A DNA stretch of 64,000 bases from Hymenobacter sp. CRA2 (GTDB lineage Bacteria; Bacteroidota; Bacteroidia; Cytophagales; Hymenobacteraceae): assembly GCF_002007105.1 (NCBI RefSeq), contig NZ_MVBC01000004.1, forward strand, positions 186,001 to 250,000, read 5' to 3'. Each line of letters begins with the position of its first letter. Within the stretch, counting starts at the first letter, position 1. Below the pieces are notes generated by a model, which was given only the letters and a program-made list of their open reading frames with translations, was not told the origin of the DNA and searched no databases. A program made the translations under genes and the position numbers. Shown piece by piece: positions 1-64,000 of the stretch.

Positions 1-82
1 ATGAGGCCGATGCCTGACAGCCAAGCCTTTACTAGCTTCTCCGAGAAGGGCCGTTAACTCACCATTTCACCGCCTCACCATC

Positions 83-721
83 TCACATTTTCCGGGCAAT
101 GATGCGGGCCGGCGCGCCGTCGGCGCCTTCGATGAGCAGGGGCAGACAGATGATTTCGTAGCGGCCCGGCGCCACAGTCAGCAGGTTCAGTCCCTCGATG
201 ACGGTAATGCCCGCCCCGAGCAAAATCTTGTGCGTATCCGCCGGGCCTACAGATAAGTAATCGACGCCCACGCAGGCCACTTGCCGCTCGCGCAGCCACT
301 CGGCCGCATCGGCGCGCACCCGCACAAAATCGGGGTTGAAGGGCGCCGTGGCCCAGGGCCGGTGCGAGTTGCGGGTGCGGAAGAGCAGCCGCTCGCCGGG
401 TTGCACGTTGGGCAGCTTCTCCAGCTCCTCGCGGGTGATGAACCGTTCGTGCTCGATTTCCACCACGCGGGCCGGGCCCATGAGCGTCTGCAGGTCGATT
501 TGGGTCACGTCGTCGCCGTCGGCCAGGAAGTGGCGCGGGGCGTCTACATGGGTGGCGGTGTGGGCGCTCAGGCTCAGTTCCGTCACGTTGGCCGGGTCGC
601 CCCAGTCCATGCTGCGCGTCGGGCGAATGTGCACGGGGGCGTTGTCGGGCCAGTGCAGCATCTGGTCGGTGATGGGCGTGGTCAGGTCCAGCCAGGGCGA
701 GGAAGTGGGGGAGTCGGACAT
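83..721 (-). CDS. Cyclase family protein (kynurenine formamidase-like metal hydrolase)
   Basis: A 212-residue protein of the cyclase / kynurenine formamidase-like family (PF04199), whose members hydrolyse amide or ester bonds with divalent metal. The family signature is visible near residue 55 as HTATHVDAPRHF, matching HxGTHxDxPxH with Ala in place of Gly. A second conserved block, VGVDYLSVGP, follows in the C-terminal half. The frame stays open to 799, but the added 26 residues are basic and unlike the family, so the ATG at 721 is chosen. No kynurenine pathway gene is nearby, so the substrate is unknown. Confidence 0.85.
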   Translation of the reverse strand: MSDSPTSSPWLDLTTPITDQMLHWPDNAPVHIRPTRSMDWGDPANVTELSLSAHTATHVDAPRHFLADGDDVTQIDLQTLMGPARVVEIEHERFITREELEKLPNVQPGERLLFRTRNSHRPWATAPFNPDFVRVRADAAEWLRERQVACVGVDYLSVGPADTHKILLGAGITVIEGLNLLTVAPGRYEIICLPLLIEGADGAPARIIARKM

Positions 722-754
722 GTTAGGTGATGGTTGGTCAAATAATAGTCGCCC

Positions 755-870
755 GTCATCCTTGATCTGGCGTACGGCGCAGGCGAAGGACCTTATCACC
801 GAAGAACGGCCGGCAGCGTAGAGTTACCGCCTGAAGTTGTAAGGTCCTTCGCTTTAAGCTCAGGATGACA
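755..870. repeat. Dispersed REP-like inverted repeat, copy 1 (degenerate)
   Basis: An imperfect inverted repeat with outer arms GTCATCCTTGA (755-765) and TCAGGATGAC (860-869), and inner arms GCGAAGGACCTTA (783-795) and TAAGGTCCTTCGC (840-852). It lies upstream of the cyclase gene and downstream of the glucosidase gene (both minus strand). The same words, AAGGTCCTTCG followed by GCTCAGGATGACA, recur compactly at 41135-41180. This suggests a chromosomal interspersed repeat rather than a gene-specific signal. Confidence 0.6.
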
Positions 871-887
871 GGATAGGTAGCGTTGCC

Positions 888-3638
<2,751 letters not shown>

Positions 3639-3740
3639 GGCGGCAAAGCAAGGACTAAGGAATAAGGAGGAATGAAGAAGCCGGATTGAGAAAGGCAGCG
3701 GGGCAGAGAAGCCACTTCGTCATTCCTCCTTCATCAACAA

Positions 3741-4559
<819 letters not shown>

Positions 4560-4870
4560 GGCTGGTATGAAAGGAGAACCTACTGCTAGACAGCAAAACC
4601 AGCCATTGGGTTACGCTGGCCGCGGCTTAGCTGGTCAGTCACAGCCGCTGTGGCAGGGCGCGGCTAGGCCGAAGTGCCCTTGGCCGCGGCCCCAACCTGC
4701 GGCCATCAGCCTGTGGATTCGGTGAAGGCGGGGCGTCCGCTTAAGGCCTATCAACTAGGGTTTTGCCGAGTCACGATGCAAGCGGAGTAAGTCGTCAATT
4801 ATCGTCCCGGGCTAAGTCTCCCGACGTTTACCGGAAATTAAATACTCTGATATTCAATAGTATAATGATT
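4560..4870. other. Non-coding gap with nothing recognised in its first 310 bp
   Basis: The interval between the divergent SDR gene and the four-gene cassette. I see no conserved frame, RNA gene or repeat here. The remaining part of the gap (4871-4965) holds the palindrome and promoter described separately. Composition shifts from GC-rich to AT-rich after about 4840, as expected for the promoter side. Confidence 0.6.
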
Positions 4871-4912
4871 ATGTATCACAAGTTTCAATAATTATTGAAA
4901 CTTGTGATACAT
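4871..4912. promoter_or_regulatory. Perfect 42-bp palindrome, probable operator of the downstream cassette
   Basis: Two 21-bp arms meet with no loop (left arm begins ATGTATCACAAGTTTCAATA) and every base is matched; symmetry stops at 4870/4913. It covers the -33 box and spacer of the promoter at 4883-4915 and ends inside the -7 box, so a bound dimer or pair of dimers should block RNA polymerase. The second cassette gene encodes a GbsR/MarR-type winged-helix protein, the obvious candidate ligand. That link is inference. Confidence 0.8.
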
Positions 4913-4915
4913 TTG
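4883..4915 (+). promoter_or_regulatory. Bacteroidota-type promoter of the cassette
   Basis: TTTC at 4883-4886, a 21-bp spacer, and TACATTTG at 4908-4915, matching the -7 consensus TAnnTTTG exactly. Transcription would start near 4920, leaving about 45 nt before the ATG at 4966. The promoter is embedded in the palindrome. Confidence 0.7.
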
Positions 4916-4965
4916 AAGCGAACAACGGGTAAGCACATTCTTTCATCTGCAAAGCTTCACCAGCT

Positions 4966-5901
4966 ATGGGCCGTACGCGCATTGTTTTGGCCGGGGGAAC
5001 GGGGTTTCTGGGCCAATGTCTGATTAAGTACTACCGCCAGCCCGACGTCGATATCGTGGTGCTGGCGCGCGAGCCGCTGCCGCCTTACGCCAACGTGAGC
5101 TACGTGGGCTGGGACGGGCGCACGGTGGGGGAGTGGGCCGCTGAGCTGGAAGGCGCCGACGTACTCATCAACCTAGCTGGGCGCACCGTGGATTGCCGCT
5201 ACAATACGGCCAACCGTCGTGAAATCATTGCCAGCCGGGTGGAAAGCACCCGGGCCCTGGGCGCCGCCGTGGCGGCCTGCCGCCGCCCGCCGCGCCTATG
5301 GCTGAACGCGTCCACGGCTACCATCTACGAGCACACCGACGCGGACCGGCCCGCCAACACCGAGGCCGACGGCGTCATCGGGCGGGGCTTTTCGGTGGAA
5401 GTGGCCCGGGTCTGGGAAGAGGCGTTCTGGAGCTGCGTGGCGCCCCAGACGCGGCGCATCGCCCTGCGCACGGCTATTGTGCTCGGCGCCGACGGCGGCG
5501 CGTTTCCCACGCTGACGCAGCTGGCTAAGTGGGGCCTGTGCACGCCCCAGGGCTCGGGCGAGCAGTGGATCAGCTGGATTCACGAGCGGGACTTCTGCCG
5601 CGCCGTCGATTTTTTGCGCCGGCACCCCGAAGCCAGCGGCACCTTCAACGTGTGTGCCCCTAATCCGCTGCCCAACCGCGACTTCAACGCCCTGCTGGCC
5701 GAGGAGCTGCGGCCCTTGGTGCGCCTGCCCCAGCCCGAGTGGCTGCTGGAAGTGGGCGCGCTGATGCTGCAAACCGAGACCGAGCTTATCCTGAAAAGCC
5801 GCAAGGTGTACCCGCAGCGCCTGTTGGAATGGGGCTTCGACTTTCAATTTCCCACCTGCGCGGCGGCTCTCGCCGACCTTCTACGTACAGTAGACGCGTA
5901 A
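4966..5901 (+). CDS. TIGR01777-family NAD(P)-binding epimerase-like protein
   Basis: A 311-residue extended SDR. The N-terminal GGTGFLGQCL is the Rossmann glycine motif. The middle has LINLAGRTVDCRY and an SR(x)ESTR block followed by WLNASTATIY, typical of the TIGR01777 (YfcH/SulA-like) group. A C-terminal DUF1731-like segment (EWLLEVGALMLQTETELILKSR) completes the family length. Members are predicted nucleotide-sugar epimerases or oxidoreductases but their substrates are largely unknown. It is first in a run of four plus-strand genes with gaps of at most 34 bp, so co-transcription is likely. Confidence 0.9.
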   Translation: MGRTRIVLAGGTGFLGQCLIKYYRQPDVDIVVLAREPLPPYANVSYVGWDGRTVGEWAAELEGADVLINLAGRTVDCRYNTANRREIIASRVESTRALGAAVAACRRPPRLWLNASTATIYEHTDADRPANTEADGVIGRGFSVEVARVWEEAFWSCVAPQTRRIALRTAIVLGADGGAFPTLTQLAKWGLCTPQGSGEQWISWIHERDFCRAVDFLRRHPEASGTFNVCAPNPLPNRDFNALLAEELRPLVRLPQPEWLLEVGALMLQTETELILKSRKVYPQRLLEWGFDFQFPTCAAALADLLRTVDA

Positions 5902-5935
5902 CTTTCGCGTTCCGCCGACCTTTTCCTCCCGACCC

Positions 5936-6478
5936 TTGACCGAGCAACCCGACCTCACGCCCACGCCGCCGACTCCACTGGAGCAAGCCAAAACGCAGTT
6001 TATTCAGCTGTGGGGTGCTTCCGCGGCCAACTGGGGCATCAACCGTACCATGGCCCAGATGCACGCCCTGCTGCTGGTGTCGCCCGAGCCGCTGAGCACC
6101 GAGGACCTGATGACGCAGCTGCAGATTTCGCGCGGCAATGCCAGCATGACGGTGCGCGACCTGATCGACTGGGGCTTGGTGTACAAGGAGTTGCGGGCGG
6201 GGGAGCGGCGCGAGTTCTACGTGGCCGAAAAAGACATGCTGCAGGTCACGCGCTGCATCATCCGGGAGCGGAAGCGCCGCGAACTGGACGCCATGAAGCG
6301 CAGCCTCGATCAGCTTGCCACCCTGCCCGGCGACGAAAACGACCCGAATTACCGCGAGTTTCACCGCACCCTCACCGACATCCAGCAGATAGCCGACGGC
6401 GCCGACCGGGTGTTGGGCGGGCTGATGCGCGCCGAGCGCAACTGGTTCCTCGACAAATTCCTGCGGCTGTTCATGTAG
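5936..6478 (+). CDS. GbsR/MarR-family transcriptional regulator
   Basis: A 180-residue winged-helix regulator. The HTH lies around residues 60-90 (LSTEDLMTQLQISRGNASMTVRDLIDWGL) with a wing near RAGERREFYVAEKDML. The long helical C-terminus is typical of GbsR-like proteins that dimerise. The start is a TTG at 5936, because the first in-frame ATG (6049) would remove the first helix. It lies between an epimerase-like gene and a membrane-SRPBCC gene. Its likely role is autoregulation through the 42-bp palindrome at 4871-4912, inferred from location only. Confidence 0.87.
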   Translation: MTEQPDLTPTPPTPLEQAKTQFIQLWGASAANWGINRTMAQMHALLLVSPEPLSTEDLMTQLQISRGNASMTVRDLIDWGLVYKELRAGERREFYVAEKDMLQVTRCIIRERKRRELDAMKRSLDQLATLPGDENDPNYREFHRTLTDIQQIADGADRVLGGLMRAERNWFLDKFLRLFM

Positions 6479-6511
6479 AGCAGCTATTCCCTCACTTCCT
6501 GGCCTGGTTTT

Positions 6512-7618
6512 ATGGAAACCGACGAGCCGCGGCTGCCCGAGCAGCCCAGCGGGCAGCTCCCTGCATCCCATTTTCCCGCCTCCCTGACGCCGCCGGAGGC
6601 GCCCGGCGACTCCCAGCTGCCACCGGAAGCGGCCGGCCCGGCGCGGTCCTGGCTGACGGGCACGGTGTGGGGCTGCGCCCTGCTGGCGGTGGGCGGCGGC
6701 GCCGTGCTCATGGTACTGCTCACGGCCCTGTCGACCAACGGCTTCCGGCAGTACGGCTTCATGGTGTTCGTCTCGGCGCCGTTTCTCTGCGGGCTGGTCA
6801 CCAACATCCTGTTTGTGTGGCTCAACCCCGAGCGGCCTACCCGCAACGGCGCCGTTGCCGGGGCGGTGGTCACGCTGCTTACGGTGCAAACGGCTCTGGC
6901 CCTGATGGTAGCCTCGGCGCTGGAGGGCATGATTTGCGTGTTGATGGCCGCGCCCCTGGCTTTGCTGGCCGCCTGGGCGGGCGCCTTAGTGGGCGCCGCG
7001 GGGCACCGGGCCGGGCTCGAACGGCACCGCGTGCCGGTCTTGTCGCTGCTGGTGCTGCTGTACCCGGTGGGGCAGCTGGTAGAGATGCAGCACAGCGGGC
7101 CCCCGAAGCCGCACCGCGTCAGCACCCGGCTGCGCGTGCGGGCCACACCCGAGCAGGTGTGGCGGGTACTGATTGGGCCCGTGCAGTACCCCACGGCGGT
7201 GGGGCCGTTCTTCCGAGCTGGGGTGGCCTACCCCCTCAGCACGGCTGTTCAGCTGGATAGTGCCGGGCGCCGCACGCTGACGTGCGCGTATTCGCAGGGG
7301 CGGGCCCACTTGCCTATCACGGGGTGGCAGCCGGGGCGGGAGCTGGCCTTTCAGATTCCGAACACGCCGGCGCCGATGCGGGAGTTGAGCCCGTACCCCC
7401 GGATTCACGCGCCGCACCTGCACGGCTACTTCAGCGTCGACCGCGGCACCTTCCGCCTGCTGCCGCAGCCCGACGGCAGCACCGTGCTCGAAGCCACCAC
7501 GGTGTACCGCCACAGCATCGGCCCGCGCGCTTACTGGCAGCTGTGGAGCGACTACCTGCTCGACGACATGCACCAGCGCGTGCTCACCGCCCTCAAAACC
7601 CAAGCTGAACATGAGTAG
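6512..7618 (+). CDS. Membrane protein with C-terminal SRPBCC (START-like) domain
   Basis: 368 residues in two parts. After a Pro-rich cytoplasmic start, about five hydrophobic segments lie between residues ~48 and ~190. From residue ~205 on there is a soluble domain with the SRPBCC/polyketide-cyclase pattern: THRLRVRATPEQVWRVL-like first strand and helix, LSxxVQLDSAGRRTL, and a long C-terminal helix LDDMHQRVLTAL. SRPBCC domains bind hydrophobic ligands, so the protein may hold or pass on a lipophilic substrate at the membrane. Its last 8 bases overlap the next gene. The fusion of membrane helices to SRPBCC is uncommon. Confidence 0.78.
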   Translation: METDEPRLPEQPSGQLPASHFPASLTPPEAPGDSQLPPEAAGPARSWLTGTVWGCALLAVGGGAVLMVLLTALSTNGFRQYGFMVFVSAPFLCGLVTNILFVWLNPERPTRNGAVAGAVVTLLTVQTALALMVASALEGMICVLMAAPLALLAAWAGALVGAAGHRAGLERHRVPVLSLLVLLYPVGQLVEMQHSGPPKPHRVSTRLRVRATPEQVWRVLIGPVQYPTAVGPFFRAGVAYPLSTAVQLDSAGRRTLTCAYSQGRAHLPITGWQPGRELAFQIPNTPAPMRELSPYPRIHAPHLHGYFSVDRGTFRLLPQPDGSTVLEATTVYRHSIGPRAYWQLWSDYLLDDMHQRVLTALKTQAEHE

Positions 7619-8435
7619 CCGCGTACTGGAGCGGCCGCGCCAGGCGCGCCGCCGCACCGCCCACGACATTGTCCCCACGGCCGAGCTGTTCGAAACCGGC
7701 TTTGTGCGCAACCTCTTCAATCAGCTGGCCCCGAATTACCACTGGCACGAGCAAATGGCCTGCGGGCTGACCAACCGCTGGCGCCGCGAAGCTGTGGACC
7801 TGCTGCCGGCCCTACCGCCGGCCAGCGTCGTTATCGACCTGATGAGCGGCGGGGGTGAAATGTGGCCTGCTCTGCGCCAGCGCCTTGGCCCTGCGGCGCA
7901 GGTGCACGCCGTGGATTTTGCGCCAGCCATGCTCGCCCAAGCCCGCGCCCGGCAGCAACAGGCCGCGCAGTACGCCCGCACCACCCTGCACCACGCCGAT
8001 GCCCTGACTTGCCCGCTGCCCGACGAGGCCGCCGATGCGCTGGTGTGCGGCTTTGGGCTAAAAACGCTGGCTGCCACCGATTTTGAGCCGTTGGCGCGCG
8101 AAACGCGGCGGCTGTTGCGTCCCGGCGGCAGCTTCGTGCTGCTGGAGCTGACGCTGCCGCGGCACGGCTGGCGGCGGGCTGCCTTCATGCGCTACCTGCG
8201 CCTGGTACTGCCGCTGATAGCGTGGCTGAGCCGGGGCCGCGCCGCGCTGCACCGCTACCTGCCGTTTTACGCTCATTCTTTTGCCAACCTCGACGCCGTG
8301 GAAGGTGCCTTTCACGTGGCGGGCTTCGAACAGGTGCGACAGGTGCCGCTGCTGTTGGGCTGCGCCACGGCGTTGGTAGGGCGGAAGCCGGAAGAGCTTG
8401 TTGGGCAAGGCTTAGACTTCGGCGTGAGCGAATGA
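7611..8435 (+). CDS. Class I SAM-dependent methyltransferase, UbiE/COQ5-like
   Basis: 274 residues with methyltransferase motif I as VIDLMSGGGEMWPAL (usual DxGxGxG shifted to DLMSGGG) and the acidic residue of motif II in VHAVDFAPAMLAQA. FGLKTLAATDF and LRPGGSFVLLELTLP follow, and a C-terminal helical lid shows the UbiE/menaquinone-methylase pattern. Early NLFNQLAPNYHWHEQMACGL also matches that group. The start overlaps the SRPBCC gene by 8 bp, so translation is probably coupled. It is unlikely to be the housekeeping menG, since no quinone genes surround it. A small lipophilic acceptor is a reasonable guess. Confidence 0.85.
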   Translation: MSSRVLERPRQARRRTAHDIVPTAELFETGFVRNLFNQLAPNYHWHEQMACGLTNRWRREAVDLLPALPPASVVIDLMSGGGEMWPALRQRLGPAAQVHAVDFAPAMLAQARARQQQAAQYARTTLHHADALTCPLPDEAADALVCGFGLKTLAATDFEPLARETRRLLRPGGSFVLLELTLPRHGWRRAAFMRYLRLVLPLIAWLSRGRAALHRYLPFYAHSFANLDAVEGAFHVAGFEQVRQVPLLLGCATALVGRKPEELVGQGLDFGVSE

Positions 8436-8507
8436 TCCTTAGGATGTAGAAAAGCGCAGTTCCCTCAGGTTCAGGAGCTTGAATGGTTGGTGCCGGAGGC
8501 AACTCAA

Positions 8508-8672
8508 TCAGCGCCGGTTCACGGGTTTGCTCCGCGAGAATATGGCGGCAGTTGGCAGCGTACCTGGCTGCTCGCGGTGCAGGCCGGTGGTGTCCGTCAG
8601 GGCGTGCAGGAAGGCCATGAGGTCCTGCTTGTCGCGGGCTGTGAGGGTGAGCTTATCGAATGGCAGGGTTAA
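8508..8672 (-). pseudogene. 3' remnant of a cytochrome-c-peroxidase-like gene
   Basis: The minus strand encodes 54 residues ending at a TGA (8508-8510). LPFDKLTLTARDKQDLMAFL followed by HALTD resembles the extreme C-terminus of di-haem cytochrome c peroxidases, where LT..EK.DL.AFL.ALT is conserved. There is no start codon and no haem motif. Coding similarity stops abruptly near 8672, exactly where a plus-strand gene remnant begins. The full-length family is over 300 residues, so more than 80% is missing. Confidence 0.65.
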
Positions 8673-9060
8673 CGGCTACAGCATCTACTGCCGCGTGTAC
8701 CGCGAGTACTGGGACTGGGTGCAGAAGCGCAACGCCGAGCGCTACCAGAACACCGTGCAGCACGGCAAAAACTACGACGCCAAGAACATGCTGCACGTCT
8801 TTCGACTCCTGCAGATGGCCGAGGAAATTGCCCGCGAAGGCGCGTTGCGCGTGCGCCGCCCCAACCGGGAGTTTCTGCTGCAAATCCGCCGCGGCGAGTT
8901 CGAATACGCCGATCTGGTAGCGCAAGCCGAGGAGCAGGTGGCCCGCGTCGACGCCGCCTTCGCCGCCAGCCACCTGCCCGGTGAGCCCGACCGCGCCGCC
9001 GTCGAGCAGCTGCTCATCGACACGCGGCAGCGCTTCTACGCCGAACGCAGCAAGGGCTGA
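8671..9060 (+). pseudogene. 3' remnant of a nucleotidyltransferase (RlaP/PF10127-like) gene
   Basis: 129 codons beginning NGYSIYCRVYREYWDWV and running through HGKNYDAKNMLHVFRLLQMA to RRPNREFLLQIRRGEFEY. This is the helical C-terminal half of predicted pol-beta-type nucleotidyltransferases of the RlaP/YcgL-like group. The catalytic N-terminal half (GSxxxG, DxD) is absent. The frame stays open upstream to 8479, but that part reads the antisense of the peroxidase fragment and is not nucleotidyltransferase-like. A protein could in theory start in the open part, but it would be catalytically dead. Confidence 0.7.
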
Positions 9061-9076
9061 ACCCGACGCCACCGAC

Positions 9077-9122
9077 CAAAAACCAACCGGGGCCGCACCC
9101 ACCCGAAGGTGAATGCGGCCCC
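9077..9122 (-). terminator. Rho-independent-like terminator of the small secreted gene
   Basis: The 9-bp stem GGGGCCGCA (9089-9097) / TGCGGCCCC (9114-9122). On the minus strand it is followed within a few bases by a T-run (complement of 9077-9083). It lies about 30 bp after the stop of the gene at 9150. Confidence 0.55.
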
Positions 9123-9149
9123 GACCGAGAGGACCCTGAAAGCGGGTGC

Positions 9150-9401
9150 TTAGAAGCGGGTGGTGGTGTGCGCGGCCCGCGTGCTGCTTGCTTTGCTGCG
9201 CTTGATTTTGCCGGCCTTGCTGCGGCTGTGGCGCTTGGCGAATTTCCAGCCTTTGTAGCGCTTGTAGTTGGGGCGGTGCGTGTACACGCGGCCTTTCATT
9301 TTGGCCCGGGCGTAGGCGCTGATGCGGGCAGCCTCGGCGGGGGCAGTGGAGGCAATGCTGCTAACAAGCAGCGCGAAGCAGAGAAGCAGGATGCGGATCA
9401 T
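9150..9401 (-). CDS. Small basic secreted protein of a THRPNY family (copy 1)
   Basis: 83 residues starting at the ATG at 9401. The frame is open to 9518, but only from 9401 does it begin with a good signal peptide (MIRILLLCFALLVSSIAST followed by APAEAA). The mature part is short and strongly basic, with KMKGRVYTHRPNYKRYKG followed by a Lys/Arg/Ser-rich tail. The core matches the second small protein at 20801 (KMNGRSHTHRPNYSRYHG). I do not recognise a named family. Export and high positive charge suggest a periplasmic or surface role, perhaps binding LPS, polysaccharide or nucleic acid. That is speculation. Confidence 0.72.
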   Translation of the reverse strand: MIRILLLCFALLVSSIASTAPAEAARISAYARAKMKGRVYTHRPNYKRYKGWKFAKRHSRSKAGKIKRSKASSTRAAHTTTRF

Positions 9402-9783
9402 CGGAGAGAAGGGTTGTGGTGTAGGGCTTAAACTTGTTTGGCCTAATGAAAATTGTGTGCCAGCTTCTGCAGCTGCAAAGAAAAAAGTTCCCGGTTGAGC
9501 TTGGGCTTTAGTTGTCATGATGAATTATAGTGTTGATTGTCAACAAAATATTTTTTATTCGAGTCAATGCCGATAGCGATACAAAATTCTGGGAGCAGCT
9601 AAAAATCAGCTGCGCAGGCACCGCAGAATGGTGAAAATCCGGGAGCGGCTCCGGCGCGCGGCGGCTTTTTTCGGGGTCGTAGTGTGGAATTCCGGGCCGG
9701 GGCGCATCCCCTAAATGAAGTTGCCCGGCCGGCTGGCCACCGGCGGCGGCCTCGGATTCTGCCACGCGCTACCACCGTCACCC
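9402..9783. other. Divergent intergenic region
   Basis: 382 bp separating the small secreted gene (minus) from the A2M-like gene (plus). An AT-rich core (about 9520-9590) contains GTTGATTGTCAAC, a small inverted repeat (GTTGA..TCAAC). I found no exact TAnnTTTG for either gene and no further coding frame that looks real. Confidence 0.5.
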
Positions 9784-12700
9784 ATGTTCCGATTGTTACT
9801 CTGCGGGCTGTGCCTGCTCGGGCTTCTCGTGCCCGGGCGCGCCCAGCAACGTTTGGCCTGCGCCCGCCAAACCAGCCACCTCACCAAGGTATTCCGCCTC
9901 ACCAACGAGCAGGCCCGCCACCTCTACGAGCACGACCTGACCGGCGCCCGGCCCGAATTTTTTCGCCAGCCCGTCGATTCGTTTCTCACCGACAGCGCCC
10001 GCCGCTACCAGTGGCGCCCCCTGCCGCCGGGCTACTACCTCGTGGCCCGCACCGAAGGCCCGCAGCTGCTGTACTGGCTGCGCAGCGAAACCAACCGGCA
10101 GCTGACCGTGCTCGACAACCAAGTGGACCTGACCCTGCTCGTGCGCGACTCCACCGGCCGGCCGCTCGCCGGCGACGCCCGCGTCATGCTCGGCCGCCGC
10201 GTCGTTCCCTTCGATGCGGCCACCCGCACCTTTCGCCTGCCCAAGGCCGGGCACGCGGGGCTAGTGGCCGTAACCTACCGCGGGCTGACTACCTACCACG
10301 CCCTTAGCCAAACGCTTCCGCCGCAACGGCCGCGCTGGACGCAGCGCGGCGCGCCCAGTCTGGTATTGCGCCTCGGGCGCCGGCTGCTCTACGGGTTTCC
10401 GCTGGGCTACCTCACGCGGCCGGTGCGAAATCTGGTGGGGCAGCTCCGGCACGCTTCCTACGTCAGCAAGGGCCTGATCGGGCTGCTTCGCTCGCCCTTC
10501 AGCGAAGACGTGCGCGATGAGCGGCAGGACCGCCGCGAGGAACGGCGGGAGCGGCGCAGCGGGCAGGCGCCCGCCGAGCCGGGGCGCATTGCCTGGGCCA
10601 GCTACGTGGCCTTCAACAAGCCGCGCTACCGCCCCAGCGGCGACACGCTGCGCCTGAAAATCCGGCTGCTGCGCCGCCCGTACGGCCGCCCGGCACGCCA
10701 GCGCGTGGTGCTGTGGCTGGGCTCTGAGAACGGCAAACCCAAGCGCCTAACCGAGTTGCGCCCCGTGCGCCCCGGCTCCTACGAGTACACGCTGCCGCTG
10801 ACTGATACCCTGGGCCTGCAACCCGATTCCTACGTGCAGGTGAGCCTGACCACCCTGCGCGGTACCACGCTGGCCAGCGGACAGTTTCGCCTCGAAGACT
10901 ACGAGCTGAGCAACACGGAGTATGCCCTGCGCGTCGCCGAAAAGGAGCACCGCCGCGGCCAGCCACAAAGCTTCTTTTTGCGCGGCACCGACGCCAACGG
11001 CCTGAACCTGCTCGACGCCCGCGTGCGCCTGAGCGTCGTGCCGGACGGGATGCCCGAGTGGTTTGCCCAGCGGCAGCTGTTCGTGCCCGATACGCTGTGG
11101 AGGCACGCCGGCCCACTGGATACCAGCGGCGAAACCCGCCTGGACCTGCCCGCCGACCGCCTGCCCGCCGCCAACTTCCGCTACCGGGTGCTGGCCACCT
11201 TCCTCAACACCGACAACGAGCGGCACGAGGAAAATACGGTGGTGCCCTTCCGCCTCGACCCCGGCCAGCTCACCGCCGAGCTGGTGGGCGACTCCGTGCG
11301 CCTGCGCTACCTGCATCTGGGCCAGTCGCGCCCGGCCGCGGCCCGCCTGTGCATTGCCGGGGCCAGCCACCTCAGCGGCGACACTCTCTTCAGCGGCCCG
11401 GTGCGCCTGCCGCTCACGCTGCCCGTCGATGCGCGGGCCCGGCGCTATGACCTGCGCGACAGCGCCGGCCACGTCGCGCAAGTGGAGCTGACGACCCAGA
11501 ACGCCGGGTTGGCGCTGCAGTCGGAGCGCACCAGGGACTCGGTGTACCTGGCCGTGGACAATCCGCGCCGGCTGCGCTTCTGGTGCTTCGTGTACCGCGG
11601 CAACCGCCTCGTGTACCGCCGCTACGCCGAGCCCGACTGGCGCCTGGTCCTGCCGGCGCGCTCGGCCGCGCCCTGGTACATATCGGTGCACTACCTCTGG
11701 GGCGAACAGCTGCTGAGCCAGGAGTACAACGTGCCGCTCGAACGGCACCAGCTGCGCATTCAGTCCGATCTGCCCGCGGTGGCGTACCCCGGCCAGCAGC
11801 TGCAGCTGAACTTCACCGTGACCGACGTGGCCGGCCGCCCCGTGCCCGGGGCCGACCTGACGGCCTTTGCCTACACCAACAAATTCGACGAAGATGCGGA
11901 GCCCAACGGCCCGGGCGTGCCCGACCTGGAGCCGCCCCTGTACGGCCGGGCGTCGCTGCGGCGGTTTCGGCTGCGCGAAACCAGCTTCGAAAACCGGCCC
12001 GATGCCACCCGGCAACAGCTGCTGCGCTGGGCCGAGTGGCGCCGCACCCTCAGGCTGGACTCGCTTCGCTTTTACCACTTTCTGTACCCCGAGGCCGGCC
12101 AGTTCTACGAATACCGCCCGGCACCCGGCGGCCTGACGCAGGTGGCGCCCTTCGTGGTGGACTCCGGCCGGGTGCAGCCGCCCGTGGCCGTGTACCTCGA
12201 CGGCGTGCCGGTGTACGTGCACGACGTCAACCACGCCGAGCCCTATAGCCTGGTGGCCGAGCCGGGCCTGCACACGCTCAGCATCCGCACCACCGACCGC
12301 CTCGTGACCCTGCATGACGTGTACCTGCGCCACCTGCACAAGCTCACGCTCAGCGTCGACGTGAACCGCCCCTGCCAGGAGCTGACGGTGCAACGGCTCG
12401 GGCCCCTGCGCCCCGAAGAGCACCTGGCCCTGAGCCGCTCCCTGGTCATGCTGGATGAGTCGTACGACCACCTGCGCGACGCCACTCTACGCCAGGGCAA
12501 CCGCCTGCAGCCCGTAGTGGGCAACGTGGGCGGCAGGCGCGTGGCCGGTCCCTTTCGGCCCGATTCCCTGCTGCTGCGCCGCCCCGATGGCTACCGGCGC
12601 AAGTTTGCTTTCGAGCCCTTGTTCAGCTACAGCTTCGGGCCGGCGCTGCTGCGCATGCGCTGCGTCGAGCCCGTGGCCTTCGGCCCGCTCACCGGCGCCG

Positions 12701-15700
12701 GCTTCGGCCCCGCGCTGCCGCTGGACGGCTTTGCCTACACCGAAGCCGCCGTGCGCGAGCTGCAGCGCCGCGACGCGCCGGCAGCGCGCTTGCCCTACGA
12801 CTACAACGCCAATCAGTATCCCATCCTCGAAAATCCCAACCGGACTGAGCAGGGGCAAGGCCAGCTTGTGGTGCGGGAGCCCCTGTCGCCGGCCGTCGGC
12901 AGCTCCTGGCCTGCGGCGCGCTACCTGCTGGTGACGCGCCCCGATCAGCCTAAGTTTCAGCGCTTGCTCTTCAGCCTGAACACGGTACACGCGCTAGCGC
13001 CCGGCCGGTACCGCGTAGCCGTGCTGCTGGCCGACAGCTCCTGCTGGGCACCGGCCGAGCTGGTGGATGTGCGGCCCAACGGCACCACCTACCTGCAGCT
13101 GCGCGCCACCGACCGGCAGCAGCTGGGCCAGCTGAGCCGCCGCATCGGCCGGTTGGTGCGCCAGCGTATTCCGCACGTGTCGGCGCTGAGCGAGGACCGG
13201 CTGCAGCGGCGCGAAATCAAGGTGCACGCACCGGTGCTGCCCGGCGTGCAGGGCCGGCTCGTTCGCGGCCGCGTGTTCGACCGCAGCACCGAGGAAGGGC
13301 TGCCCGGCGTCACGGTGCTGGTGCGCGGCACCACGGTGGGCATATCCACTAACACGGACGGAACTTACGAGCTGGACGTGCCGCTTGATGCCCGCACGCT
13401 GTTGTTTTCGTCCATCGGCTACGTGACTCAGGAAAAGCCCGTTGGTGACGTAGTTGATGTCGGTCTGAGCGCCGACAACAGGCAACTGTCGGAGGTAGTG
13501 GTAACGGGCATGGGCCTGCAGATGGAGCGCCGCGAGCTGACCGGATCGGTGTCGTCGGTGCTGGCCGGGCGCGCCGCGGGCGTGAGCATCACCGGTGCTC
13601 CGAGCAGCAGTGTGCGCATCCGCGGTACCAGAAGCGTTGCCGCCGATTCCCGCCCGCTGATTATTCTTGACGGCCTGCCGCTCAGCGGCCGGCTCGAAGA
13701 CCTGAACCCGGCTACCATTGCCAGCATCAAGGAGCTGCCGGCCGCGCAGGCAACCGGGCTGTACGGCGTGCGCGGGGCCAACGGCGTGCTCATCGTCACT
13801 TCCAAGGCCGGCTTGGCCAACAGCTCCGATAACCCCGGCCGCGACCCGCGCCTGCAGCTGCGCCGCCGCTTCTCGGACTACGGCTGGTGGCGCCCCACGC
13901 TGGTCACCGACGCCCGCGGACGGGCCAGCACCACCGTCACCCTGCCCGACGACGTGACCGGCTGGCGCGCCTTCGTGCTCGGCTCCGACGCCCACGGCCG
14001 CACCGGCCGCAGCAGCGGCGAGCTGCGCGCTTTCAAGGCGCTGCTGGCCGAGCTGGCCGTGCCGCGCTTCCTGGTGGCCGGCGACCGAGCACAGGTTATC
14101 GGCAAGACGCTGAATTACTTGCCCGATACCGCCCAGGTCAGCACTACGTTCCGGGTGGGGGAGGCGGTAGTGCGGCAGCAGGCGCACCGCGTCAGCACCT
14201 CGGCCCTCGATACGCTCACCGTCACGGCCCCGGCCACGCCCGGCGACTCGTTGCAGCTCACCTTCGGCCTCGCGCAAAACAGCGGGTACCAGGACGGCGA
14301 GCAGCGGCGCATTCCCATCGTGCCCGCCGGCTCGCGCGAAACCGTGGGCGCCTTCCTTGCCCTCACCGCCGCCGATACCACCCTCACGCTGCCGTCCGCC
14401 GATCCGGCCAAAGGCGACGTCACCGTACGCGTCGACAGCGACCCGCTGCCCGCCATTCTCTCCGAAATCCAGCACCTGCAGCAGTACGCCTACCTCTGCA
14501 ACGAGCAGGCCGCCTCCAAGCTGAAGGCCCTGCTGCTGGAGCGCCGCATCCGGCAGTACGAGGAAGAAGATTTTAAGGGTGACCGGTCCGTGAACTACCT
14601 TATCCGCAAGCTGCTGGCCGGCCGGCGCCAGCCCGAAGGCCTGTGGGGTACGTGGCCCAGCTCGGCCGTGAGCTACTGGGCCACGGCGCACGTGCTCGAA
14701 GCCCTGCTCGACGCCGAACACTCCGGCTACCGCGTGACCTACGACCGCGCTAAAGTAGCTGCCTACCTGCTCAAGGCGCTGGACGAAGGCCTGGCCCGTA
14801 CTGAGGAATCGGCCAAAACTCAGCATTACCTCTGGTACCACTACCAGCTCAACGACCATCTGCGCCTGTTGCGCCTGTTGCTGCAGCTGCAAGCCACGGC
14901 CGACTACCGCACCTACCTCACGCGCCTGGCCCGGTTGGAGCGCGGCCGCCAGCCCCTCGACCGGTACTTGGCCTTCACCGAGCTGCGCCAGCAGCTGCAG
15001 CTGCCTTACCAGCTCGATACCTTGCGGCGCTACCGCCTGCGCACGGCCCTGGGCGGCGTCTTTTACGCCGATACCCTGCGCGGCGGCTCCTACTACCGCG
15101 ACCTGCTGGCTGGCGACGTGGGCAGTACCCTGCTGGCCTACCGCGTGCTGCGCGCCCACGGCGGCCAGGAAGCTGAGCTGACGCGCATGCGGGTGTATCT
15201 GCTGGGGCTGCGGCGCACCGGCTACTGGCGCAGCACCTACGAGGCGGCGCAGATTCTGGAAACCATCGGCCCCGACTTGTTCGCCGCCGGCCGGGCGGCC
15301 ACTTTTGCCCGCGTCGAGTTCAGCGGCGGTCTGCAGCAGCGCGTCACCCAGTTTCCATTCGAAACCAAGCTACCCGCTACCAGCGGCAGCATCAGCCTGC
15401 GCAAGGAGGGCCCGGTGCCGGTGTACGCCACGGCCTATCAGACCTTCTGGAACCCGGCGCCCGTGGCCAAAACCGGCACGTTTGCCGTCAGCACGAGCCT
15501 GGCAGGCCAGAAGGGGCGCCGGGTGCAGCTGCGCGCCGGCCAGCCGGCCGAGCTGCTGGTTACCGTCGACGTGAAGGAAGCGGCCCGCTACGTGCTGGTG
15601 GAAGTACCCATTCCGGCCGGCTGCTCCTACGGTCCGCCCGCGGCTACCAACTTCCGCGAGGTGCACCGCGAGTACCTGCGCCACCAGACCGGCATTTTCC

Positions 15701-15852
15701 TCGACGAGCTGCCCGTGGGCCGCCACACCTTCCGCATCAACCTGCAGCCGCGCTTCCGCGGCCGCTACACGCTCAACCCCGCCACAGCCGAGCTGGTGTA
15801 CTTCCCCACCAAGTTCGGCCGCACCGACAGCAAGCAGGCAGAGGTCAGGTAA
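9784..15852 (+). CDS. Alpha-2-macroglobulin-like protein with internal SusC-type plug
   Basis: A 2022-residue exported protein. The ATG at 9784 is chosen over 9715 because it starts a signal peptide (MFRLLLCGLCLLGLLVPGRA); there is no lipobox. Tandem macroglobulin-like beta domains fill residues ~40-1140, including an MG2-like stretch near 255-345. Residues ~1156-1220 form a CarboxypepD_reg-like domain (RGRVFDRSTEEGLPGVTVLV). Residues ~1230-1345 form a TonB plug (EVVVTGMG, GRAAGVSI, RIRGTRS, YGVRGANGVLIVTSKAG) with no beta-barrel after it. An A2M region follows (YGWWRPTLVTDARG) and then a toroid domain with thioester motif CNEQ at Cys1572-Gln1575. A2Ms trap proteases; here the plug is embedded in one. 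No pbpC gene is adjacent, unlike the E. coli A2M locus. Confidence 0.88.
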   Translation: MFRLLLCGLCLLGLLVPGRAQQRLACARQTSHLTKVFRLTNEQARHLYEHDLTGARPEFFRQPVDSFLTDSARRYQWRPLPPGYYLVARTEGPQLLYWLRSETNRQLTVLDNQVDLTLLVRDSTGRPLAGDARVMLGRRVVPFDAATRTFRLPKAGHAGLVAVTYRGLTTYHALSQTLPPQRPRWTQRGAPSLVLRLGRRLLYGFPLGYLTRPVRNLVGQLRHASYVSKGLIGLLRSPFSEDVRDERQDRREERRERRSGQAPAEPGRIAWASYVAFNKPRYRPSGDTLRLKIRLLRRPYGRPARQRVVLWLGSENGKPKRLTELRPVRPGSYEYTLPLTDTLGLQPDSYVQVSLTTLRGTTLASGQFRLEDYELSNTEYALRVAEKEHRRGQPQSFFLRGTDANGLNLLDARVRLSVVPDGMPEWFAQRQLFVPDTLWRHAGPLDTSGETRLDLPADRLPAANFRYRVLATFLNTDNERHEENTVVPFRLDPGQLTAELVGDSVRLRYLHLGQSRPAAARLCIAGASHLSGDTLFSGPVRLPLTLPVDARARRYDLRDSAGHVAQVELTTQNAGLALQSERTRDSVYLAVDNPRRLRFWCFVYRGNRLVYRRYAEPDWRLVLPARSAAPWYISVHYLWGEQLLSQEYNVPLERHQLRIQSDLPAVAYPGQQLQLNFTVTDVAGRPVPGADLTAFAYTNKFDEDAEPNGPGVPDLEPPLYGRASLRRFRLRETSFENRPDATRQQLLRWAEWRRTLRLDSLRFYHFLYPEAGQFYEYRPAPGGLTQVAPFVVDSGRVQPPVAVYLDGVPVYVHDVNHAEPYSLVAEPGLHTLSIRTTDRLVTLHDVYLRHLHKLTLSVDVNRPCQELTVQRLGPLRPEEHLALSRSLVMLDESYDHLRDATLRQGNRLQPVVGNVGGRRVAGPFRPDSLLLRRPDGYRRKFAFEPLFSYSFGPALLRMRCVEPVAFGPLTGAGFGPALPLDGFAYTEAAVRELQRRDAPAARLPYDYNANQYPILENPNRTEQGQGQLVVREPLSPAVGSSWPAARYLLVTRPDQPKFQRLLFSLNTVHALAPGRYRVAVLLADSSCWAPAELVDVRPNGTTYLQLRATDRQQLGQLSRRIGRLVRQRIPHVSALSEDRLQRREIKVHAPVLPGVQGRLVRGRVFDRSTEEGLPGVTVLVRGTTVGISTNTDGTYELDVPLDARTLLFSSIGYVTQEKPVGDVVDVGLSADNRQLSEVVVTGMGLQMERRELTGSVSSVLAGRAAGVSITGAPSSSVRIRGTRSVAADSRPLIILDGLPLSGRLEDLNPATIASIKELPAAQATGLYGVRGANGVLIVTSKAGLANSSDNPGRDPRLQLRRRFSDYGWWRPTLVTDARGRASTTVTLPDDVTGWRAFVLGSDAHGRTGRSSGELRAFKALLAELAVPRFLVAGDRAQVIGKTLNYLPDTAQVSTTFRVGEAVVRQQAHRVSTSALDTLTVTAPATPGDSLQLTFGLAQNSGYQDGEQRRIPIVPAGSRETVGAFLALTAADTTLTLPSADPAKGDVTVRVDSDPLPAILSEIQHLQQYAYLCNEQAASKLKALLLERRIRQYEEEDFKGDRSVNYLIRKLLAGRRQPEGLWGTWPSSAVSYWATAHVLEALLDAEHSGYRVTYDRAKVAAYLLKALDEGLARTEESAKTQHYLWYHYQLNDHLRLLRLLLQLQATADYRTYLTRLARLERGRQPLDRYLAFTELRQQLQLPYQLDTLRRYRLRTALGGVFYADTLRGGSYYRDLLAGDVGSTLLAYRVLRAHGGQEAELTRMRVYLLGLRRTGYWRSTYEAAQILETIGPDLFAAGRAATFARVEFSGGLQQRVTQFPFETKLPATSGSISLRKEGPVPVYATAYQTFWNPAPVAKTGTFAVSTSLAGQKGRRVQLRAGQPAELLVTVDVKEAARYVLVEVPIPAGCSYGPPAATNFREVHREYLRHQTGIFLDELPVGRHTFRINLQPRFRGRYTLNPATAELVYFPTKFGRTDSKQAEVR

Positions 15853-15872
15853 GAGGGGCCTACTGCCGCTCC

Positions 15873-15906
15873 AAAAGCCCCGCACGGTTTCCGGCGGGGC
15901 TTTTTT
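15873..15906 (+). terminator. Rho-independent terminator
   Basis: The stem AGCCCCGC / GCGGGGCT (15876-15883, 15894-15901) with an A-run before and six T after, 20 bp past the A2M-like stop codon. Confidence 0.85.
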
Positions 15907-16080
15907 GGGAGTCACATGTTGGTGGCCCATATAAAAGGGCCTGTCGTAGCGGACTGGCCGAGATATTTCGCGTGCTCCCGTCGGCCATCGACCAAAAGAC
16001 GGTTGGGGAAGCCTCACAACTGTTACGCCAGCTACTTCCAGCCCGGTCGCTACCTTGCCTTTTCTATTCTGTCGTTGTTT

Positions 16081-17046
16081 ATGCCCGCTCCCCAACCATC
16101 TACCCTCGAAGCCCAGATCCGCGCTGCCCTGCTGGGCCTGGCCGTTGGCGACGCCCTCGGCGTGCCCGTGGAGTTTGAAAACCGCGCCAAGCGCCAGGCC
16201 GACCCCGTCGTGGACATGCGCGCTTACGGCACCCACCACCAGCCCGCCGGTACCTGGTCCGACGACGCCTCGCTTACATTTTGCCTGGCTGAAGCTATTG
16301 CTGATGGCTACTCGCCCCGAAAACTGGCAGTGTACGCTTGCCGGTGGTATTACGATAATTTTTGGACGCCCCACGGCTTGGTATTCGATATCGGCATAAC
16401 AACCCGTGAGGCGTTGTATCGCTTCAAAACCAATCCTGAGGACACACCGCTGGTTGGCGGTACTGATGAGTACAGCAATGGCAATGGCTCGTTGATGCGC
16501 ATTTTGCCGCTGGCGTTCTACAAGTCGGATACACCTTTGGAAAGCCGCTTCCGACTAATTTTCGACGTGTCGGCCATCACCCACGGGCACATCCGCTCGG
16601 CCGTAGCTTGCTGGCTGTATCTGGAAATGGCCCGGCACCTGCGCGCCGGCCAAACACCCGCCGAGGCGTACGCTACGCTCTGCGCGGAAGCGCCCGCGCA
16701 ACTTCGGACATTGAACGTACCGGCCAAGGAAGCCGACCATTTTGAGCGCATCCTCAGCGGCCGCTTGCCGGAGGTAAACGTGCTGGCCATCAGCAGCGGC
16801 GGCTATGTGCTGCACACGCTGGAAGCGGCCCTGTGGTGCCTGCTGCGCCACAATACCTACGCTGAAACCGTGCTGGCGGCTGTCAACCTCGGCGATGATA
16901 CCGATACCACCGGCGCCGTCACCGGTGGCCTGGCTGGCCTGTACTACGGCGAGGCCGCCATTCCGCCCGAGTGGCTCCAGGTTTTGGCCCGCCGCGCCGA
17001 CATCGAGGACCTGGCTCGCCGAATGGCGGTGGCCTGTGCCCCCTGA
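16081..17046 (+). CDS. ADP-ribosylglycohydrolase family protein (DraG-like)
   Basis: 321 residues of the ARH/DraG family (PF03747), which use two Mg ions to remove ADP-ribose from proteins or small molecules. Metal-binding motifs are visible: GTWSDDASLT near residue 58, NGNGSLMRILPLA near 131, THGHIRSAVA near 165, and GDDTDTTGAVTGGLAGLYYG near 270. The ATG at 16081 is chosen because the upstream open frame (from 15916) is not family-like. No ADP-ribosyltransferase or nitrogenase gene is nearby, so a housekeeping role in reversing ADP-ribosylation is most likely. Confidence 0.9.
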   Translation: MPAPQPSTLEAQIRAALLGLAVGDALGVPVEFENRAKRQADPVVDMRAYGTHHQPAGTWSDDASLTFCLAEAIADGYSPRKLAVYACRWYYDNFWTPHGLVFDIGITTREALYRFKTNPEDTPLVGGTDEYSNGNGSLMRILPLAFYKSDTPLESRFRLIFDVSAITHGHIRSAVACWLYLEMARHLRAGQTPAEAYATLCAEAPAQLRTLNVPAKEADHFERILSGRLPEVNVLAISSGGYVLHTLEAALWCLLRHNTYAETVLAAVNLGDDTDTTGAVTGGLAGLYYGEAAIPPEWLQVLARRADIEDLARRMAVACAP

Positions 17047-17048
17047 CG

Positions 17049-17084
17049 AAAAAAGCCCCGCAACAACCGTTACGGGGCTTTTTT
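17049..17084. terminator. Bidirectional terminator between convergent genes
   Basis: AAAAAAGCCCCG (17049-17060) pairs with CGGGGCTTTTTT (17073-17084) and serves both the glycohydrolase (plus) and accA (minus). Confidence 0.85.
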
Positions 17085-17108
17085 GTGACTTCAAGGGCGA
17101 AGCGGAGC

Positions 17109-18062
17109 TTACTCCATTACCACACCCATCTTGCCGAACTTGTCGATGCGCTGGGAAATCCGCTCGTCGGCGGGCAAAGCTTCCAGCTCATCCAGGGTCT
17201 TGATCAGCGTCTTTTTCAACGTCTGGATCATCTTGTCCGGATCGGTGTGGGCGCCGCCTAGCGGCTCCTTCACCACGCCGTCCACCAAGCCGGCCTTGGA
17301 CATGTCGGCGGCGGTCAGCTTCATGGCTTCGGCGGCCTGCTCCTTGTAGCTCCAGGAGCGCCACAGAATGGTGGAGCAGTTTTCGGGCGAAATCACCGAA
17401 TACCAGGAGTTTTCCAGCATCAGCACCCGGTCGCCGATGGCAATGCCCAGGGCGCCACCCGAGGCACCTTCGCCGATGATGATGCAGATAACCGGCACCT
17501 TCAGCATGAACATCTCCTTCAGGTTGCGGGCAATGGCCTCGCCCTGCCCGCGCTCCTCGGCCTCCAGGCCCGGAAAGGCGCCCGGCGTGTCGATGAGCGT
17601 CACGATGGGCTTGCCGAACTTCTCGGCCAGCTTCATCAGGCGCAGGGCCTTGCGGTAGCCCTCGGGGTTGGGCATGCCGAAGTTGCGCAGTTGCCGTTGC
17701 TTGGTGTTGCGGCCCTTCTGCTGGCCGATAAACATGACGGTGCGGCCGTCGAGCTCGGCAAAGCCGCCGACCATGGCCTTGTCGTCGGCCACGGTCCGGT
17801 CGCCGTGCAGCTCCACGAATTTCTGGGTCATGCCCTCGATGTAGTCGAGGGTGTAGGGCCGGTCGGGGTGCCGCGAAAGCTGCACGCGCTGCCAGCGCGT
17901 GAGGTTGGCGTAGGTTTCCTTTTTAAGGGCCTTGATTTTGGTTTCGAGCGCCTCAACAGCTTCCGAGACGTCAACCTGGCTTTCCTGCGCCAGTTTTTGC
18001 ATCTCGCGAAGCTTGCCTTCGAGGGCGGCGATGGGTTGTTCGAAGTCGAGCAGCATAGCCAA
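17109..18062 (-). CDS. accA: Acetyl-CoA carboxylase carboxyltransferase subunit alpha
   Basis: 317 residues, normal AccA length. The protein transfers CO2 from carboxybiotin to acetyl-CoA, the first step of fatty acid synthesis, as an alpha2beta2 complex with AccD in the cytoplasm. Diagnostic blocks are [71 protein letters not shown] and [12 protein letters not shown]. Two close Met codons exist ([10 protein letters not shown]); Met3 at 18056 matches the usual start of the family and could be the true one. accD and the biotin subunits are not in the window. Confidence 0.96.
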
Positions 18063-18120
18063 ACGGGCGGCGTGCGGCCGCCGCGCAGTCGTTTCTTAAA
18101 CGGTGGAAAATGGGGGAGGG

Positions 18121-18128
18121 CAAAGGTA
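18121..18128 (-). promoter_or_regulatory. -7 box upstream of accA
   Basis: TACCTTTG on the minus strand matches TAnnTTTG, about 59 bp before the accA start. The nearest upstream TTG lies 26 bp away, longer than usual, so the -33 assignment is uncertain. Confidence 0.5.
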
Positions 18129-18248
18129 AGCGACGCGAGCGAAGCGCGCAGCGGCAATTTTTGGTCGTGGGTCCGAAAATTTTTCTGGTTGGTTATCAGT
18201 CAGAACAGCTCAGCCGGTAACGATTTGGTAAAAAACTTTGCCTGGGGC

Positions 18249-18280
18249 TTGCACGGCGGTTATTCAGCCCCCTACCTTTG
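18249..18280 (+). promoter_or_regulatory. Promoter of tRNA-Asp copy 1
   Basis: TTG at 18249-18251, a 21-bp spacer, and TACCTTTG at 18273-18280. It sits 39 bp upstream of the mature tRNA and matches the Bacteroidota consensus. The same TACCTTTGCA lies upstream of copy 2. Confidence 0.75.
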
Positions 18281-18319
18281 CATCGCAATCGGGGAAACGC
18301 CCCAGCCACATTGCAACCT

Positions 18320-18393
18320 GGTTCGGTAGTTCAGTCGGTTAGAATGCCGCCCTGTCACGGCGGAGGTCGCGGGTTCGAGTCCCGTCCGGACCG
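18320..18393 (+). tRNA. tRNA-Asp (GTC), copy 1
   Basis: A 74-nt cloverleaf. The acceptor stem GGTTCGG/CCGGACC has one T-G pair. The anticodon stem is CCGCC/GGCGG with loop CTGTCAC, giving anticodon GTC at 18354-18356. The T arm reads GCGGGTTCGAGTCCCGT. The discriminator is G and CCA is not encoded. Identical in sequence to the copy at 19933-20006. Confidence 0.96.
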
Positions 18394-18396
18394 CAC

Positions 18397-18436
18397 AAAG
18401 GCCCTTCAGCAACGCGCTGGAGGGCCTTTTGCTTTT
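18397..18436 (+). terminator. Terminator of tRNA-Asp copy 1
   Basis: AAAGGCCCTTCAGC (18397-18410) pairs with GCTGGAGGGCCTTT (18415-18428), followed by TTGCTTTT. One A:T pair of copy 2 is a G:T wobble here, so pairing is kept. Confidence 0.85.
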
Positions 18437-18571
18437 CCGGCCTGCCGCCATAGACCGTCCGAACTGGCCCCCGGCAGCCTAGTCCGAAAGAGAACATGTT
18501 GGTCTGGGCGAGACGGCGGCCCAACGGCATTGCCCTGCCGAACACACAAAGCGCTCCGGCGGCTAGGCATC

Positions 18572-18598
18572 CCGCACAGGGCGTTAAGCCCTGTGCGG
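18572..18598. repeat. Perfect 11-bp hairpin upstream of the FKBP gene
   Basis: CCGCACAGGGC (18572-18582), loop GTTAA, then GCCCTGTGCGG (18588-18598). It is followed by a second, looser stem (GGCCGG .. CCGGCC) that ends about 35 bp before the FKBP start. It has no T-run, so it is not an obvious terminator. A leader or attenuator function is possible but unproven. Confidence 0.5.
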
Positions 18599-18649
18599 CC
18601 GGCAATTCTTGACCGGCCGCCTATCTTTCGGCTCCTTTTTTCTTATACG

Positions 18650-19687
18650 ATGCTGACGACGATGATCCGTTGGAATAAATCGGCGGGCTACCCGCTCGCG
18701 GGGCTGTCCTTGGCGGCGCTGCTGGCTTTTCAAACCAAGCCGACCCAAACCAAGCCCACTCAAGCCAGACCCACTCAGGCCAAAACGGCGCAGACGACTA
18801 CGGCTCCTTACAATCGCCTGAAATCCGGCATAGAGTACCGCATCTACAAGCGCGTGAGCGGGCGCTACACGCGCCAGCCCGCTGTGGTACCGGCTACGGC
18901 CGCGACGGCGTACGCCAAGCGCATCGGCCAGGTAATGGCCCTGCACGTGGAGTACCGCACGGCCAAGGACTCGGTGCTGTTTCAGTCGCGCAAACAGCAG
19001 ATGGGCTTTCCGGCGCGCGTGCAGCTGCAAGCCCTCAAGAGTCGTGGTGGCATCGAAGAAGCTCTGTCGCTGCTGCAGCCTGGCGACTCGGCCGCGTTCC
19101 GCTTCAACGCCGACTCGCTGTCCATTAAGAGTTCGGGCCAGCCCGCCCCGCCGCAGATCAAACGGCATGGCAACACCATGCGGGTACTGGTGAAGGTGGT
19201 GGCCATTCAAAGCGAAGCCGACGCCATGGCTGCTCAGCAGCAGGCCATGCAGCAGCTGGAGGCCAAGGCCCAACAGCAGGCGGAAAAGCAGAAAACCATC
19301 GACGACCAGCTTATTCAGGACTACTTGCAGCAAAACCACCTACAAGCCCAGAAAACGGCCGCGGGTACTTACTACGTCATCACGCAGCCGGGAGCAGGCC
19401 CGCAGCCCCAGCCGGGGCAGACGGTGTCAGTACGCTACCAGGGAGCCCTGCTCATCGGCAAAGTGTTCGACTCGTCGGAAAAGCACGGCGGCACGCCGTT
19501 TGACTTCGTGCTGGGCCGCGGCCAGGTCATTGCGGGCTGGGACGAAGGCATTGCCCAATTACCGAAGGGCAGCAAAGCCATTCTGCTTATTCCTTCCGGC
19601 CAGGCTTACGGCGGCCGTGGTGCCGGCGCTGATATTCCCCCATACGCCGTGCTGCGTTTCGACGTCGAGCTGACTGATATCAAGTAA
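18650..19687 (+). CDS. FKBP-type peptidyl-prolyl cis-trans isomerase
   Basis: 345 residues. The C-terminal ~105 residues form a complete FKBP domain (VSVRYQGALLIGKVFDSSE, DFVLGRGQVIAGWDEGI, LIPSGQAYGGRGAG, YAVLRFDVEL), which isomerises Xaa-Pro bonds. A degenerate FKBP-like domain precedes it (residues ~70-190). A Gln/Ala-rich helix links the two, an arrangement seen in exported Bacteroidota foldases. The N-terminus has a hydrophobic stretch (LAGLSLAALLAFQ) followed by a Thr-Gln-Lys-Pro repeat (TKPTQTKPTQARPTQAK), consistent with export; there is no lipobox Cys. The ATG at 18650 is used; Met5 (18662) is equally possible. It lies between the two tRNA-Asp copies. Confidence 0.9.
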   Translation: MLTTMIRWNKSAGYPLAGLSLAALLAFQTKPTQTKPTQARPTQAKTAQTTTAPYNRLKSGIEYRIYKRVSGRYTRQPAVVPATAATAYAKRIGQVMALHVEYRTAKDSVLFQSRKQQMGFPARVQLQALKSRGGIEEALSLLQPGDSAAFRFNADSLSIKSSGQPAPPQIKRHGNTMRVLVKVVAIQSEADAMAAQQQAMQQLEAKAQQQAEKQKTIDDQLIQDYLQQNHLQAQKTAAGTYYVITQPGAGPQPQPGQTVSVRYQGALLIGKVFDSSEKHGGTPFDFVLGRGQVIAGWDEGIAQLPKGSKAILLIPSGQAYGGRGAGADIPPYAVLRFDVELTDIK

Positions 19688-19859
19688 GACGTGCCCAGGC
19701 GGGTTTTTCGCCCTGCTTCTCCCTGATTCCAGCAAGAAATCGGCCGGTGATACGCAGGGTGTGAAGAAAATTTGAAAAAATATGCTCAGCTATATCGTTC
19801 ACAACCAATTTTATGCGTCGTGGTGGTTGTTTTTTGAGCTGAAAAGAAGGGGCGGGGAT

Positions 19860-19889
19860 TTTGAAATGTGAATTCGCATCGTACCTTTG
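19860..19889 (+). promoter_or_regulatory. Promoter of tRNA-Asp copy 2
   Basis: TTTG at 19860-19863, an 18-bp spacer, and TACCTTTG at 19882-19889. It is 43 bp upstream of the tRNA. Upstream sequence differs from copy 1, so each copy has its own promoter. Confidence 0.8.
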
Positions 19890-19932
19890 CAGCACCTTAA
19901 CAAAAGGCACACGGCCTAAGAGCAGGTTACCT

Positions 19933-20006
19933 GGTTCGGTAGTTCAGTCGGTTAGAATGCCGCCCTGTCACGGCGGAGGTCGCGGGTTCGAGTCCCGTCC
20001 GGACCG
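19933..20006 (+). tRNA. tRNA-Asp (GTC), copy 2
   Basis: 74 nt, identical to copy 1 across the whole cloverleaf. Anticodon GTC, discriminator G, CCA not encoded. A perfect terminator hairpin follows after 3 bp. Confidence 0.96.
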
Positions 20007-20009
20007 CAC

Positions 20010-20050
20010 AAAGGCCCTTCAGCAACGCGCTGAAGGGCCTTTTGCTTTTT
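20010..20050 (+). terminator. Terminator of tRNA-Asp copy 2
   Basis: AAAGGCCCTTCAGC and GCTGAAGGGCCTTT pair perfectly around AACGC, followed by TGCTTTTT. Confidence 0.9.
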
Positions 20051-20085
20051 CGGGCCCCACGGGCGGCTATGACTCGCGCAGGCAC

Positions 20086-20113
20086 AAAAAAAGCCTTGGC
20101 CGGGGGCCAAGGC
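20086..20113 (-). terminator. Minus-strand terminator
   Basis: GCCTTGGCC / GGCCAAGGC with a short loop. On the minus strand it is followed by a run of seven T. It is positioned to end transcription coming from the minus-strand gene at 20250, 137 bp away. Confidence 0.65.
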
Positions 20114-20249
20114 AGTTCCATTGTTCACCAATGCCGTTTCCTTAAGCAGCATTGCACAAAAGTAGCTAACCCACGCAGGCCGGAAAATCACATAAAGATG
20201 TGAGTCCACCCTCTGCCAGCAGGCAGCGCACCGGCACGGTGTAGCTAGG

Positions 20250-20567
20250 TTAATAAAACGTGCCCAGTAGCTCCGGTACCGGTTCGGGCAGGCGTCCCCC
20301 GTGCTTGGCGAAGAACGCCTCCACGGTGGCTAGTAGCTGTGACTGGTCAGGTGCCGGCCCGGTCGAGCTAACAATGTGCGGAACCGATAGATAAAGCCGG
20401 GCCCCGTCGCGGGCAGCGTGGGCGTGCACGTACATGGCCGTTTGCAACGGAAAGGGCGGTATCCAACGCTCAAAGCCTAGCGAAAGAAAATACGCGTCGT
20501 CCATGGGGGGGGTGAAGCCAATTGCTGAACGGTAAGCCAACGTAAAAGAGCGGTAGTTTGATACCAC
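20250..20567 (-). CDS. Hypothetical protein
   Basis: 105 residues not recognised as a family. Composition is protein-like (MDDAYFLSLGFERWIPPFPL, then AMYVHAHAARDGARLYLSVP, then a Gln/Leu helix and EPVPELLGTFY at the end). There are no membrane segments or obvious motifs. An internal ATG at 20504 is an equally good start and would give 84 residues. A minus-strand terminator lies downstream. It stands alone in a sparse region next to the tRNA-Asp copy. Confidence 0.45.
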   Translation of the reverse strand: MVSNYRSFTLAYRSAIGFTPPMDDAYFLSLGFERWIPPFPLQTAMYVHAHAARDGARLYLSVPHIVSSTGPAPDQSQLLATVEAFFAKHGGRLPEPVPELLGTFY

Positions 20568-20800
20568 ACAATCATGTGAGCAATGCTCATCCGGGGCCGA
20601 GCAATTGGGTTTTGGGCCAATCGAATGAGCTTATACGCCGTGATTATTGTTATGATGATTATTGTATAAGTTCAATAAATATGAAATTGCATTTAAGTAA
20701 TGGTGCTCATGAATAATAATAATATTTAGTCGATATCTAGGTTGTTTGATAAGTATCGTTATAATTTAGCAGTGCAAACGTTCTCTTACCCATCTGAGTT
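20568..20800. other. AT-rich divergent intergenic region
   Basis: 233 bp, far richer in A+T than the surroundings. It separates the minus-strand hypothetical gene from the small secreted gene at 20801. At 20654-20686 it contains GATGATTATTGTATAAGTTCAATAAATATGAAA-type sequence that loosely resembles the 42-bp palindrome at 4871-4912. No gene is seen. Confidence 0.45.
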
Positions 20801-20986
20801 ATGAACAAACTGGTACTTCTCTTCGCTACGGTAGCTACGCTGGTTGCTACCCAAGTCGAGGCCCGGCCTCGTCCCCGCTACGTTCGCGACAAAATGAACG
20901 GTCGTTCGCACACGCACCGCCCCAACTATAGCCGCTACCACGGCGCCGGCAGCCCCTTCCGCGGGATTCTGGCCGTGTTGCGCTAA
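20801..20986 (+). CDS. Small basic secreted protein of a THRPNY family (copy 2)
   Basis: 61 residues: a signal peptide (MNKLVLLFATVATLVATQVEA) and a short basic mature part RPRPRYVRDKMNGRSHTHRP followed by NYSRYHG. It shares the spaced pattern KM(K/N)GR-x-x-THRPNY-x-RY-x-G with the protein at 9150-9401 but lacks that protein's long Lys-rich tail. No known domain. It is followed directly by a terminator, so it is probably transcribed alone from the AT-rich upstream region. Confidence 0.72.
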   Translation: MNKLVLLFATVATLVATQVEARPRPRYVRDKMNGRSHTHRPNYSRYHGAGSPFRGILAVLR

Positions 20987-21006
20987 GCCTGCCTTCGGCC
21001 ATAGAA

Positions 21007-21041
21007 AAGCCGCCGGCCCTTTCCCAGGGTCCGGCGGCTTT
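21007..21041 (+). terminator. Terminator after the small secreted gene
   Basis: AAGCCGCCGG (21007-21016) pairs with CCGGCGGCTT (21031-21040), with three further pairs inside, followed by TTTG. It lies 20 bp past the stop at 20986. Confidence 0.75.
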
Positions 21042-21056
21042 GTGCATCTTGCGGGC

Positions 21057-21905
21057 ATGAACGTTCATCCCCTCGATACCGGTCTGTTTAAGCTTGACGG
21101 CGGCGCCATGTTCGGCGTGGTGCCCAAGTCCCTCTGGTCGCGGCAGTACCCCGCCGACGAAAACAACATGTGCACCTGGGCCATGCGCTGCCTGCTCGTC
21201 GAAGACGCCGGCCGGCTGCTGCTCATCGACAACGGCATCGGCAACAAGCAGGACGAGAAATTTCGCGGGCACTTTTACCTGCACGGCGATGCTACCCTGG
21301 AAAGCTCGCTGCGGCAACACGGCGCTACCGCCGCCGACATCACCGACGTGTTGCTGACCCACCTGCACTTCGACCACTGCGGTGGCTCGGTGCTGCGCAC
21401 CCCGGCGGGCAAGCTGGAGCTGGCCTTCCCGAACGCCACCTATTGGTCGAACCAGGCGCACTGGGACTGGGCCGTGACGCCCAATGCCCGCGAAAAAGCC
21501 TCCTTCCTGGCCGAAAATATCCTGCCCATTCAGGAAAGCGGGCAGCTGCGCTTTATCGACCCAGCGCAGGGTGTGCCGGCTGAGCTGCCCATGCTCCGCG
21601 ACATCGTGTTTGCCAACGGCCACACCGAAAAGATGATGGTGCCGCTGCTCGATTACAAGGGCCGCAAGCTGGCCTTTATGGCCGATTTGCTGCCTTCCAC
21701 GGCCCACCTGCCCATGCCCTGGGTGATGAGCTACGACGTGCGCCCCCTGCAGACGCTGGTGGAAAAAGAAGCCGTGCTGCGCCGCGCCGCAGAAGAACAG
21801 TGGGTACTGGTGCTCGAGCACGACGCCCACACCGAGGCCTGCACCGTGCAACTGACCGACCGCGGCGTGCGCCTGCACGAAACGCTGCGGCTGGCCGACC
21901 TGTAG
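21057..21905 (+). CDS. MBL-fold metallo-hydrolase
   Basis: 282 residues of the metallo-beta-lactamase superfamily. The zinc motif THLHFDHCGG (HxHxDH) lies near residue 103. Later ligands are FANGHTEKMM and AFMADLLPSTAHLP. DNGIGNKQDEK and the layout resemble the lactonase/AttM-like subgroup, but substrate cannot be read from sequence. Start at ATG 21057; the open frame begins 15 bp earlier. The stop is 4 bp from the next gene, so it forms an operon with the patatin-like and acyltransferase genes. Confidence 0.88.
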   Translation: MNVHPLDTGLFKLDGGAMFGVVPKSLWSRQYPADENNMCTWAMRCLLVEDAGRLLLIDNGIGNKQDEKFRGHFYLHGDATLESSLRQHGATAADITDVLLTHLHFDHCGGSVLRTPAGKLELAFPNATYWSNQAHWDWAVTPNAREKASFLAENILPIQESGQLRFIDPAQGVPAELPMLRDIVFANGHTEKMMVPLLDYKGRKLAFMADLLPSTAHLPMPWVMSYDVRPLQTLVEKEAVLRRAAEEQWVLVLEHDAHTEACTVQLTDRGVRLHETLRLADL

Positions 21906-21909
21906 GCCC

Positions 21910-22701
21910 GTGGCGACGCGGACCTTGGGGCTGGCGCTGTCGGGTGGGGCGGCGCGCGGCATTGCGCACCTGGGCATGTTCGAGGCGCTGCACGAGCTGC
22001 AGCTGCCCATCGGAGCGTTGTCGGGGGTAAGTTCGGGCGGGCTGGCGGCGGTGTTCTACGCGGCTGGCATTCCGCCGCGGGAGGTGCTGCGCCTGCTCGC
22101 CGACACGCGCTTTCTGCGGCTGGTGCGCCCGGCGTACCGGCGCGGGCTGGTCAGCCTCACGCTGCTGGAGAAGCTCTTTGTGGCGCACTTACCCGGCGAG
22201 CAGACCTTTGCCGACCTGACCCTGCCCGTGACGCTGAGCGCCTGCGACCTGGCCGCGGGCGAAACGGTCTTTTTCAACGAGGGCCCGCTCATCCCGCCGC
22301 TGCTGGCCACCGGCGCCGTGCCCGTGCTGTGTCAGCCCATCGAGTACCAAGGACGGGTGCTGGTGGACGGTGGGCTGCTGAACAACCTGCCGGTGGAGCC
22401 CCTGCTCGGCCGGCCCGACCTGGCGGTGGTAGGAGCGCACACCAACGTATTCAACCCCGAAGGCCCCATCGACAGCATCCGACACGTGGCCGAGCGCACG
22501 TTTATGCTCGCCATCGGTACCAACGCTACGCCCCGGCTGGCCCAGTGCGAGCTGGTGCTACAGCCGCCCGAGCTACGGCACTTCCGCGTGACAGACCTGC
22601 GCCACGCGGCGGCCCTGTTTGCCATCGGTTACGAGCACACCATGGCCCAGGCAGCAGCATTGCAAGCTTTACTGACTGCTCCCGCCGGGGATTTTGGCTA
22701 G
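21910..22701 (+). CDS. Patatin-like phospholipase
   Basis: 263 residues with the patatin catalytic dyad: the oxyanion-hole motif SGGAARG near residue 10, nucleophile elbow GVSSGG (GxSxG) near 38-43, and the Asp of DGGLLNN near residue 151. These proteins hydrolyse acyl chains from lipids in the cytoplasm or at the membrane. The start is GTG at 21910 (MATRTLGLALSGG), which leaves a 4-bp gap after the MBL gene; no ATG fits. The following gene is an acyltransferase, so lipid turnover or remodelling is the likely shared theme. Confidence 0.9.
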   Translation: MATRTLGLALSGGAARGIAHLGMFEALHELQLPIGALSGVSSGGLAAVFYAAGIPPREVLRLLADTRFLRLVRPAYRRGLVSLTLLEKLFVAHLPGEQTFADLTLPVTLSACDLAAGETVFFNEGPLIPPLLATGAVPVLCQPIEYQGRVLVDGGLLNNLPVEPLLGRPDLAVVGAHTNVFNPEGPIDSIRHVAERTFMLAIGTNATPRLAQCELVLQPPELRHFRVTDLRHAAALFAIGYEHTMAQAAALQALLTAPAGDFG

Positions 22702-22706
22702 CTTTG
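22699..22706 (+). promoter_or_regulatory. Possible -7 box upstream of the acyltransferase
   Basis: TAGCTTTG matches TAnnTTTG and overlaps the patatin stop codon, 38 bp before the acyltransferase ATG. No clear -33 box is seen at the right distance. Confidence 0.35.
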
Positions 22707-22744
22707 TTGGCTTTTTCCCCGATACATCCCCGTACCTGCACCTT

Positions 22745-23302
22745 ATGAACGCCTTCTGGCTGGCATTTTCTAAGTTTTGGTTTAAGCTCGTCGGCTGGCG
22801 CCTGGCCTCCAGCATTCCGCCGGACATCCGGCAGGCCATGATGATTGCAGCCCCGCACACCAGCAACTGGGACTTCATGCACGCCCGGGCCGCCTTCTTC
22901 CTGATGCGCCGCAACGTGCGCTTCACCGTGAAAAAGGAGTGGACCGACATTCCCCTGCTCGGCAAGCTCATGCTCAGCCTGGGCGCCCTGCCCATCGACC
23001 GCAGCAAGAACAACAGCATGGTGGAAGCCATGAAAGAGCTGTTTCAGGAGCACCCGGACCTGATCATCCTGATTACGCCGGAGGGCACGCGCAAGTACCA
23101 GCCGCGCTGGCGCCGGGGGTACTACTTCGCCGCGCAGGCCGCCAATGTGCCCATCCTGCTGGGCTACCTCGATTACAGCAAGAAGGAAGCCGGCGTAGGG
23201 CCCGCAGTGTACCCCACGGGCAACTACGAGCAGGACGAAGAGAAAATCAAGGCCTTTTACCGCACCAAGAAGGGACGTTTTCCGGAGCAGGGCATTCGGT
23301 AA
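22745..23302 (+). CDS. Lysophospholipid acyltransferase (PlsC-like)
   Basis: 185 residues of the 1-acylglycerol-3-phosphate acyltransferase family. The catalytic motif H-x4-D is HTSNWD near residue 39, and the phosphate-binding block is TPEGTRK near residue 116. It transfers an acyl chain to a lysophospholipid or related acceptor at the inner membrane. HTSNWD and a short N-terminus place it in the subgroup often seen beside lipid-modification genes rather than the canonical housekeeping PlsC. Start at ATG 22745; the longer frame from 22694 overlaps the patatin stop. Confidence 0.87.
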   Translation: MNAFWLAFSKFWFKLVGWRLASSIPPDIRQAMMIAAPHTSNWDFMHARAAFFLMRRNVRFTVKKEWTDIPLLGKLMLSLGALPIDRSKNNSMVEAMKELFQEHPDLIILITPEGTRKYQPRWRRGYYFAAQAANVPILLGYLDYSKKEAGVGPAVYPTGNYEQDEEKIKAFYRTKKGRFPEQGIR

Positions 23303-23323
23303 TTGTGCGGTCGTTTTTTGCCC

Positions 23324-23379
23324 GCCGCGGACGCAGAGAGTTGGCGCAACAGGCGCCGGGCTCTGCGTCCGCGGCTTTT
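23324..23379 (+). terminator. Long inverted repeat acting as terminator
   Basis: GCCGCGGACGCAGAG (23324-23338) and CTCTGCGTCCGCGGC (23361-23375) form a perfect 15-bp stem with a 22-nt loop, followed by TTTT. It is 21 bp past the acyltransferase stop. CTCTGCG recurs just downstream (23391). The words resemble interspersed repeats found in many genomes. Confidence 0.55.
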
Positions 23380-23459
23380 GCTGCCGCGCCCTCTGCGGGG
23401 GGATTAAACCGTAACCGCAACTCCGCAAGAATCGGGTCGGTGGGGCGGGAGCGGAGCGC

Positions 23460-23467
23460 TACTTTTG
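23460..23467 (+). promoter_or_regulatory. -7 box of the Ada/Ogt gene (leaderless candidate)
   Basis: TACTTTTG matches TAnnTTTG exactly and ends only 4 bp before the ATG at 23472. Transcription would begin at or next to the start codon. Confidence 0.5.
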
Positions 23468-23471
23468 GCTT

Positions 23472-24380
23472 ATGCTTACCGCCGAAACCGCCAGCCCCGA
23501 TTACCAGCGCATTGCGCAGGCCATTCGCTTTCTGGAAGCCAACTTCCGCCGCCAGCCCAGCTTGGAGGAAATAGCCGAAGCGGTGCACCTGAGCCCGTTT
23601 CACTTTCAGCGCCTGTTCAGCGAGTGGGCCGGCATCAGCCCCAAGCGCTTCGTGCAGTACCTCACGGCTGATTTTCTGAAGGCCCGGCTGGCTGCGGCCG
23701 GCAACCTGACCGAAGCCGCCGAGGCGGCCGGCTTATCCGCGCCCTCGCGCCTGCACGATTTGTTTGTGACCCTGGAGGCCGTGACCCCGCACGAATACCG
23801 CAGCGGCGGTGCGGGCGTGCGCATAGGTTACGGCGTGCACGCTACGCCCTTCGGGCCGGCGCTGCTGGCGACTACCGAGCGCGGCATCTGCGGCCTACAC
23901 CTGCTCGATGCGGCCCTCCCCGATGCCGAGCTGGCCCTACGCGCGCTGCAGAAAAGCTGGCCAAATGCCGTGCTCGTGCCCGATGCCGACCGCACGGCCC
24001 CCTTGCTGGCGCAGGCTTTGGTCCCTGCCAGCGGCCGTCCGTTGCATCTGCTAGTACGCGGCACCAACTTTCAGGTGAAAGTGTGGGAAGCCCTGCTGCG
24101 GGTGCCCAGCGGGCAGGTGGTCAGCTACCAGCACGTGGCCCAGGCCATTGGTCAGCCCAAAGCCTTACAGGCGGTGGGTTCGGCGGTGGGTGCTAATCCG
24201 GTGGCGCTGCTGATTCCCTGCCACCGCGTTATCCGTAAGGAGGGCGTGCTGGGAGAGTACCGCTGGGGCTCGGTCACCAAAAAGGCGCTGATCGGCTGGG
24301 AAATGGCGCGGGCCGAGCAGGTAGCCGATCAACTGAATGTAGAGCCAGCTGCGTTGTCAGAAGGGAATACCCCGGAATAG
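23472..24380 (+). CDS. AraC-HTH / methylated-DNA-protein-cysteine methyltransferase fusion (Ada-like)
   Basis: 302 residues. The N-terminal AraC-type double HTH (residues ~8-110; LEEIAEAVHLSPFHFQRLFSEWAGISPKRF) is followed by a ribonuclease-H-like segment and an Ogt/MGMT domain with the active-site motif PCHRVI near residue 249 and preceding VPSGQVVSYQHVA. The enzyme removes methyl groups from O6-methylguanine onto its Cys in a suicide reaction. The N-terminal Ada zinc/methylphosphotriester domain is missing, so induction by that route is not expected. Its 3' end overlaps the convergent gene by 24 bp. Confidence 0.92.
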   Translation: MLTAETASPDYQRIAQAIRFLEANFRRQPSLEEIAEAVHLSPFHFQRLFSEWAGISPKRFVQYLTADFLKARLAAAGNLTEAAEAAGLSAPSRLHDLFVTLEAVTPHEYRSGGAGVRIGYGVHATPFGPALLATTERGICGLHLLDAALPDAELALRALQKSWPNAVLVPDADRTAPLLAQALVPASGRPLHLLVRGTNFQVKVWEALLRVPSGQVVSYQHVAQAIGQPKALQAVGSAVGANPVALLIPCHRVIRKEGVLGEYRWGSVTKKALIGWEMARAEQVADQLNVEPAALSEGNTPE

Positions 24381-24794
24381 CGGCCGCACGTCGACGCCGA
24401 GCTGCGCCTGCACGTCCGTTTGCAACTGTTGCAGAAACACCTGGCCGGCCCGCGCAAACTCGGATTCCAGTACCGTGAGGCTGCTTACGTCGCGGCCGGC
24501 GCTGCCCCAGGACAGGGTAATGCCCTCGGCCTGACGCCGAATTGTTAGGGCCGGCGACGCTTCGAACTCGTCGATAACCAGGCGGGCTTCGTCCAGTGGC
24601 GCCGGGCGGTACGCCTGCCAGTGGTGCAGCAGGGCTGCCAGGCGAAATAACGGAAAGTCCTCCTGCAGAAAGGGTTGGCCCTGCTCCGCAATGGTCAGCT
24701 TGCCGTCGAGCAGGTACCAAAGCGCGGCCGCGGGCGAGCTAGCCATCTGCGCCGCGGTGGGCTGCTGCGAAAAAGAGGGGTAGGTAAACTGCAC
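24357..24794 (-). CDS. Conserved-looking hypothetical protein
   Basis: 145 residues, no family recognised. It reads as a soluble alpha/beta protein: AAALWYLLDGKLTIAEQGQP, a helix around LFRLAALLHHWQAY, strands near LVIDEFEASPALTIRRQAEG, and a C-terminal helix EFARAGQVFLQQLQTDVQAQ. No signal peptide. It ends inside the 3' end of the Ada-like gene and begins 1 bp downstream of the stop of the DUF4159 gene, so it is probably translated from the same minus-strand transcript. Confidence 0.65.
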   Translation of the reverse strand: MQFTYPSFSQQPTAAQMASSPAAALWYLLDGKLTIAEQGQPFLQEDFPLFRLAALLHHWQAYRPAPLDEARLVIDEFEASPALTIRRQAEGITLSWGSAGRDVSSLTVLESEFARAGQVFLQQLQTDVQAQLGVDVRPLFRGIPF

Positions 24795-24795
24795 C

Positions 24796-25467
24796 TTACT
24801 GCTGGGTCAGGGCGTAGGCCAGCAGGTTGGCGCCCATGCGCAGGGCCTCTTCGTGCTTTTCCACCGGGTCCTTGTACACTTCGGGGTCCTCCCAGCCGTT
24901 GCCCAGGTCGCACTCGTAGCTGTAGAAGCACACCAGGCGGCCTTTGTAAATCAGCCCAAAACCCTGCGGACGCTTGCCGTCGTGCTCGTGCACTTTGGGC
25001 AGGCCCTTGGGAAAGGGAAACTTTTGGTGGTAAACGGGGTGGGTGAAAGGCAGCTCCACGAAGTCCAGCTCCGGGAACACCTTCTTCATCTCGGGGCGGA
25101 TGTACTTATCGAGGCCGTAGTTGTCGTCGATGTGGAGAAAGCCGCCGCCGAGCAGGTAGCGGCGCAGGTTTTTGGCTTCCGCATCGGTAAAGGTGACGTT
25201 GCCGTGGCCCGTCATGTGCACGAAGGGGTACTGCAGCAGCGTGGCCGAACCGGGCTCCACCGTGGCCTCCTCGGGCGCAATGTTGGTTTTGAGCGTCTGA
25301 TTGCAGAAGCGGATCAGGTTCGGCAGCGAGGTTTTGTTGCCGTACCAGTCGCCCCCGCCGCCGTACTGCAGGCGGGCTATCTGGAAGCTATACGACGGGC
25401 CCGGCGCCGCTGCCGCGAGGGGCAGAAGCAGCACGAGCACAAGCAGAAGGCGGGAAAGGAACTTCAT
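24796..25467 (-). CDS. DUF4159 domain protein, exported
   Basis: 223 residues. The ATG at 25467 starts a signal peptide (MKFLSRLLLVLVLLLPLAAAA). The mature part matches DUF4159: IARLQYGGGGDWYGNKTSLPN, a glutamine-amidotransferase-like core with HMTGHGNVTFTDAEAKNLRRYLLGGGFLHIDDNYG, and a C-terminal ALRMGANLLAYALTQ. Members are periplasmic proteins of unknown function, often near aerotolerance or MoxR-linked genes, none of which are present here. The upstream frame to 25509 adds 14 residues before a better signal peptide and was rejected. Confidence 0.87.
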   Translation of the reverse strand: MKFLSRLLLVLVLLLPLAAAAPGPSYSFQIARLQYGGGGDWYGNKTSLPNLIRFCNQTLKTNIAPEEATVEPGSATLLQYPFVHMTGHGNVTFTDAEAKNLRRYLLGGGFLHIDDNYGLDKYIRPEMKKVFPELDFVELPFTHPVYHQKFPFPKGLPKVHEHDGKRPQGFGLIYKGRLVCFYSYECDLGNGWEDPEVYKDPVEKHEEALRMGANLLAYALTQQ

Positions 25468-25575
25468 GAGGATAGGCAAAGCGGAAACGACCGGCAAATC
25501 AGGTGGCATACGGCCGGAGGCGGCGGCCGGTGTACCGGGTGCGGCCGCCGTCCGAATCTACTGACAACCGAACGG

Positions 25576-26283
25576 CTAGACTAATTCCCGCACCACGTGC
25601 ACCGTGTGGCAGGCGGCCAGGGCGGCCGTTTCGGTGCGCAGGCGCGTCTGGCCCAGCGTCACGGGCCGAATGCCGCGGGCCAGCGCCAACTCGATTTCGT
25701 CGGGGGTAAAGTCGCCTTCGGGGCCGATAAGGATGCAGCAGCCAGCGCCGGCGGCCGCTACTTGCGGCAGCGAAGTCCGCTCGCCCTCGGCCAGGTGGGC
25801 AATAAAGGTGGTGGCGGGCTCGATGGTGCGCACAAAGGCCGCGTAGTCCGTCAGCTCATCCAGCTGAGGTAGCCAGGCCTGGCCCGACTGCTTCAGGGCG
25901 CTGACGGCAATGCGCTCCAGCCGATCCAGCTTCAGCTCGCGCCGCTCGGAGCGGGCCGCGCGCAGGAAGCTGAGCCGGTCAATGCCGATTTCGGTGGCTT
26001 TTTCCACCAGCCATTCCATCCGGTCCAGGTTTTTGGTGGGCGCCACGGCCACGTGCACGAAGTAGAGCCGGCGCTCCACCCGCTGCTCGGCGGTAATGCG
26101 TAGCTGGCAGCGCTTGGGGTTGTCGTCGGCCACTTCGGCCTGGTACAGCCCGCCGCGCCCATCCACTAGCTCCACCGCGTCGCCCGGCTGCAGGCGCAGC
26201 ACCCGCACGGCGTGCTTGCTTTCGTCTTCGGGCAGGGTGTAAGTGGGGCCAGCGAGGTCGGGGGCGTAGAAGGTATGGGGCAT
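25576..26283 (-). CDS. rsmE: 16S rRNA (uracil(1498)-N(3))-methyltransferase
   Basis: 235 residues, normal RsmE length. The SPOUT-fold enzyme methylates U1498 of 16S rRNA near the decoding site. Features: N-terminal PUA-like domain (HAVRVLRLQPGDAVELVDGRG), LERIAVSALKQSGQAWLPQL, and the knot motif CILIGPEGDFTPDEIELA followed by VTLGQTRLRTETAAL. The ATG at 26283 is chosen because the frame upstream is not family-like and a -7 promoter box lies only 4 bp away. Confidence 0.95.
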   Translation of the reverse strand: MPHTFYAPDLAGPTYTLPEDESKHAVRVLRLQPGDAVELVDGRGGLYQAEVADDNPKRCQLRITAEQRVERRLYFVHVAVAPTKNLDRMEWLVEKATEIGIDRLSFLRAARSERRELKLDRLERIAVSALKQSGQAWLPQLDELTDYAAFVRTIEPATTFIAHLAEGERTSLPQVAAAGAGCCILIGPEGDFTPDEIELALARGIRPVTLGQTRLRTETAALAACHTVHVVRELV

Positions 26284-26287
26284 GGGG

Positions 26288-26295
26288 CAAAAATA
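26288..26295 (-). promoter_or_regulatory. -7 box of rsmE (leaderless candidate)
   Basis: TATTTTTG on the minus strand matches TAnnTTTG and ends 4 bp before the rsmE ATG, the same spacing as at the Ada/Ogt gene. Confidence 0.45.
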
Positions 26296-26363
26296 AGCCG
26301 TGTGCCGTTGTGCGGACCCGGCGGAGCCGTGTCGCAGCCCGAAGCCGGTGTCGAAAACCGGGC

Positions 26364-27563
26364 TCAGACGGCTAACTGGTCCCAAAAGACCACTTTGCCC
26401 TCGCGCTGGCGGACGAACTTTACGGCCCCGTCCTGCGACACGACGATGACCAGACAATCCGTTGAGGCGAAACACAGGCGGTAGGCGGCCCGGTGCCGGG
26501 TCCCACCGGTATCCACGGCTTCGGCCCGCAGCGCTACCGCATCCACGTCCAGGGCCCGGTAAACGCAGTTGGTGGAAATCAAGGGCGCGTGAATTTCCAC
26601 GCCGAACCCGGCTACATCCAGGCGGCTGCTGAGCACGGCGGCCCCGTCCACGCCCATCAGGTCGGCCAGCACTTCGGCAAACTCGTCCAGCTGCTGCCGC
26701 AGAGCCCGCAAGGCACCGTCCGCCGTTTCCTGGTACTGGCTCCAGCTGGTCAGCCCCAGCTGCCGGGTTCGTTGCAGGATAGCCTCGAACAGCGCGCTGT
26801 ACTGCCCGCCCGTGCCCAGGGCCTGAACGCGGTACTTGGGGCGCAGCAAGCCGCTCGGGCCCATCAGCTCGTCGACGGCGGGGGCCGGCACCAGTACCAG
26901 CATGCCCCCGTGCCGCTCACTGCGCACCCGCGTGATGGCCCGGCGCAGCAGGTGCATAACCATTGCTTCGGCTATTTCGGCGGTGTCCTGCGAGTTGTAG
27001 GTGAAGTACTTCCGCGTCCAGGCCGCGGGGAAGTGCAGAAAGCCGTGCCCTTCGATGCGGCCCTGTTGCAGCGTTAGCACCCGAGTCCGGCCGCAGTAAA
27101 ATACCAGCCCACCGGGGGCACGCACGTGCAGCACCAGGGCCGGCGGCAGCGAATCGGCGGGGGCGTATCCGTCCTCGGCTTCCTGCTCCCAGGGCGAGCT
27201 GGTCAGCAGCATGCCCCAGATCTGCAAGGAAGTCTGAGCTGCCTCGCTGACGGCCAACAGGCTGCTGCTGCGCTGCACCGTAGGGCTTAGGCGGCGCAGT
27301 TCCTGTTCGTTGCAGGCGCGCGGGTGCGACAAGGCCAGTACGTGCGTGCCGTGGCTGTTGTCGGCGTGCACCACGGCCTGGTCCGGCGGTAGAAAAATCA
27401 GGTGGGAGTGCACGGGCCGCCCTTCTTCGCTGAGCAGGCTGGCCTGATAGGCAACGGAGATAAGCGAAATCAGCAGGGCAAGCGGCGGCAGCGGCAAGCC
27501 CTGGGCCGGCCACCGGCCCTGCAAGGCAACGGCGACGTCCGGGGGGTAATAATGCTGATCCAT
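26364..27563 (-). CDS. DACNV-type sensor linked to a diadenylate cyclase (DisA_N-like) domain
   Basis: 399 residues. The C-terminal ~170 residues carry both motifs of diadenylate cyclases: DGA at 306-308 (GVDGAAVLSS) and GTRHRAA at 354-360, followed by STDCLVIVVSQDGAVKFV. Such enzymes make c-di-AMP from two ATP. The N-terminal ~220 residues resemble the sensor module annotated DACNV. There are no clear membrane helices apart from a weak hydrophobic stretch near 25-45. The ATG at 27563 is used; the open frame to 27692 is not family-like. No CdaR or GlmM gene is adjacent, unlike classic cdaA loci. Activity is predicted from motifs only. Confidence 0.8.
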   Translation of the reverse strand: MDQHYYPPDVAVALQGRWPAQGLPLPPLALLISLISVAYQASLLSEEGRPVHSHLIFLPPDQAVVHADNSHGTHVLALSHPRACNEQELRRLSPTVQRSSSLLAVSEAAQTSLQIWGMLLTSSPWEQEAEDGYAPADSLPPALVLHVRAPGGLVFYCGRTRVLTLQQGRIEGHGFLHFPAAWTRKYFTYNSQDTAEIAEAMVMHLLRRAITRVRSERHGGMLVLVPAPAVDELMGPSGLLRPKYRVQALGTGGQYSALFEAILQRTRQLGLTSWSQYQETADGALRALRQQLDEFAEVLADLMGVDGAAVLSSRLDVAGFGVEIHAPLISTNCVYRALDVDAVALRAEAVDTGGTRHRAAYRLCFASTDCLVIVVSQDGAVKFVRQREGKVVFWDQLAV

Positions 27564-27762
27564 TCGGGGCAAAGGGCTAGGGTAACTACTGTGCGCAGCA
27601 TCGGCTGGCACGAGGTGCTGGGGCTTACGTGTACGGAACAGTCCCGGCGGTAGCAAAAACAACTTGGTAGTGCTGCCCGGAACGGGCAGCACAAGCAGCA
27701 GGGACGTTGCTGCGGGAGCCGGTATCCGATCTGTTCGCGCTATTCCCTAGGCCTTTACACAA

Positions 27763-27813
27763 GCACTGCGGCCGGCGCAGCGTCGATAGTCGACGCTGCG
27801 CCGGCCGCAGTGC
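27763..27813. repeat. Perfect 24-bp hairpin with 3-nt loop
   Basis: Arms 27763-27786 (starts GCACTGCGGCCGGCGCAGCG) and 27790-27813 are exact complements around TAG. It begins 15 bp past the stop of the nuclease gene (minus strand). It has no T-run on either side, so it differs from the ordinary terminators in this window. It may end transcription, stabilise the mRNA 3' end or be a REP-like element. Confidence 0.8.
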
Positions 27814-27827
27814 GTTGGCGGGGCTGC

Positions 27828-28649
27828 TTAGTTGAGGGCCTTGTTCAGCACCTCGGCCAGGCGGATGCCGCCCTGCTGCAGGCGCAGATTTACCTCCGCG
27901 ATGTGCTTTTTGTAGTACTCCGTGTCGAGCTTGGTGCCGGTGGTGGCTTCGGCGTACTGCTGGGTGCTGATCAAATACGACTCGAACAGCCACTGTTCCG
28001 GGCGGGCCTGGGCCCACTGTTCGGCCAGGGCCTTATCGGGGTGGTCGTATTCGGCGGCCATTCTGTCGTCGGAGAGGCCTTGAGCGTGAATCAGGCCGCT
28101 GTCCCACATGCGGTGCAGGTTGGTGCCCTCGCCCTGAAACTGCAGCTGAATATCGTTGCCGCCCTTGTCTTCGGCCCGGCTTACGTGCATGGGCTCGTGG
28201 ATGTCGCCCACCAGGTGCACCACAAACTTCAGCGCGTCGAGACGCTTTTCGCGGGCCTGCTTTTTATCGGCGAGGATTTTCAGGTTGTCGTTGAGGGCCT
28301 GGTAAGCGTTGGCCTCCGTCTTGGCTTTCAGCTGCTTTTCGAAGTCGGCGTAGCCAAAGCCCAGCGGCAGGTTGACGAAGTGCCAGGGGCCGGTGCCCTT
28401 GTACTCGGGCTTGTTGCGCACCTCGTCGGCCCAGGAGGCCACGTCGGCAATGGATTGTTCGCCGAGCAGCTCTTTGATTTGCGCCTGGGCTTTGCGGGAG
28501 AGGTGTTTCTGGGCAATCAGGGCAATGGTGCGGTGCCCTTCGTGGCCCCAGGCCGAGGCCGAGTGAGCGGAAAGCAGCAGCAGCGCTGCAGCAGTAAGCG
28601 GGGAGGCCGCCCGGGTGAAGCGGCGCAGTAAGCGGGACAAAGAACGCAT
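27828..28649 (-). CDS. S1/P1 nuclease family protein, exported
   Basis: 273 residues. A signal peptide (FTRAASPLTAAALLLLSAHS followed by ASA) precedes mature Trp-Gly-His. Zinc-nuclease ligands follow the S1/P1 pattern: N-terminal WGHEGHRTIALIA, the Asp in SWADEVR, HFVNLPLG, HLVGDIHEPMHV and GGNDIQL..NLHRMWDSGLI. These periplasmic or secreted enzymes cut single-stranded DNA and RNA at a trinuclear zinc site. Start ATG 28649; the open frame to 28727 lies before the signal peptide. It probably serves nucleic-acid scavenging. Confidence 0.93.
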   Translation of the reverse strand: MRSLSRLLRRFTRAASPLTAAALLLLSAHSASAWGHEGHRTIALIAQKHLSRKAQAQIKELLGEQSIADVASWADEVRNKPEYKGTGPWHFVNLPLGFGYADFEKQLKAKTEANAYQALNDNLKILADKKQAREKRLDALKFVVHLVGDIHEPMHVSRAEDKGGNDIQLQFQGEGTNLHRMWDSGLIHAQGLSDDRMAAEYDHPDKALAEQWAQARPEQWLFESYLISTQQYAEATTGTKLDTEYYKKHIAEVNLRLQQGGIRLAEVLNKALN

Positions 28650-28800
28650 GGCAATAGGGAAAAAGAGCTTACTGACGCAGCTGGCGCGGCAGAAGCTGCA
28701 CAAAGGTCCGGCAAAATTTTTTCGCATCGAAGCCGCTGGGCCGTCGTAGAAGAAAGCTTACAGCCCGTCATCTTTAAATCCACACCCAACCCCACAACCA

Positions 28801-29991
28801 ATGGCCCTGAAACTAAAGAAGCTCAAAGACCAGGTTATCGTCATCACCGGCGCCTCCTCCGGCATCGGCCTCGTTACGGCGCGCATGGCCGCCAAGAAAG
28901 GCGCCAAGCTGGTGCTGGCCGCCCGCTCGGAAGAAGCCCTGCGCCGGCTTGTGCAGGAAATCGAGCAGGAGGGTGGCCAGGCCGTGTACGTGGCCATCGA
29001 CGTGGCCCAGCCCGCGGCCGCCCGCACCATTGCCGACAAGGCGCAGCAGGCTTTCGGCGGCTTTGATACCTGGATCAACAACGCCGGCGTGAGCATCTAC
29101 GGCAAGGTGGAGGAGACGCCCATCGAGGACATGCGCCAGCTGTTCGAAGTGAATTTCTGGGGCCTGGTTCACGGCTCGCTGGAAGCGGTGAAGCACCTGA
29201 AAAGCCGCGGTGGGGCCCTGATCAACGTCGGCAGCATCCTCTCCGACATCACGGCCATTCTGCAGACGGTTTATTCGGCCAGCAAACACGCCGTGAAAGG
29301 TTTTACCGACGGCCTGCGCATGGAGCTGGAAATGGAGGGCGCTCCGGTATCGGTCACGCTGATTCAGCCCGCGGCCATTGACACGCCGTACCCCATCCAC
29401 GCCAAAAACTACATGGAGCGCGAGGCTAAGCACGCGCCGCCCGCTTACGCCCCCGAAACCGTGGCCCGCGCCATCCTGCACAGCTGCGCCGCGCCCGAGC
29501 GCAACGTGGTAGTCGGCGGGGGCGGCCGCGCCATGATTGGCATGGAGCACTGGACGCCCGCGCTGCTCGATAAGTTTATGGAAAAGTCGTTCTCGAAGCA
29601 GGAAAAGGCCGATTACGCCCCACGCCCCCTGCACGAAAACGCTCTGGATAAGCCCATGGGCAGCCTCGAAGAGCGCGGCAACTACGATGGTCACACCCGC
29701 GAAACGAGCTATTACACCGAAGCCGTGACCAGCAAAAGCCCCGTGCTAAAAACGGCCTTGGCCGTGGGCGCCGGCTTGGCGCTGGCCACCTGGCTGAGCA
29801 AAACGCGCAGCTACAGCGCCAGTGGGGGCAGCGGCTCGGTTGGCAACGGCTACCACCCCCGCAGCACTCCCGACGACGGCCGCCCCGCGAGCTACGCCGC
29901 CGGCTTGAATAACCCAAGCTCGGCGGGCAGCGCCCCGGCAGGGCACGACCACCGCTATTCCACGCAAACCCGCCACGAGGATCTGCCTTAG
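28801..29991 (+). CDS. SDR family oxidoreductase with long C-terminal tail
   Basis: 396 residues. The first ~260 form a classical SDR: TGASSGIGLVTARMA, NNAGVSIYGKVEE, the catalytic Ser block GSILSDITA and YSASKHAVKGF (YxxxK). The remainder is unusual: about 60 polar residues, a hydrophobic segment near 316-332 (LKTALAVGAGLALATWL) that could anchor or tether the protein, then a Gly/Ser/His-rich low-complexity tail ending HDHRYSTQTRHEDLP. This SDR plus tail form occurs among enzymes of unknown substrate. It stands alone, with a terminator downstream. Confidence 0.87.
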   Translation: MALKLKKLKDQVIVITGASSGIGLVTARMAAKKGAKLVLAARSEEALRRLVQEIEQEGGQAVYVAIDVAQPAAARTIADKAQQAFGGFDTWINNAGVSIYGKVEETPIEDMRQLFEVNFWGLVHGSLEAVKHLKSRGGALINVGSILSDITAILQTVYSASKHAVKGFTDGLRMELEMEGAPVSVTLIQPAAIDTPYPIHAKNYMEREAKHAPPAYAPETVARAILHSCAAPERNVVVGGGGRAMIGMEHWTPALLDKFMEKSFSKQEKADYAPRPLHENALDKPMGSLEERGNYDGHTRETSYYTEAVTSKSPVLKTALAVGAGLALATWLSKTRSYSASGGSGSVGNGYHPRSTPDDGRPASYAAGLNNPSSAGSAPAGHDHRYSTQTRHEDLP

Positions 29992-30020
29992 TAAGGCCAA
30001 ATTAAAGCCCCGTAATCAAC

Positions 30021-30059
30021 CCGCCCCGTTGCCCAATCCGCAGCGGGGCGGTGTTGTTT
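30021..30059 (+). terminator. Terminator-like hairpin after the SDR gene
   Basis: CCGCCCCG (30021-30028) pairs with CGGGGCGG (30044-30051), followed by TGTTGTTT. It is 30 bp past the stop. Confidence 0.55.
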
Positions 30060-30178
30060 AGGGCAGCTGATCCAAAGAATGCCGGCGGGCCAAAAGAGAG
30101 CGTAGTTAGGCTACGAGGAACATTTGGCGCGGCGCTGCTGGGCTGCTAACTTGGGCGTCCTACTTGTTTTCGCTTGCT

Positions 30179-30592
30179 ATGCTGCGCGTTAAATACAGTC
30201 ACCAACGAGCTACCGAATTGTTTCGGCAGGGCCAAACGCCCCAGGAGGTCAGCCAAATGCTGGTGGAAGAGGGCGCTACCCCAGCCGAGGCGCCGGATTT
30301 GGCCCGACAGTATTACCGCAATTTCCTGCTGTACCACTTGGAGGAGCAGCGCAAACGCAGCAAAGACGCCGATATGCAGAAAACGATTGGGGCGGTGCTG
30401 CTCGGGGCCGGCGTAGTTTTCAACGTGCTACTGTACTTGCTCATGGACGGCGAAACGTACGTAGTGTTCTACGGCGTGCTCGTCGGGGGCCTGATCTGGC
30501 TGATGCGCGGCATCAACGCCAAGAGCCAAGCCGAAGCCAACATCGACCGGCTGACGAAGAAATTTGAGCTAGCCGGTAAAACGCTCGCATGA
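30179..30592 (+). CDS. Small membrane protein, unknown function
   Basis: 137 residues. The N-terminal ~60 residues are charged and helical (ELFRQGQTPQEVSQMLVEEG, then PAEAPDLARQYYRNFLLY). Two hydrophobic segments follow at about 73-91 (IGAVLLGAGVVFNVLLYLL) and 98-112 (VVFYGVLVGGLIWLM). The C-terminus is a charged helix. The layout suggests a two-helix hairpin in the inner membrane with both ends cytoplasmic. The ATG at 30179 is used in preference to an upstream TTG. No family recognised. It is isolated between two intergenic gaps. Confidence 0.65.
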   Translation: MLRVKYSHQRATELFRQGQTPQEVSQMLVEEGATPAEAPDLARQYYRNFLLYHLEEQRKRSKDADMQKTIGAVLLGAGVVFNVLLYLLMDGETYVVFYGVLVGGLIWLMRGINAKSQAEANIDRLTKKFELAGKTLA

Positions 30593-30728
30593 GCTCAGGG
30601 GGATCTAGCAAGCGTTGCTGCCGTTTGAATAGGTGACGACCTACGCCTTCAACTGCGGGCCTGGCTGCTCGTCCAAGGCCACGCCGCCGAGCAAGAGTAA
30701 AACGCTCCAGCGCTACTCTAAAAGCCCA

Positions 30729-30762
30729 AAAAGCCCCGCCGGCAACTGCCAGCGAGGCTTTT
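30729..30762 (-). terminator. Terminator of pckA
   Basis: An imperfect stem AAAAGCCCCGC..GCGAGGCTTTT with a minus-strand T-run, 35 bp past the pckA stop. Confidence 0.65.
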
Positions 30763-30796
30763 CTGGTGAGTGAATGGATTTACGGGAGCGGAAAGC

Positions 30797-32428
<1,632 letters not shown>

Positions 32429-32480
32429 AAGCGCAGAAATGTGGGAATGAAATTGGGGTGGGAATGGGAGAATATTGGAA

Positions 32481-32513
32481 CAAAAGTAGGCGAAAAAGCC
32501 AAAGTGCCGCAAA
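32481..32513 (-). promoter_or_regulatory. Promoter of pckA
   Basis: On the minus strand: TTTG (32513-32510), a 21-bp spacer, and TACTTTTG (32488-32481). The start codon is 52 bp downstream. The -33 box lies inside the palindrome at 32508-32521. Confidence 0.75.
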
Positions 32514-32521
32514 CGTTTGCG
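32508..32521. promoter_or_regulatory. LacI-family-type operator CGCAAACGTTTGCG
   Basis: A perfect 14-bp palindrome with the central CG and flanking CGCAAA/TTTGCG typical of LacI/PurR/CcpA-type operators. It covers the -33 box of pckA, so bound repressor would occlude the promoter. It also lies 142 bp upstream of the divergent POT transporter gene and could affect both. No LacI-family gene is in the window. Confidence 0.7.
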
Positions 32522-32662
32522 CTAACACTTGTAAGCCACCTAACGGTATCAGGACTGCAAAAGATTTAGTAGATTTACCCGTAAGCCCCAGCCCGCCTAC
32601 AGCGGCTGCAGGGCGTTTTTTCCACCATTCCATTCTCTTACCACTCCTTCCTTCCCGCACTC

Positions 32663-34399
32663 ATGCAAGTAGCCACCGCTCAGGCGCCGCCGCCGACTCC
32701 CACCAGCACCGGGCACCCGAAGGGCCTGTACGTGCTCTTCGCCACTGAAATGTGGGAGCGTTTCAGCTATTACGGCATGCGCGCCCTGTTGTCGCTGTAT
32801 ATGATCAAGGCCCTCCTGATGAACAAGGAGATGTCCTCGCTCATTTACGGCAACTACACCAGCCTCGTCTACCTCACGCCGCTGCTCGGGGGCTACGTGG
32901 CCGACCGGTACTGGGGCAACCGCCGCTCGATTCTGGTGGGCGGCCTGGTGATGGCTCTGGGCCAGTTCGCGCTGTTCTTCAGTGCCTCGTTCTACCAGGC
33001 TGGCCAAACGGCCGTGCCCTCGGCCCAGCTGCTGTTGTTCTTCCTGGGCCTGGGCTGCTTGATCTTCGGCAACGGTTTCTTCAAACCCAATATTTCCTCG
33101 ATGGTGGGTACGCTGTACCCGGCCGGCGATAAGCGTATCGACGCGGCCTACACCATCTTCTACATGGGCATCAACCTCGGCGCCTTCTTTTCGCCGCTGG
33201 TCTGCGGTACCCTGGGCGACACCGGCAACCCCGCCGACTTTAAGTGGGGCTTCCTGGCGGCCGGTTTCGGTATGCTGCTCGGCACGCTCACCTTTGAGCT
33301 GTTTAAGAACAAGTACGTGGTAACGGCCACGGGCGCCCCGCTGGGCGCCAAGCCCGAGCGCAGCGTGGCACACGCCTCGCAGGTGCCCGCCGATACCGCC
33401 GCTCCGGTGCGTAGCGAAACCATTGCGCAGCCGGCTCCCAAGGGCTTCGCCAGCAAGCTGCCCATGCTCCTCGGCATCTTCGTGGTGGTGTACGCCGCCA
33501 TTGCTTGGCTGATGAACTACGACTGGGTCGGTGCCCTCGTCTTCTCGGCCATGATTGTGATGCCCATGGCTGTACTGGCCGATTCGTCGCTGACCAGCCG
33601 TGAGCGGGAAAAGATCTACGTGATTCTGATTCTGAGCTTCTTCGTAATCTTTTTCTGGGGCGCCTTCGAGCAAGCCGGCGCTTCGCTGACCTTCTTCGCC
33701 GACGAGCAAACCAACCGCCAGCTGACCGATACCTATACCGTGCCGGCGTCGTTCTTCCAGTCGGCCAACGCGCTGTTCATCATTGTCTTCGCGCCGGTAT
33801 TTGCCGTGCTGTGGGGCGCGCTGGGCCGCAGCGAGCCTTCCTCGCCGCTCAAAATGTCCATCGGCCTGATGCTGCTGGCTGTGGGCTACCTCATCATTGC
33901 CTTCGGGGTGAAAGGCGTCGACGCCAATACCAAGGTGAGCATGTTCTGGCTCATCACCATGTACCTGCTGCACACCTTCGGCGAGTTGTGCTTGTCGCCC
34001 ATCGGCCTGGCGCTGGTGAATAAGCTGGCTCCGGCCCGCTTCGCCTCGCTGCTGATGGCCGTGTGGTTTCTGGCTACCGCCGCTGGCAACAAGCTGGCTG
34101 GTGTGCTGTCGGGCCTGTACCCGGCCGGCCCCGGCGAGTTTGCCAAGGCGCAGAAGGAAGGCATCGACCTGCCTGCCATCCTGAACGGTACCCAGCAGGC
34201 TACGCCCGAAGTGGTAGAGAAGCTGAAAGGGCTGGAAATTCCTTACCAGTGGCCTTCGTTCGTGGGTTTCCAGATCCACAACCTCTACGAGTTCTTCATG
34301 ATCTTCGTGGTACTGTCGGCCGCCGCGTCGCTGATTCTGTTCGTCATCTACCGCAAGCTGACGAAGATGATGGACGAGCCAGTAGCTCCGGTAGCCTAA
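32663..34399 (+). CDS. Peptide MFS transporter (POT/PTR family)
   Basis: 578 residues with about 14 hydrophobic segments, as in bacterial POT proteins with two extra helices. It imports di- and tripeptides with protons across the inner membrane. The family signature ExxERFSYYG appears as EMWERFSYYGMRALL near residue 28, and the second signature GGYVADRYWGNRRSI near 76. FFKPNISSMVGTLYP and FGAFEQAG-like FWGAFEQAGASLTFF blocks follow, and LSPIGLALVNKLAP near 447. A cytoplasmic Pro/Ala-rich loop lies around residues 225-262. Single-gene transcript ending in a strong terminator. Confidence 0.94.
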   Translation: MQVATAQAPPPTPTSTGHPKGLYVLFATEMWERFSYYGMRALLSLYMIKALLMNKEMSSLIYGNYTSLVYLTPLLGGYVADRYWGNRRSILVGGLVMALGQFALFFSASFYQAGQTAVPSAQLLLFFLGLGCLIFGNGFFKPNISSMVGTLYPAGDKRIDAAYTIFYMGINLGAFFSPLVCGTLGDTGNPADFKWGFLAAGFGMLLGTLTFELFKNKYVVTATGAPLGAKPERSVAHASQVPADTAAPVRSETIAQPAPKGFASKLPMLLGIFVVVYAAIAWLMNYDWVGALVFSAMIVMPMAVLADSSLTSREREKIYVILILSFFVIFFWGAFEQAGASLTFFADEQTNRQLTDTYTVPASFFQSANALFIIVFAPVFAVLWGALGRSEPSSPLKMSIGLMLLAVGYLIIAFGVKGVDANTKVSMFWLITMYLLHTFGELCLSPIGLALVNKLAPARFASLLMAVWFLATAAGNKLAGVLSGLYPAGPGEFAKAQKEGIDLPAILNGTQQATPEVVEKLKGLEIPYQWPSFVGFQIHNLYEFFMIFVVLSAAASLILFVIYRKLTKMMDEPVAPVA

Positions 34400-34420
34400 T
34401 AAGTCTGTTTCGCAACCCAT

Positions 34421-34456
34421 AAAAAAGCCCAGCCGGTGTACCGGCTGGGCTTTTTT
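34421..34456. terminator. Bidirectional terminator
   Basis: AAAAAAGCCCAGCCGG (34421-34436) and CCGGCTGGGCTTTTTT (34441-34456) pair perfectly around a four-base loop, serving the POT gene (plus) and the membrane protein gene (minus). Confidence 0.9.
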
Positions 34457-34472
34457 ATGGGCTTCAGGCTCC

Positions 34473-34874
34473 TCAACGCGTCCAGACCAGGGCACTCAGC
34501 ACGAGCGGCAGCACGTGCAGCACCGTGCCGAGAAAAAGCAGCGCCGTGAGTACGTGCACCAAGCGCACGTTGACGCGTAGGAAAATTAACTGCTCGATGA
34601 GCCGCCCCAGCCAGAATACGGCCATGCTGCCCAGCAGGAAGCGCCCGAGGCTGGTGCTGAGCAACTCTTCAGGAAAGCCGAAGCACAAGGCGGCAAACAC
34701 GCCGAACACGTACATCAGGCGCAGGTTCAGGATGGACACGATGGCCCGGTTGTAATACTTGAGCTTGCGCAGCTGCTTGTGCCAGCGAAACAGCTGCCAG
34801 AACGCCGCATGAAATGCGAGCAATGCCAGGTTGTAAACGCCGCACAGGAAAAGCAGGATGTCGGGCATACGCAT
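34473..34874 (-). CDS. Small integral membrane protein, unknown function
   Basis: 133 residues from ATG 34874 (Met36 of the open frame, two codons later, is an alternative). About four hydrophobic segments: DILLFLCGVYNLALLAFHAAFW, LMYVFGVFAALCFGF, FLLGSMAVFWLGRLIEQLIFL and VHVLTALLFLGTVLHVLPLVL. A basic loop WHKQLRKLKYYNRA lies after the first. No family recognised. It lies between the POT gene and groEL with terminators on both sides, so it is probably monocistronic. Confidence 0.7.
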   Translation of the reverse strand: MRMPDILLFLCGVYNLALLAFHAAFWQLFRWHKQLRKLKYYNRAIVSILNLRLMYVFGVFAALCFGFPEELLSTSLGRFLLGSMAVFWLGRLIEQLIFLRVNVRLVHVLTALLFLGTVLHVLPLVLSALVWTR

Positions 34875-34933
34875 TATGGAGCAGCGGGAGCAATACCGTA
34901 TAAAACGTAAGACACCGCTGCCGCAGCCAAAAC

Positions 34934-34970
34934 AAAAAGCCCCGCCGGCGTACTGCCAGCGGGGCTTTTT
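34934..34970 (-). terminator. Terminator of the groES-groEL operon
   Basis: AAAAAGCCCCGC and GCGGGGCTTTTT flank a 13-nt loop; 37 bp past the groEL stop. Symmetrical runs make it functional in both directions. Confidence 0.85.
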
Positions 34971-35006
34971 CAATAAACCAGAGCCGGAAAGCTCGGGTCG
35001 GCTGAC

Positions 35007-36662
<1,656 letters not shown>

Positions 36663-36689
36663 CTATTGATGTTTTAGGCGGGAGGTGAC

Positions 36690-36980
36690 TTACAGGATGG
36701 CGAAGATGTCCGACTCCTTCATGATGAGGTAGTCCTGACCGTCAACGGTGATTTCGGTGCCGGCGTACTTGCCGTACAGCACTTGGTCGCCTACCGATAC
36801 CTGGGGCTTAACCAAGCTGCCGTTGTCGGCCACTTTGCCTTCGCCTACGGCTACTACTTCGCCGCGCTGCGGCTTTTCCTTGGCCGTATCGGGGATGATG
36901 ATGCCCGACTTGGTTTTTTCTTCGGCGGCGGCCGGGGCGACAATCACGCGGTCGGCCAGCGGTTTGATGCTAACTGCCAT
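36690..36980 (-). CDS. groS: Co-chaperonin GroES
   Basis: 96 residues, the heptameric lid of GroEL. Motifs: [20 protein letters not shown], the mobile loop [24 protein letters not shown], and [22 protein letters not shown]. First gene of the operon. The usual CIRCE operator is not seen upstream. Instead CTGACA words are repeated between 37074 and 37145. Confidence 0.98.
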
Positions 36981-37073
36981 ACTGCTGGTGTTAGGTTTGG
37001 TATGTTGAATGGAGGGAAAAGACTACTGGGAGTCGGCAGCGGCTGGGCACTTCTTGTGCCAGCCCTGCAAAAG

Positions 37074-37145
37074 CTGACAGAATGCACCCGTACGGGGAAC
37101 TTTCTGCCGGAGTTGTCGCACCCCGACCTGACAAACCCTGACAGG
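37074..37145 (-). promoter_or_regulatory. Repeated CTGACA (TGTCAG) words upstream of groES
   Basis: CTGACAG at 37074-37080, then CTGACAAACC CTGACAGG at 37128-37145, with a 10-bp period between the last two. On the minus strand they read CTGTCAGGGTTTGTCAGG ... CTGTCAG, 94-165 bp before the groES start. They may be heat-shock control elements; this is inference from position and repetition. Confidence 0.35.
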
Positions 37146-37198
37146 ACGGCGGCCCGGTTGCGGCGGCGCAAGTATAGGCATCTGCTGGCGCATACCCG

Positions 37199-37241
37199 AA
37201 AAAAGAACCGGCGGCTCTTCGCTGATGCGAAAAGCCGCCGG
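37199..37241 (-). terminator. Terminator of secG
   Basis: On the minus strand: CCGGCGGCT (37241-37233), a 16-nt loop, AGCCGCCGG (37216-37208), then TTCTTTTTT. It is 23 bp past the secG stop. Confidence 0.8.
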
Positions 37242-37263
37242 TGTGCGGGTCAAGTGCCGAAGC

Positions 37264-37680
37264 TTATTGGGCCGGGGTAGCAGCCGGAGTGGGCTGAGCG
37301 GGTGCGGCGGCGGGAGCCGTTGCGCCGGGCTGTTGCTGAGCCGGAGCGGCGGCACCGCCGGGGGCCGGGGCGCCAGGCAGCGCGGGCGAAGCAGGCAGAC
37401 GGGCTTCCATGGCTTTCTGCTGGTTGACGCTGCGTACCGGGCCGTTGCCCGAGCTGCTCAGTGCTACGTTGGAGGCCAGGGCCAGTACCATCAGGGCAAT
37501 GGCAAAGCCCCAGGTCAGGCGCTCCAGCAGGTCGCCGGTGCGCTTCACGCCCATGAGCTGGGCCGTGCCGCCGGCCGAGAAACCACCGGCCAGGCCGCCG
37601 CCCTTCGAGTTTTGGGCCAGTACCACCAGGGCCAGCAGCAAGCAGACGAAGAGGGCAAGAATGATAATAGCGGTGTACAT
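37264..37680 (-). CDS. secG: Preprotein translocase subunit SecG
   Basis: 138 residues: two transmembrane helices (IIILALFVCLLLALVVLAQ and LTWGFAIALMVLALASNVALS) around the conserved loop NSKGGGLAGGFSAGGTAQLMGVKRTGDLLERLT. SecG assists SecYE-dependent export. A Pro/Ala/Gln-rich tail of about 55 residues follows helix 2, longer than in Proteobacteria but common in Bacteroidota. The start codon directly abuts the stop of the TPR protein gene, so the two are co-transcribed. Confidence 0.95.
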   Translation of the reverse strand: MYTAIIILALFVCLLLALVVLAQNSKGGGLAGGFSAGGTAQLMGVKRTGDLLERLTWGFAIALMVLALASNVALSSSGNGPVRSVNQQKAMEARLPASPALPGAPAPGGAAAPAQQQPGATAPAAAPAQPTPAATPAQ

Positions 37681-39045
37681 CTACTCCGGTTGTTGGGTCA
37701 GTAAGTCAATTTGAGCGGCAAAATACGCCTTTTTTTCCGGCTGCCGCTGCATCAGCTGCTCGTAAATTTCAATGGCCCGTGCCGTTTTGCCCTGTTTGAC
37801 CATGATTTTGGCTAAGCTTTCGGAAGCCAGGCTGGGCGGGGCGCTGGTGCTGCGCACCGAAAGGTCCGCTTGGGGAGCGTCGGTCGGGGCAGGCCGGGCA
37901 GCAGATTTAATGCGCGGCTGACTGCGCAAAAACTTATCAATAAGCACCAGGGAAGATGGCGCTGCGGGGGCAGCCGGGCGATGCGCTGCCAGGTGCGCCA
38001 GCAGCAGCGTGTCGGGGGGCCAGTTGGCGGTGCCGGGCAGGTCTTCCGTCAGCTCGGCGTCGCGCAGCGTGAGGCAGGCACCGAAGCGGCTGCCCGCAGC
38101 CAAGGCGTAGGCTAGGTGCTCGTCGGCGCGGAACGGCGGCATAGCCGTGGACGCGGGCTCCTCCGGCAGTTCGGGCAGCTGGTATACCGGGCTAGGCTCG
38201 GGGGCTTCGCCCAGGCCAAACTCAAAGCGTGAACTGCCCGCTTCTACAGGCGGCCGGATGGGCGGGGCGGCGAGTGGTAGCTCGTCGGCTGCCGGTAGGA
38301 CAGTGGTTGATGAATCTGCCGAAACGGGCAGCAAAGCCAGGTCAGCGGACAATGTCACGGCCAGCGGAGCCGCTTCGTCTGCGCTAACGGGAGCAACGGC
38401 TAGCCCGGCGTTTTCGGCCATTTCCGCGGCCACCGGTTCGTTTTCCTCCCGGGTTTCTGCTACAATTGCCTCGGGTGCAGTTCCCACCAAGGCCGGCGTT
38501 TCATCGGCCGTAGCATCCGCGGTCGGCAATTCTACTGGTTCAAAAGCAGCGGGTTCCGCTACTGAATCGTCAGGTGCCGGCTGCTCCGCAACTACTTCCT
38601 CGACGAGAACCGGGCTAACCTCATCCGGGCCATCGGTAATTGCCACCGGTTCCTCGGCTGCGGTGGGCATTGGGGCTTCCTCTACTGGCTCTTCAAATGC
38701 AGAGTCAGCAAAAGCCTGGCTTTCGGGAGCAAGGGACGTCGCTATGATTGCCGGCGCAGGTTCGGCAGCCGCAGCCGCTTCGGGCTCGGCAACTGCGGGC
38801 GCGGGCACTGTTGGGGTCAGCTCTATCAGCTGGCGCAGCAACTCCCGGTCCGAAGCGTAGGTGGCGGCGCGGCGCAGGCGCTGGCCTGCCAGCATGCTGC
38901 CGCGGTCGTGGGCGGCTTTGGCCAGCAGCAGGTGCGCGGTTTGGCAGTACGGAAAAGCCGTGGCCAGTTGCTCCAGTTCCCGGACTTCGGCCTCCGAAAT
39001 GCCGGTTGCGTGGTCCAGTAGGTGTAGCAGAGTGGCACGGTTCAT
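37681..39045 (-). CDS. TPR-containing protein with acidic Ala/Pro/Glu-rich centre
   Basis: 454 residues. The N-terminal ~78 residues are helical (LEQLATAFPYCQTAHLLLAK, then RLRRAATYASDRELLRQLIE) and resemble a conserved Bacteroidota domain. Residues ~80-300 are low-complexity and acidic (A, P, E, V, T) and probably disordered. The C-terminal ~60 residues form a TPR-like hairpin (LAKIMVKQGKTARAIEIYEQ, then LMQRQPEKKAYFAAQI). No signal peptide. It abuts secG and lies 150 bp from lptE. Proteins of this architecture occupy this position in related genomes, but the function is unknown; a scaffold role in envelope assembly would be a guess. Confidence 0.82.
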   Translation of the reverse strand: MNRATLLHLLDHATGISEAEVRELEQLATAFPYCQTAHLLLAKAAHDRGSMLAGQRLRRAATYASDRELLRQLIELTPTVPAPAVAEPEAAAAAEPAPAIIATSLAPESQAFADSAFEEPVEEAPMPTAAEEPVAITDGPDEVSPVLVEEVVAEQPAPDDSVAEPAAFEPVELPTADATADETPALVGTAPEAIVAETREENEPVAAEMAENAGLAVAPVSADEAAPLAVTLSADLALLPVSADSSTTVLPAADELPLAAPPIRPPVEAGSSRFEFGLGEAPEPSPVYQLPELPEEPASTAMPPFRADEHLAYALAAGSRFGACLTLRDAELTEDLPGTANWPPDTLLLAHLAAHRPAAPAAPSSLVLIDKFLRSQPRIKSAARPAPTDAPQADLSVRSTSAPPSLASESLAKIMVKQGKTARAIEIYEQLMQRQPEKKAYFAAQIDLLTQQPE

Positions 39046-39195
39046 CCGGCGGACTGATTAAAAAGGCTTGGGAGGAAGGACGTTAGCCGCTACTGGCAAG
39101 CAGGGCCATAGTTCCCGACGGGCAGCGGCGCGGCGAAGAGGGGCGCAACATTACGGCAATTTACCCAATTCACCGCCTCAGAACCGCGAAATCAG

Positions 39196-39738
39196 CTACC
39201 AGTTGGCCACCGATTTATTGAAGACGTCGGTGATGATGCGGTCCGTGATGCGGCGGTTGGCCACGGGGTCGTTCACGATGTTGGCCACGTTTTCGGTAGC
39301 CCCAAAGTCGGCGTTGCTTTGGAAGGTTTGCTCGAAGTCCTGCTTGGGGTCCTTCGTGTTGGTGAACTTCATGCGGACCTGAATGGTCAGGCGGTTGATG
39401 CCTGCCTGGTCGCGGCCATCGGTGCTCTGGATAGCCGCCGGCGCGAAATCGTACGCCACAATCTGGCCATCGAACTGCAAGTCGCCGTCGCGCGGCACCA
39501 GTTTCAGCGTGGTGTTGCGCAGAAAGTAGTCCTTGATATCCTCCGTGAAGCGCTGCGTCAGAAACGACGGCCCGTTGGAGGCGTTGTTCTGAATCGGGGC
39601 AATGGAGAAGGTCTTGATCTGCGTATAATCGATGCTGGTGCCGGTAAACGAATACACGCCGCAGCCGGCCAGCGGCCACAGGCTCAGCAGCAGTACCATC
39701 AGCAGGCCTACCCGGCTGCCGCGCTTATTCCAAATCAT
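39196..39738 (-). CDS. lptE: LptE-family LPS-assembly lipoprotein
   Basis: 180 residues. Lipoprotein signal with lipobox LAGC (Cys26) in MVLLLSLWPLAGCGVYSFTG. The LptE-like core includes KTFSIAPIQNNASNGPSFL, followed by a helix around LTQRFTEDIKDYFLRNT, and DLQFDGQIVAYDFAP. LptE plugs the LptD barrel that inserts lipopolysaccharide in the outer membrane. Its start overlaps the 3' end of the sigma54 activator gene by 14 bp, indicating co-expression. Confidence 0.88.
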   Translation of the reverse strand: MIWNKRGSRVGLLMVLLLSLWPLAGCGVYSFTGTSIDYTQIKTFSIAPIQNNASNGPSFLTQRFTEDIKDYFLRNTTLKLVPRDGDLQFDGQIVAYDFAPAAIQSTDGRDQAGINRLTIQVRMKFTNTKDPKQDFEQTFQSNADFGATENVANIVNDPVANRRITDRIITDVFNKSVANW

Positions 39739-41098
39739 ATTGTTTGAGTTTGCGGTACAGCGTACGCTCCGAAATGCCCAGGTCCTGCGCCGCGTACTTG
39801 CGCTTGTTGTGGTGCTTTTTCAGGGCTTTGATAATCATTTCCTTTTCCTTGGCCTCCAGCGACAGGCTTTCCTCCTCGGTTTCGTGCGTGATGTCCTCCA
39901 CGCGCTGCACTTCGTCGTCTTCCTCGTAATCAGCGGTGGGCTGCGTACTGATAATGAAGGGCTCGGTGGGCTCGGCCGGCCGGGCCGTGAGGCGTGCGCC
40001 GCCGTCGTAGGGCGCCACACTCAGGTTGGTAAACAAATGGCTGTTTTGGCGCACAAGTTCCTGCGCCTGCCCCGCGTCGCCGTTGCGGGCCGAGCCGGCG
40101 GCCACCTCCAGCACCAGACGCTTCAGGTCGGTCATGTCGCGGCGCATGTCGAAGAGTACCTTGTAGAGCAGGTCGCGCTCGGAAAGGCCCTGCGGAGCGG
40201 TGCCGTCGGCGGTGGCGCCGAGCAGCATGGGCAGGTTGGAGGACTGGTCTTGCGGCAGGTACTGGCGCAGGCGGCGGTTGTCCACCTCGCGCTCCGTTTC
40301 CAGCACCGACATCTGCTCAGCAATGTTCTTGAGCTGGCGGATGTTGCCGGGAAAGCGGAAGCGCTGCAATTCCTGCACCGCGTCGGACGAGAGGGTGATG
40401 GGCTTGACGCGGTAGCGCTCGGCAAAGTCAGTAGCAAACTTGCGGAACAGCAGGTAGATATCGTCGCCCCGGTCGCGCAGCGGCGGCACGGTGATGGGCA
40501 CCGTGTTGAGGCGGTAGTACAGGTCTTCGCGGAAGCGCCCTTCCTGCACCGCGTTGAGCAGGTTCACGTTGGTGGCGGCCACCACGCGCACGTCGGTCTT
40601 TTGGACCTTGGAAGAGCCCACGCGGATAAACTCGCCGTTTTCGAGCACGCGCAGCAGGCGGGCCTGGGTACCCAGCGGCATCTCGCCGATTTCGTCGAGG
40701 AAGATGGTGCCGCCGTTGGTCACCTCGAAGTAGCCCTTACGAGCCTCGGTAGCGCCTGTAAACGAGCCTTTTTCGTGGCCGAACAACTCCGAGTCGATAG
40801 TGCCCTCCGGAATGGCGCCGCAGTTGACGGCAATGAACTGCCCGTGCTTGCGCGGCGACAGGGCGTGGATAATCTTGGAAAACGATTCCTTACCCGAGCC
40901 GCTTTCGCCCGTGATGAGCACCGTCATGTCGGTGGGGGCTACCTGCGCCGCCACCTGAATGGCGAAGTTCAGCGAGGGCGCATTACCGATGATGCCGAAG
41001 CGCTGCTTGATGCTCTGGATTTCGGAAGGAGTCAAGTCTGGAAGTGGGTTTTCGTGGGGTAGACGCTGGGCGGCGAGAAATATTTTACGTCGCCGCAA
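39725..41098 (-). CDS. Sigma54-interacting transcriptional activator (AAA+ / Fis HTH)
   Basis: 457 residues. AAA+ domain at ~35-270: Walker A GESGSGKE, sigma54 contact loop GSFTGA (usual form GAFTGA), Walker B GGTIFLDEIGEMP, sensor block RVVAATNVNL, and the FRFPGNIRQLKNI segment of the C-domain. A linker of ~130 residues precedes a C-terminal Fis-type HTH (KYAAQDLGISERTLYRKLKQ). No receiver or other input domain precedes the AAA+ module. Start uncertain: ATG 41098 is used, but a TTG at 41035 (MTPSEIQSIKQRFG) fits the family start better. Proteins at this locus are well conserved in Bacteroidota. Confidence 0.9.
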   Translation of the reverse strand: MRRRKIFLAAQRLPHENPLPDLTPSEIQSIKQRFGIIGNAPSLNFAIQVAAQVAPTDMTVLITGESGSGKESFSKIIHALSPRKHGQFIAVNCGAIPEGTIDSELFGHEKGSFTGATEARKGYFEVTNGGTIFLDEIGEMPLGTQARLLRVLENGEFIRVGSSKVQKTDVRVVAATNVNLLNAVQEGRFREDLYYRLNTVPITVPPLRDRGDDIYLLFRKFATDFAERYRVKPITLSSDAVQELQRFRFPGNIRQLKNIAEQMSVLETEREVDNRRLRQYLPQDQSSNLPMLLGATADGTAPQGLSERDLLYKVLFDMRRDMTDLKRLVLEVAAGSARNGDAGQAQELVRQNSHLFTNLSVAPYDGGARLTARPAEPTEPFIISTQPTADYEEDDEVQRVEDITHETEEESLSLEAKEKEMIIKALKKHHNKRKYAAQDLGISERTLYRKLKQYDLE

Positions 41099-41134
41099 AA
41101 ATGACGGCTGGGCAATAGGGCGCCCGCAAAAAAA

Positions 41135-41180
41135 GTTATCCTGAGCGCCGCGAAGGTCCTTCGGTGCGCTCAGGATGACA
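41135..41180. repeat. Dispersed REP-like inverted repeat, copy 2
   Basis: Arms GTTATCCTGAGCGC (41135-41148) and GCGCTCAGGATGAC (41166-41179) with one mismatch, enclosing an inner GAAGGTCCTTC palindrome. It lies between miaB and the sigma54 activator gene. The words are shared with 755-870. Confidence 0.7.
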
Positions 41181-41192
41181 GGCGCGGGGAAC

Positions 41193-42632
41193 TTACGCTA
41201 CCGCGTTGCCGAGCAGAGTGGTGCTCGTGCACTCGTGCACGAGCACGTTCACGTAGTCACCTTTTTTGAAGTGCTGGCGCGGGAAAATGACCACCTTATT
41301 CTGGTCGTTGCGGCCGCTCAGGTGCTCCTCGCTGCGCTTGGAAACGCCTTCTACCAGCACGCGGTGCACCTTGCCCACGGCCTGCTGGCTGCGGATAAGC
41401 GAGTGTTTCTGCTGCAGGTCAATAACTTCCGTTAGACGGCGCTTTTTCACGTCCAGCGCAATGTCGTCCTGCAGCTTGCGGGCCGCCAGGGTGCCGGGGC
41501 GCTCCGAGTAGTAGAACATGTAGGCCATGTCGTACTTCACCAGCTCCATCAGGCTGAGCGTCTGCTGGTGCTCTTCCTCGGTTTCGGAGCAAAAGCCGGT
41601 AATCATGTCGGTGCTGATGCCGCAGTCTTCGCCCAGAATGCGGCGGATGGCCGCTACGCGGTCGAGGTACCACTCCCGGTCGTAGGTGCGGTTCATCAGC
41701 TTGAGCACCCGCGAGTCGCCGCTCTGGGCCGGCAGGTGGATGTAGTTGCACACGTTGTCGTATTTGGCCATCGTGTACAGCACCTCGTCGGTGATGTCCT
41801 TGGGGTGCGAGGTGGAGAAGCGTACCCGCAGCTCGGGGCTCACCAAGGCCACGCGCTCCAGCAGGCCGGCGAAGTTTACGAACTCGCTGCCATCCTCCGA
41901 CTGCCACTTGTAACTGTCTACATTCTGGCCCAGTAGCGTGACTTCCTTGAAGCCTTTGTTGAACAAGTCCTGGGCTTCCTGCACGATGCTGTGTGCGTCG
42001 CGGCTCCGCTCGCGGCCGCGGGTAAAGGGCACCACGCAGAACGAACACATGTTGTCGCAGCCGCGCATGATGCTGATGAAGGCCGTGATGCCGTTGGAGT
42101 TCAGGCGCACCGGCGTAATGTCAGCGTAGGTTTCCTCCCGGCTCAGCAGCACGTTCACCGCCCGCTGCCCGTTGTCCACCTCCTTGATCAGGCGCGGCAG
42201 GTCGCGGTAAGCGTCGGGGCCGACCACGAGGTCCACAATCTGCTCTTCCTCCAGAAACTTGCTCTTCAGACGCTCAGCCATGCAGCCCAGCACGCCCACG
42301 AGCAGGCCCGGGCGCTTGCGCTTGTGGGCGTTGATCTGCTGCAGGCGCTGGCGCACGGTGATTTCCGCCTTCTCGCGGATGGAGCAGGTGTTCAGCAGCA
42401 CCAGATCGGCCTCGGCCAGCTCGGTGGTCGTGTCAAAGCCTTCGTCGTACAGAATGCTCGACACAATTTCGGAGTCGGAGTAATTCATCTGGCAGCCGTA
42501 GCTCTCGATGTAGAGCCGGCGCTGCCGCCCGGTGTTGGTGGCCTCGGTTACGCGCACATCGGCGGGCAGCTGGTTGGCGGCCGGCGCGGGGGCGTTATCC
42601 AGAAAATCGAGCGTAAGCAGGGGTTGAGACAT
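41193..42632 (-). CDS. miaB: tRNA-2-methylthio-N6-dimethylallyladenosine synthase
   Basis: 479 residues. MiaB adds a methylthio group to i6A at position 37 of tRNAs. N-terminal UPF0004 domain with cluster ligands ([34 protein letters not shown]), the radical-SAM motif [11 protein letters not shown] (CxxxCxxC) near residue 190, and a C-terminal TRAM domain. miaE, which hydroxylates the same base, is at 51610. The TACCTTTG box at 42660-42667 is its likely promoter. Confidence 0.97.
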
Positions 42633-42659
42633 GGCCTCGAAAAATCAGCGTAAGGAGGG

Positions 42660-42667
42660 CAAAGGTA
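42660..42667 (-). promoter_or_regulatory. -7 box of miaB
   Basis: TACCTTTG on the minus strand, 27 bp before the miaB start codon; a clear -33 TTTG is not seen. Confidence 0.5.
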
Positions 42668-42773
42668 CGGCTTCCGGGGGAGAAATGACAGTTTGGCAGT
42701 CAGAGGAAGCGCTGATTAGGTAAACTGCTGGAGGACTGATTGTTCTTTCGGATAGCCAAGAACGGCTAATCAC

Positions 42774-44063
42774 CTAGCCGTTTGACTGTTCTAGAATTTG
42801 GCTGCCCAGCACTTCCAGCATGGCCTGCGCTTTCAACAGGCATTCGTCGTATTCGCGTTCCGGAACGGAGTCGTAGGTAATGGCCGAGCCGACCTGGAAC
42901 GAAAGGTATCCCGTGTCGGTGCGGTACTGCAGGGAGCGGATGACTACGTTGAAGTCGAAGTCGCCACCAGGCCAGATGTAGCCGAAGCAACCGCTGTAGA
43001 GGCCCCGGCGGCTGCGTTCGTACTGCTCAATGAGCTGCATGGCACGTACTTTGGGCGCCCCGGTCATCGAGCCCATTGGGAAAGTGGCCCGCAGCACGGC
43101 CTCCACATCCTCTTCGGGGCGCAACTCGGCTTCGACAGTTGAAATCATCTGCCAAACGTGCCGGAAGGGATAAAGGCCGAACAGCTCGGGCACCCGCACG
43201 GTACCGGTGCGGGCCACGCGGGCGAGGTCGTTGCGCACCAAATCCACTATCATCAGGTTCTCGGCCCGTTCTTTTTCGTCATGCAGCAGGCGTTGGCGCT
43301 GGGCCTCGTCGGTAGCGGGCGTGGTGCCGCGGCGGATGGTGCCCTTGATGGGCTGCGAAACGATGGTGGAGCCTTGGCGCGCCAAAAATCGCTCGGGTGA
43401 AGCGCAGAGCAGGTAATGGTCGTGGTAGCGGCAGAAGCCAGCAAAGGGCGTGGGCGAGGCGGCATTGAGCTGCTCGAAGACGCTGAGCGGGTCTAACGCA
43501 ACGCGCTCAGCGTAAAACTCCTGGCAGAGGTTCAGTTCGTACACCTCACCGTTAAGAATGTCTTCCTGCACGGCCGCCACGGCCCGCAGATAGTCTGCTT
43601 TGGCCATGCGCGGCCGCAGCTGCGGCCCGGCCGGAGGCTGCGAACCAGGCAGCGCGGTGGCCAGAATCTGCTGCAGCGTGGCTGCGGGAGCGGTTCCGTG
43701 AATGGTCACGGCGGCTGCTTCCCAACATAGCCACGTGTGTGGAGTGAAAAAATGCAGCTGCGGCCAGGCCAGCCCGGTGGGGTTGAGGCTGTGCAGCGCC
43801 TCAATTTCGTTTTTGACGTCGTAGGTCAGAAAACCGCAGCGCGGCGCCTCCATCGCGGAGCCGGACAGCCAGGGACGCAGCTCCGCCAACGCGGTGGGGG
43901 CGACCGTAGCGGCATCGGCTACGGCCAGCAGGCGGCTAAAAGAGCCGCGCGGGTAGGGCAGGTCGTTGGAATCGAAGTAGGCGCAGTGCACAAAAGCCGC
44001 CGCCCAGCGCAGGGCGCGGGCCCGGAAATCGGCAGGCAACTCGGACAAGGGAACGGAAAGCAC
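42774..44063 (-). CDS. pabB: Anthranilate synthase component I family, probably aminodeoxychorismate synthase
   Basis: 429 residues of the chorismate-binding family. The motif PIKGT (SQPIKGTIRRG near residue 245) carries the Lys characteristic of PabB, rather than the PLAGT of TrpE. Other blocks are KADYLRAVAAVQEDILNGEV, YELNLCQEF, ENLMIVDLVRNDLARV, PMGSMTGAPKVRAMQLIEQY and GCFGYIWPGGDFDFNVVIRS. PabB makes 4-amino-4-deoxychorismate for folate. pabA and pabC are not adjacent. Confidence 0.9.
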   Translation of the reverse strand: MLSVPLSELPADFRARALRWAAAFVHCAYFDSNDLPYPRGSFSRLLAVADAATVAPTALAELRPWLSGSAMEAPRCGFLTYDVKNEIEALHSLNPTGLAWPQLHFFTPHTWLCWEAAAVTIHGTAPAATLQQILATALPGSQPPAGPQLRPRMAKADYLRAVAAVQEDILNGEVYELNLCQEFYAERVALDPLSVFEQLNAASPTPFAGFCRYHDHYLLCASPERFLARQGSTIVSQPIKGTIRRGTTPATDEAQRQRLLHDEKERAENLMIVDLVRNDLARVARTGTVRVPELFGLYPFRHVWQMISTVEAELRPEEDVEAVLRATFPMGSMTGAPKVRAMQLIEQYERSRRGLYSGCFGYIWPGGDFDFNVVIRSLQYRTDTGYLSFQVGSAITYDSVPEREYDECLLKAQAMLEVLGSQILEQSNG

Positions 44064-44098
44064 GGCGTAAAATTACGGCAACAAGCTTGGCGCTCCGC

Positions 44099-45649
44099 CT
44101 AGCGCAGGCTGGCCAAGGCCACCTTGGCCTTGGCGTCGGTGCTGGTTTTGTACTCGTGCTTGCTGTAGCTCAGGGCCTTTTCGAAGTAGGCCTTGGCCTG
44201 CGCTTTTTGGCCGGCTTCCTGGGAGAGGTAGCCCATTTGAAGGGCCGACTGCGGCGCGAAGTAGTACGGCGCCGTGCCGCTGAGGCTGATGCAACGCGTG
44301 TAATACTGGCGGGCTGAGTCCAAGCGACCCAGGCCGTGGTAGGCGCGGGCACGCCGGTAGGGCTCCTCCAGCCGGTCGCGCAGCGGGGTACCCGTTGCGG
44401 GCCGAAACTCATCGAGCGTGGCCAGGGCCGGGCGGTAATAGCCGCCGTCGAGCTGCAGGCGGGCGCGGGTCAGGTAGCGGTTCAGCGGCACGTTGTCCTC
44501 CACGAAGCGCTGGGCGTAGCGGTCCTCTTCTATCACGGTTGCGCCGCCCTCCTTAATCTGGCGGCGGCAGCGCTCGGCCTGGGCCGCGTCGCCGCTGAGC
44601 CAGTAAGCTAGGTAGAGCTTAAACCAGGCATCCTTGCGGTAGTGCACGCCGCGGTAGTCGCTGATGAACTGCTGATTGGCCCGGGCTGAGGCGGCGTACT
44701 GGCCTTGGTAGAGCAGCAGGTCGGCGGCCATGTGGTGCAGGTAAGGCACCGACACGTAGGCCGCCCCCGTGGGGCGGCTGCGGTAGGCAGCCAGCGCGGC
44801 GTCGGTGCGGTGCAGCTTTTTCTGCACCGACATGCCCAGATAGTTGAACAGCAGGTTGTCGGGCTGCTCGCGGCGCAGGCGGTCGGTCAGGGCCGCGGCT
44901 TCCTCGTCGGCGCCGTAGTAGGTCTGGCCGATGAGGGCCAGTAGAATCTGCGACTCGGGCTGAAAGTCGTGGGGGCGGTGCGCGGCGGTGCGCAGGTGCT
45001 GCAGGCCGGCGGTGGTATTGCCGGGCAGACCCAACAAGTTCAGAAACCAGCGGTAGCCCTCCGGCACCGAGCCGATAAGGAACTGGCACAAGCCCAGGGT
45101 TTTCTGCGTGGGTAGGTAATTGGGCCAGCGTTTGGCGTTTTGCTGCACTTGCAGGTAGGCCTGGCGCAGGCTCCAAGCGCCCTGCAGCTCGTGGCCGAAC
45201 ATGACTTGCGCCGCCGCTTGGTGCAGGCGAATTTCGGCCCGAGCATAGTCGCGCAGGGCGGAGCGGGGCAGCTCGTCCAGAATGTCCAAACTAGCGTCCT
45301 GGGCCTCGATAACGGCGTCGTAGCGACTGGCATCCTGGGTGACGACCAACTCGGTGAAGCCCACGCCTTCGCTCACGAGCAGGGCGCCCGGGCTGCGCGG
45401 CTGCTGTCGCAACTCGCTCTGCACCAAGGTGCGGGCGCTGCCAGTGCGCAGCTTCAGCAGCTCGGCGTAGGCCCGGCGGCAGGTTGGGGAGAGTTGGTCA
45501 GTGGCCGAGGTGGCGTCGGCGGCTTGCTCCTCCTGTGTCGGCAGCTGAGCGGCGCTTGCTACTGGCCCGGGGGCCAGCACGGCCGCCAGCAGCAGGGCGG
45601 CGGTCCATGCCCCGCGGCACACCCGTCTGTATACCTTGGCAGTCTGCAT
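44099..45649 (-). CDS. Exported TPR-repeat protein
   Basis: 516 residues with an N-terminal signal peptide (WTAALLLAAVLAPGPVASAA). The rest is helical with TPR-like pairs, clearest at the C-terminus (YRRARAYHGLGRLDSARQYY, then LQMGYLSQEAGQKAQAKAYF) and in the middle (LLLYQGQYAASARANQQFIS). Reminiscent of large Bacteroidota periplasmic TPR proteins of unknown role. It lies 35 bp after the pabB start on the same strand, with a terminator just upstream, so it may lead a pair with pabB. Confidence 0.75.
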   Translation of the reverse strand: MQTAKVYRRVCRGAWTAALLLAAVLAPGPVASAAQLPTQEEQAADATSATDQLSPTCRRAYAELLKLRTGSARTLVQSELRQQPRSPGALLVSEGVGFTELVVTQDASRYDAVIEAQDASLDILDELPRSALRDYARAEIRLHQAAAQVMFGHELQGAWSLRQAYLQVQQNAKRWPNYLPTQKTLGLCQFLIGSVPEGYRWFLNLLGLPGNTTAGLQHLRTAAHRPHDFQPESQILLALIGQTYYGADEEAAALTDRLRREQPDNLLFNYLGMSVQKKLHRTDAALAAYRSRPTGAAYVSVPYLHHMAADLLLYQGQYAASARANQQFISDYRGVHYRKDAWFKLYLAYWLSGDAAQAERCRRQIKEGGATVIEEDRYAQRFVEDNVPLNRYLTRARLQLDGGYYRPALATLDEFRPATGTPLRDRLEEPYRRARAYHGLGRLDSARQYYTRCISLSGTAPYYFAPQSALQMGYLSQEAGQKAQAKAYFEKALSYSKHEYKTSTDAKAKVALASLR

Positions 45650-45662
45650 CCGGAGCTATAAC

Positions 45663-45696
45663 AAAAAAGGAACGACACGAAGGCCGTTCCTTTTTT
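45663..45696. terminator. Terminator between the TPR and zinc-ribbon genes
   Basis: AAAAAAGGAACG (45663-45674) pairs with CGTTCCTTTTTT (45685-45696), 20 bp past the zinc-ribbon stop on the minus strand. Confidence 0.85.
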
Positions 45697-45716
45697 CTAA
45701 CACAACATCGGGTTGG

Positions 45717-46463
45717 TTACGCGCGGGCTTCCACATCGGCCAGAATACGGCCGCAGTGCTCGCACACGATGATTTTCTTGTGGGCGATGATGTCGGCCTG
45801 GCGCTGCGGGGGCACGGTGTTGAAGCAGCCGCCGCAGGCGTCGCGCTTCACCATCACCACGGCCAGGCCGTTGCGGGCGTTGCCGCGGATGCGGGTGTAG
45901 GCCGACAACAGGCGCTCTTCCACGGGCTGGGCCGCCGATTCGCGCTCGGTCATCAGCTTCTGCTCGTCGGCTTCGCTTTCGCCCACGATAACCTGCAGTT
46001 CCGACTGCTTGTTGATCAAGTCCTTGCGGCGCTCGTCCAGGCGCTGCTTGGTGCCGCTGATTTCCTGGTTTTTCTGGTCGATCTGGTACTGGGCCTCGCG
46101 GATCTTCTTCTCGGAAATCTGGATTTCGAGCTTCTGCAGCTCCATTTCCTTGCCAATGGCTTCGTACTCGCGGTTGTTGCGTACGTTTTGCTGCTGGTCC
46201 TCGTAGCGGCGGATCAGGGCTTCAGCATCCTTGGCGGCTTGCTTGCGCTGCTTGATCTGCTCGTTGAGGGCGGCCACTTCCTCGTCGAATTTTGCCACGC
46301 GGACTTCGTAGCCGGCAATTTCGTCTTCCAGGTCGCGCACTTCTTCCGGCAGGTCGCCGCGTACGCGCCGAATTTCGTCGAGCTGCGAGTCGATGCGTTG
46401 CAGGTTGAGCAGGGCTTCCAGCTTACTGGCTACGGTGATGTCCGAAGCGGAGTTAGAAATCAT
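45717..46463 (-). CDS. Coiled-coil zinc-ribbon protein (CT398-like)
   Basis: 248 residues: a long antiparallel coiled coil (residues ~15-180, heptad-rich with E, K, Q) ending in a C4 zinc ribbon, CGGCFN..(about 20 residues)..CEHCGR. This is the architecture of the CT398/zf-RING_7-like family, thought to bind nucleic acid or partner proteins. Its start overlaps the Nif3-like gene by 11 bp, and the pair recurs together in many Bacteroidota, so a shared but unknown process is likely. Confidence 0.9.
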   Translation of the reverse strand: MISNSASDITVASKLEALLNLQRIDSQLDEIRRVRGDLPEEVRDLEDEIAGYEVRVAKFDEEVAALNEQIKQRKQAAKDAEALIRRYEDQQQNVRNNREYEAIGKEMELQKLEIQISEKKIREAQYQIDQKNQEISGTKQRLDERRKDLINKQSELQVIVGESEADEQKLMTERESAAQPVEERLLSAYTRIRGNARNGLAVVMVKRDACGGCFNTVPPQRQADIIAHKKIIVCEHCGRILADVEARA

Positions 46464-47556
46464 AGCGAACAGGGTTCGTGGGGGTCTCGGCTAACAAGAC
46501 CGCAAAAGTACGCGCAAATTTCTCTATAAGCAATTCCTGGAACAGCTCGCCGGTATATTGTTCGCTTTCGTAGTGGCCCACGTCGCAGAGCAGTAGCCGG
46601 CCTTCGGGGGCGAAAAACTCGTGGTATTTGATGTCGCCGGTCACGTAGGCGTCGGCGCCGGCGGCCACGACTTTCCTGGTGAGGAAAGAGCCCGCGCCCC
46701 CGCACACGGCCACCCGCCGAATCACAGCATGGAACTCGGTGTGCTTGACCACGGGCACGCCGAGCCGCTCGCGCAGCCGGTGCAGAAACTCCTTGGCCGG
46801 CAGCGGTTCGGGCAGCTCGCCGATCATGCCGGAACCGACTTCCTGGTTGAGGTTTTCCAGCTTGATCAGCTCGTAGGCCACTTCTTCGTAGGGGTGGGCC
46901 TGCCGCAGGGCGGCCAAGGCCTTGTGCTGCAGATGCAACGGCAGCAGTACCTCCACGCGCTGCTCGGCCACGCTTTCGGGCCGGGTCGGGGTGCCAATGG
47001 TCGGATTGGTACCGGGGCCGGGCGTGAAGGTGCCGGTGCCGTCGAAGCGGAAGCTGCAGTCGTGGTAGTCGCCGACCTGGCCGGCCCCGGCGGCGTACAG
47101 GGCCTGTAGCACGGCTTCGGTGTGCTGGGGCGGCACGTAGGTGATAAGCTTTGCCAGCAGGCCGGGCTTGGGGTCGAGGATGCGTAATTGCTCCAGTCCC
47201 AGCTTTTCGGCCAAATGGCGGCTCACGCCGTGGCGCACGTTGTCGAGGTTGGTGTGGGCGGCGTACACGGCCACATCGAGGCGCAGGGCGCGCATAATGG
47301 TGCGCTCTACTTCGGTGGCACCGGTGAGGCGCTTCAGGGGCGCGAAAATGATCGGATGGTGCACTACGACTACGTTGCAGCCGCGGCGCACGGCCTCGTC
47401 GATAATAGCCGGGGTGCAGTCCAGCGCGATGAGCACGCCCTTGACGAGCATGTGCGGGTCGCCGCACTGCAGGCCGGCGTTGTCGTAGCTTTCCTGGTAG
47501 GGCAGGGGGGCCCAGGCCTCCAGAGCGCGGGTAAGGTCTTGGACGGTGACAGACAT
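46453..47556 (-). CDS. Nif3-like dinuclear metal centre protein
   Basis: 367 residues of the Nif3/YbgI (DUF34) family, toroidal hexamers with two metals per subunit. Metal-ligand blocks: VVVHHPIIFAPLKRL near 60-75, YAAHTNLDNVRHGVS near 100, and C-terminal GDIKYHEFF..LLCDVGHYESEQYT near 310-335. A central PII-like insertion (residues ~130-235) is present, the long-form variant common in Bacteroidota and Firmicutes. Exact substrate unknown. Forms an overlapping pair with the zinc-ribbon gene. Confidence 0.93.
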   Translation of the reverse strand: MSVTVQDLTRALEAWAPLPYQESYDNAGLQCGDPHMLVKGVLIALDCTPAIIDEAVRRGCNVVVVHHPIIFAPLKRLTGATEVERTIMRALRLDVAVYAAHTNLDNVRHGVSRHLAEKLGLEQLRILDPKPGLLAKLITYVPPQHTEAVLQALYAAGAGQVGDYHDCSFRFDGTGTFTPGPGTNPTIGTPTRPESVAEQRVEVLLPLHLQHKALAALRQAHPYEEVAYELIKLENLNQEVGSGMIGELPEPLPAKEFLHRLRERLGVPVVKHTEFHAVIRRVAVCGGAGSFLTRKVVAAGADAYVTGDIKYHEFFAPEGRLLLCDVGHYESEQYTGELFQELLIEKFARTFAVLLAETPTNPVRYDF

Positions 47557-47662
47557 AGTTGGGGGCGAAGTTCAGGTGTTTTTAGCCCACCGAGGACTCA
47601 GAAAAGGCAGAACTATGCGGTCCTGCGCGTAAACCTTCAGCGCCTTCGGCGAGCTAAATACG

Positions 47663-48352
47663 TCAGGTCCTGATTAATTCGCCAAGCTGGGCGGCATAGC
47701 GCGCCACAAAATCGGGCACCTCGCGGCGCTTGTATTGCATCAGAAAACGTGGGTGGTCCAGCACGATAAGCCGCTCGAACAGGCCCAGCTCCTTATTAAG
47801 GCGGGTGAAATATTCCCCGTTGCGCCGGCCCAGGCTCACGGCCACGTCGCGGCGCAGGCCTATGGCTACTTGCTGGCGTAGTGAGGTCTGTATATCGGGC
47901 CATAGGGCCGTGGTCAGTGCGGGCGCGTCGTAGTAATTGTAGTTACGGCCGTGGCGTAGCAGTACCAATGGGTATAGGGAACCAAGGTAGAAATGCTGGT
48001 AAAATGGCGTGGGGCCGCCCAGGGCTGCCACCAGCTGATAGATAAACTGGCTGGAGAGTTCGGCCCGCCGCGGCAGCGCATTAGGAATGCCACAGGGGCC
48101 GGCCAGGGCGGCGGGGTCGGTGAAAGCCACGCCGGTGGTGCCGGCGCCGAAGCGGCCGGGGTTGATGCCGAGCAGGGCGACGCGCGGCTGATTGTCAGTG
48201 TAATAGCGCCGGGCAAACTGCGGCAGCAGCTCGGCCGCCGGCATAGCCAACGAAGGGTTGAAAGCGTCGACTTCGCCGGGCAGGGGCGGCGGGGCAGGAA
48301 AGGCTTGCAGAAAGCTCAGCAGGCGGTCGGCGAAGGTAGAGGGCGGCGTCAT
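47663..48352 (-). CDS. SMUG2-like uracil-DNA glycosylase family protein
   Basis: 229 residues. The UDG-fold motif GINPGRFGAGTTGVAFTDP resembles SMUG2/DUF4918 proteins, with the second catalytic-loop region LDHPRFLMQYKR. FYQHFYLGSLYPLVLLRHG and NYNYYD are family-like. Such proteins remove uracil or damaged bases from DNA in the cytoplasm. Start at ATG 48352 (MTPPSTF); the open frame runs far into the divergent lpxK gene. Divergently arranged with lpxK across about 105 bp. Confidence 0.85.
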   Translation of the reverse strand: MTPPSTFADRLLSFLQAFPAPPPLPGEVDAFNPSLAMPAAELLPQFARRYYTDNQPRVALLGINPGRFGAGTTGVAFTDPAALAGPCGIPNALPRRAELSSQFIYQLVAALGGPTPFYQHFYLGSLYPLVLLRHGRNYNYYDAPALTTALWPDIQTSLRQQVAIGLRRDVAVSLGRRNGEYFTRLNKELGLFERLIVLDHPRFLMQYKRREVPDFVARYAAQLGELIRT

Positions 48353-48408
48353 TCGCAAAATCCATACGCAACGACGCACAAAGGGGCCGAGGCCGCTGGC
48401 AATTCCCG

Positions 48409-48416
48409 TATTTTTG
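48409..48416 (+). promoter_or_regulatory. -7 box of lpxK
   Basis: TATTTTTG matches TAnnTTTG, 41 bp before the lpxK ATG. No convincing -33 box. Confidence 0.45.
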
Positions 48417-48457
48417 CCGCCCGTCGCCGTTGTCGGCGCCGCTGTTGTCTTCCTGCC

Positions 48458-49525
48458 ATGCCCCGTTTGCTTACTTGGTTGCTGCTGCCCCTGAGCTGGC
48501 TCTATGCCGGTGTCATGGCCGTGCGCAACTGGCTGTACGACGCGGGCCACTGGCGCAGCACGGGTGCCACGGTTCCGCTCATTGGTGTGGGCAACCTGCG
48601 CGTGGGCGGTACCGGCAAAACGCCGCACGTGGCCTGGGTGGTGGAGCAACTGCAGGCCTTGGGTCAGCAGCCGGCCATTCTGAGCCGCGGTTACGGCCGC
48701 CAGACGCAGGGCTTCCGCCTGGCCACGACTGCCGACACGGCCGCCACCGTCGGCGATGAGCCCTGGCAGCACTTCCATCATTTCGGCGGGCAAGTGCCGG
48801 TGGTAGTGGATGAAGACCGGCGCCACGGCCTAGCGGAGCTGGCCGCGCAGCAGCTGGCCGTGACGGCGGTGGTGCTCGACGACGCTTACCAGCACCGCCG
48901 CGTGCGGCCTACGCTTAACATCCTGCTGACCGAGCAGGCCCGGCCGTTCTGGCTCGACCACGTGCTGCCCGCCGGGCGCCTGCGCGAGAGCCGTACCGGC
49001 GCCCGCCGCGCCGATGTGGTGATAGTGACCAAGTGCCCAGCCGACTGGCCCGCAGCGGAGCGCAACGCCGCCGCTGCCGACGTGCGGTGCTACGCCCGCC
49101 CCGGGGTGCCAGTACTGTTTTCGACTTACGTCTACGGCGAGCTGCAGGCCGTCGGAGCCGAGGCTGCGCACCTGCCGCGGCGGCCCCAGCAGCCCGTGGT
49201 GGTGCTTACCGGCATTGCCCAGCCCGAGCCGCTGCTGACGGAACTGCGCGGCCGTGGGTACGTGGTAGTGGCCCACCACCGCTTTCCCGACCACCACGCC
49301 TTCACGCCCGCGGAGTTACGGGAGGTGGGGGCCAGCTTGCCGGCCGGTGGCGTAGTTGTCACCACCGAAAAAGACGCTGCCCGGCTCCGCGAGCCGGCGC
49401 TGCACACCATTGCGGCCGATTTGCCGTTGTTCTACGTTCCCATTCGGGTCGCTTTCCTGGCCGACGGCGCCGCGCGCCTCCAGGCCTTGCTCACGCCCTT
49501 GCTTACGCCCCGTGCCGTTGCCTGA
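48458..49525 (+). CDS. lpxK: Tetraacyldisaccharide 4'-kinase
   Basis: 355 residues. LpxK phosphorylates the 4' position of the lipid A disaccharide precursor at the inner membrane. N-terminal membrane-associated helix (LLTWLLLPLSWLYAGVMAVRN), P-loop VGNLRVGGTGKTPHV near 44-58, ILSRGYGRQTQGF, and DDAYQHRRV, which contains the catalytic Asp-His region. Near the C-terminus: HHRFPDHHAFTPAEL and TTEKDAARL. The 3' end overlaps the porin gene start by about 14 bp. Confidence 0.95.
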   Translation: MPRLLTWLLLPLSWLYAGVMAVRNWLYDAGHWRSTGATVPLIGVGNLRVGGTGKTPHVAWVVEQLQALGQQPAILSRGYGRQTQGFRLATTADTAATVGDEPWQHFHHFGGQVPVVVDEDRRHGLAELAAQQLAVTAVVLDDAYQHRRVRPTLNILLTEQARPFWLDHVLPAGRLRESRTGARRADVVIVTKCPADWPAAERNAAAADVRCYARPGVPVLFSTYVYGELQAVGAEAAHLPRRPQQPVVVLTGIAQPEPLLTELRGRGYVVVAHHRFPDHHAFTPAELREVGASLPAGGVVVTTEKDAARLREPALHTIAADLPLFYVPIRVAFLADGAARLQALLTPLLTPRAVA

Positions 49526-51491
49526 CGTTTTTGCTATCTGCGCTTATCCGCGGCGTCGCCGCTTTGTGCCACTGCTGTGGCTGCTGTTGCTGTTGCCTGG
49601 CTTGAGTCGGGCCCAAGTTATCGACGACTCCACGAAAGTCATTTACGGCCCCAAGACCACCCTCGTGGTGCGCGAGGTGAACGTGTTGCGCAACGTGCCC
49701 GAAGGCACTGTGCTCGATACCTCCCTGACCGGAATTCATAACAGCCGCAACTGGTACTACGACAGCACCTTTCAGCAGGACCTGGGCAACGTAGGGCTGG
49801 CCTCGCGCCGTTTGCTGTGGGACACCAATACCCAGCTCGGTGCCCGCTTGGGGCGCAACGCCTTCGATAAGTACTTCCGCGACCCGGCCACCATTCCGTA
49901 CTACGACACCCGCTCGCCCTATACCTTCTTCCGCTTCGTGCAGGGCTCACAGGGCGAGCAGATATTTGAGGGTTCCTACAGCCGCAGCATCAAAAAGGCG
50001 GTGAACGTGGGCATTGCCTACGAGCGGTTCGGGGCCAACAAGCAACTCGGCTCGCCGGGCAATTCGCGCGCCTCCCAGGTGGCGCACTCCGGGGTGCTAA
50101 TTTTTGCCCGCTACCAGACCAAGGACGACCGTTACCACGTGCTGGCCAACTACTACGTGGGCCGGCACCGCGCCATCGAGCAGGGCGGCATCCGGCCCAG
50201 CGCCACCGACGGGGATACGTTGAGCAACCTTTTTGACTACCGCGCGGAAACCGTGTGGCTGACGCAGGCGCAGAACGTGGACAACCGCGACCGGTTTCAC
50301 TTGGCCCACACCTACAACCTGGTCGGTAAAGGGCTGACTGCTTTTCACGTGCTGGACTGGCAGCGGCAGTACAACCGCTACACCGACGACGCGCTGTCGA
50401 TAAGCAACCTGGCGCCCGTGTTTTACCCGCGGTTCCGGTTGGATTCCACCAAAACCGATGACCGCGCCAACTACCGCCAGATCGAGAATACCTTTGGCCT
50501 GCTCGGGCGCAGCAGCTGGGCCGAATACCGCGTGTACGGCCGCTACCGCAATGCCCGCCTGACCACCAATAGCTTCTTTACGCGGGCGCTGCCGGGGCGG
50601 GTGGCACAGGCCGATACGGCTATCAACCAGCTATTCGCGGGCGGCAACTTGGCTTTCCGCTGGCGCAAGATTTTTGGTGTGGAGCTGGCCGGCGAATACA
50701 AGTTCTTCAATGAGTTCTGGCTGCGCGGGCAGTTGCGCCTCGGACCGCTCACCGGGCAGGTGTTGCACTCCACCTACGCGCCCACGCTCACGCAGCAGCG
50801 CTTCTACGGCAACCACTACTACTGGAACCGCGACCTGCGCAATACCACCGTCGACCACGTGACGGTGGGTCTGGACCAGCGCTTCGGCGACGCGCAGGCC
50901 CGCCTGCAACAGCGCATTCAACTGTCGGCCAGCGGGGTAAACATTTATCAGCTGGTGTACTACGGGCAGGACGGAGCCAACTCACGGGACTTCCGGCCCC
51001 TGCAGCTTTCCGACAGCAAGCGCTTGTTCATTGGCTTTGTGCGCCACCAGCTGCGCTACGGCGTGCTGCGCCTGGATAACCAGTTGACCTACACGCAAGG
51101 CGGCGACGGGGAAGGCCTGCGCATTCCCAAGCTCGTGGCCAACTCGCGCATCTATTTCGAAGGGCACCTGCTAAAGAAGGTGCTCTACAGCCAGGTCGGG
51201 GTCGAAACCTATGTGCAGTCGCGCTACACGCCCTACGACTACTCGCCCAGCACCCAGCAGTTTTTCGTGCAGGACCAATTCACCTCCCGCACCTATCCCA
51301 TCGTGGACGTGTTTTTCACGGCCGACATCAAAACTGTGTCGGTGTTCCTGAAAATGGCCTACGTCAATCAAGGCTTGTACCGGCACGACAGCGGGTTCTT
51401 CCCCGAGACGGACGGGTACTTTCCTACGCCGTTTTACACCGGTATTCCGCGCAGCTTCCAGCTGGGCCTGAAGTGGAATTTCTTTGATTAA
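49512..51491 (+). CDS. Putative outer-membrane porin (Porin_10 type)
   Basis: 659 residues. Signal peptide RRRRFVPLLWLLLLLPGLSRAQ, then many short amphipathic strands with alternating aromatics, ending in SFQLGLKWNFFD, a typical barrel C-terminus. It matches the pattern of Bacteroidota 'putative porin' proteins (PF14121). There is no ATG upstream of the signal peptide: GTG at 49512 (used) or TTG at 49518 begins it, overlapping the lpxK stop. Translational coupling to lpxK would link lipid A and an outer-membrane channel. Substrate unknown. Confidence 0.85.
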   Translation: MPLPDVFAICAYPRRRRFVPLLWLLLLLPGLSRAQVIDDSTKVIYGPKTTLVVREVNVLRNVPEGTVLDTSLTGIHNSRNWYYDSTFQQDLGNVGLASRRLLWDTNTQLGARLGRNAFDKYFRDPATIPYYDTRSPYTFFRFVQGSQGEQIFEGSYSRSIKKAVNVGIAYERFGANKQLGSPGNSRASQVAHSGVLIFARYQTKDDRYHVLANYYVGRHRAIEQGGIRPSATDGDTLSNLFDYRAETVWLTQAQNVDNRDRFHLAHTYNLVGKGLTAFHVLDWQRQYNRYTDDALSISNLAPVFYPRFRLDSTKTDDRANYRQIENTFGLLGRSSWAEYRVYGRYRNARLTTNSFFTRALPGRVAQADTAINQLFAGGNLAFRWRKIFGVELAGEYKFFNEFWLRGQLRLGPLTGQVLHSTYAPTLTQQRFYGNHYYWNRDLRNTTVDHVTVGLDQRFGDAQARLQQRIQLSASGVNIYQLVYYGQDGANSRDFRPLQLSDSKRLFIGFVRHQLRYGVLRLDNQLTYTQGGDGEGLRIPKLVANSRIYFEGHLLKKVLYSQVGVETYVQSRYTPYDYSPSTQQFFVQDQFTSRTYPIVDVFFTADIKTVSVFLKMAYVNQGLYRHDSGFFPETDGYFPTPFYTGIPRSFQLGLKWNFFD

Positions 51492-51609
51492 ATGGTTGAA
51501 TAGCTAAGAGGTTAAACAGTTGGTGGTTGTGTTTGGTCAGTAAAAGCAGCGCTTAAGGCCAACGCCCATCCACGAACTGACCACTCAGCCATTCGACAAG
51601 CAACAAAAC

Positions 51610-52251
51610 ATGACCGATCCGAACCATTCGCTGCCCTCGGCCGAAGTGGCCCAGCAACGCGAAAAAACCATCCTCAAGCTCAAGCTGAACACCGACCCCC
51701 GGTGGGTGGACATTGCCAGCAAAAACATCGGCGACATCCTCGTCGACCACGCTTACTGCGAGCAAAAAGCGGCCTCCACGGGCATTTCCCTGATTGTGAG
51801 CTACCCCGAAAAAACGCGCTTGGTGGACGAGCTTACCGAGCTGGTGGCCGAGGAGTGGAGCCACTTCGAGCGGGTGCTGCAGGAGCTGCGCAAGCGCGGC
51901 CTGCCGCTGGGCCGCCCGCGCCGCGACGAGTACGTGGTGGAACTGCTCAAGCACGTGCGCCGCGGCGGGGCCCGGGAGCGGCAGCTTATGGATCAGTTAC
52001 TGGTGTCGGCCCTGATTGAGGCGCGCAGCTGCGAGCGGTTCAAGCTGCTCTGGAAGCATATCCCCGACGCCGAGCTGAGCAAGTTCTACTACGAGCTGAT
52101 GGTGTCCGAAGCCGGTCATTTCGTGGCCTACGTGGATTTGGCCAAAGAATACTGCGACCCGCAGGAAGTGGACGCCCGCCTGCAGGAGCTGCTCAAAATC
52201 GAAGGCGACATTGTGACGAACCTGCCGGTACGGGATGACCGGATGCACTAA
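51610..52251 (+). CDS. miaE: tRNA-(ms2io6A)-hydroxylase
   Basis: 213 residues. The diiron enzyme hydroxylates the isopentenyl group of ms2i6A37 to ms2io6A using O2. The ferritin-like ligands are visible: HAYCEQKAA, EEWSHFERV (ExxH), IEARSCERF and SEAGHFVAY (ExxH). Length is normal for the family. With miaB in the same window, the ms2io6A branch after i6A is present. The stop overlaps the next gene by 17 bp. Confidence 0.94.
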   Translation: MTDPNHSLPSAEVAQQREKTILKLKLNTDPRWVDIASKNIGDILVDHAYCEQKAASTGISLIVSYPEKTRLVDELTELVAEEWSHFERVLQELRKRGLPLGRPRRDEYVVELLKHVRRGGARERQLMDQLLVSALIEARSCERFKLLWKHIPDAELSKFYYELMVSEAGHFVAYVDLAKEYCDPQEVDARLQELLKIEGDIVTNLPVRDDRMH

Positions 52252-53314
52252 GCCCATTGCCCAGCGGCCGCTGCCCGCCCGTTGGGGCTGGCTGCTGGTG
52301 CTGCTGGCAGTGGCGCAATACCAAGCACAGGCGCAGGATGCCACACCCGCGCCGCCGGCCGTGCCCGATTCGGTAAATAACCAACTCACCGCCCGGCACG
52401 TGCGAGTACCCGGCTCCACTTTCTACGTGCGCCCGGCCGCTGGCTATGGCCCCGAAGAATCCCTGAACGGGCTGGCCAAGCCCGGCGGAGCGTTGCTGGA
52501 AGTGATGCGTGTGCCCGGGGCTAACTTCCTGAAAGTGCGCCAACTCATTGTGCAGCAGTACCTGGCTGAGCGCGGCGCCCGCGTGCACACCCAGCGCGAG
52601 CTGACGTTCAACGGTTACCCGGCGGTGTTCGGGGCGGGCGAAAGCCTTGAGCCGGGCCAGAACCTGATGGTATTGGCGTTCGGCGACACGGCGACCATCG
52701 CGCTGGTGTTCGGGTTGTACCCCGACCAAGACGCGGCGGCCGAAACCGAGCTGCGCGAGATGCTGCTCGGCGGCTGGTACGACCCCCGGGGGCAGGTGCC
52801 GCCCCTGGAGCTGGCCCCGTTCGTCATCAGCCTGGCTGGCACGCCTTACCGCCTCCAGCAGGTGCAGCCCGATGAAAAGCGGTACGTATTCGGGGCCAGC
52901 CCGGCAGCTGCGGCTGATTCGTTTGCCACGCGCTTCACGGTGCAGGTGCTGTCGCCCACAGCCCCGGCGCAGGCCCGGCAGCACCTGCAGGCGCTGGCGC
53001 AAGCCGCCACCACACCCGGCGCGACCTTGCAGAGCCAGGAGCGGCAGCTGCCCGCAACGGGCGGCTGGAACTACGAAGTGCGCGGCACTAGCACGTGGCG
53101 CGGGCGGCGGTATAGCTTCTACCAAGCCATTAAAACCGATGAGGAAGCTACGCTGATCCTCCACGGCGTGGCGTTTCAGGCACCCCTGGCAACACCGGCA
53201 CCCCGCACCGGCACCACCAGCAAAGGCAAACCCGTGGCTAAGCCGCCGGTGGCCCCGCCCGACCCCGTTGCCGGCTTCGAGCGCGTGGCCGCTACGCTAC
53301 GAATGAAGCGCTAA
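52235..53314 (+). CDS. Exported protein of unknown function
   Basis: 359 residues, with a signal peptide after a short basic start (RWGWLLVLLAVAQYQAQAQD). The rest is beta-rich with periodic helices: HVRVPGSTFYVRPAAGYGPE, then GLAKPGGALLEVMRVPGANF, and twice FVISLAGTPYRLQQVQP-type strands, with a Pro/Lys-rich linker (TSKGKPVAKPPVAPPDP) before a short C-terminal helix. It resembles two copies of a PsbP/DUF1795-like fold, but this is weak. No family recognised. Start ATG 52235 overlaps miaE. Confidence 0.7.
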   Translation: MTGCTKPIAQRPLPARWGWLLVLLAVAQYQAQAQDATPAPPAVPDSVNNQLTARHVRVPGSTFYVRPAAGYGPEESLNGLAKPGGALLEVMRVPGANFLKVRQLIVQQYLAERGARVHTQRELTFNGYPAVFGAGESLEPGQNLMVLAFGDTATIALVFGLYPDQDAAAETELREMLLGGWYDPRGQVPPLELAPFVISLAGTPYRLQQVQPDEKRYVFGASPAAAADSFATRFTVQVLSPTAPAQARQHLQALAQAATTPGATLQSQERQLPATGGWNYEVRGTSTWRGRRYSFYQAIKTDEEATLILHGVAFQAPLATPAPRTGTTSKGKPVAKPPVAPPDPVAGFERVAATLRMKR

Positions 53315-53419
53315 GCTCGGCTGTCAAGGCGGTAAAAGCGTGCTATTAAGCCGAGTAGTGCTTCAATACTGCCGGGCTATTGGTATATTACGCCTGTTTA
53401 ATGGTAGCCCAGGTATAGC

Positions 53420-53881
53420 ATGAAAAAGGTTTTTACTATTGCTTTCTTACTCGGTTCCGGCGCGGCGTTTGGGCAAACGGCCACCAGTGAGCCTTCCCTG
53501 AATTTTTGCGGCGTCGACATAGCGGTGCCGACGGGCTGCGCGCCCGACTCGAAGTACGAGCTGCACTGCGACCAGTTCCAGCTCATGTGGCTCTACCTGA
53601 ACCCGGGGCAGCTCAACCCGGTAGTGGAGGACATGGTGCGGGCCGAGAAGAAAAAGCACAAGCCGGCCGAGCAGCAGGCCTTCGAGGGGTTTATTCTCGA
53701 CGCGCCGGCCAAGGGCTACCGCCTGAGCTACCCGACCAGCATGGGCATGGGCTACCAGCTGATTTTTTACGGCGTAGCCAAGGGGCAGCCCGTGGTGCTG
53801 CAGCTGACTATGGACCGCGACGCGGAAAAAACGGCGGATTTGCCCGAAACGGCTCGTAAGCTCGTGCGCCTGCCGCATTAA
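53420..53881 (+). CDS. Exported protein of unknown function
   Basis: 153 residues: signal peptide MKKVFTIAFLLGSGAAFGQ and a mature part with three Cys (LNFCGVDIAVPTGC and LHCDQFQ), then helix VEDMVRAEKKKHKPAEQQAF and strands RLSYPTSMGMGYQLIFYGVA. No family recognised. It lies 105 bp after the preceding secreted gene on the same strand and ends 10 bp from the convergent GH2 gene. Probably periplasmic. Confidence 0.7.
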   Translation: MKKVFTIAFLLGSGAAFGQTATSEPSLNFCGVDIAVPTGCAPDSKYELHCDQFQLMWLYLNPGQLNPVVEDMVRAEKKKHKPAEQQAFEGFILDAPAKGYRLSYPTSMGMGYQLIFYGVAKGQPVVLQLTMDRDAEKTADLPETARKLVRLPH

Positions 53882-53890
53882 GCCGCCCGG

Positions 53891-55732
53891 CTAGCCGGGC
53901 GGCTGCTGGCGCGAGTTCAGCAGGCCCGCAGGCACCGACAGCTCACCCGTTTGCGGGTCGATCAGGCCATTGCGTTCGTCCTCGATGTTGGTGGCCTGCG
54001 TGTACACGTCGCCGGCAATGGGGCGCTTGCGCATCTCCTGCTTAAAGGCCCGGATCCGTTCGGTGCGGGCCTCCGCGTCCAGCGGGCCGCCGTAGTCGGG
54101 GAAGCCGAAGCCGCCCCACTCGCTGACAATCAGCGGGACCTGGCCGCGGTAGAAGAACGGGTCGCCGACCACGAGCGGAAACGCGGCCACGCCTTCTACT
54201 TGCCCTTGGGTGAGGCGGTCGAGCACTTCGCGCCAGCGCTCCAGCTCGGGCGTGTAGAGGTGAGCCGTGAGCAGGTCAGACTTCAGACGCCCTTCCCACG
54301 ATACGTGCTGCCACCCGTCATTATCGACCACCAGAAACTGCGGGTGCTCGATGTGCATGTAGTGGTAGGTATCGATGATGTAGCGGCGCGTGGCGGCGTT
54401 GGTAGCAATGTCCTGCGCGCCCCAGTCCTCGTTGTAGAGGCTCCAGATAACGATGGAGGGGTGGGTTTCCATCAGCGCCAGCATGCGGGCCAGCTCGGCG
54501 CGGTGGTTCTGGCGGCTGCGCGGCGTGGAGGAGTGCGGGCTGGGCACTTCCACCCACAGGAGCAGGCCCAGCTCGTCGGCCAGCTGGTAAATGCGCGGGT
54601 CGACGCCGGCAATGTGCACACGCACCAGGTTGCAGCCCAGCGCCTTCATGGCGTGGAAGTGACGCTGAATTTCCTCGAACGTGGCCGTGCCGGGCTGGTA
54701 CAGAATGCCGTCGAGGTACACGGCCTCGTTGTTGAGGTACACGTGCCGGCCGTGCGCTTCGATTTTGCGCAGCCCAAACCGCGCCTCGATCTGCGCCGCG
54801 TACCCATCCTGGTCGATGAGCTGGGCCACGAGCCGGTACAGCTGCGGGTGCTCCGGCGACCAAAGCTCGGCCCCGGGCACCTCCAGCACCACGCGCTGCT
54901 GCTTCTGGCCGGCTTCCAGGCGCAATGGGAAATCGGAGGTAGCCAGCGGCTCGTTGCACCCGTTTTGGCGTTTGCACACCTGCAGGCGCAGCGTGTACTG
55001 GCCCGGGTCGTGGATGCGGGTGGTCAGGTTGAAGCGTACGAGGCGGTCTTCCACCAGGCTGGCCACGCCCACGCGCGAGCGGAGCCGGTTGCGCTCTACC
55101 AGTTCCAGCCACACCGAGCGCACGGCGCCGGTGTAGGTTTGGTACCAGATGCCGCCGCGCTTGTACACGTGCGACTCCTGCTTGCCGCGCGGCGTTTCGG
55201 CATCCATCGTGTCGGCCACGCGCACGGTGAGGCGGTTCACCGGGCGCAGCATGTCCTCGTTCAGCTCGAAGGAAAAGGAGGTGTATTCGCCGTAGTGCAC
55301 GTCTTCACCCTCCACGGTGCGCAGCTGCCGCCCATTAAGCCAGACCCGCGTTTCGTAGCCGCAGGCCCCGAACGTGAGCTGGTACATGGAGCGGCCGGCC
55401 GGCTCATCCTGGACGGGCAGAGTAAATTCCCGCTCGTACCAGGCCACCACTTGGTCTTGCCAGCGGGCCGGGTCGGTCTGGCCGCGGGCTTCGGCTAAGT
55501 GCATTTCCACCGAGCCCGGCCACTTGGCCACGTGCTCGTAGTCGCGCCCAAGGTACCAGCACTCGCGCAGGCCCACGTCGTTGGTGTCCAGCGAAAACCG
55601 CCACTCGCCGTCGAGCAGCATGGCATTGTTGAGGCGCAGCACCGCCCGCGGCAGCGGGTTGGGGGTTTCTTCAATGGGTTGTTTTTCCTCTTCGCTGATC
55701 GAGAGGCCGTAGTTGACGTGCTCAGTATCCAT
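53891..55732 (-). CDS. Glycoside hydrolase family 2 protein
   Basis: 613 residues, cytoplasmic (no signal peptide). Sugar-binding domain (residues ~30-190), immunoglobulin-like domain (~195-300), TIM barrel (~310-590). The catalytic acid/base is Glu435 in WSLYNEDWG and the nucleophile Glu538 in VSEWGGFGFP. KALGCNLVRVHIAGVDPRIY and LLLWVEVPSPH are typical of GH2. Members include beta-galactosidases and beta-glucuronidases. The neighbouring GH53 suggests galactan use, with this enzyme trimming galacto-oligosaccharides. That is inference. Confidence 0.92.
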   Translation of the reverse strand: MDTEHVNYGLSISEEEKQPIEETPNPLPRAVLRLNNAMLLDGEWRFSLDTNDVGLRECWYLGRDYEHVAKWPGSVEMHLAEARGQTDPARWQDQVVAWYEREFTLPVQDEPAGRSMYQLTFGACGYETRVWLNGRQLRTVEGEDVHYGEYTSFSFELNEDMLRPVNRLTVRVADTMDAETPRGKQESHVYKRGGIWYQTYTGAVRSVWLELVERNRLRSRVGVASLVEDRLVRFNLTTRIHDPGQYTLRLQVCKRQNGCNEPLATSDFPLRLEAGQKQQRVVLEVPGAELWSPEHPQLYRLVAQLIDQDGYAAQIEARFGLRKIEAHGRHVYLNNEAVYLDGILYQPGTATFEEIQRHFHAMKALGCNLVRVHIAGVDPRIYQLADELGLLLWVEVPSPHSSTPRSRQNHRAELARMLALMETHPSIVIWSLYNEDWGAQDIATNAATRRYIIDTYHYMHIEHPQFLVVDNDGWQHVSWEGRLKSDLLTAHLYTPELERWREVLDRLTQGQVEGVAAFPLVVGDPFFYRGQVPLIVSEWGGFGFPDYGGPLDAEARTERIRAFKQEMRKRPIAGDVYTQATNIEDERNGLIDPQTGELSVPAGLLNSRQQPPG

Positions 55733-55784
55733 AGGGCGGAGTAGGTGCAGCCCTTACAAACGGATTACAGTCGAGAACGGATAC

Positions 55785-55814
55785 TAAAAACGGCGCCCGT
55801 TACGGGGCGCCGTT
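55785..55814 (-). terminator. Terminator of the GH53 gene
   Basis: AACGGCGCC (55789-55797) pairs with GGCGCCGTT (55806-55814); on the minus strand TTTTTAG follows. 28 bp past the GH53 stop. Confidence 0.75.
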
Positions 55815-55841
55815 CTATAAATAGCTGTTGCGGAGAGCTTA

Positions 55842-56990
55842 TCAGTTGGCGCGGTACGCTTCCAGCGCCGGCACTCCGGCGTTGTTGAAGTCAAACAGGG
55901 CCTGGTTTTCGGCCGAAGAGCCGTTGGCGGCCGTGGGTCCGCGGAATGCCACCCAATCCGGTGCCCAGTAGCAGAATCCGATGCCGTGGCCGCCGGGCAA
56001 ATCTGCAATCAGCTGGCGCAGGGCCAGCAAATAGGCGCGCTGCCCGGCTGGCGTGGCCTCATACTCCGGGATAATCTGGCTGGCCAGCCCGACGGTATTG
56101 TTAGTGTAGTCGTTCCAGCCCAGCGTGAAGGGGTAGGCCGTTTCCACCACCAGCAGATCTTTGTTGAAGCGGTTGACCAAGGCGGTGAGCTGCTGGGCAA
56201 GGGTAGGCAGGTTGCGGCCGTGAAACTGCGGGTAGTACGAAAGAGCTTGCACGTCGTAGGGAACGTTTTGCTGCGCCATCTGCCCGAAGAAATAATCCGC
56301 CCCGGTGGGCCCGGCGAAGTGCAGCACCGTGCGAATCCGGTGCGCAGGGTCGGAATCGGTGACGGCCTGCAGGCCCTTGCGCAGCAGCGCAGCCAGCGCC
56401 GGGTAGTCGGCCGGAGATTGGATGCGGCCCTGCGGCCAGAGCATGCCACCGTTGATTTCGTTGCCCACCTGCACCAGATCGGGCGTGGCCTGCTGGGCCG
56501 CCAGCACCCGCAGCACGCGGCGCGTGTAGTTGTACACGCTGTCCTGCAGTGTGGCGGCGGGCAGGCCCTGCCAGGCGCGGGGCGTGGCCTGCTGCCCAGG
56601 GTCGGCCCAGGTATCGGAGTAATGAATATCCAGGAGCAAGGTCAGCCCGGCCTGCTTCACGCGGCGGGCGTAGGCGGCTACTTCAGCCAGGTGGCTGTGC
56701 CCGCCAGTCGGCGTGTGCCAGAGCCGCAGGCGCACCAGGTTCATGCCCCGCTGCTTCATCAGCGCCAGCGGGGTTTCCGTGCGGCCCTGGTCGGTAAAGC
56801 GCGTGCCCGCCGCCTCGATTTCGGGCGAAAACGACAGATCGGCGCCCCGGTAAAACGAAGGAGTGGCCGTGGGCGGATCAGGATCCGGCTGCGGGTCGCT
56901 GGAAGAGTGGTGGCAGCTGCTCAGGGCGGCCGATGCCCCAAAGGCCAGGGCCAGTAATCCGGTGCGGTAGAGGTAATTCACGAGCCGCAT
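55842..56990 (-). CDS. GH53 arabinogalactan endo-beta-1,4-galactanase, lipoprotein
   Basis: 382 residues. Lipoprotein signal MRLVNYLYRTGLLALAFGAS with lipobox LSSC (Cys26), then a linker SSSDPQPDPDPPTATP and the GH53 TIM barrel. Motifs: YRGADLSFSPEIEAAG, NLVRLRLWHTP, LLLDIHYSDTWADPGQQ, acid/base Glu in VGNEINGGMLWPQG, nucleophile Glu in VVETAYPFTLGW, and GIGFCYWAPDWVA. The enzyme cuts beta-1,4-galactan. The lipid anchor places it at the cell surface or periplasm. The GH2 gene follows on the same strand across a terminator. Confidence 0.94.
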   Translation of the reverse strand: MRLVNYLYRTGLLALAFGASAALSSCHHSSSDPQPDPDPPTATPSFYRGADLSFSPEIEAAGTRFTDQGRTETPLALMKQRGMNLVRLRLWHTPTGGHSHLAEVAAYARRVKQAGLTLLLDIHYSDTWADPGQQATPRAWQGLPAATLQDSVYNYTRRVLRVLAAQQATPDLVQVGNEINGGMLWPQGRIQSPADYPALAALLRKGLQAVTDSDPAHRIRTVLHFAGPTGADYFFGQMAQQNVPYDVQALSYYPQFHGRNLPTLAQQLTALVNRFNKDLLVVETAYPFTLGWNDYTNNTVGLASQIIPEYEATPAGQRAYLLALRQLIADLPGGHGIGFCYWAPDWVAFRGPTAANGSSAENQALFDFNNAGVPALEAYRAN

Positions 56991-57061
56991 GAATGAAAAT
57001 GAATGAGTAAACGGGAGGGAGCGGGCAGAAATGGGCTACGAAGATAGCGCCGGGGCAAACG

Positions 57062-57092
57062 AAAAGCTCCGGCTGCCCAGCAGCCGGAGCTT
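57062..57092 (-). terminator. Terminator downstream of the gene at 57114
   Basis: AAGCTCCGGCTG (57064-57075) and CAGCCGGAGCTT (57081-57092) pair perfectly, followed by TTC on the minus strand. 22 bp past the stop. Confidence 0.7.
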
Positions 57093-57113
57093 CCGCGCCG
57101 ATAAGCAGTCGTA

Positions 57114-58388
57114 TCAGGTCTTCTGCTTTTTCTTCTTGGCGGCCGGGAAGAGGATGTTGTTCAGGATCAGGCGGTAACCCGGGGAACTGGGGTGCAGCGA
57201 CAAATCGGTGGGCTCTTCCTCCACCAAGTGCTGGTAGTCTTCCGGGTCGTGGCCGCCGTAGAACGTCCAGGTGCCCTTGCCCAGGTCGCCGTGCATGTAG
57301 CGCACTTCGCCCGAGCCCTTGTTGTCGCCGAGCACCAGCACGTCGGACTTGATCAGGTTCTTGCGGAAGGCCGTGGTCTGCCCCATAAAGCCCTTGATGA
57401 CCTTCTCGTGGCTCTGGGTGAGCATGGTGGGCACCGGGTCATTTTTGGCCGAGAAGGTGAAGAGCTGGAAGTAGTCGTTGTCTTCGCCCACGCCCCGCTC
57501 GTAGGGCTGCATGTCGATGTTGCTGTACTCGTATTGGTACGGGTCGCGCACGATCTGGAAGTCCTTGAAGGCCAGCGTGCGGTTGTAATTGAGCTTCTGC
57601 TGGGCCTGCGGGTCGGCCGGGTCGCCGTCGTACATGCTCTCCACCATGTCCACCCCGAGGCCGGCCAAGGCAATGTCGTAAGTATCAGTGGCCGAGCACA
57701 TGGCGAAGAGGAACCCGCCGCCGGCCACAAACTCCTGCATTTTGGTGACCACCGACGCCTTCATCTGCGACACCTTCGGGAAGTTATGGCGCCGGGCGGC
57801 GGCTTCGGCGTCGCGCTGCTGCTGCTGGTACCAGGGGCGGTTGCGGTAGGAGGCGAAGAACTTGCCGTACTGCCCGGTGAAGTCCTCGTGGTGTAGGTGC
57901 AGCCAGTCGTACTTGGTGAGCTTGCCGTCGAGCACTTCGTCGTCGTAAATCTCGGTGTAGGGAATCTGGGCGTAGGTCAGCACCATGGTCACCGCGTCGT
58001 CCCAGGGCTGCTTGCCTTTGGGTGTGTACACGGCAATCTTAGGCGCCTTTTCCAGTTTCATCACGTCCATGTTGGCGTTGGGGTCAGCTATCTGGCTCAG
58101 GATGCCGCTGTACTGCGCGTCGCTGACGACCTGGTAGCTTACCCCGCGGATAGCCAGCTCCTGCTCCATGCCCTGCATGGCCGGGCAGGCGAAGGCGCCG
58201 CCGCGGTAGTTCAGCAGCCAGTCCACCTCTACGTCCTTGGTCAGCAGCCAGTAGGCTGCGCCGTAAGCCTTCAGGTGCTCTTTCTGGGCCTCATCCATGG
58301 GAATGAGGATTTCGCTGGCGCGCACCGCCGCCGGGAGCAAGGCGGCCAGCAGCAGCAGCGCGGAGGCGAGCAAACGTTTATAAAGCAT
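57114..58388 (-). CDS. Exported Bacteroidota protein often annotated 'asparagine synthetase B'
   Basis: 424 residues. ATG 58388 starts a signal peptide (MLYKRLLASALLLLAALLPA). The mature part begins EILIPMDEAQKEHLKAYGAA, then VDWLLNYRGGAF, IAVYTPKGKQPWDDAVTMVL, LHLHHEDFTGQYGKFF, a Gln/Ala helix, GGGFLFAMCSATDTYDIALA and WTFYGGHDPEDYQHLVEEEP, and ends with a Lys-rich tail. I see none of the asparagine-synthetase motifs (no N-terminal Cys, no SGGLDSS). The Gly-rich FAMCSATDT segment suggests a class-I glutamine-amidotransferase-like fold. Function unknown. Confidence 0.8.
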   Translation of the reverse strand: MLYKRLLASALLLLAALLPAAVRASEILIPMDEAQKEHLKAYGAAYWLLTKDVEVDWLLNYRGGAFACPAMQGMEQELAIRGVSYQVVSDAQYSGILSQIADPNANMDVMKLEKAPKIAVYTPKGKQPWDDAVTMVLTYAQIPYTEIYDDEVLDGKLTKYDWLHLHHEDFTGQYGKFFASYRNRPWYQQQQRDAEAAARRHNFPKVSQMKASVVTKMQEFVAGGGFLFAMCSATDTYDIALAGLGVDMVESMYDGDPADPQAQQKLNYNRTLAFKDFQIVRDPYQYEYSNIDMQPYERGVGEDNDYFQLFTFSAKNDPVPTMLTQSHEKVIKGFMGQTTAFRKNLIKSDVLVLGDNKGSGEVRYMHGDLGKGTWTFYGGHDPEDYQHLVEEEPTDLSLHPSSPGYRLILNNILFPAAKKKKQKT

Positions 58389-58670
58389 GTCAGTCACAAG
58401 GCAAAAGAGCGGAACGGGCACCGGTACGTTGCATCAGAACGGCGGGCGGCGCCGGTGCGTTCCGCGGCGCGGCCATCGACGGCCGAGCTGGTCGGGCCTT
58501 CGTCTCTGTTGAAGTCCCACGCGGCCTGATGGGGCATGGGCCAGCTAAACAAATGTAGCGAAACCCCTACAGGTTTACCCGAAAGCTTATACCTTCGGCA
58601 GGCCGATGGTGGCGCGGCCCCGCCGGGCGCGGGCCGATTGGATTTATAGACTTTTTTTGTCTGGGTGGGC

Positions 58671-59921
58671 ATGAATTTGCTGGAAAATATTCGCGAAGCC
58701 TTCCGTTCCATTCAAAGCAACCTGCTGCGCACCGTCCTGACGGCGCTTATTGTGAGCATCGGCATTATGTCACTGGTGGGCATCCTCACCGCCATCGACG
58801 CCATGAAGGCCTCGCTGAACGCGACCTTCGCCAGCCTCGGCGCCAACTCCTTCGACATTCAGGCCAAGGGCTACAACAACCGCTTCCGCCGTGGCGGGGT
58901 GCGCGGCAAGGTGTACCCCGCCATCAGTTACCTGCAGGCTACCCAGTACAAGCAGCAACTCGGCGACGAGGGCCGCGTGGGCCTCTCGGCGTTTATTGCC
59001 GGGGCCGCCAAGGTGAAGGCCGGCAGCAAGGAAACCAACCCCAACACCCAAGTGGTGGCCGGCGACGAAAACTACCTGCTCAACCAGAGCTACAACTTGG
59101 CTGCTGGCCGGGCGTTTTCGCAGCTGGAGCTGGACAACGGCGCCAGCGTGGCCATCATCGGGGCCGAAGTCCGCGAGAAGCTGTTTGGCCCCGTGCCCGA
59201 TGCGGCCGTGCTCGGTAAGTATGTGTACCTGCTTGGCCGCCGCTTTCTGGTGGTGGGTACGCTGGAGCGTAGCGGCTCCGGCATGGGCGGGGGCGGCGGA
59301 GCCGACCGCCTCGTGCTGATGCCCCTGGCTACCGGCAATCAGATGCCCCGTCAGCAGGCCCTGACCTACGACATCAAGACCGCCGTGCTGCGGCCTGAGA
59401 ATCTGCCCTTCGCCATGGACCAGGCCCGTGGCCTGATGCGCGCTGTGCGCCACGACCGGCTTGGGCAGGAAGACAGTTTTGAAATGGAAAGCAGCGACTC
59501 GCTGGCCGGCAAGCTCGACTCCCTGTCGGGTACCATGAAGGTGGGCGGCTTCCTCGTAGGCTTCATCACCCTGCTCGGGGCCAGCATTGCCCTCATGAAC
59601 ATCATGATGGTATCGGTGACGGAGCGCACCCGCGAAATTGGCATCCGCAAAGCCTTAGGGGCTACGTCGCGGCAAATTCGGCTGCAGTTTCTCATCGAAG
59701 CCATTGTCATCTGCGTGCTAGGCGGCGCCCTGGGCATCGTGTTGGGCGTGAGCATGGGCAATGCCGTGTCGCTGCTAGTGGGCGAAGGGACCTTCCTGGT
59801 GCCCTGGCTGTGGATGATGCTGGGCCTGCTGATCTGCGTGTCGGTAGGATTGGGCTCGGGGTACTACCCGGCTAGCAAGGCGGCCAAGCTAGACCCCATC
59901 GAGTCGTTGCGCTACGAGTAA
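58671..59921 (+). CDS. ABC transporter permease (MacB/FtsX type)
   Basis: 416 residues. One N-terminal transmembrane helix ([21 protein letters not shown]), a periplasmic MacB_PCD domain (residues ~50-260), then the FtsX domain with three helices ([60 protein letters not shown]). [24 protein letters not shown] and [13 protein letters not shown] are family hallmarks. MacB-type permeases extrude peptides, lipids or antibiotics, or handle lipoproteins, by mechanotransmission. No ATPase or adaptor gene is adjacent. ATG 58671 preferred over the GTG two codons earlier. Confidence 0.92.
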
Positions 59922-60859
59922 AAGCCGCGGAAGCTGCCTGCCGCCATGAAACGGCCGAGGCTGGTGCTGACGCCTGCTGCCGTGGGGTTCCGTTTTGCCC
60001 GGCAAGGGCCATGCGTTTTCAAGTGCCACAGATGAAGCTTACGGGCGCGGTTGTAACCGGAATCTTAACCGGCAACTGCTCACCCGCAGGGCTTTTCTGA
60101 AGGTATGCCGGGCGTGTGGAGCCCCGCAGGGGCTATGCCTTCTTCCGGTTCATCTTCGGTCGCCGGCACTGCAATCCGATCAACGAACAGACGTAAGTAG
60201 GGGCGGGACTGTTCGCGGAATCGTTGGATGTTACGGCGTATTCAAGCGTGCATCGTCGATGCAAAAGGTCGGCCGGCAGCGTCAACCGGAGCAGGTGGCG
60301 TAGGGGAATTGATGCTACGGCAAAAAACTGCGTATTGGCAGCCGGAGCAGGCTCTATCGGCTGCGAATATGCCGTGCTGCTGAATCAAGGCTTGCTGCTG
60401 TCGGAGGAGCTTATGGCCTATTTCTGCGGGCTAAACTAGCTGCATATTTATTTCCTGAAGTTCGATCTGCGTGAAACAGGGCTCTGGCTGATCTGCAGTC
60501 ATATCCTCCTGCACAAGCTGTCGTGAGTTGACACCTGTGGAGGGCCTATCACTGGACTTTGAAACCATCGATTAGATAGCCTTGCTATACAGCATCAATT
60601 GCCTTGGCACATGAGGCCTACCCGAGGCTGAACCGGTGGATATACTTGCGGGGTAGGTAGGAGGTGAACTTATAATAGTTTGAACTGACGCCGCAAGCAT
60701 TTTCGCTTTAGTAGCAAGCGTCGCAGAGCCTTGAATCCGTATCTGATACACCTTTCGTGCACGATTCGGATAGCTGGCATAAAGGCTGTTGTTGCAGCCA
60801 CTAGCACTAGCAAATCGGCTCAGAAAATGCTGATAAGTGGTTGTAACAAATTTTTATAT
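59922..60859. other. Gene-free stretch of lower GC
   Basis: About 940 bp between the ABC permease and the HTH gene. Only short open frames (up to about 100 codons at 59995 and 60224) with unconvincing, low-conservation-looking composition are present. The GC content falls toward the 3' end. No RNA gene, repeat or terminator is recognised. Decayed genes or a foreign insertion are possible. Confidence 0.5.
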
Positions 60860-60867
60860 TACATTTG
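60860..60867 (+). promoter_or_regulatory. -7 box of the HTH gene
   Basis: TACATTTG matches TAnnTTTG, 18 bp before the ATG at 60886. A TTG at 60841-60843 lies 16 bp upstream, slightly short for a -33 box. Confidence 0.55.
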
Positions 60868-60885
60868 GGCAAATTTTATTTGAAG

Positions 60886-61488
60886 ATGGCAGTTCAGCAA
60901 ACGGTAGGACAGCGGTTTACCCAACTGATTCAGGCACTAGGCATGTCTAAAAATGCCTTTGCACTTTCTTTGGACAAAACAGCAACTGTTATCCAGCATA
61001 TAGTCGAAGAAAGGAATAAGCCCGGGTTTGATCTTTTGTGTAAAGTATTTGAAGTATATCCAAATGTATCTAAAGACTGGTTGTTGCAGGGGAATGGATC
61101 AATGTTTCCATATGGACAAGTGCCTGTTGAGCCTGAAACAGCTCAGAGTACTCAAGTTACACCACTGCAAAAAGGTGATGACCCAGTTACCGTAGCTACT
61201 GAGCCAGTGGCTCCAACCGAGCGTACCAGTGCTGTCGCAGCCGAACCCGCCTCTACATCGGTGCCTGATGCAGTCGTCCCACCTGTTGCTGTAGCGCCTC
61301 CTGTATTGCAGGCTCCCGTTTCAGTGGCCCCGGCACCTGCGCCTGCCCCAGCCCCTGGCTGGGAAGCTGCCCTGTATGCTCAGCAGCTACAGCACCAGTT
61401 GGCGCTGGCAGATATGCGCAATCAGCACCTACTGGAACAGCAAAAGATGCTGCAGCAAATGGTAGAGCTGCTACGCCAAACCAAATAG
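60886..61488 (+). CDS. XRE-like HTH protein with Pro/Ala-rich linker and C-terminal coiled coil
   Basis: 200 residues. The N-terminal ~70 residues form a phage-repressor-like HTH (GQRFTQLIQALGMSKNAFAL, IVEERNKPGFDLLCKVFEVY, then PNVSKDWLLQGNGSMF). A disordered Val/Ala/Pro/Thr-rich linker (residues ~75-155) leads to a Gln/Leu coiled coil (YAQQLQHQLALADMRNQHLL). Bacteroidota HTH proteins of this type are common and often prophage- or element-derived. Codons in the first 70 residues are clearly AT-richer than neighbouring genes. ATG 60886 is used because the open frame upstream (60865) starts inside the promoter. Role unknown. Confidence 0.8.
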   Translation: MAVQQTVGQRFTQLIQALGMSKNAFALSLDKTATVIQHIVEERNKPGFDLLCKVFEVYPNVSKDWLLQGNGSMFPYGQVPVEPETAQSTQVTPLQKGDDPVTVATEPVAPTERTSAVAAEPASTSVPDAVVPPVAVAPPVLQAPVSVAPAPAPAPAPGWEAALYAQQLQHQLALADMRNQHLLEQQKMLQQMVELLRQTK

Positions 61489-61493
61489 AGCAA

Positions 61494-61550
61494 CGCCCCA
61501 ACGCCAAGGGCCCGTCAGCACAGCGCTGGCGGGCCCTTGGCGTTGGGGCG
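61494..61550. repeat. Long hairpin with 26-bp arms between convergent genes
   Basis: The left arm 61494-61519 (starts CGCCCCAACGCCAAGGGCCC) pairs with 61525-61550 with one G:T position; the loop is 5 nt. It begins 6 bp past the HTH stop and ends 14 bp before the mtaB stop. There is no T-run, as in the hairpin at 27763-27813. Probably ends or stabilises both transcripts. Confidence 0.75.
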
Positions 61551-61563
61551 CGGCGAATGTTGC

Positions 61564-62913
61564 CTAATGCGTTAGTACCTCGAGGCCCAATTCTTCAGCT
61601 TCCATCAGGCCAGCAGGGTTGACGGCCATCAGGCGCAGTTTCTTCAGCTCACCCACCAGCAGCGGATCGTACTTAGCCGCCACACGAATGTAGTTCGGCG
61701 TGAAGCCTTCCATGCGGCCGTCGGGACCGAGGTCGTCTTCGAACAGCACTTCGGTTTCGAGGCCCACGTGTTGCTCGTAGAAAAAACGCTTTTTCTTTTC
61801 CGACAGGCTGCGCAGCTGCGTCGTCCGCTCGTGGCGCACGCGGTCCTGCACCCGCCCGGGCAGAGTCGGGGCTAGCGTGTTGTCGCGCTCGGAGTAAGGG
61901 AAGACGTGCAGATAGGAGATGGGCAGCTCGTTCAGAAACTGGTATGTGTCGAGAAAGTCAGCTTCCGTTTCGCCGGGAAATCCCACGATAACGTCGACTC
62001 CGATGCAAGCGTGGGGCATAACTTCTTTGATCAGCGCTACGCGCTCCTGGTACAGCTCGCGGCGGTAGCGGCGGCGCATCAGGCCTAGGATCTTGTTGGA
62101 GCCCGACTGCAGCGGGATGTGAAAGTGCGGCATGAAGCGTTGCGACTGCGCAACTGTCCGGATAATATCGTCGGTGAGCAGGTTCGGCTCGCAGCTGCTG
62201 ATGCGAAAGCGCTGAATGCCTTCGGCTTCATCCAGTGACTTTACCAAATCGGTAAACGTTTCTACGCGCTTCCGCTCCGGGCCTTGCAGGCCGAAGTCAC
62301 CCAGGTTTACGCCCGTCAGCACGATTTCCTTAACGCCGGTACTGGCCAAACGCTGCACGCGCTCGACTACGCTTTGCACCGAGCCGGAGCGGCTGTGGCC
62401 GCGGGCCAGCGGGATGGTGCAAAAGGAGCAGGAGTAGTCGCAGCCGTCCTGTACCTTGAGAAAAGTGCGCGTCCGGTCGCCGAAGCTGTGGGCGGCGTGA
62501 AACTCGGTGGCCTCGGAAATAGGCGAGGCAAATACCTGCCCAGGCTGCCCGGCGAGGGGTTTGCGGAAAGCGGTTTCGTCGAGAATTTCGGCGAGGCGGA
62601 ATTTCTCGGCGGCCCCCAGCACGGCGTGCACGCCGGGAATTTCCGCAATTTCCTGCGGCTTCAGCTGCGCGTAGCAGCCTACGATGGTGACGTAGGCTTC
62701 GGGGTTGTGCTTAAGGGCTTGCTGCACCACCTTCCGGCATTTGCGGTCGGCGTGGTCGGTGACGGAGCAAGTGTTGATGACGTAAACGTCGGCGCCTTGC
62801 TCGAAGGCTACTTTCTCGAAGCCGCGTTCCTCGAATTGTCGGCCCAGGGCCGAGGTTTCGGAGAAATTGAGCTTGCAGCCCAGCGTGTAAAAGGCAACGG
62901 TGCGCGTGTTCAT
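61564..62913 (-). CDS. mtaB: tRNA t6A37 methylthiotransferase MtaB
   Basis: 449 residues, related to MiaB but of the MtaB group. It methylthiolates t6A37 of tRNAs. Cluster ligands YTLGCKLNFSETS, VINTCSVTDHADRKC and GCYAQLKP; radical-SAM motif CDYSCSFCTIPLARG; a C-terminal TRAM-like domain (ENDFLGP-like LFEDDLGPDGRMEGFTPNYI). The TATCTTTG box at 62932-62939 is the likely promoter. It is the third position-37 modification enzyme in the window. Confidence 0.95.
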   Translation of the reverse strand: MNTRTVAFYTLGCKLNFSETSALGRQFEERGFEKVAFEQGADVYVINTCSVTDHADRKCRKVVQQALKHNPEAYVTIVGCYAQLKPQEIAEIPGVHAVLGAAEKFRLAEILDETAFRKPLAGQPGQVFASPISEATEFHAAHSFGDRTRTFLKVQDGCDYSCSFCTIPLARGHSRSGSVQSVVERVQRLASTGVKEIVLTGVNLGDFGLQGPERKRVETFTDLVKSLDEAEGIQRFRISSCEPNLLTDDIIRTVAQSQRFMPHFHIPLQSGSNKILGLMRRRYRRELYQERVALIKEVMPHACIGVDVIVGFPGETEADFLDTYQFLNELPISYLHVFPYSERDNTLAPTLPGRVQDRVRHERTTQLRSLSEKKKRFFYEQHVGLETEVLFEDDLGPDGRMEGFTPNYIRVAAKYDPLLVGELKKLRLMAVNPAGLMEAEELGLEVLTH

Positions 62914-62931
62914 AGGATCGGCAAAGATACA

Positions 62932-62939
62932 ACACCGGG
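62932..62939 (-). promoter_or_regulatory. -7 box of mtaB
   Basis: TATCTTTG on the minus strand matches TAnnTTTG, 19 bp before the start. Two direct CCAATAAG words (62953-62960 and 62971-62978, 18 bp apart) lie just upstream. Confidence 0.5.
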
Positions 62940-63055
62940 CGGGCAGGTGGTTCCAATAAGGAGAGTAGAACCAATAAGCGGCCGCCCGGTTCAGCCACTG
63001 CGTCCGCTCAATGCAGCCTCACCTGCTAACTTTCGCCGCCTCACGTTACTGCCCG

Positions 63056-63928
63056 ATGTCCCTGCGCACGCCACTGCCTGCCGTTACCGCCCGCGCTGCG
63101 GATGCGGACGGCCTACCCATCTTCCACGCCCTGCCCGCTGGCGGGCTCGACCAAATCGACCCTTTTCTGTTGCTCGACCACATCGGGCCCGTCGTGCTGG
63201 AGCCATACAACGCCGGGCTGCCCTTCGGGCCGCACCCGCACCGAGGCTTTGCCACCGTTACCATTGTGCTGGCCGGCGCGGTGCTGCACCACGACAGCCG
63301 CGGCAACCGGCAGGTAGTAGGAGCAGGCGGCGTGCAGTGGATGACGGCCGCCCGTGGAATTATTCACGCCGAAAACCTACCGCGCGAGTTGCGCGAAACC
63401 GGCGGCGAGCTGGAGCTGCTGCAACTGTGGCTCAACCTGCCCGCCCGGCTGAAGATGGAGCAGCCCGCTTACCAGGGGCTGCCGGCCGACGTATTGCCCC
63501 GGCTAACCTCCGCCGGGGGCCGCGCGGAACTCACCGTCATTGCCGGGCAGTGGCCCGGGGCGGCGGGCCCCGCCCGGCCGCTAAGCCCGGTGCGGTTGGG
63601 AGTATTACGCCTACAGGTCGCCGGCGAGTACCGCTGGACCGTAGAGGCTGCGCACCATACTTTACTATATGTGCTGCGTGGCGAGGTCACCGTCAACGGC
63701 CACGCGGCGAGTGGCCGCACGCTGGTGCCGCTGGCCACCGATGGTACCGACGTAGTCATTGCCGCGGCTACCGATGCGCTGCTACTGCTGGGCGCGGCCG
63801 CACCGTTGGCTGAGCCCGTGGCACGCCAGGGACCCTTCGTGATGAACACCACAACCCAGCTCATGGAAGCCGTGCGGGACTATCAGATGGGCCGGATGGG
63901 TATGCTGCTCGAAAGCGAAACACGCTAA
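63056..63928 (+). CDS. Pirin family protein
   Basis: 290 residues, bicupin. Metal ligands in the N-terminal cupin: GPHPHRGFATVTIVLAG (HxH) and HAENLPRELRETGGELELLQLW. C-terminal cupin: HHTLLYVLRGEVTV and LLLLGAAAPLAEPVARQGPF. VQWMTAARGIIHAE is typical. Pirins act as quercetinase-like dioxygenases or redox sensors; no specific partner gene is adjacent. ATG 63056 is preferred to the one at 63011, which would precede a likely -7 box (TAACTTTC near 63027). Confidence 0.92.
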   Translation: MSLRTPLPAVTARAADADGLPIFHALPAGGLDQIDPFLLLDHIGPVVLEPYNAGLPFGPHPHRGFATVTIVLAGAVLHHDSRGNRQVVGAGGVQWMTAARGIIHAENLPRELRETGGELELLQLWLNLPARLKMEQPAYQGLPADVLPRLTSAGGRAELTVIAGQWPGAAGPARPLSPVRLGVLRLQVAGEYRWTVEAAHHTLLYVLRGEVTVNGHAASGRTLVPLATDGTDVVIAAATDALLLLGAAAPLAEPVARQGPFVMNTTTQLMEAVRDYQMGRMGMLLESETR

Positions 63929-64000
63929 CCGGCCGGCGGAACCGGTAGGGCCGCGGCCAGGCGCTGGTGCAGCAAGCCAGTTAGCCCAGGCAGGTCCAGC
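63925..64000 (-). CDS. C-terminal tail of an unidentified minus-strand gene (partial)
   Basis: In the frame ending at the TAG on the complement of 63925-63927, the last 24 codons read LDLPGLTGLLHQRLAAALPV followed by PPAG. This is the only plausible coding frame at the right edge, and it overlaps the pirin stop by 4 bp. Too short to assign. Confidence 0.3.
   Translation of the reverse strand, partial: LDLPGLTGLLHQRLAAALPVPPAG

Follow-up and report, generated by a model that had tools for sequence, protein, structure and literature searches.

A perfect 42-bp palindrome ahead of a four-gene cassette in Hymenobacter sp. CRA2 is very probably the operator of a GbsR-type regulator

The closest described systems are the regulators of the GbsR family (GbsR, OpcR and OpuAR of Bacillus; MJ223, 1KU9), which the regulator studied here resembles by its 1KU9 match (phmmer, 7e-14). 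PMC7396694 describes A/T-rich inverted-repeat operators in this family, an OpcR site that overlaps the -35 region, and a B. subtilis GbsR site whose half-sites are 4 bp apart and lie downstream of the start site. In comparison with the latter, the site described here has an N8 spacer, is located inside the promoter and, in one lineage, reaches a length of 42 bp. PMC6207618 reports no consistent gene context for the GbsR-type genes of Bacteroidetes. Regarding palindromes as such, copying of one arm onto the other was described to make an E. coli quasipalindrome more perfect (PMC7202029). Template switching can also yield multi-base compensatory changes, and it has been proposed for RNA stems and for hairpin maintenance (PMC8794818). 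The present case differs from both in that it concerns a promoter-operator palindrome and comparative data alone. Three strings taken from the core and arms were not found, as unbroken strings, in the main texts of the literature searched.

The window, i.e. the whole stretch of 64,000 nucleotides that was analysed, belongs to contig NZ_MVBC01000004.1 of Hymenobacter sp. CRA2. A perfect 42-bp palindrome was found at 4871-4912 (ATGTATCACAAGTTTCAATAA/TTATTGAAACTTGTGATACAT). Its arms (4871-4891 and 4892-4912) are 21 nt each and 100% complementary, with loop 0 and mismatch 0, in agreement with the preliminary description. Shuffled sequences gave far shorter loopless arms, of 9 at most when the 406-bp intergenic region was dinucleotide-shuffled 1000 times and of 12 at most in 50 shuffles of the whole window. 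No second copy of the 42-bp palindrome was detected in the genome at up to 3 mismatches. The features of the locus are the following.

4871..4912, no strand: 42-bp perfect palindrome, also upstream of orthologous cassettes
4871..4882, no strand: left outer arm ATGTATCACAAG, mirroring the right one; deviates at 2 positions or fewer in 26/29 orthologous sites
4883..4900, no strand: core operator TTTCAATAATTATTGAAA (TTTCA-N8-TGAAA), putative GbsR/MarR dimer site, in 29/29 orthologous sites and 35/70 distant loci
4883..4886, plus strand: candidate weak -33 element TTTC inside the core, 21-nt spacer, read from the sequence
4901..4912, no strand: right outer arm CTTGTGATACAT, 5-nt overlap with the -7 box
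4908..4915, plus strand: -7 promoter box TACATTTG (Bacteroidota TANNTTTG); TANNTTTG lies 7 nt past the core in 28/29 orthologous sites
4966..5901, plus strand: TIGR01777-family NAD-dependent epimerase/oxidoreductase with DUF1731 (240.5 bits, cut-off 207.35)
5936..6478, plus strand: GbsR/MarR-type regulator, putative autorepressor, TTG start as listed (PF12802 MarR_2 and 1KU9 matches)
6512..7618, plus strand: third cassette protein, no family assigned in Pfam and NCBIfam searches
7611..8435, plus strand: UbiE-like methyltransferase, by profile matches

The second gene of the cassette had been taken for a GbsR/MarR-type regulator, and this assignment was supported by profile and structure matches. 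The protein 5936-6478 scored 36.1 bits against PF12802 MarR_2, a winged helix-turn-helix model with a cut-off of 27, and its best solved relative was MJ223 (1ku9_A, phmmer E 7.1e-14), which serves as structural template for the GbsR family. Against the CudC choline-regulator equivalog NF047500 it reached 48.9 bits, well under the cut-off of 218; by this model it is a relative and not a choline regulator. The third protein (6512..7618) had no match in Pfam or NCBIfam; judging by eye, it may have membrane segments and an SRPBCC-like end. A light-response or osmotic-stress role of the cassette was considered and not adopted. In the loci of some relatives, genes for DCC1-like and DUF2071 proteins were found as neighbours.

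The promoter was evaluated with TANNTTTG and TTG, which we take to be the -7 motif and the -33 box of Bacteroidota, respectively. In 4560-4965 a single exact TANNTTTG was present on both strands together, corresponding to the -7 box at 4908-4915. No TTG-N17-23-TANNTTTG was found in the same region. The palindrome had been described as spanning the -33 box, the spacer and part of the -7 box; the overlap with the -7 box (TACATTTG, 4908-4915) is clear, while the -33 element is weaker, as TTG is absent and TTTC is the best fit. Similarly, the claim that this is the only promoter of 4966-8435 holds for the sole exact TANNTTTG within 4560-4965, that is, for the intergenic region and this motif. A sigma-70-type consensus scan of 4560-8700 gave one site (0.4 expected), located on the minus strand at 4888-4859, with its first hexamer within the left arm of the palindrome.

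The palindrome is likely to be the autoregulatory operator of the GbsR/MarR-type protein 5936-6478, and very probably the operator of a previously uncharacterised GbsR subgroup. Judging from its position relative to TACATTTG and the cassette, the site overlaps the promoter of what would be the regulator's own transcription unit. From the sequence comparison we infer that a homodimer of the regulator would bind the central TTTCA-N8-TGAAA. The core takes in the candidate -33 element as well as most of the spacer, and its end lies 7 nt before TACATTTG. In this position the dimer would block RNA polymerase from the operon 4966-8435, the repressor's own gene included, and a ligand or stress would release the repressor. 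The right outer arm bridges the core and the -7 box and is mirrored by the left one. That the regulator acts on its own operon here, as proposed in the preliminary description, is supported by comparison, since the core tracks the regulator and precedes the regulator gene in many other Bacteroidota.

Conservation was first evident within the family. A 40-mer of the palindrome, searched at up to 3 mismatches, matched in 23 of 204 family genomes with one copy each, and the reversed 40-mer gave zero matches in the same 204 genomes. The regulator was found in 91 of them (E ≤ 1e-15): 28 close orthologs with at least 66% identity (type A) and 63 distant ones with at most 53% (type B), the boundary being read off the match list. 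The palindrome at this threshold was present in 23 of the 28 genomes with a close ortholog and in 0 of the 176 without one. Diverged versions were observed in the five further type A genomes. In G126 the letters differ and the palindrome is still perfect, and G119 combines one symmetric change with two broken positions close to the centre. In G028, G115 and G100 the core is still there and the left arm is gone; G100 additionally lacks TANNTTTG.

Together with Hymenobacter gummosus (L007), the 28 type A loci provided 29 orthologous sites. Fourteen of these are the same as in the window, 18 are perfect palindromes and 11 have broken pairs; in some genomes symmetry extends beyond 21 bp, with arms of 22-23 bp. 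In the comparison proposed in the preliminary description, the palindrome was therefore not absent upstream of the orthologous cassettes: the core TTTCA-N8-TGAAA precedes the epimerase gene in 29/29, and the left outer arm shows no more than 2 differences in 26/29. The epimerase gene starts approximately 52-73 bp 3' of the palindrome end in all 29 cassettes, and conservation falls off beyond the palindrome and the -7 box TTTG.

Downstream of the palindrome, an alignment of 23 type A loci (e.g. L169-L176) revealed a small hairpin in the leader, of the form CCGG-loop-CCGG and with variants such as CTGG/CCAG. This alignment covers loci outside the window's genus, with G100 and the five loci of the window's genus left out. 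RNAalifold predicted the CCGG helix alone, and weakly (-4.7).

The core was also found beyond this lineage. Out of 72 non-Hymenobacter loci 70 were used, the other two having less than 150 bp upstream. In 35 of these 70 distant Bacteroidota loci the exact core was located no more than 150 bp ahead of the marR match, compared with a mean of 0.14 and a maximum of 2 in 100 rounds of shuffling. With one mismatch allowed the count was 43/70, versus a shuffled mean of 2.56. When spacers of 3-14 were compared, N8 occurred in 35 loci and the remaining spacers gave one match (spacer 13). No core was found within 150 bp of the marR match in 27/70 loci with one mismatch allowed, a number that includes at least one locus (L017) whose core straddles the edge of the 150-bp stretch. 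In many coreless loci marR follows gcvT. Among 3456 other 150-bp stretches of the distant loci the exact core occurred 14 times, some of these being second sites just past marR.

Regarding gene order, in L015-L082, many of them from Saprospiraceae, the regulator gene is often found behind gcvT and a HEAT/cyclophilin-type gene and not with the epimerase cassette. The core operator is present in some of these loci and missing in many. In a Flavobacteriales locus (L061:4517-4558), a core-centred imperfect palindrome with 21-bp arms, 3 mismatches and other, A/T-rich letters was observed just past marR.

For type B, 19 of the 63 loci were sampled, picked for spread. The core precedes the marR match by about 60 bp in 18 of the 19 fetched loci, the one without an exact core being L151. 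A second core was located 502-538 bp past the start of the marR match, i.e. beyond the end of marR, in 17 loci. The outer arms of the window were not present around the type B cores (18 loci). An exact TTG-N18/19-TANNTTTG promoter, with the TTG of the core as its -33 box, is present in 12 of these 18. In the window's lineage TANNTTTG lies 7 nt from the core in 28/29 sites, the exception being G100, versus 15-17 nt in 10 of 36 core-bearing distant loci where such a box was found, which places the core deeper in the promoter in the window's lineage. In L145-L163 (type B) the -7 box was observed 3-4 nt ahead of the regulator start codon in 12 of the 18 core-bearing loci, suggesting a nearly leaderless mRNA.

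The extent of the regulon was evaluated in the same way. In the genome of the window, no site besides 4883-4900 was found for the core at up to 2 mismatches. CTTTCAATAATTATTGAAAG was then scanned at up to 3 mismatches in 12 genomes, 10 of type B and 2 without a marR match. In 8 of the 10 type B genomes matches at up to 2 mismatches were obtained, all of them at the marR locus; G034 and G099 have 3-mismatch matches at that locus. Two 3-mismatch matches lie away from it, one each in G136 and G161, and the two genomes without a marR match have zero. The confinement of the matches at up to 2 mismatches to the marR locus suggests a local autoregulatory operator. Neither the own genome nor, with up to 2 mismatches allowed, the 10 type B genomes gave evidence of a wider regulon. 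TTTCA-N8-TGAAA would represent a concrete testable operator for a regulator subgroup spread across Bacteroidota.

On comparative grounds, the 42-bp length is a lineage-specific elaboration of this common core. The changes of the outer pairs 1-12 were placed by parsimony on the regulator tree for all 29 sites, giving 26 left versus 11 right changes. For six right-arm changes, in five lineages, the left arm carries the complementary change as well. They concern pair 2 in G119, pair 9 in both G056 and G109, pairs 11 and 12 in G126, and pair 12 in G062. Regarding pair 9, the neighbours of G056 in the tree (G074 and G060) and those of G109 (G025 and G037) all keep the window's pair, and G056 and G109 sit on separate supported branches. 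The double change at pair 9 therefore arose twice, or moved between G056 and G109. In a simple simulation, with equally many changes scattered over random tips and tree shape ignored, 0.42-0.66 matched changes were expected and P(≥5) was 1e-5 to 1.4e-4.

Shuffling of letters was carried out on 15 rows (14 distinct), consisting of one row per distinct site and one copy of the window's. Doubly changed cells amounted to 5, compared with a shuffled mean of 1.5 (1 of 500 shuffles as high), and pairs with such cells to 4, compared with 1.4 (11 of 500). No excess was observed for further pair types, one of five measures (10 versus a shuffled mean of 8.9; 110 of 500 as high). Sliding one arm by 1-3 columns reduced the paired cells from 92% to 29-43%.

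Some of the changes are not matched. Leaving aside the five lineages with matched changes, changes restricted to the left outer arm occurred in five lineages (G028, G122, G026, G037 and L007) and to the right in one (G045), and two (G100 and G115) changed on both sides in an unmatched manner. This represents a tilt towards a freer left arm, in a small sample, as would be expected from an additional promoter role of the right arm. Close to the centre, pair 18 changes frequently and never symmetrically. Such unmatched centre changes would fit copying that starts past the hairpin tip, with numbers too small for a test.

The matched changes were compared with the regulator sequences, using the putative helix and wing stretches of the fold. 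In G109, G062 and G126 the helix stretch ISRGNASMTVRELLDWGL and the wing stretch RPGERRE are the same as in relatives with the window's palindrome. G056 carries an E to D change in the wing stretch and G119 a D to G change at the end of the helix stretch, so that specificity may be altered in these two. In three of the five lineages, the matched arm changes thus came with an unchanged helix and wing.

The reading that we tentatively prefer is that template switching between the arms during replication maintains the near-perfect mirror, to which some additional binding may contribute. It fits the matched double changes, and their occurrence in 3/5 lineages without helix or wing change, better than additive binding of two dimers. 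Counted against it are the 11/29 sites with broken pairs, the asymmetry of pair 18 and the unexceptional pair types, and upkeep of the symmetry by selection is a possible alternative. A broader form of the proposal, held with slightly more reserve, is that template switching repeatedly copies the promoter-side arm to the other side. The operator arms would then evolve in concert, the symmetry would come from mutation as much as from selection for dimer binding, and such long "operators" would overstate the protein footprint. The palindrome may serve as a natural test of whether perfect operator symmetry derives from protein contacts or from copying mutation.

The preliminary description had read the 42 bp as two GbsR/MarR dimers, or a dimer of dimers, filling the whole palindrome. 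This is possible but rather unlikely, and it is not favoured over template switching. The arms can be read as GTATCACAA-GTTTCAATA-AT-TATTGAAAC-TTGTGATAC, four similar half-sites, with GTATCACAA and GTTTCAATA the same at 6/9 positions by eye, and the left outer arm is kept in 26/29 sites even though no -7 box was found there. However, the 9-bp repeat spacing is off the helical turn, and the left arm was lost with the core kept in 3/29. The window's outer arms are missing from the type B cores (18/19 fetched loci) and from the palindromes listed for the 72 distant loci; the longest core-centred arms listed there are 14 bp and perfect (L056), or 21 bp with 3 mismatches and other letters (L061). 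Additive binding also does not favour the matched double changes seen with an unchanged helix and wing in 3/5 lineages: when a homodimer binds additively, there is no reason for a half-site change to be followed by its mirror, and copying of an arm provides one. The two-dimer claim was therefore not borne out as stated.

A function of the hairpin itself, as RNA hairpin, terminator or DNA cruciform, appears improbable. The single DNA strand of the palindrome folds very stably (-20.1 kcal/mol, z -8.2), and the paired arm changes resemble stem covariation. Nevertheless, the core is kept in its letters and not in pairing alone, and relatives have it without the long arms. As the palindrome stops within the -7 box, it would probably lie outside the operon's own transcript, and the terminator prediction called none at 4871-4912.

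Marginally less probable still is that a second transcription factor occupies the outer arms, with the GbsR/MarR dimer on the core. The outer arms, as a lineage-specific addition to a common core, would suit such a factor. Against it, the half-site TGAAACTTGTGATACA had 12 matches in the own genome (up to 3 mismatches, two of them being the palindrome) versus 15 for the reversed control, and among the 204 family genomes the palindrome occurred only alongside the regulator. A chance palindrome or mobile-element remnant has a negligible probability, with no evidence found in its favour: shuffled arms were never longer than 12, the core at the orthologous position in 29/29 rules out chance, and the single copy in each of 23 genomes rules out a mobile or repeated element.

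Elsewhere in the window, downstream of the cassette, 8479-9060 seems to be what is left of the C-terminal part of an RlaP-like nucleotidyltransferase; a stretch of 124 residues is 78% identical to the end of a 357-aa protein (L010:1617-2687). Further long inverted repeats, three in number and with arm lengths of 22-26 bp, were observed at 27763-27813, 34416-34461 and 61494-61550, the one at 34416-34461 being terminator-like.
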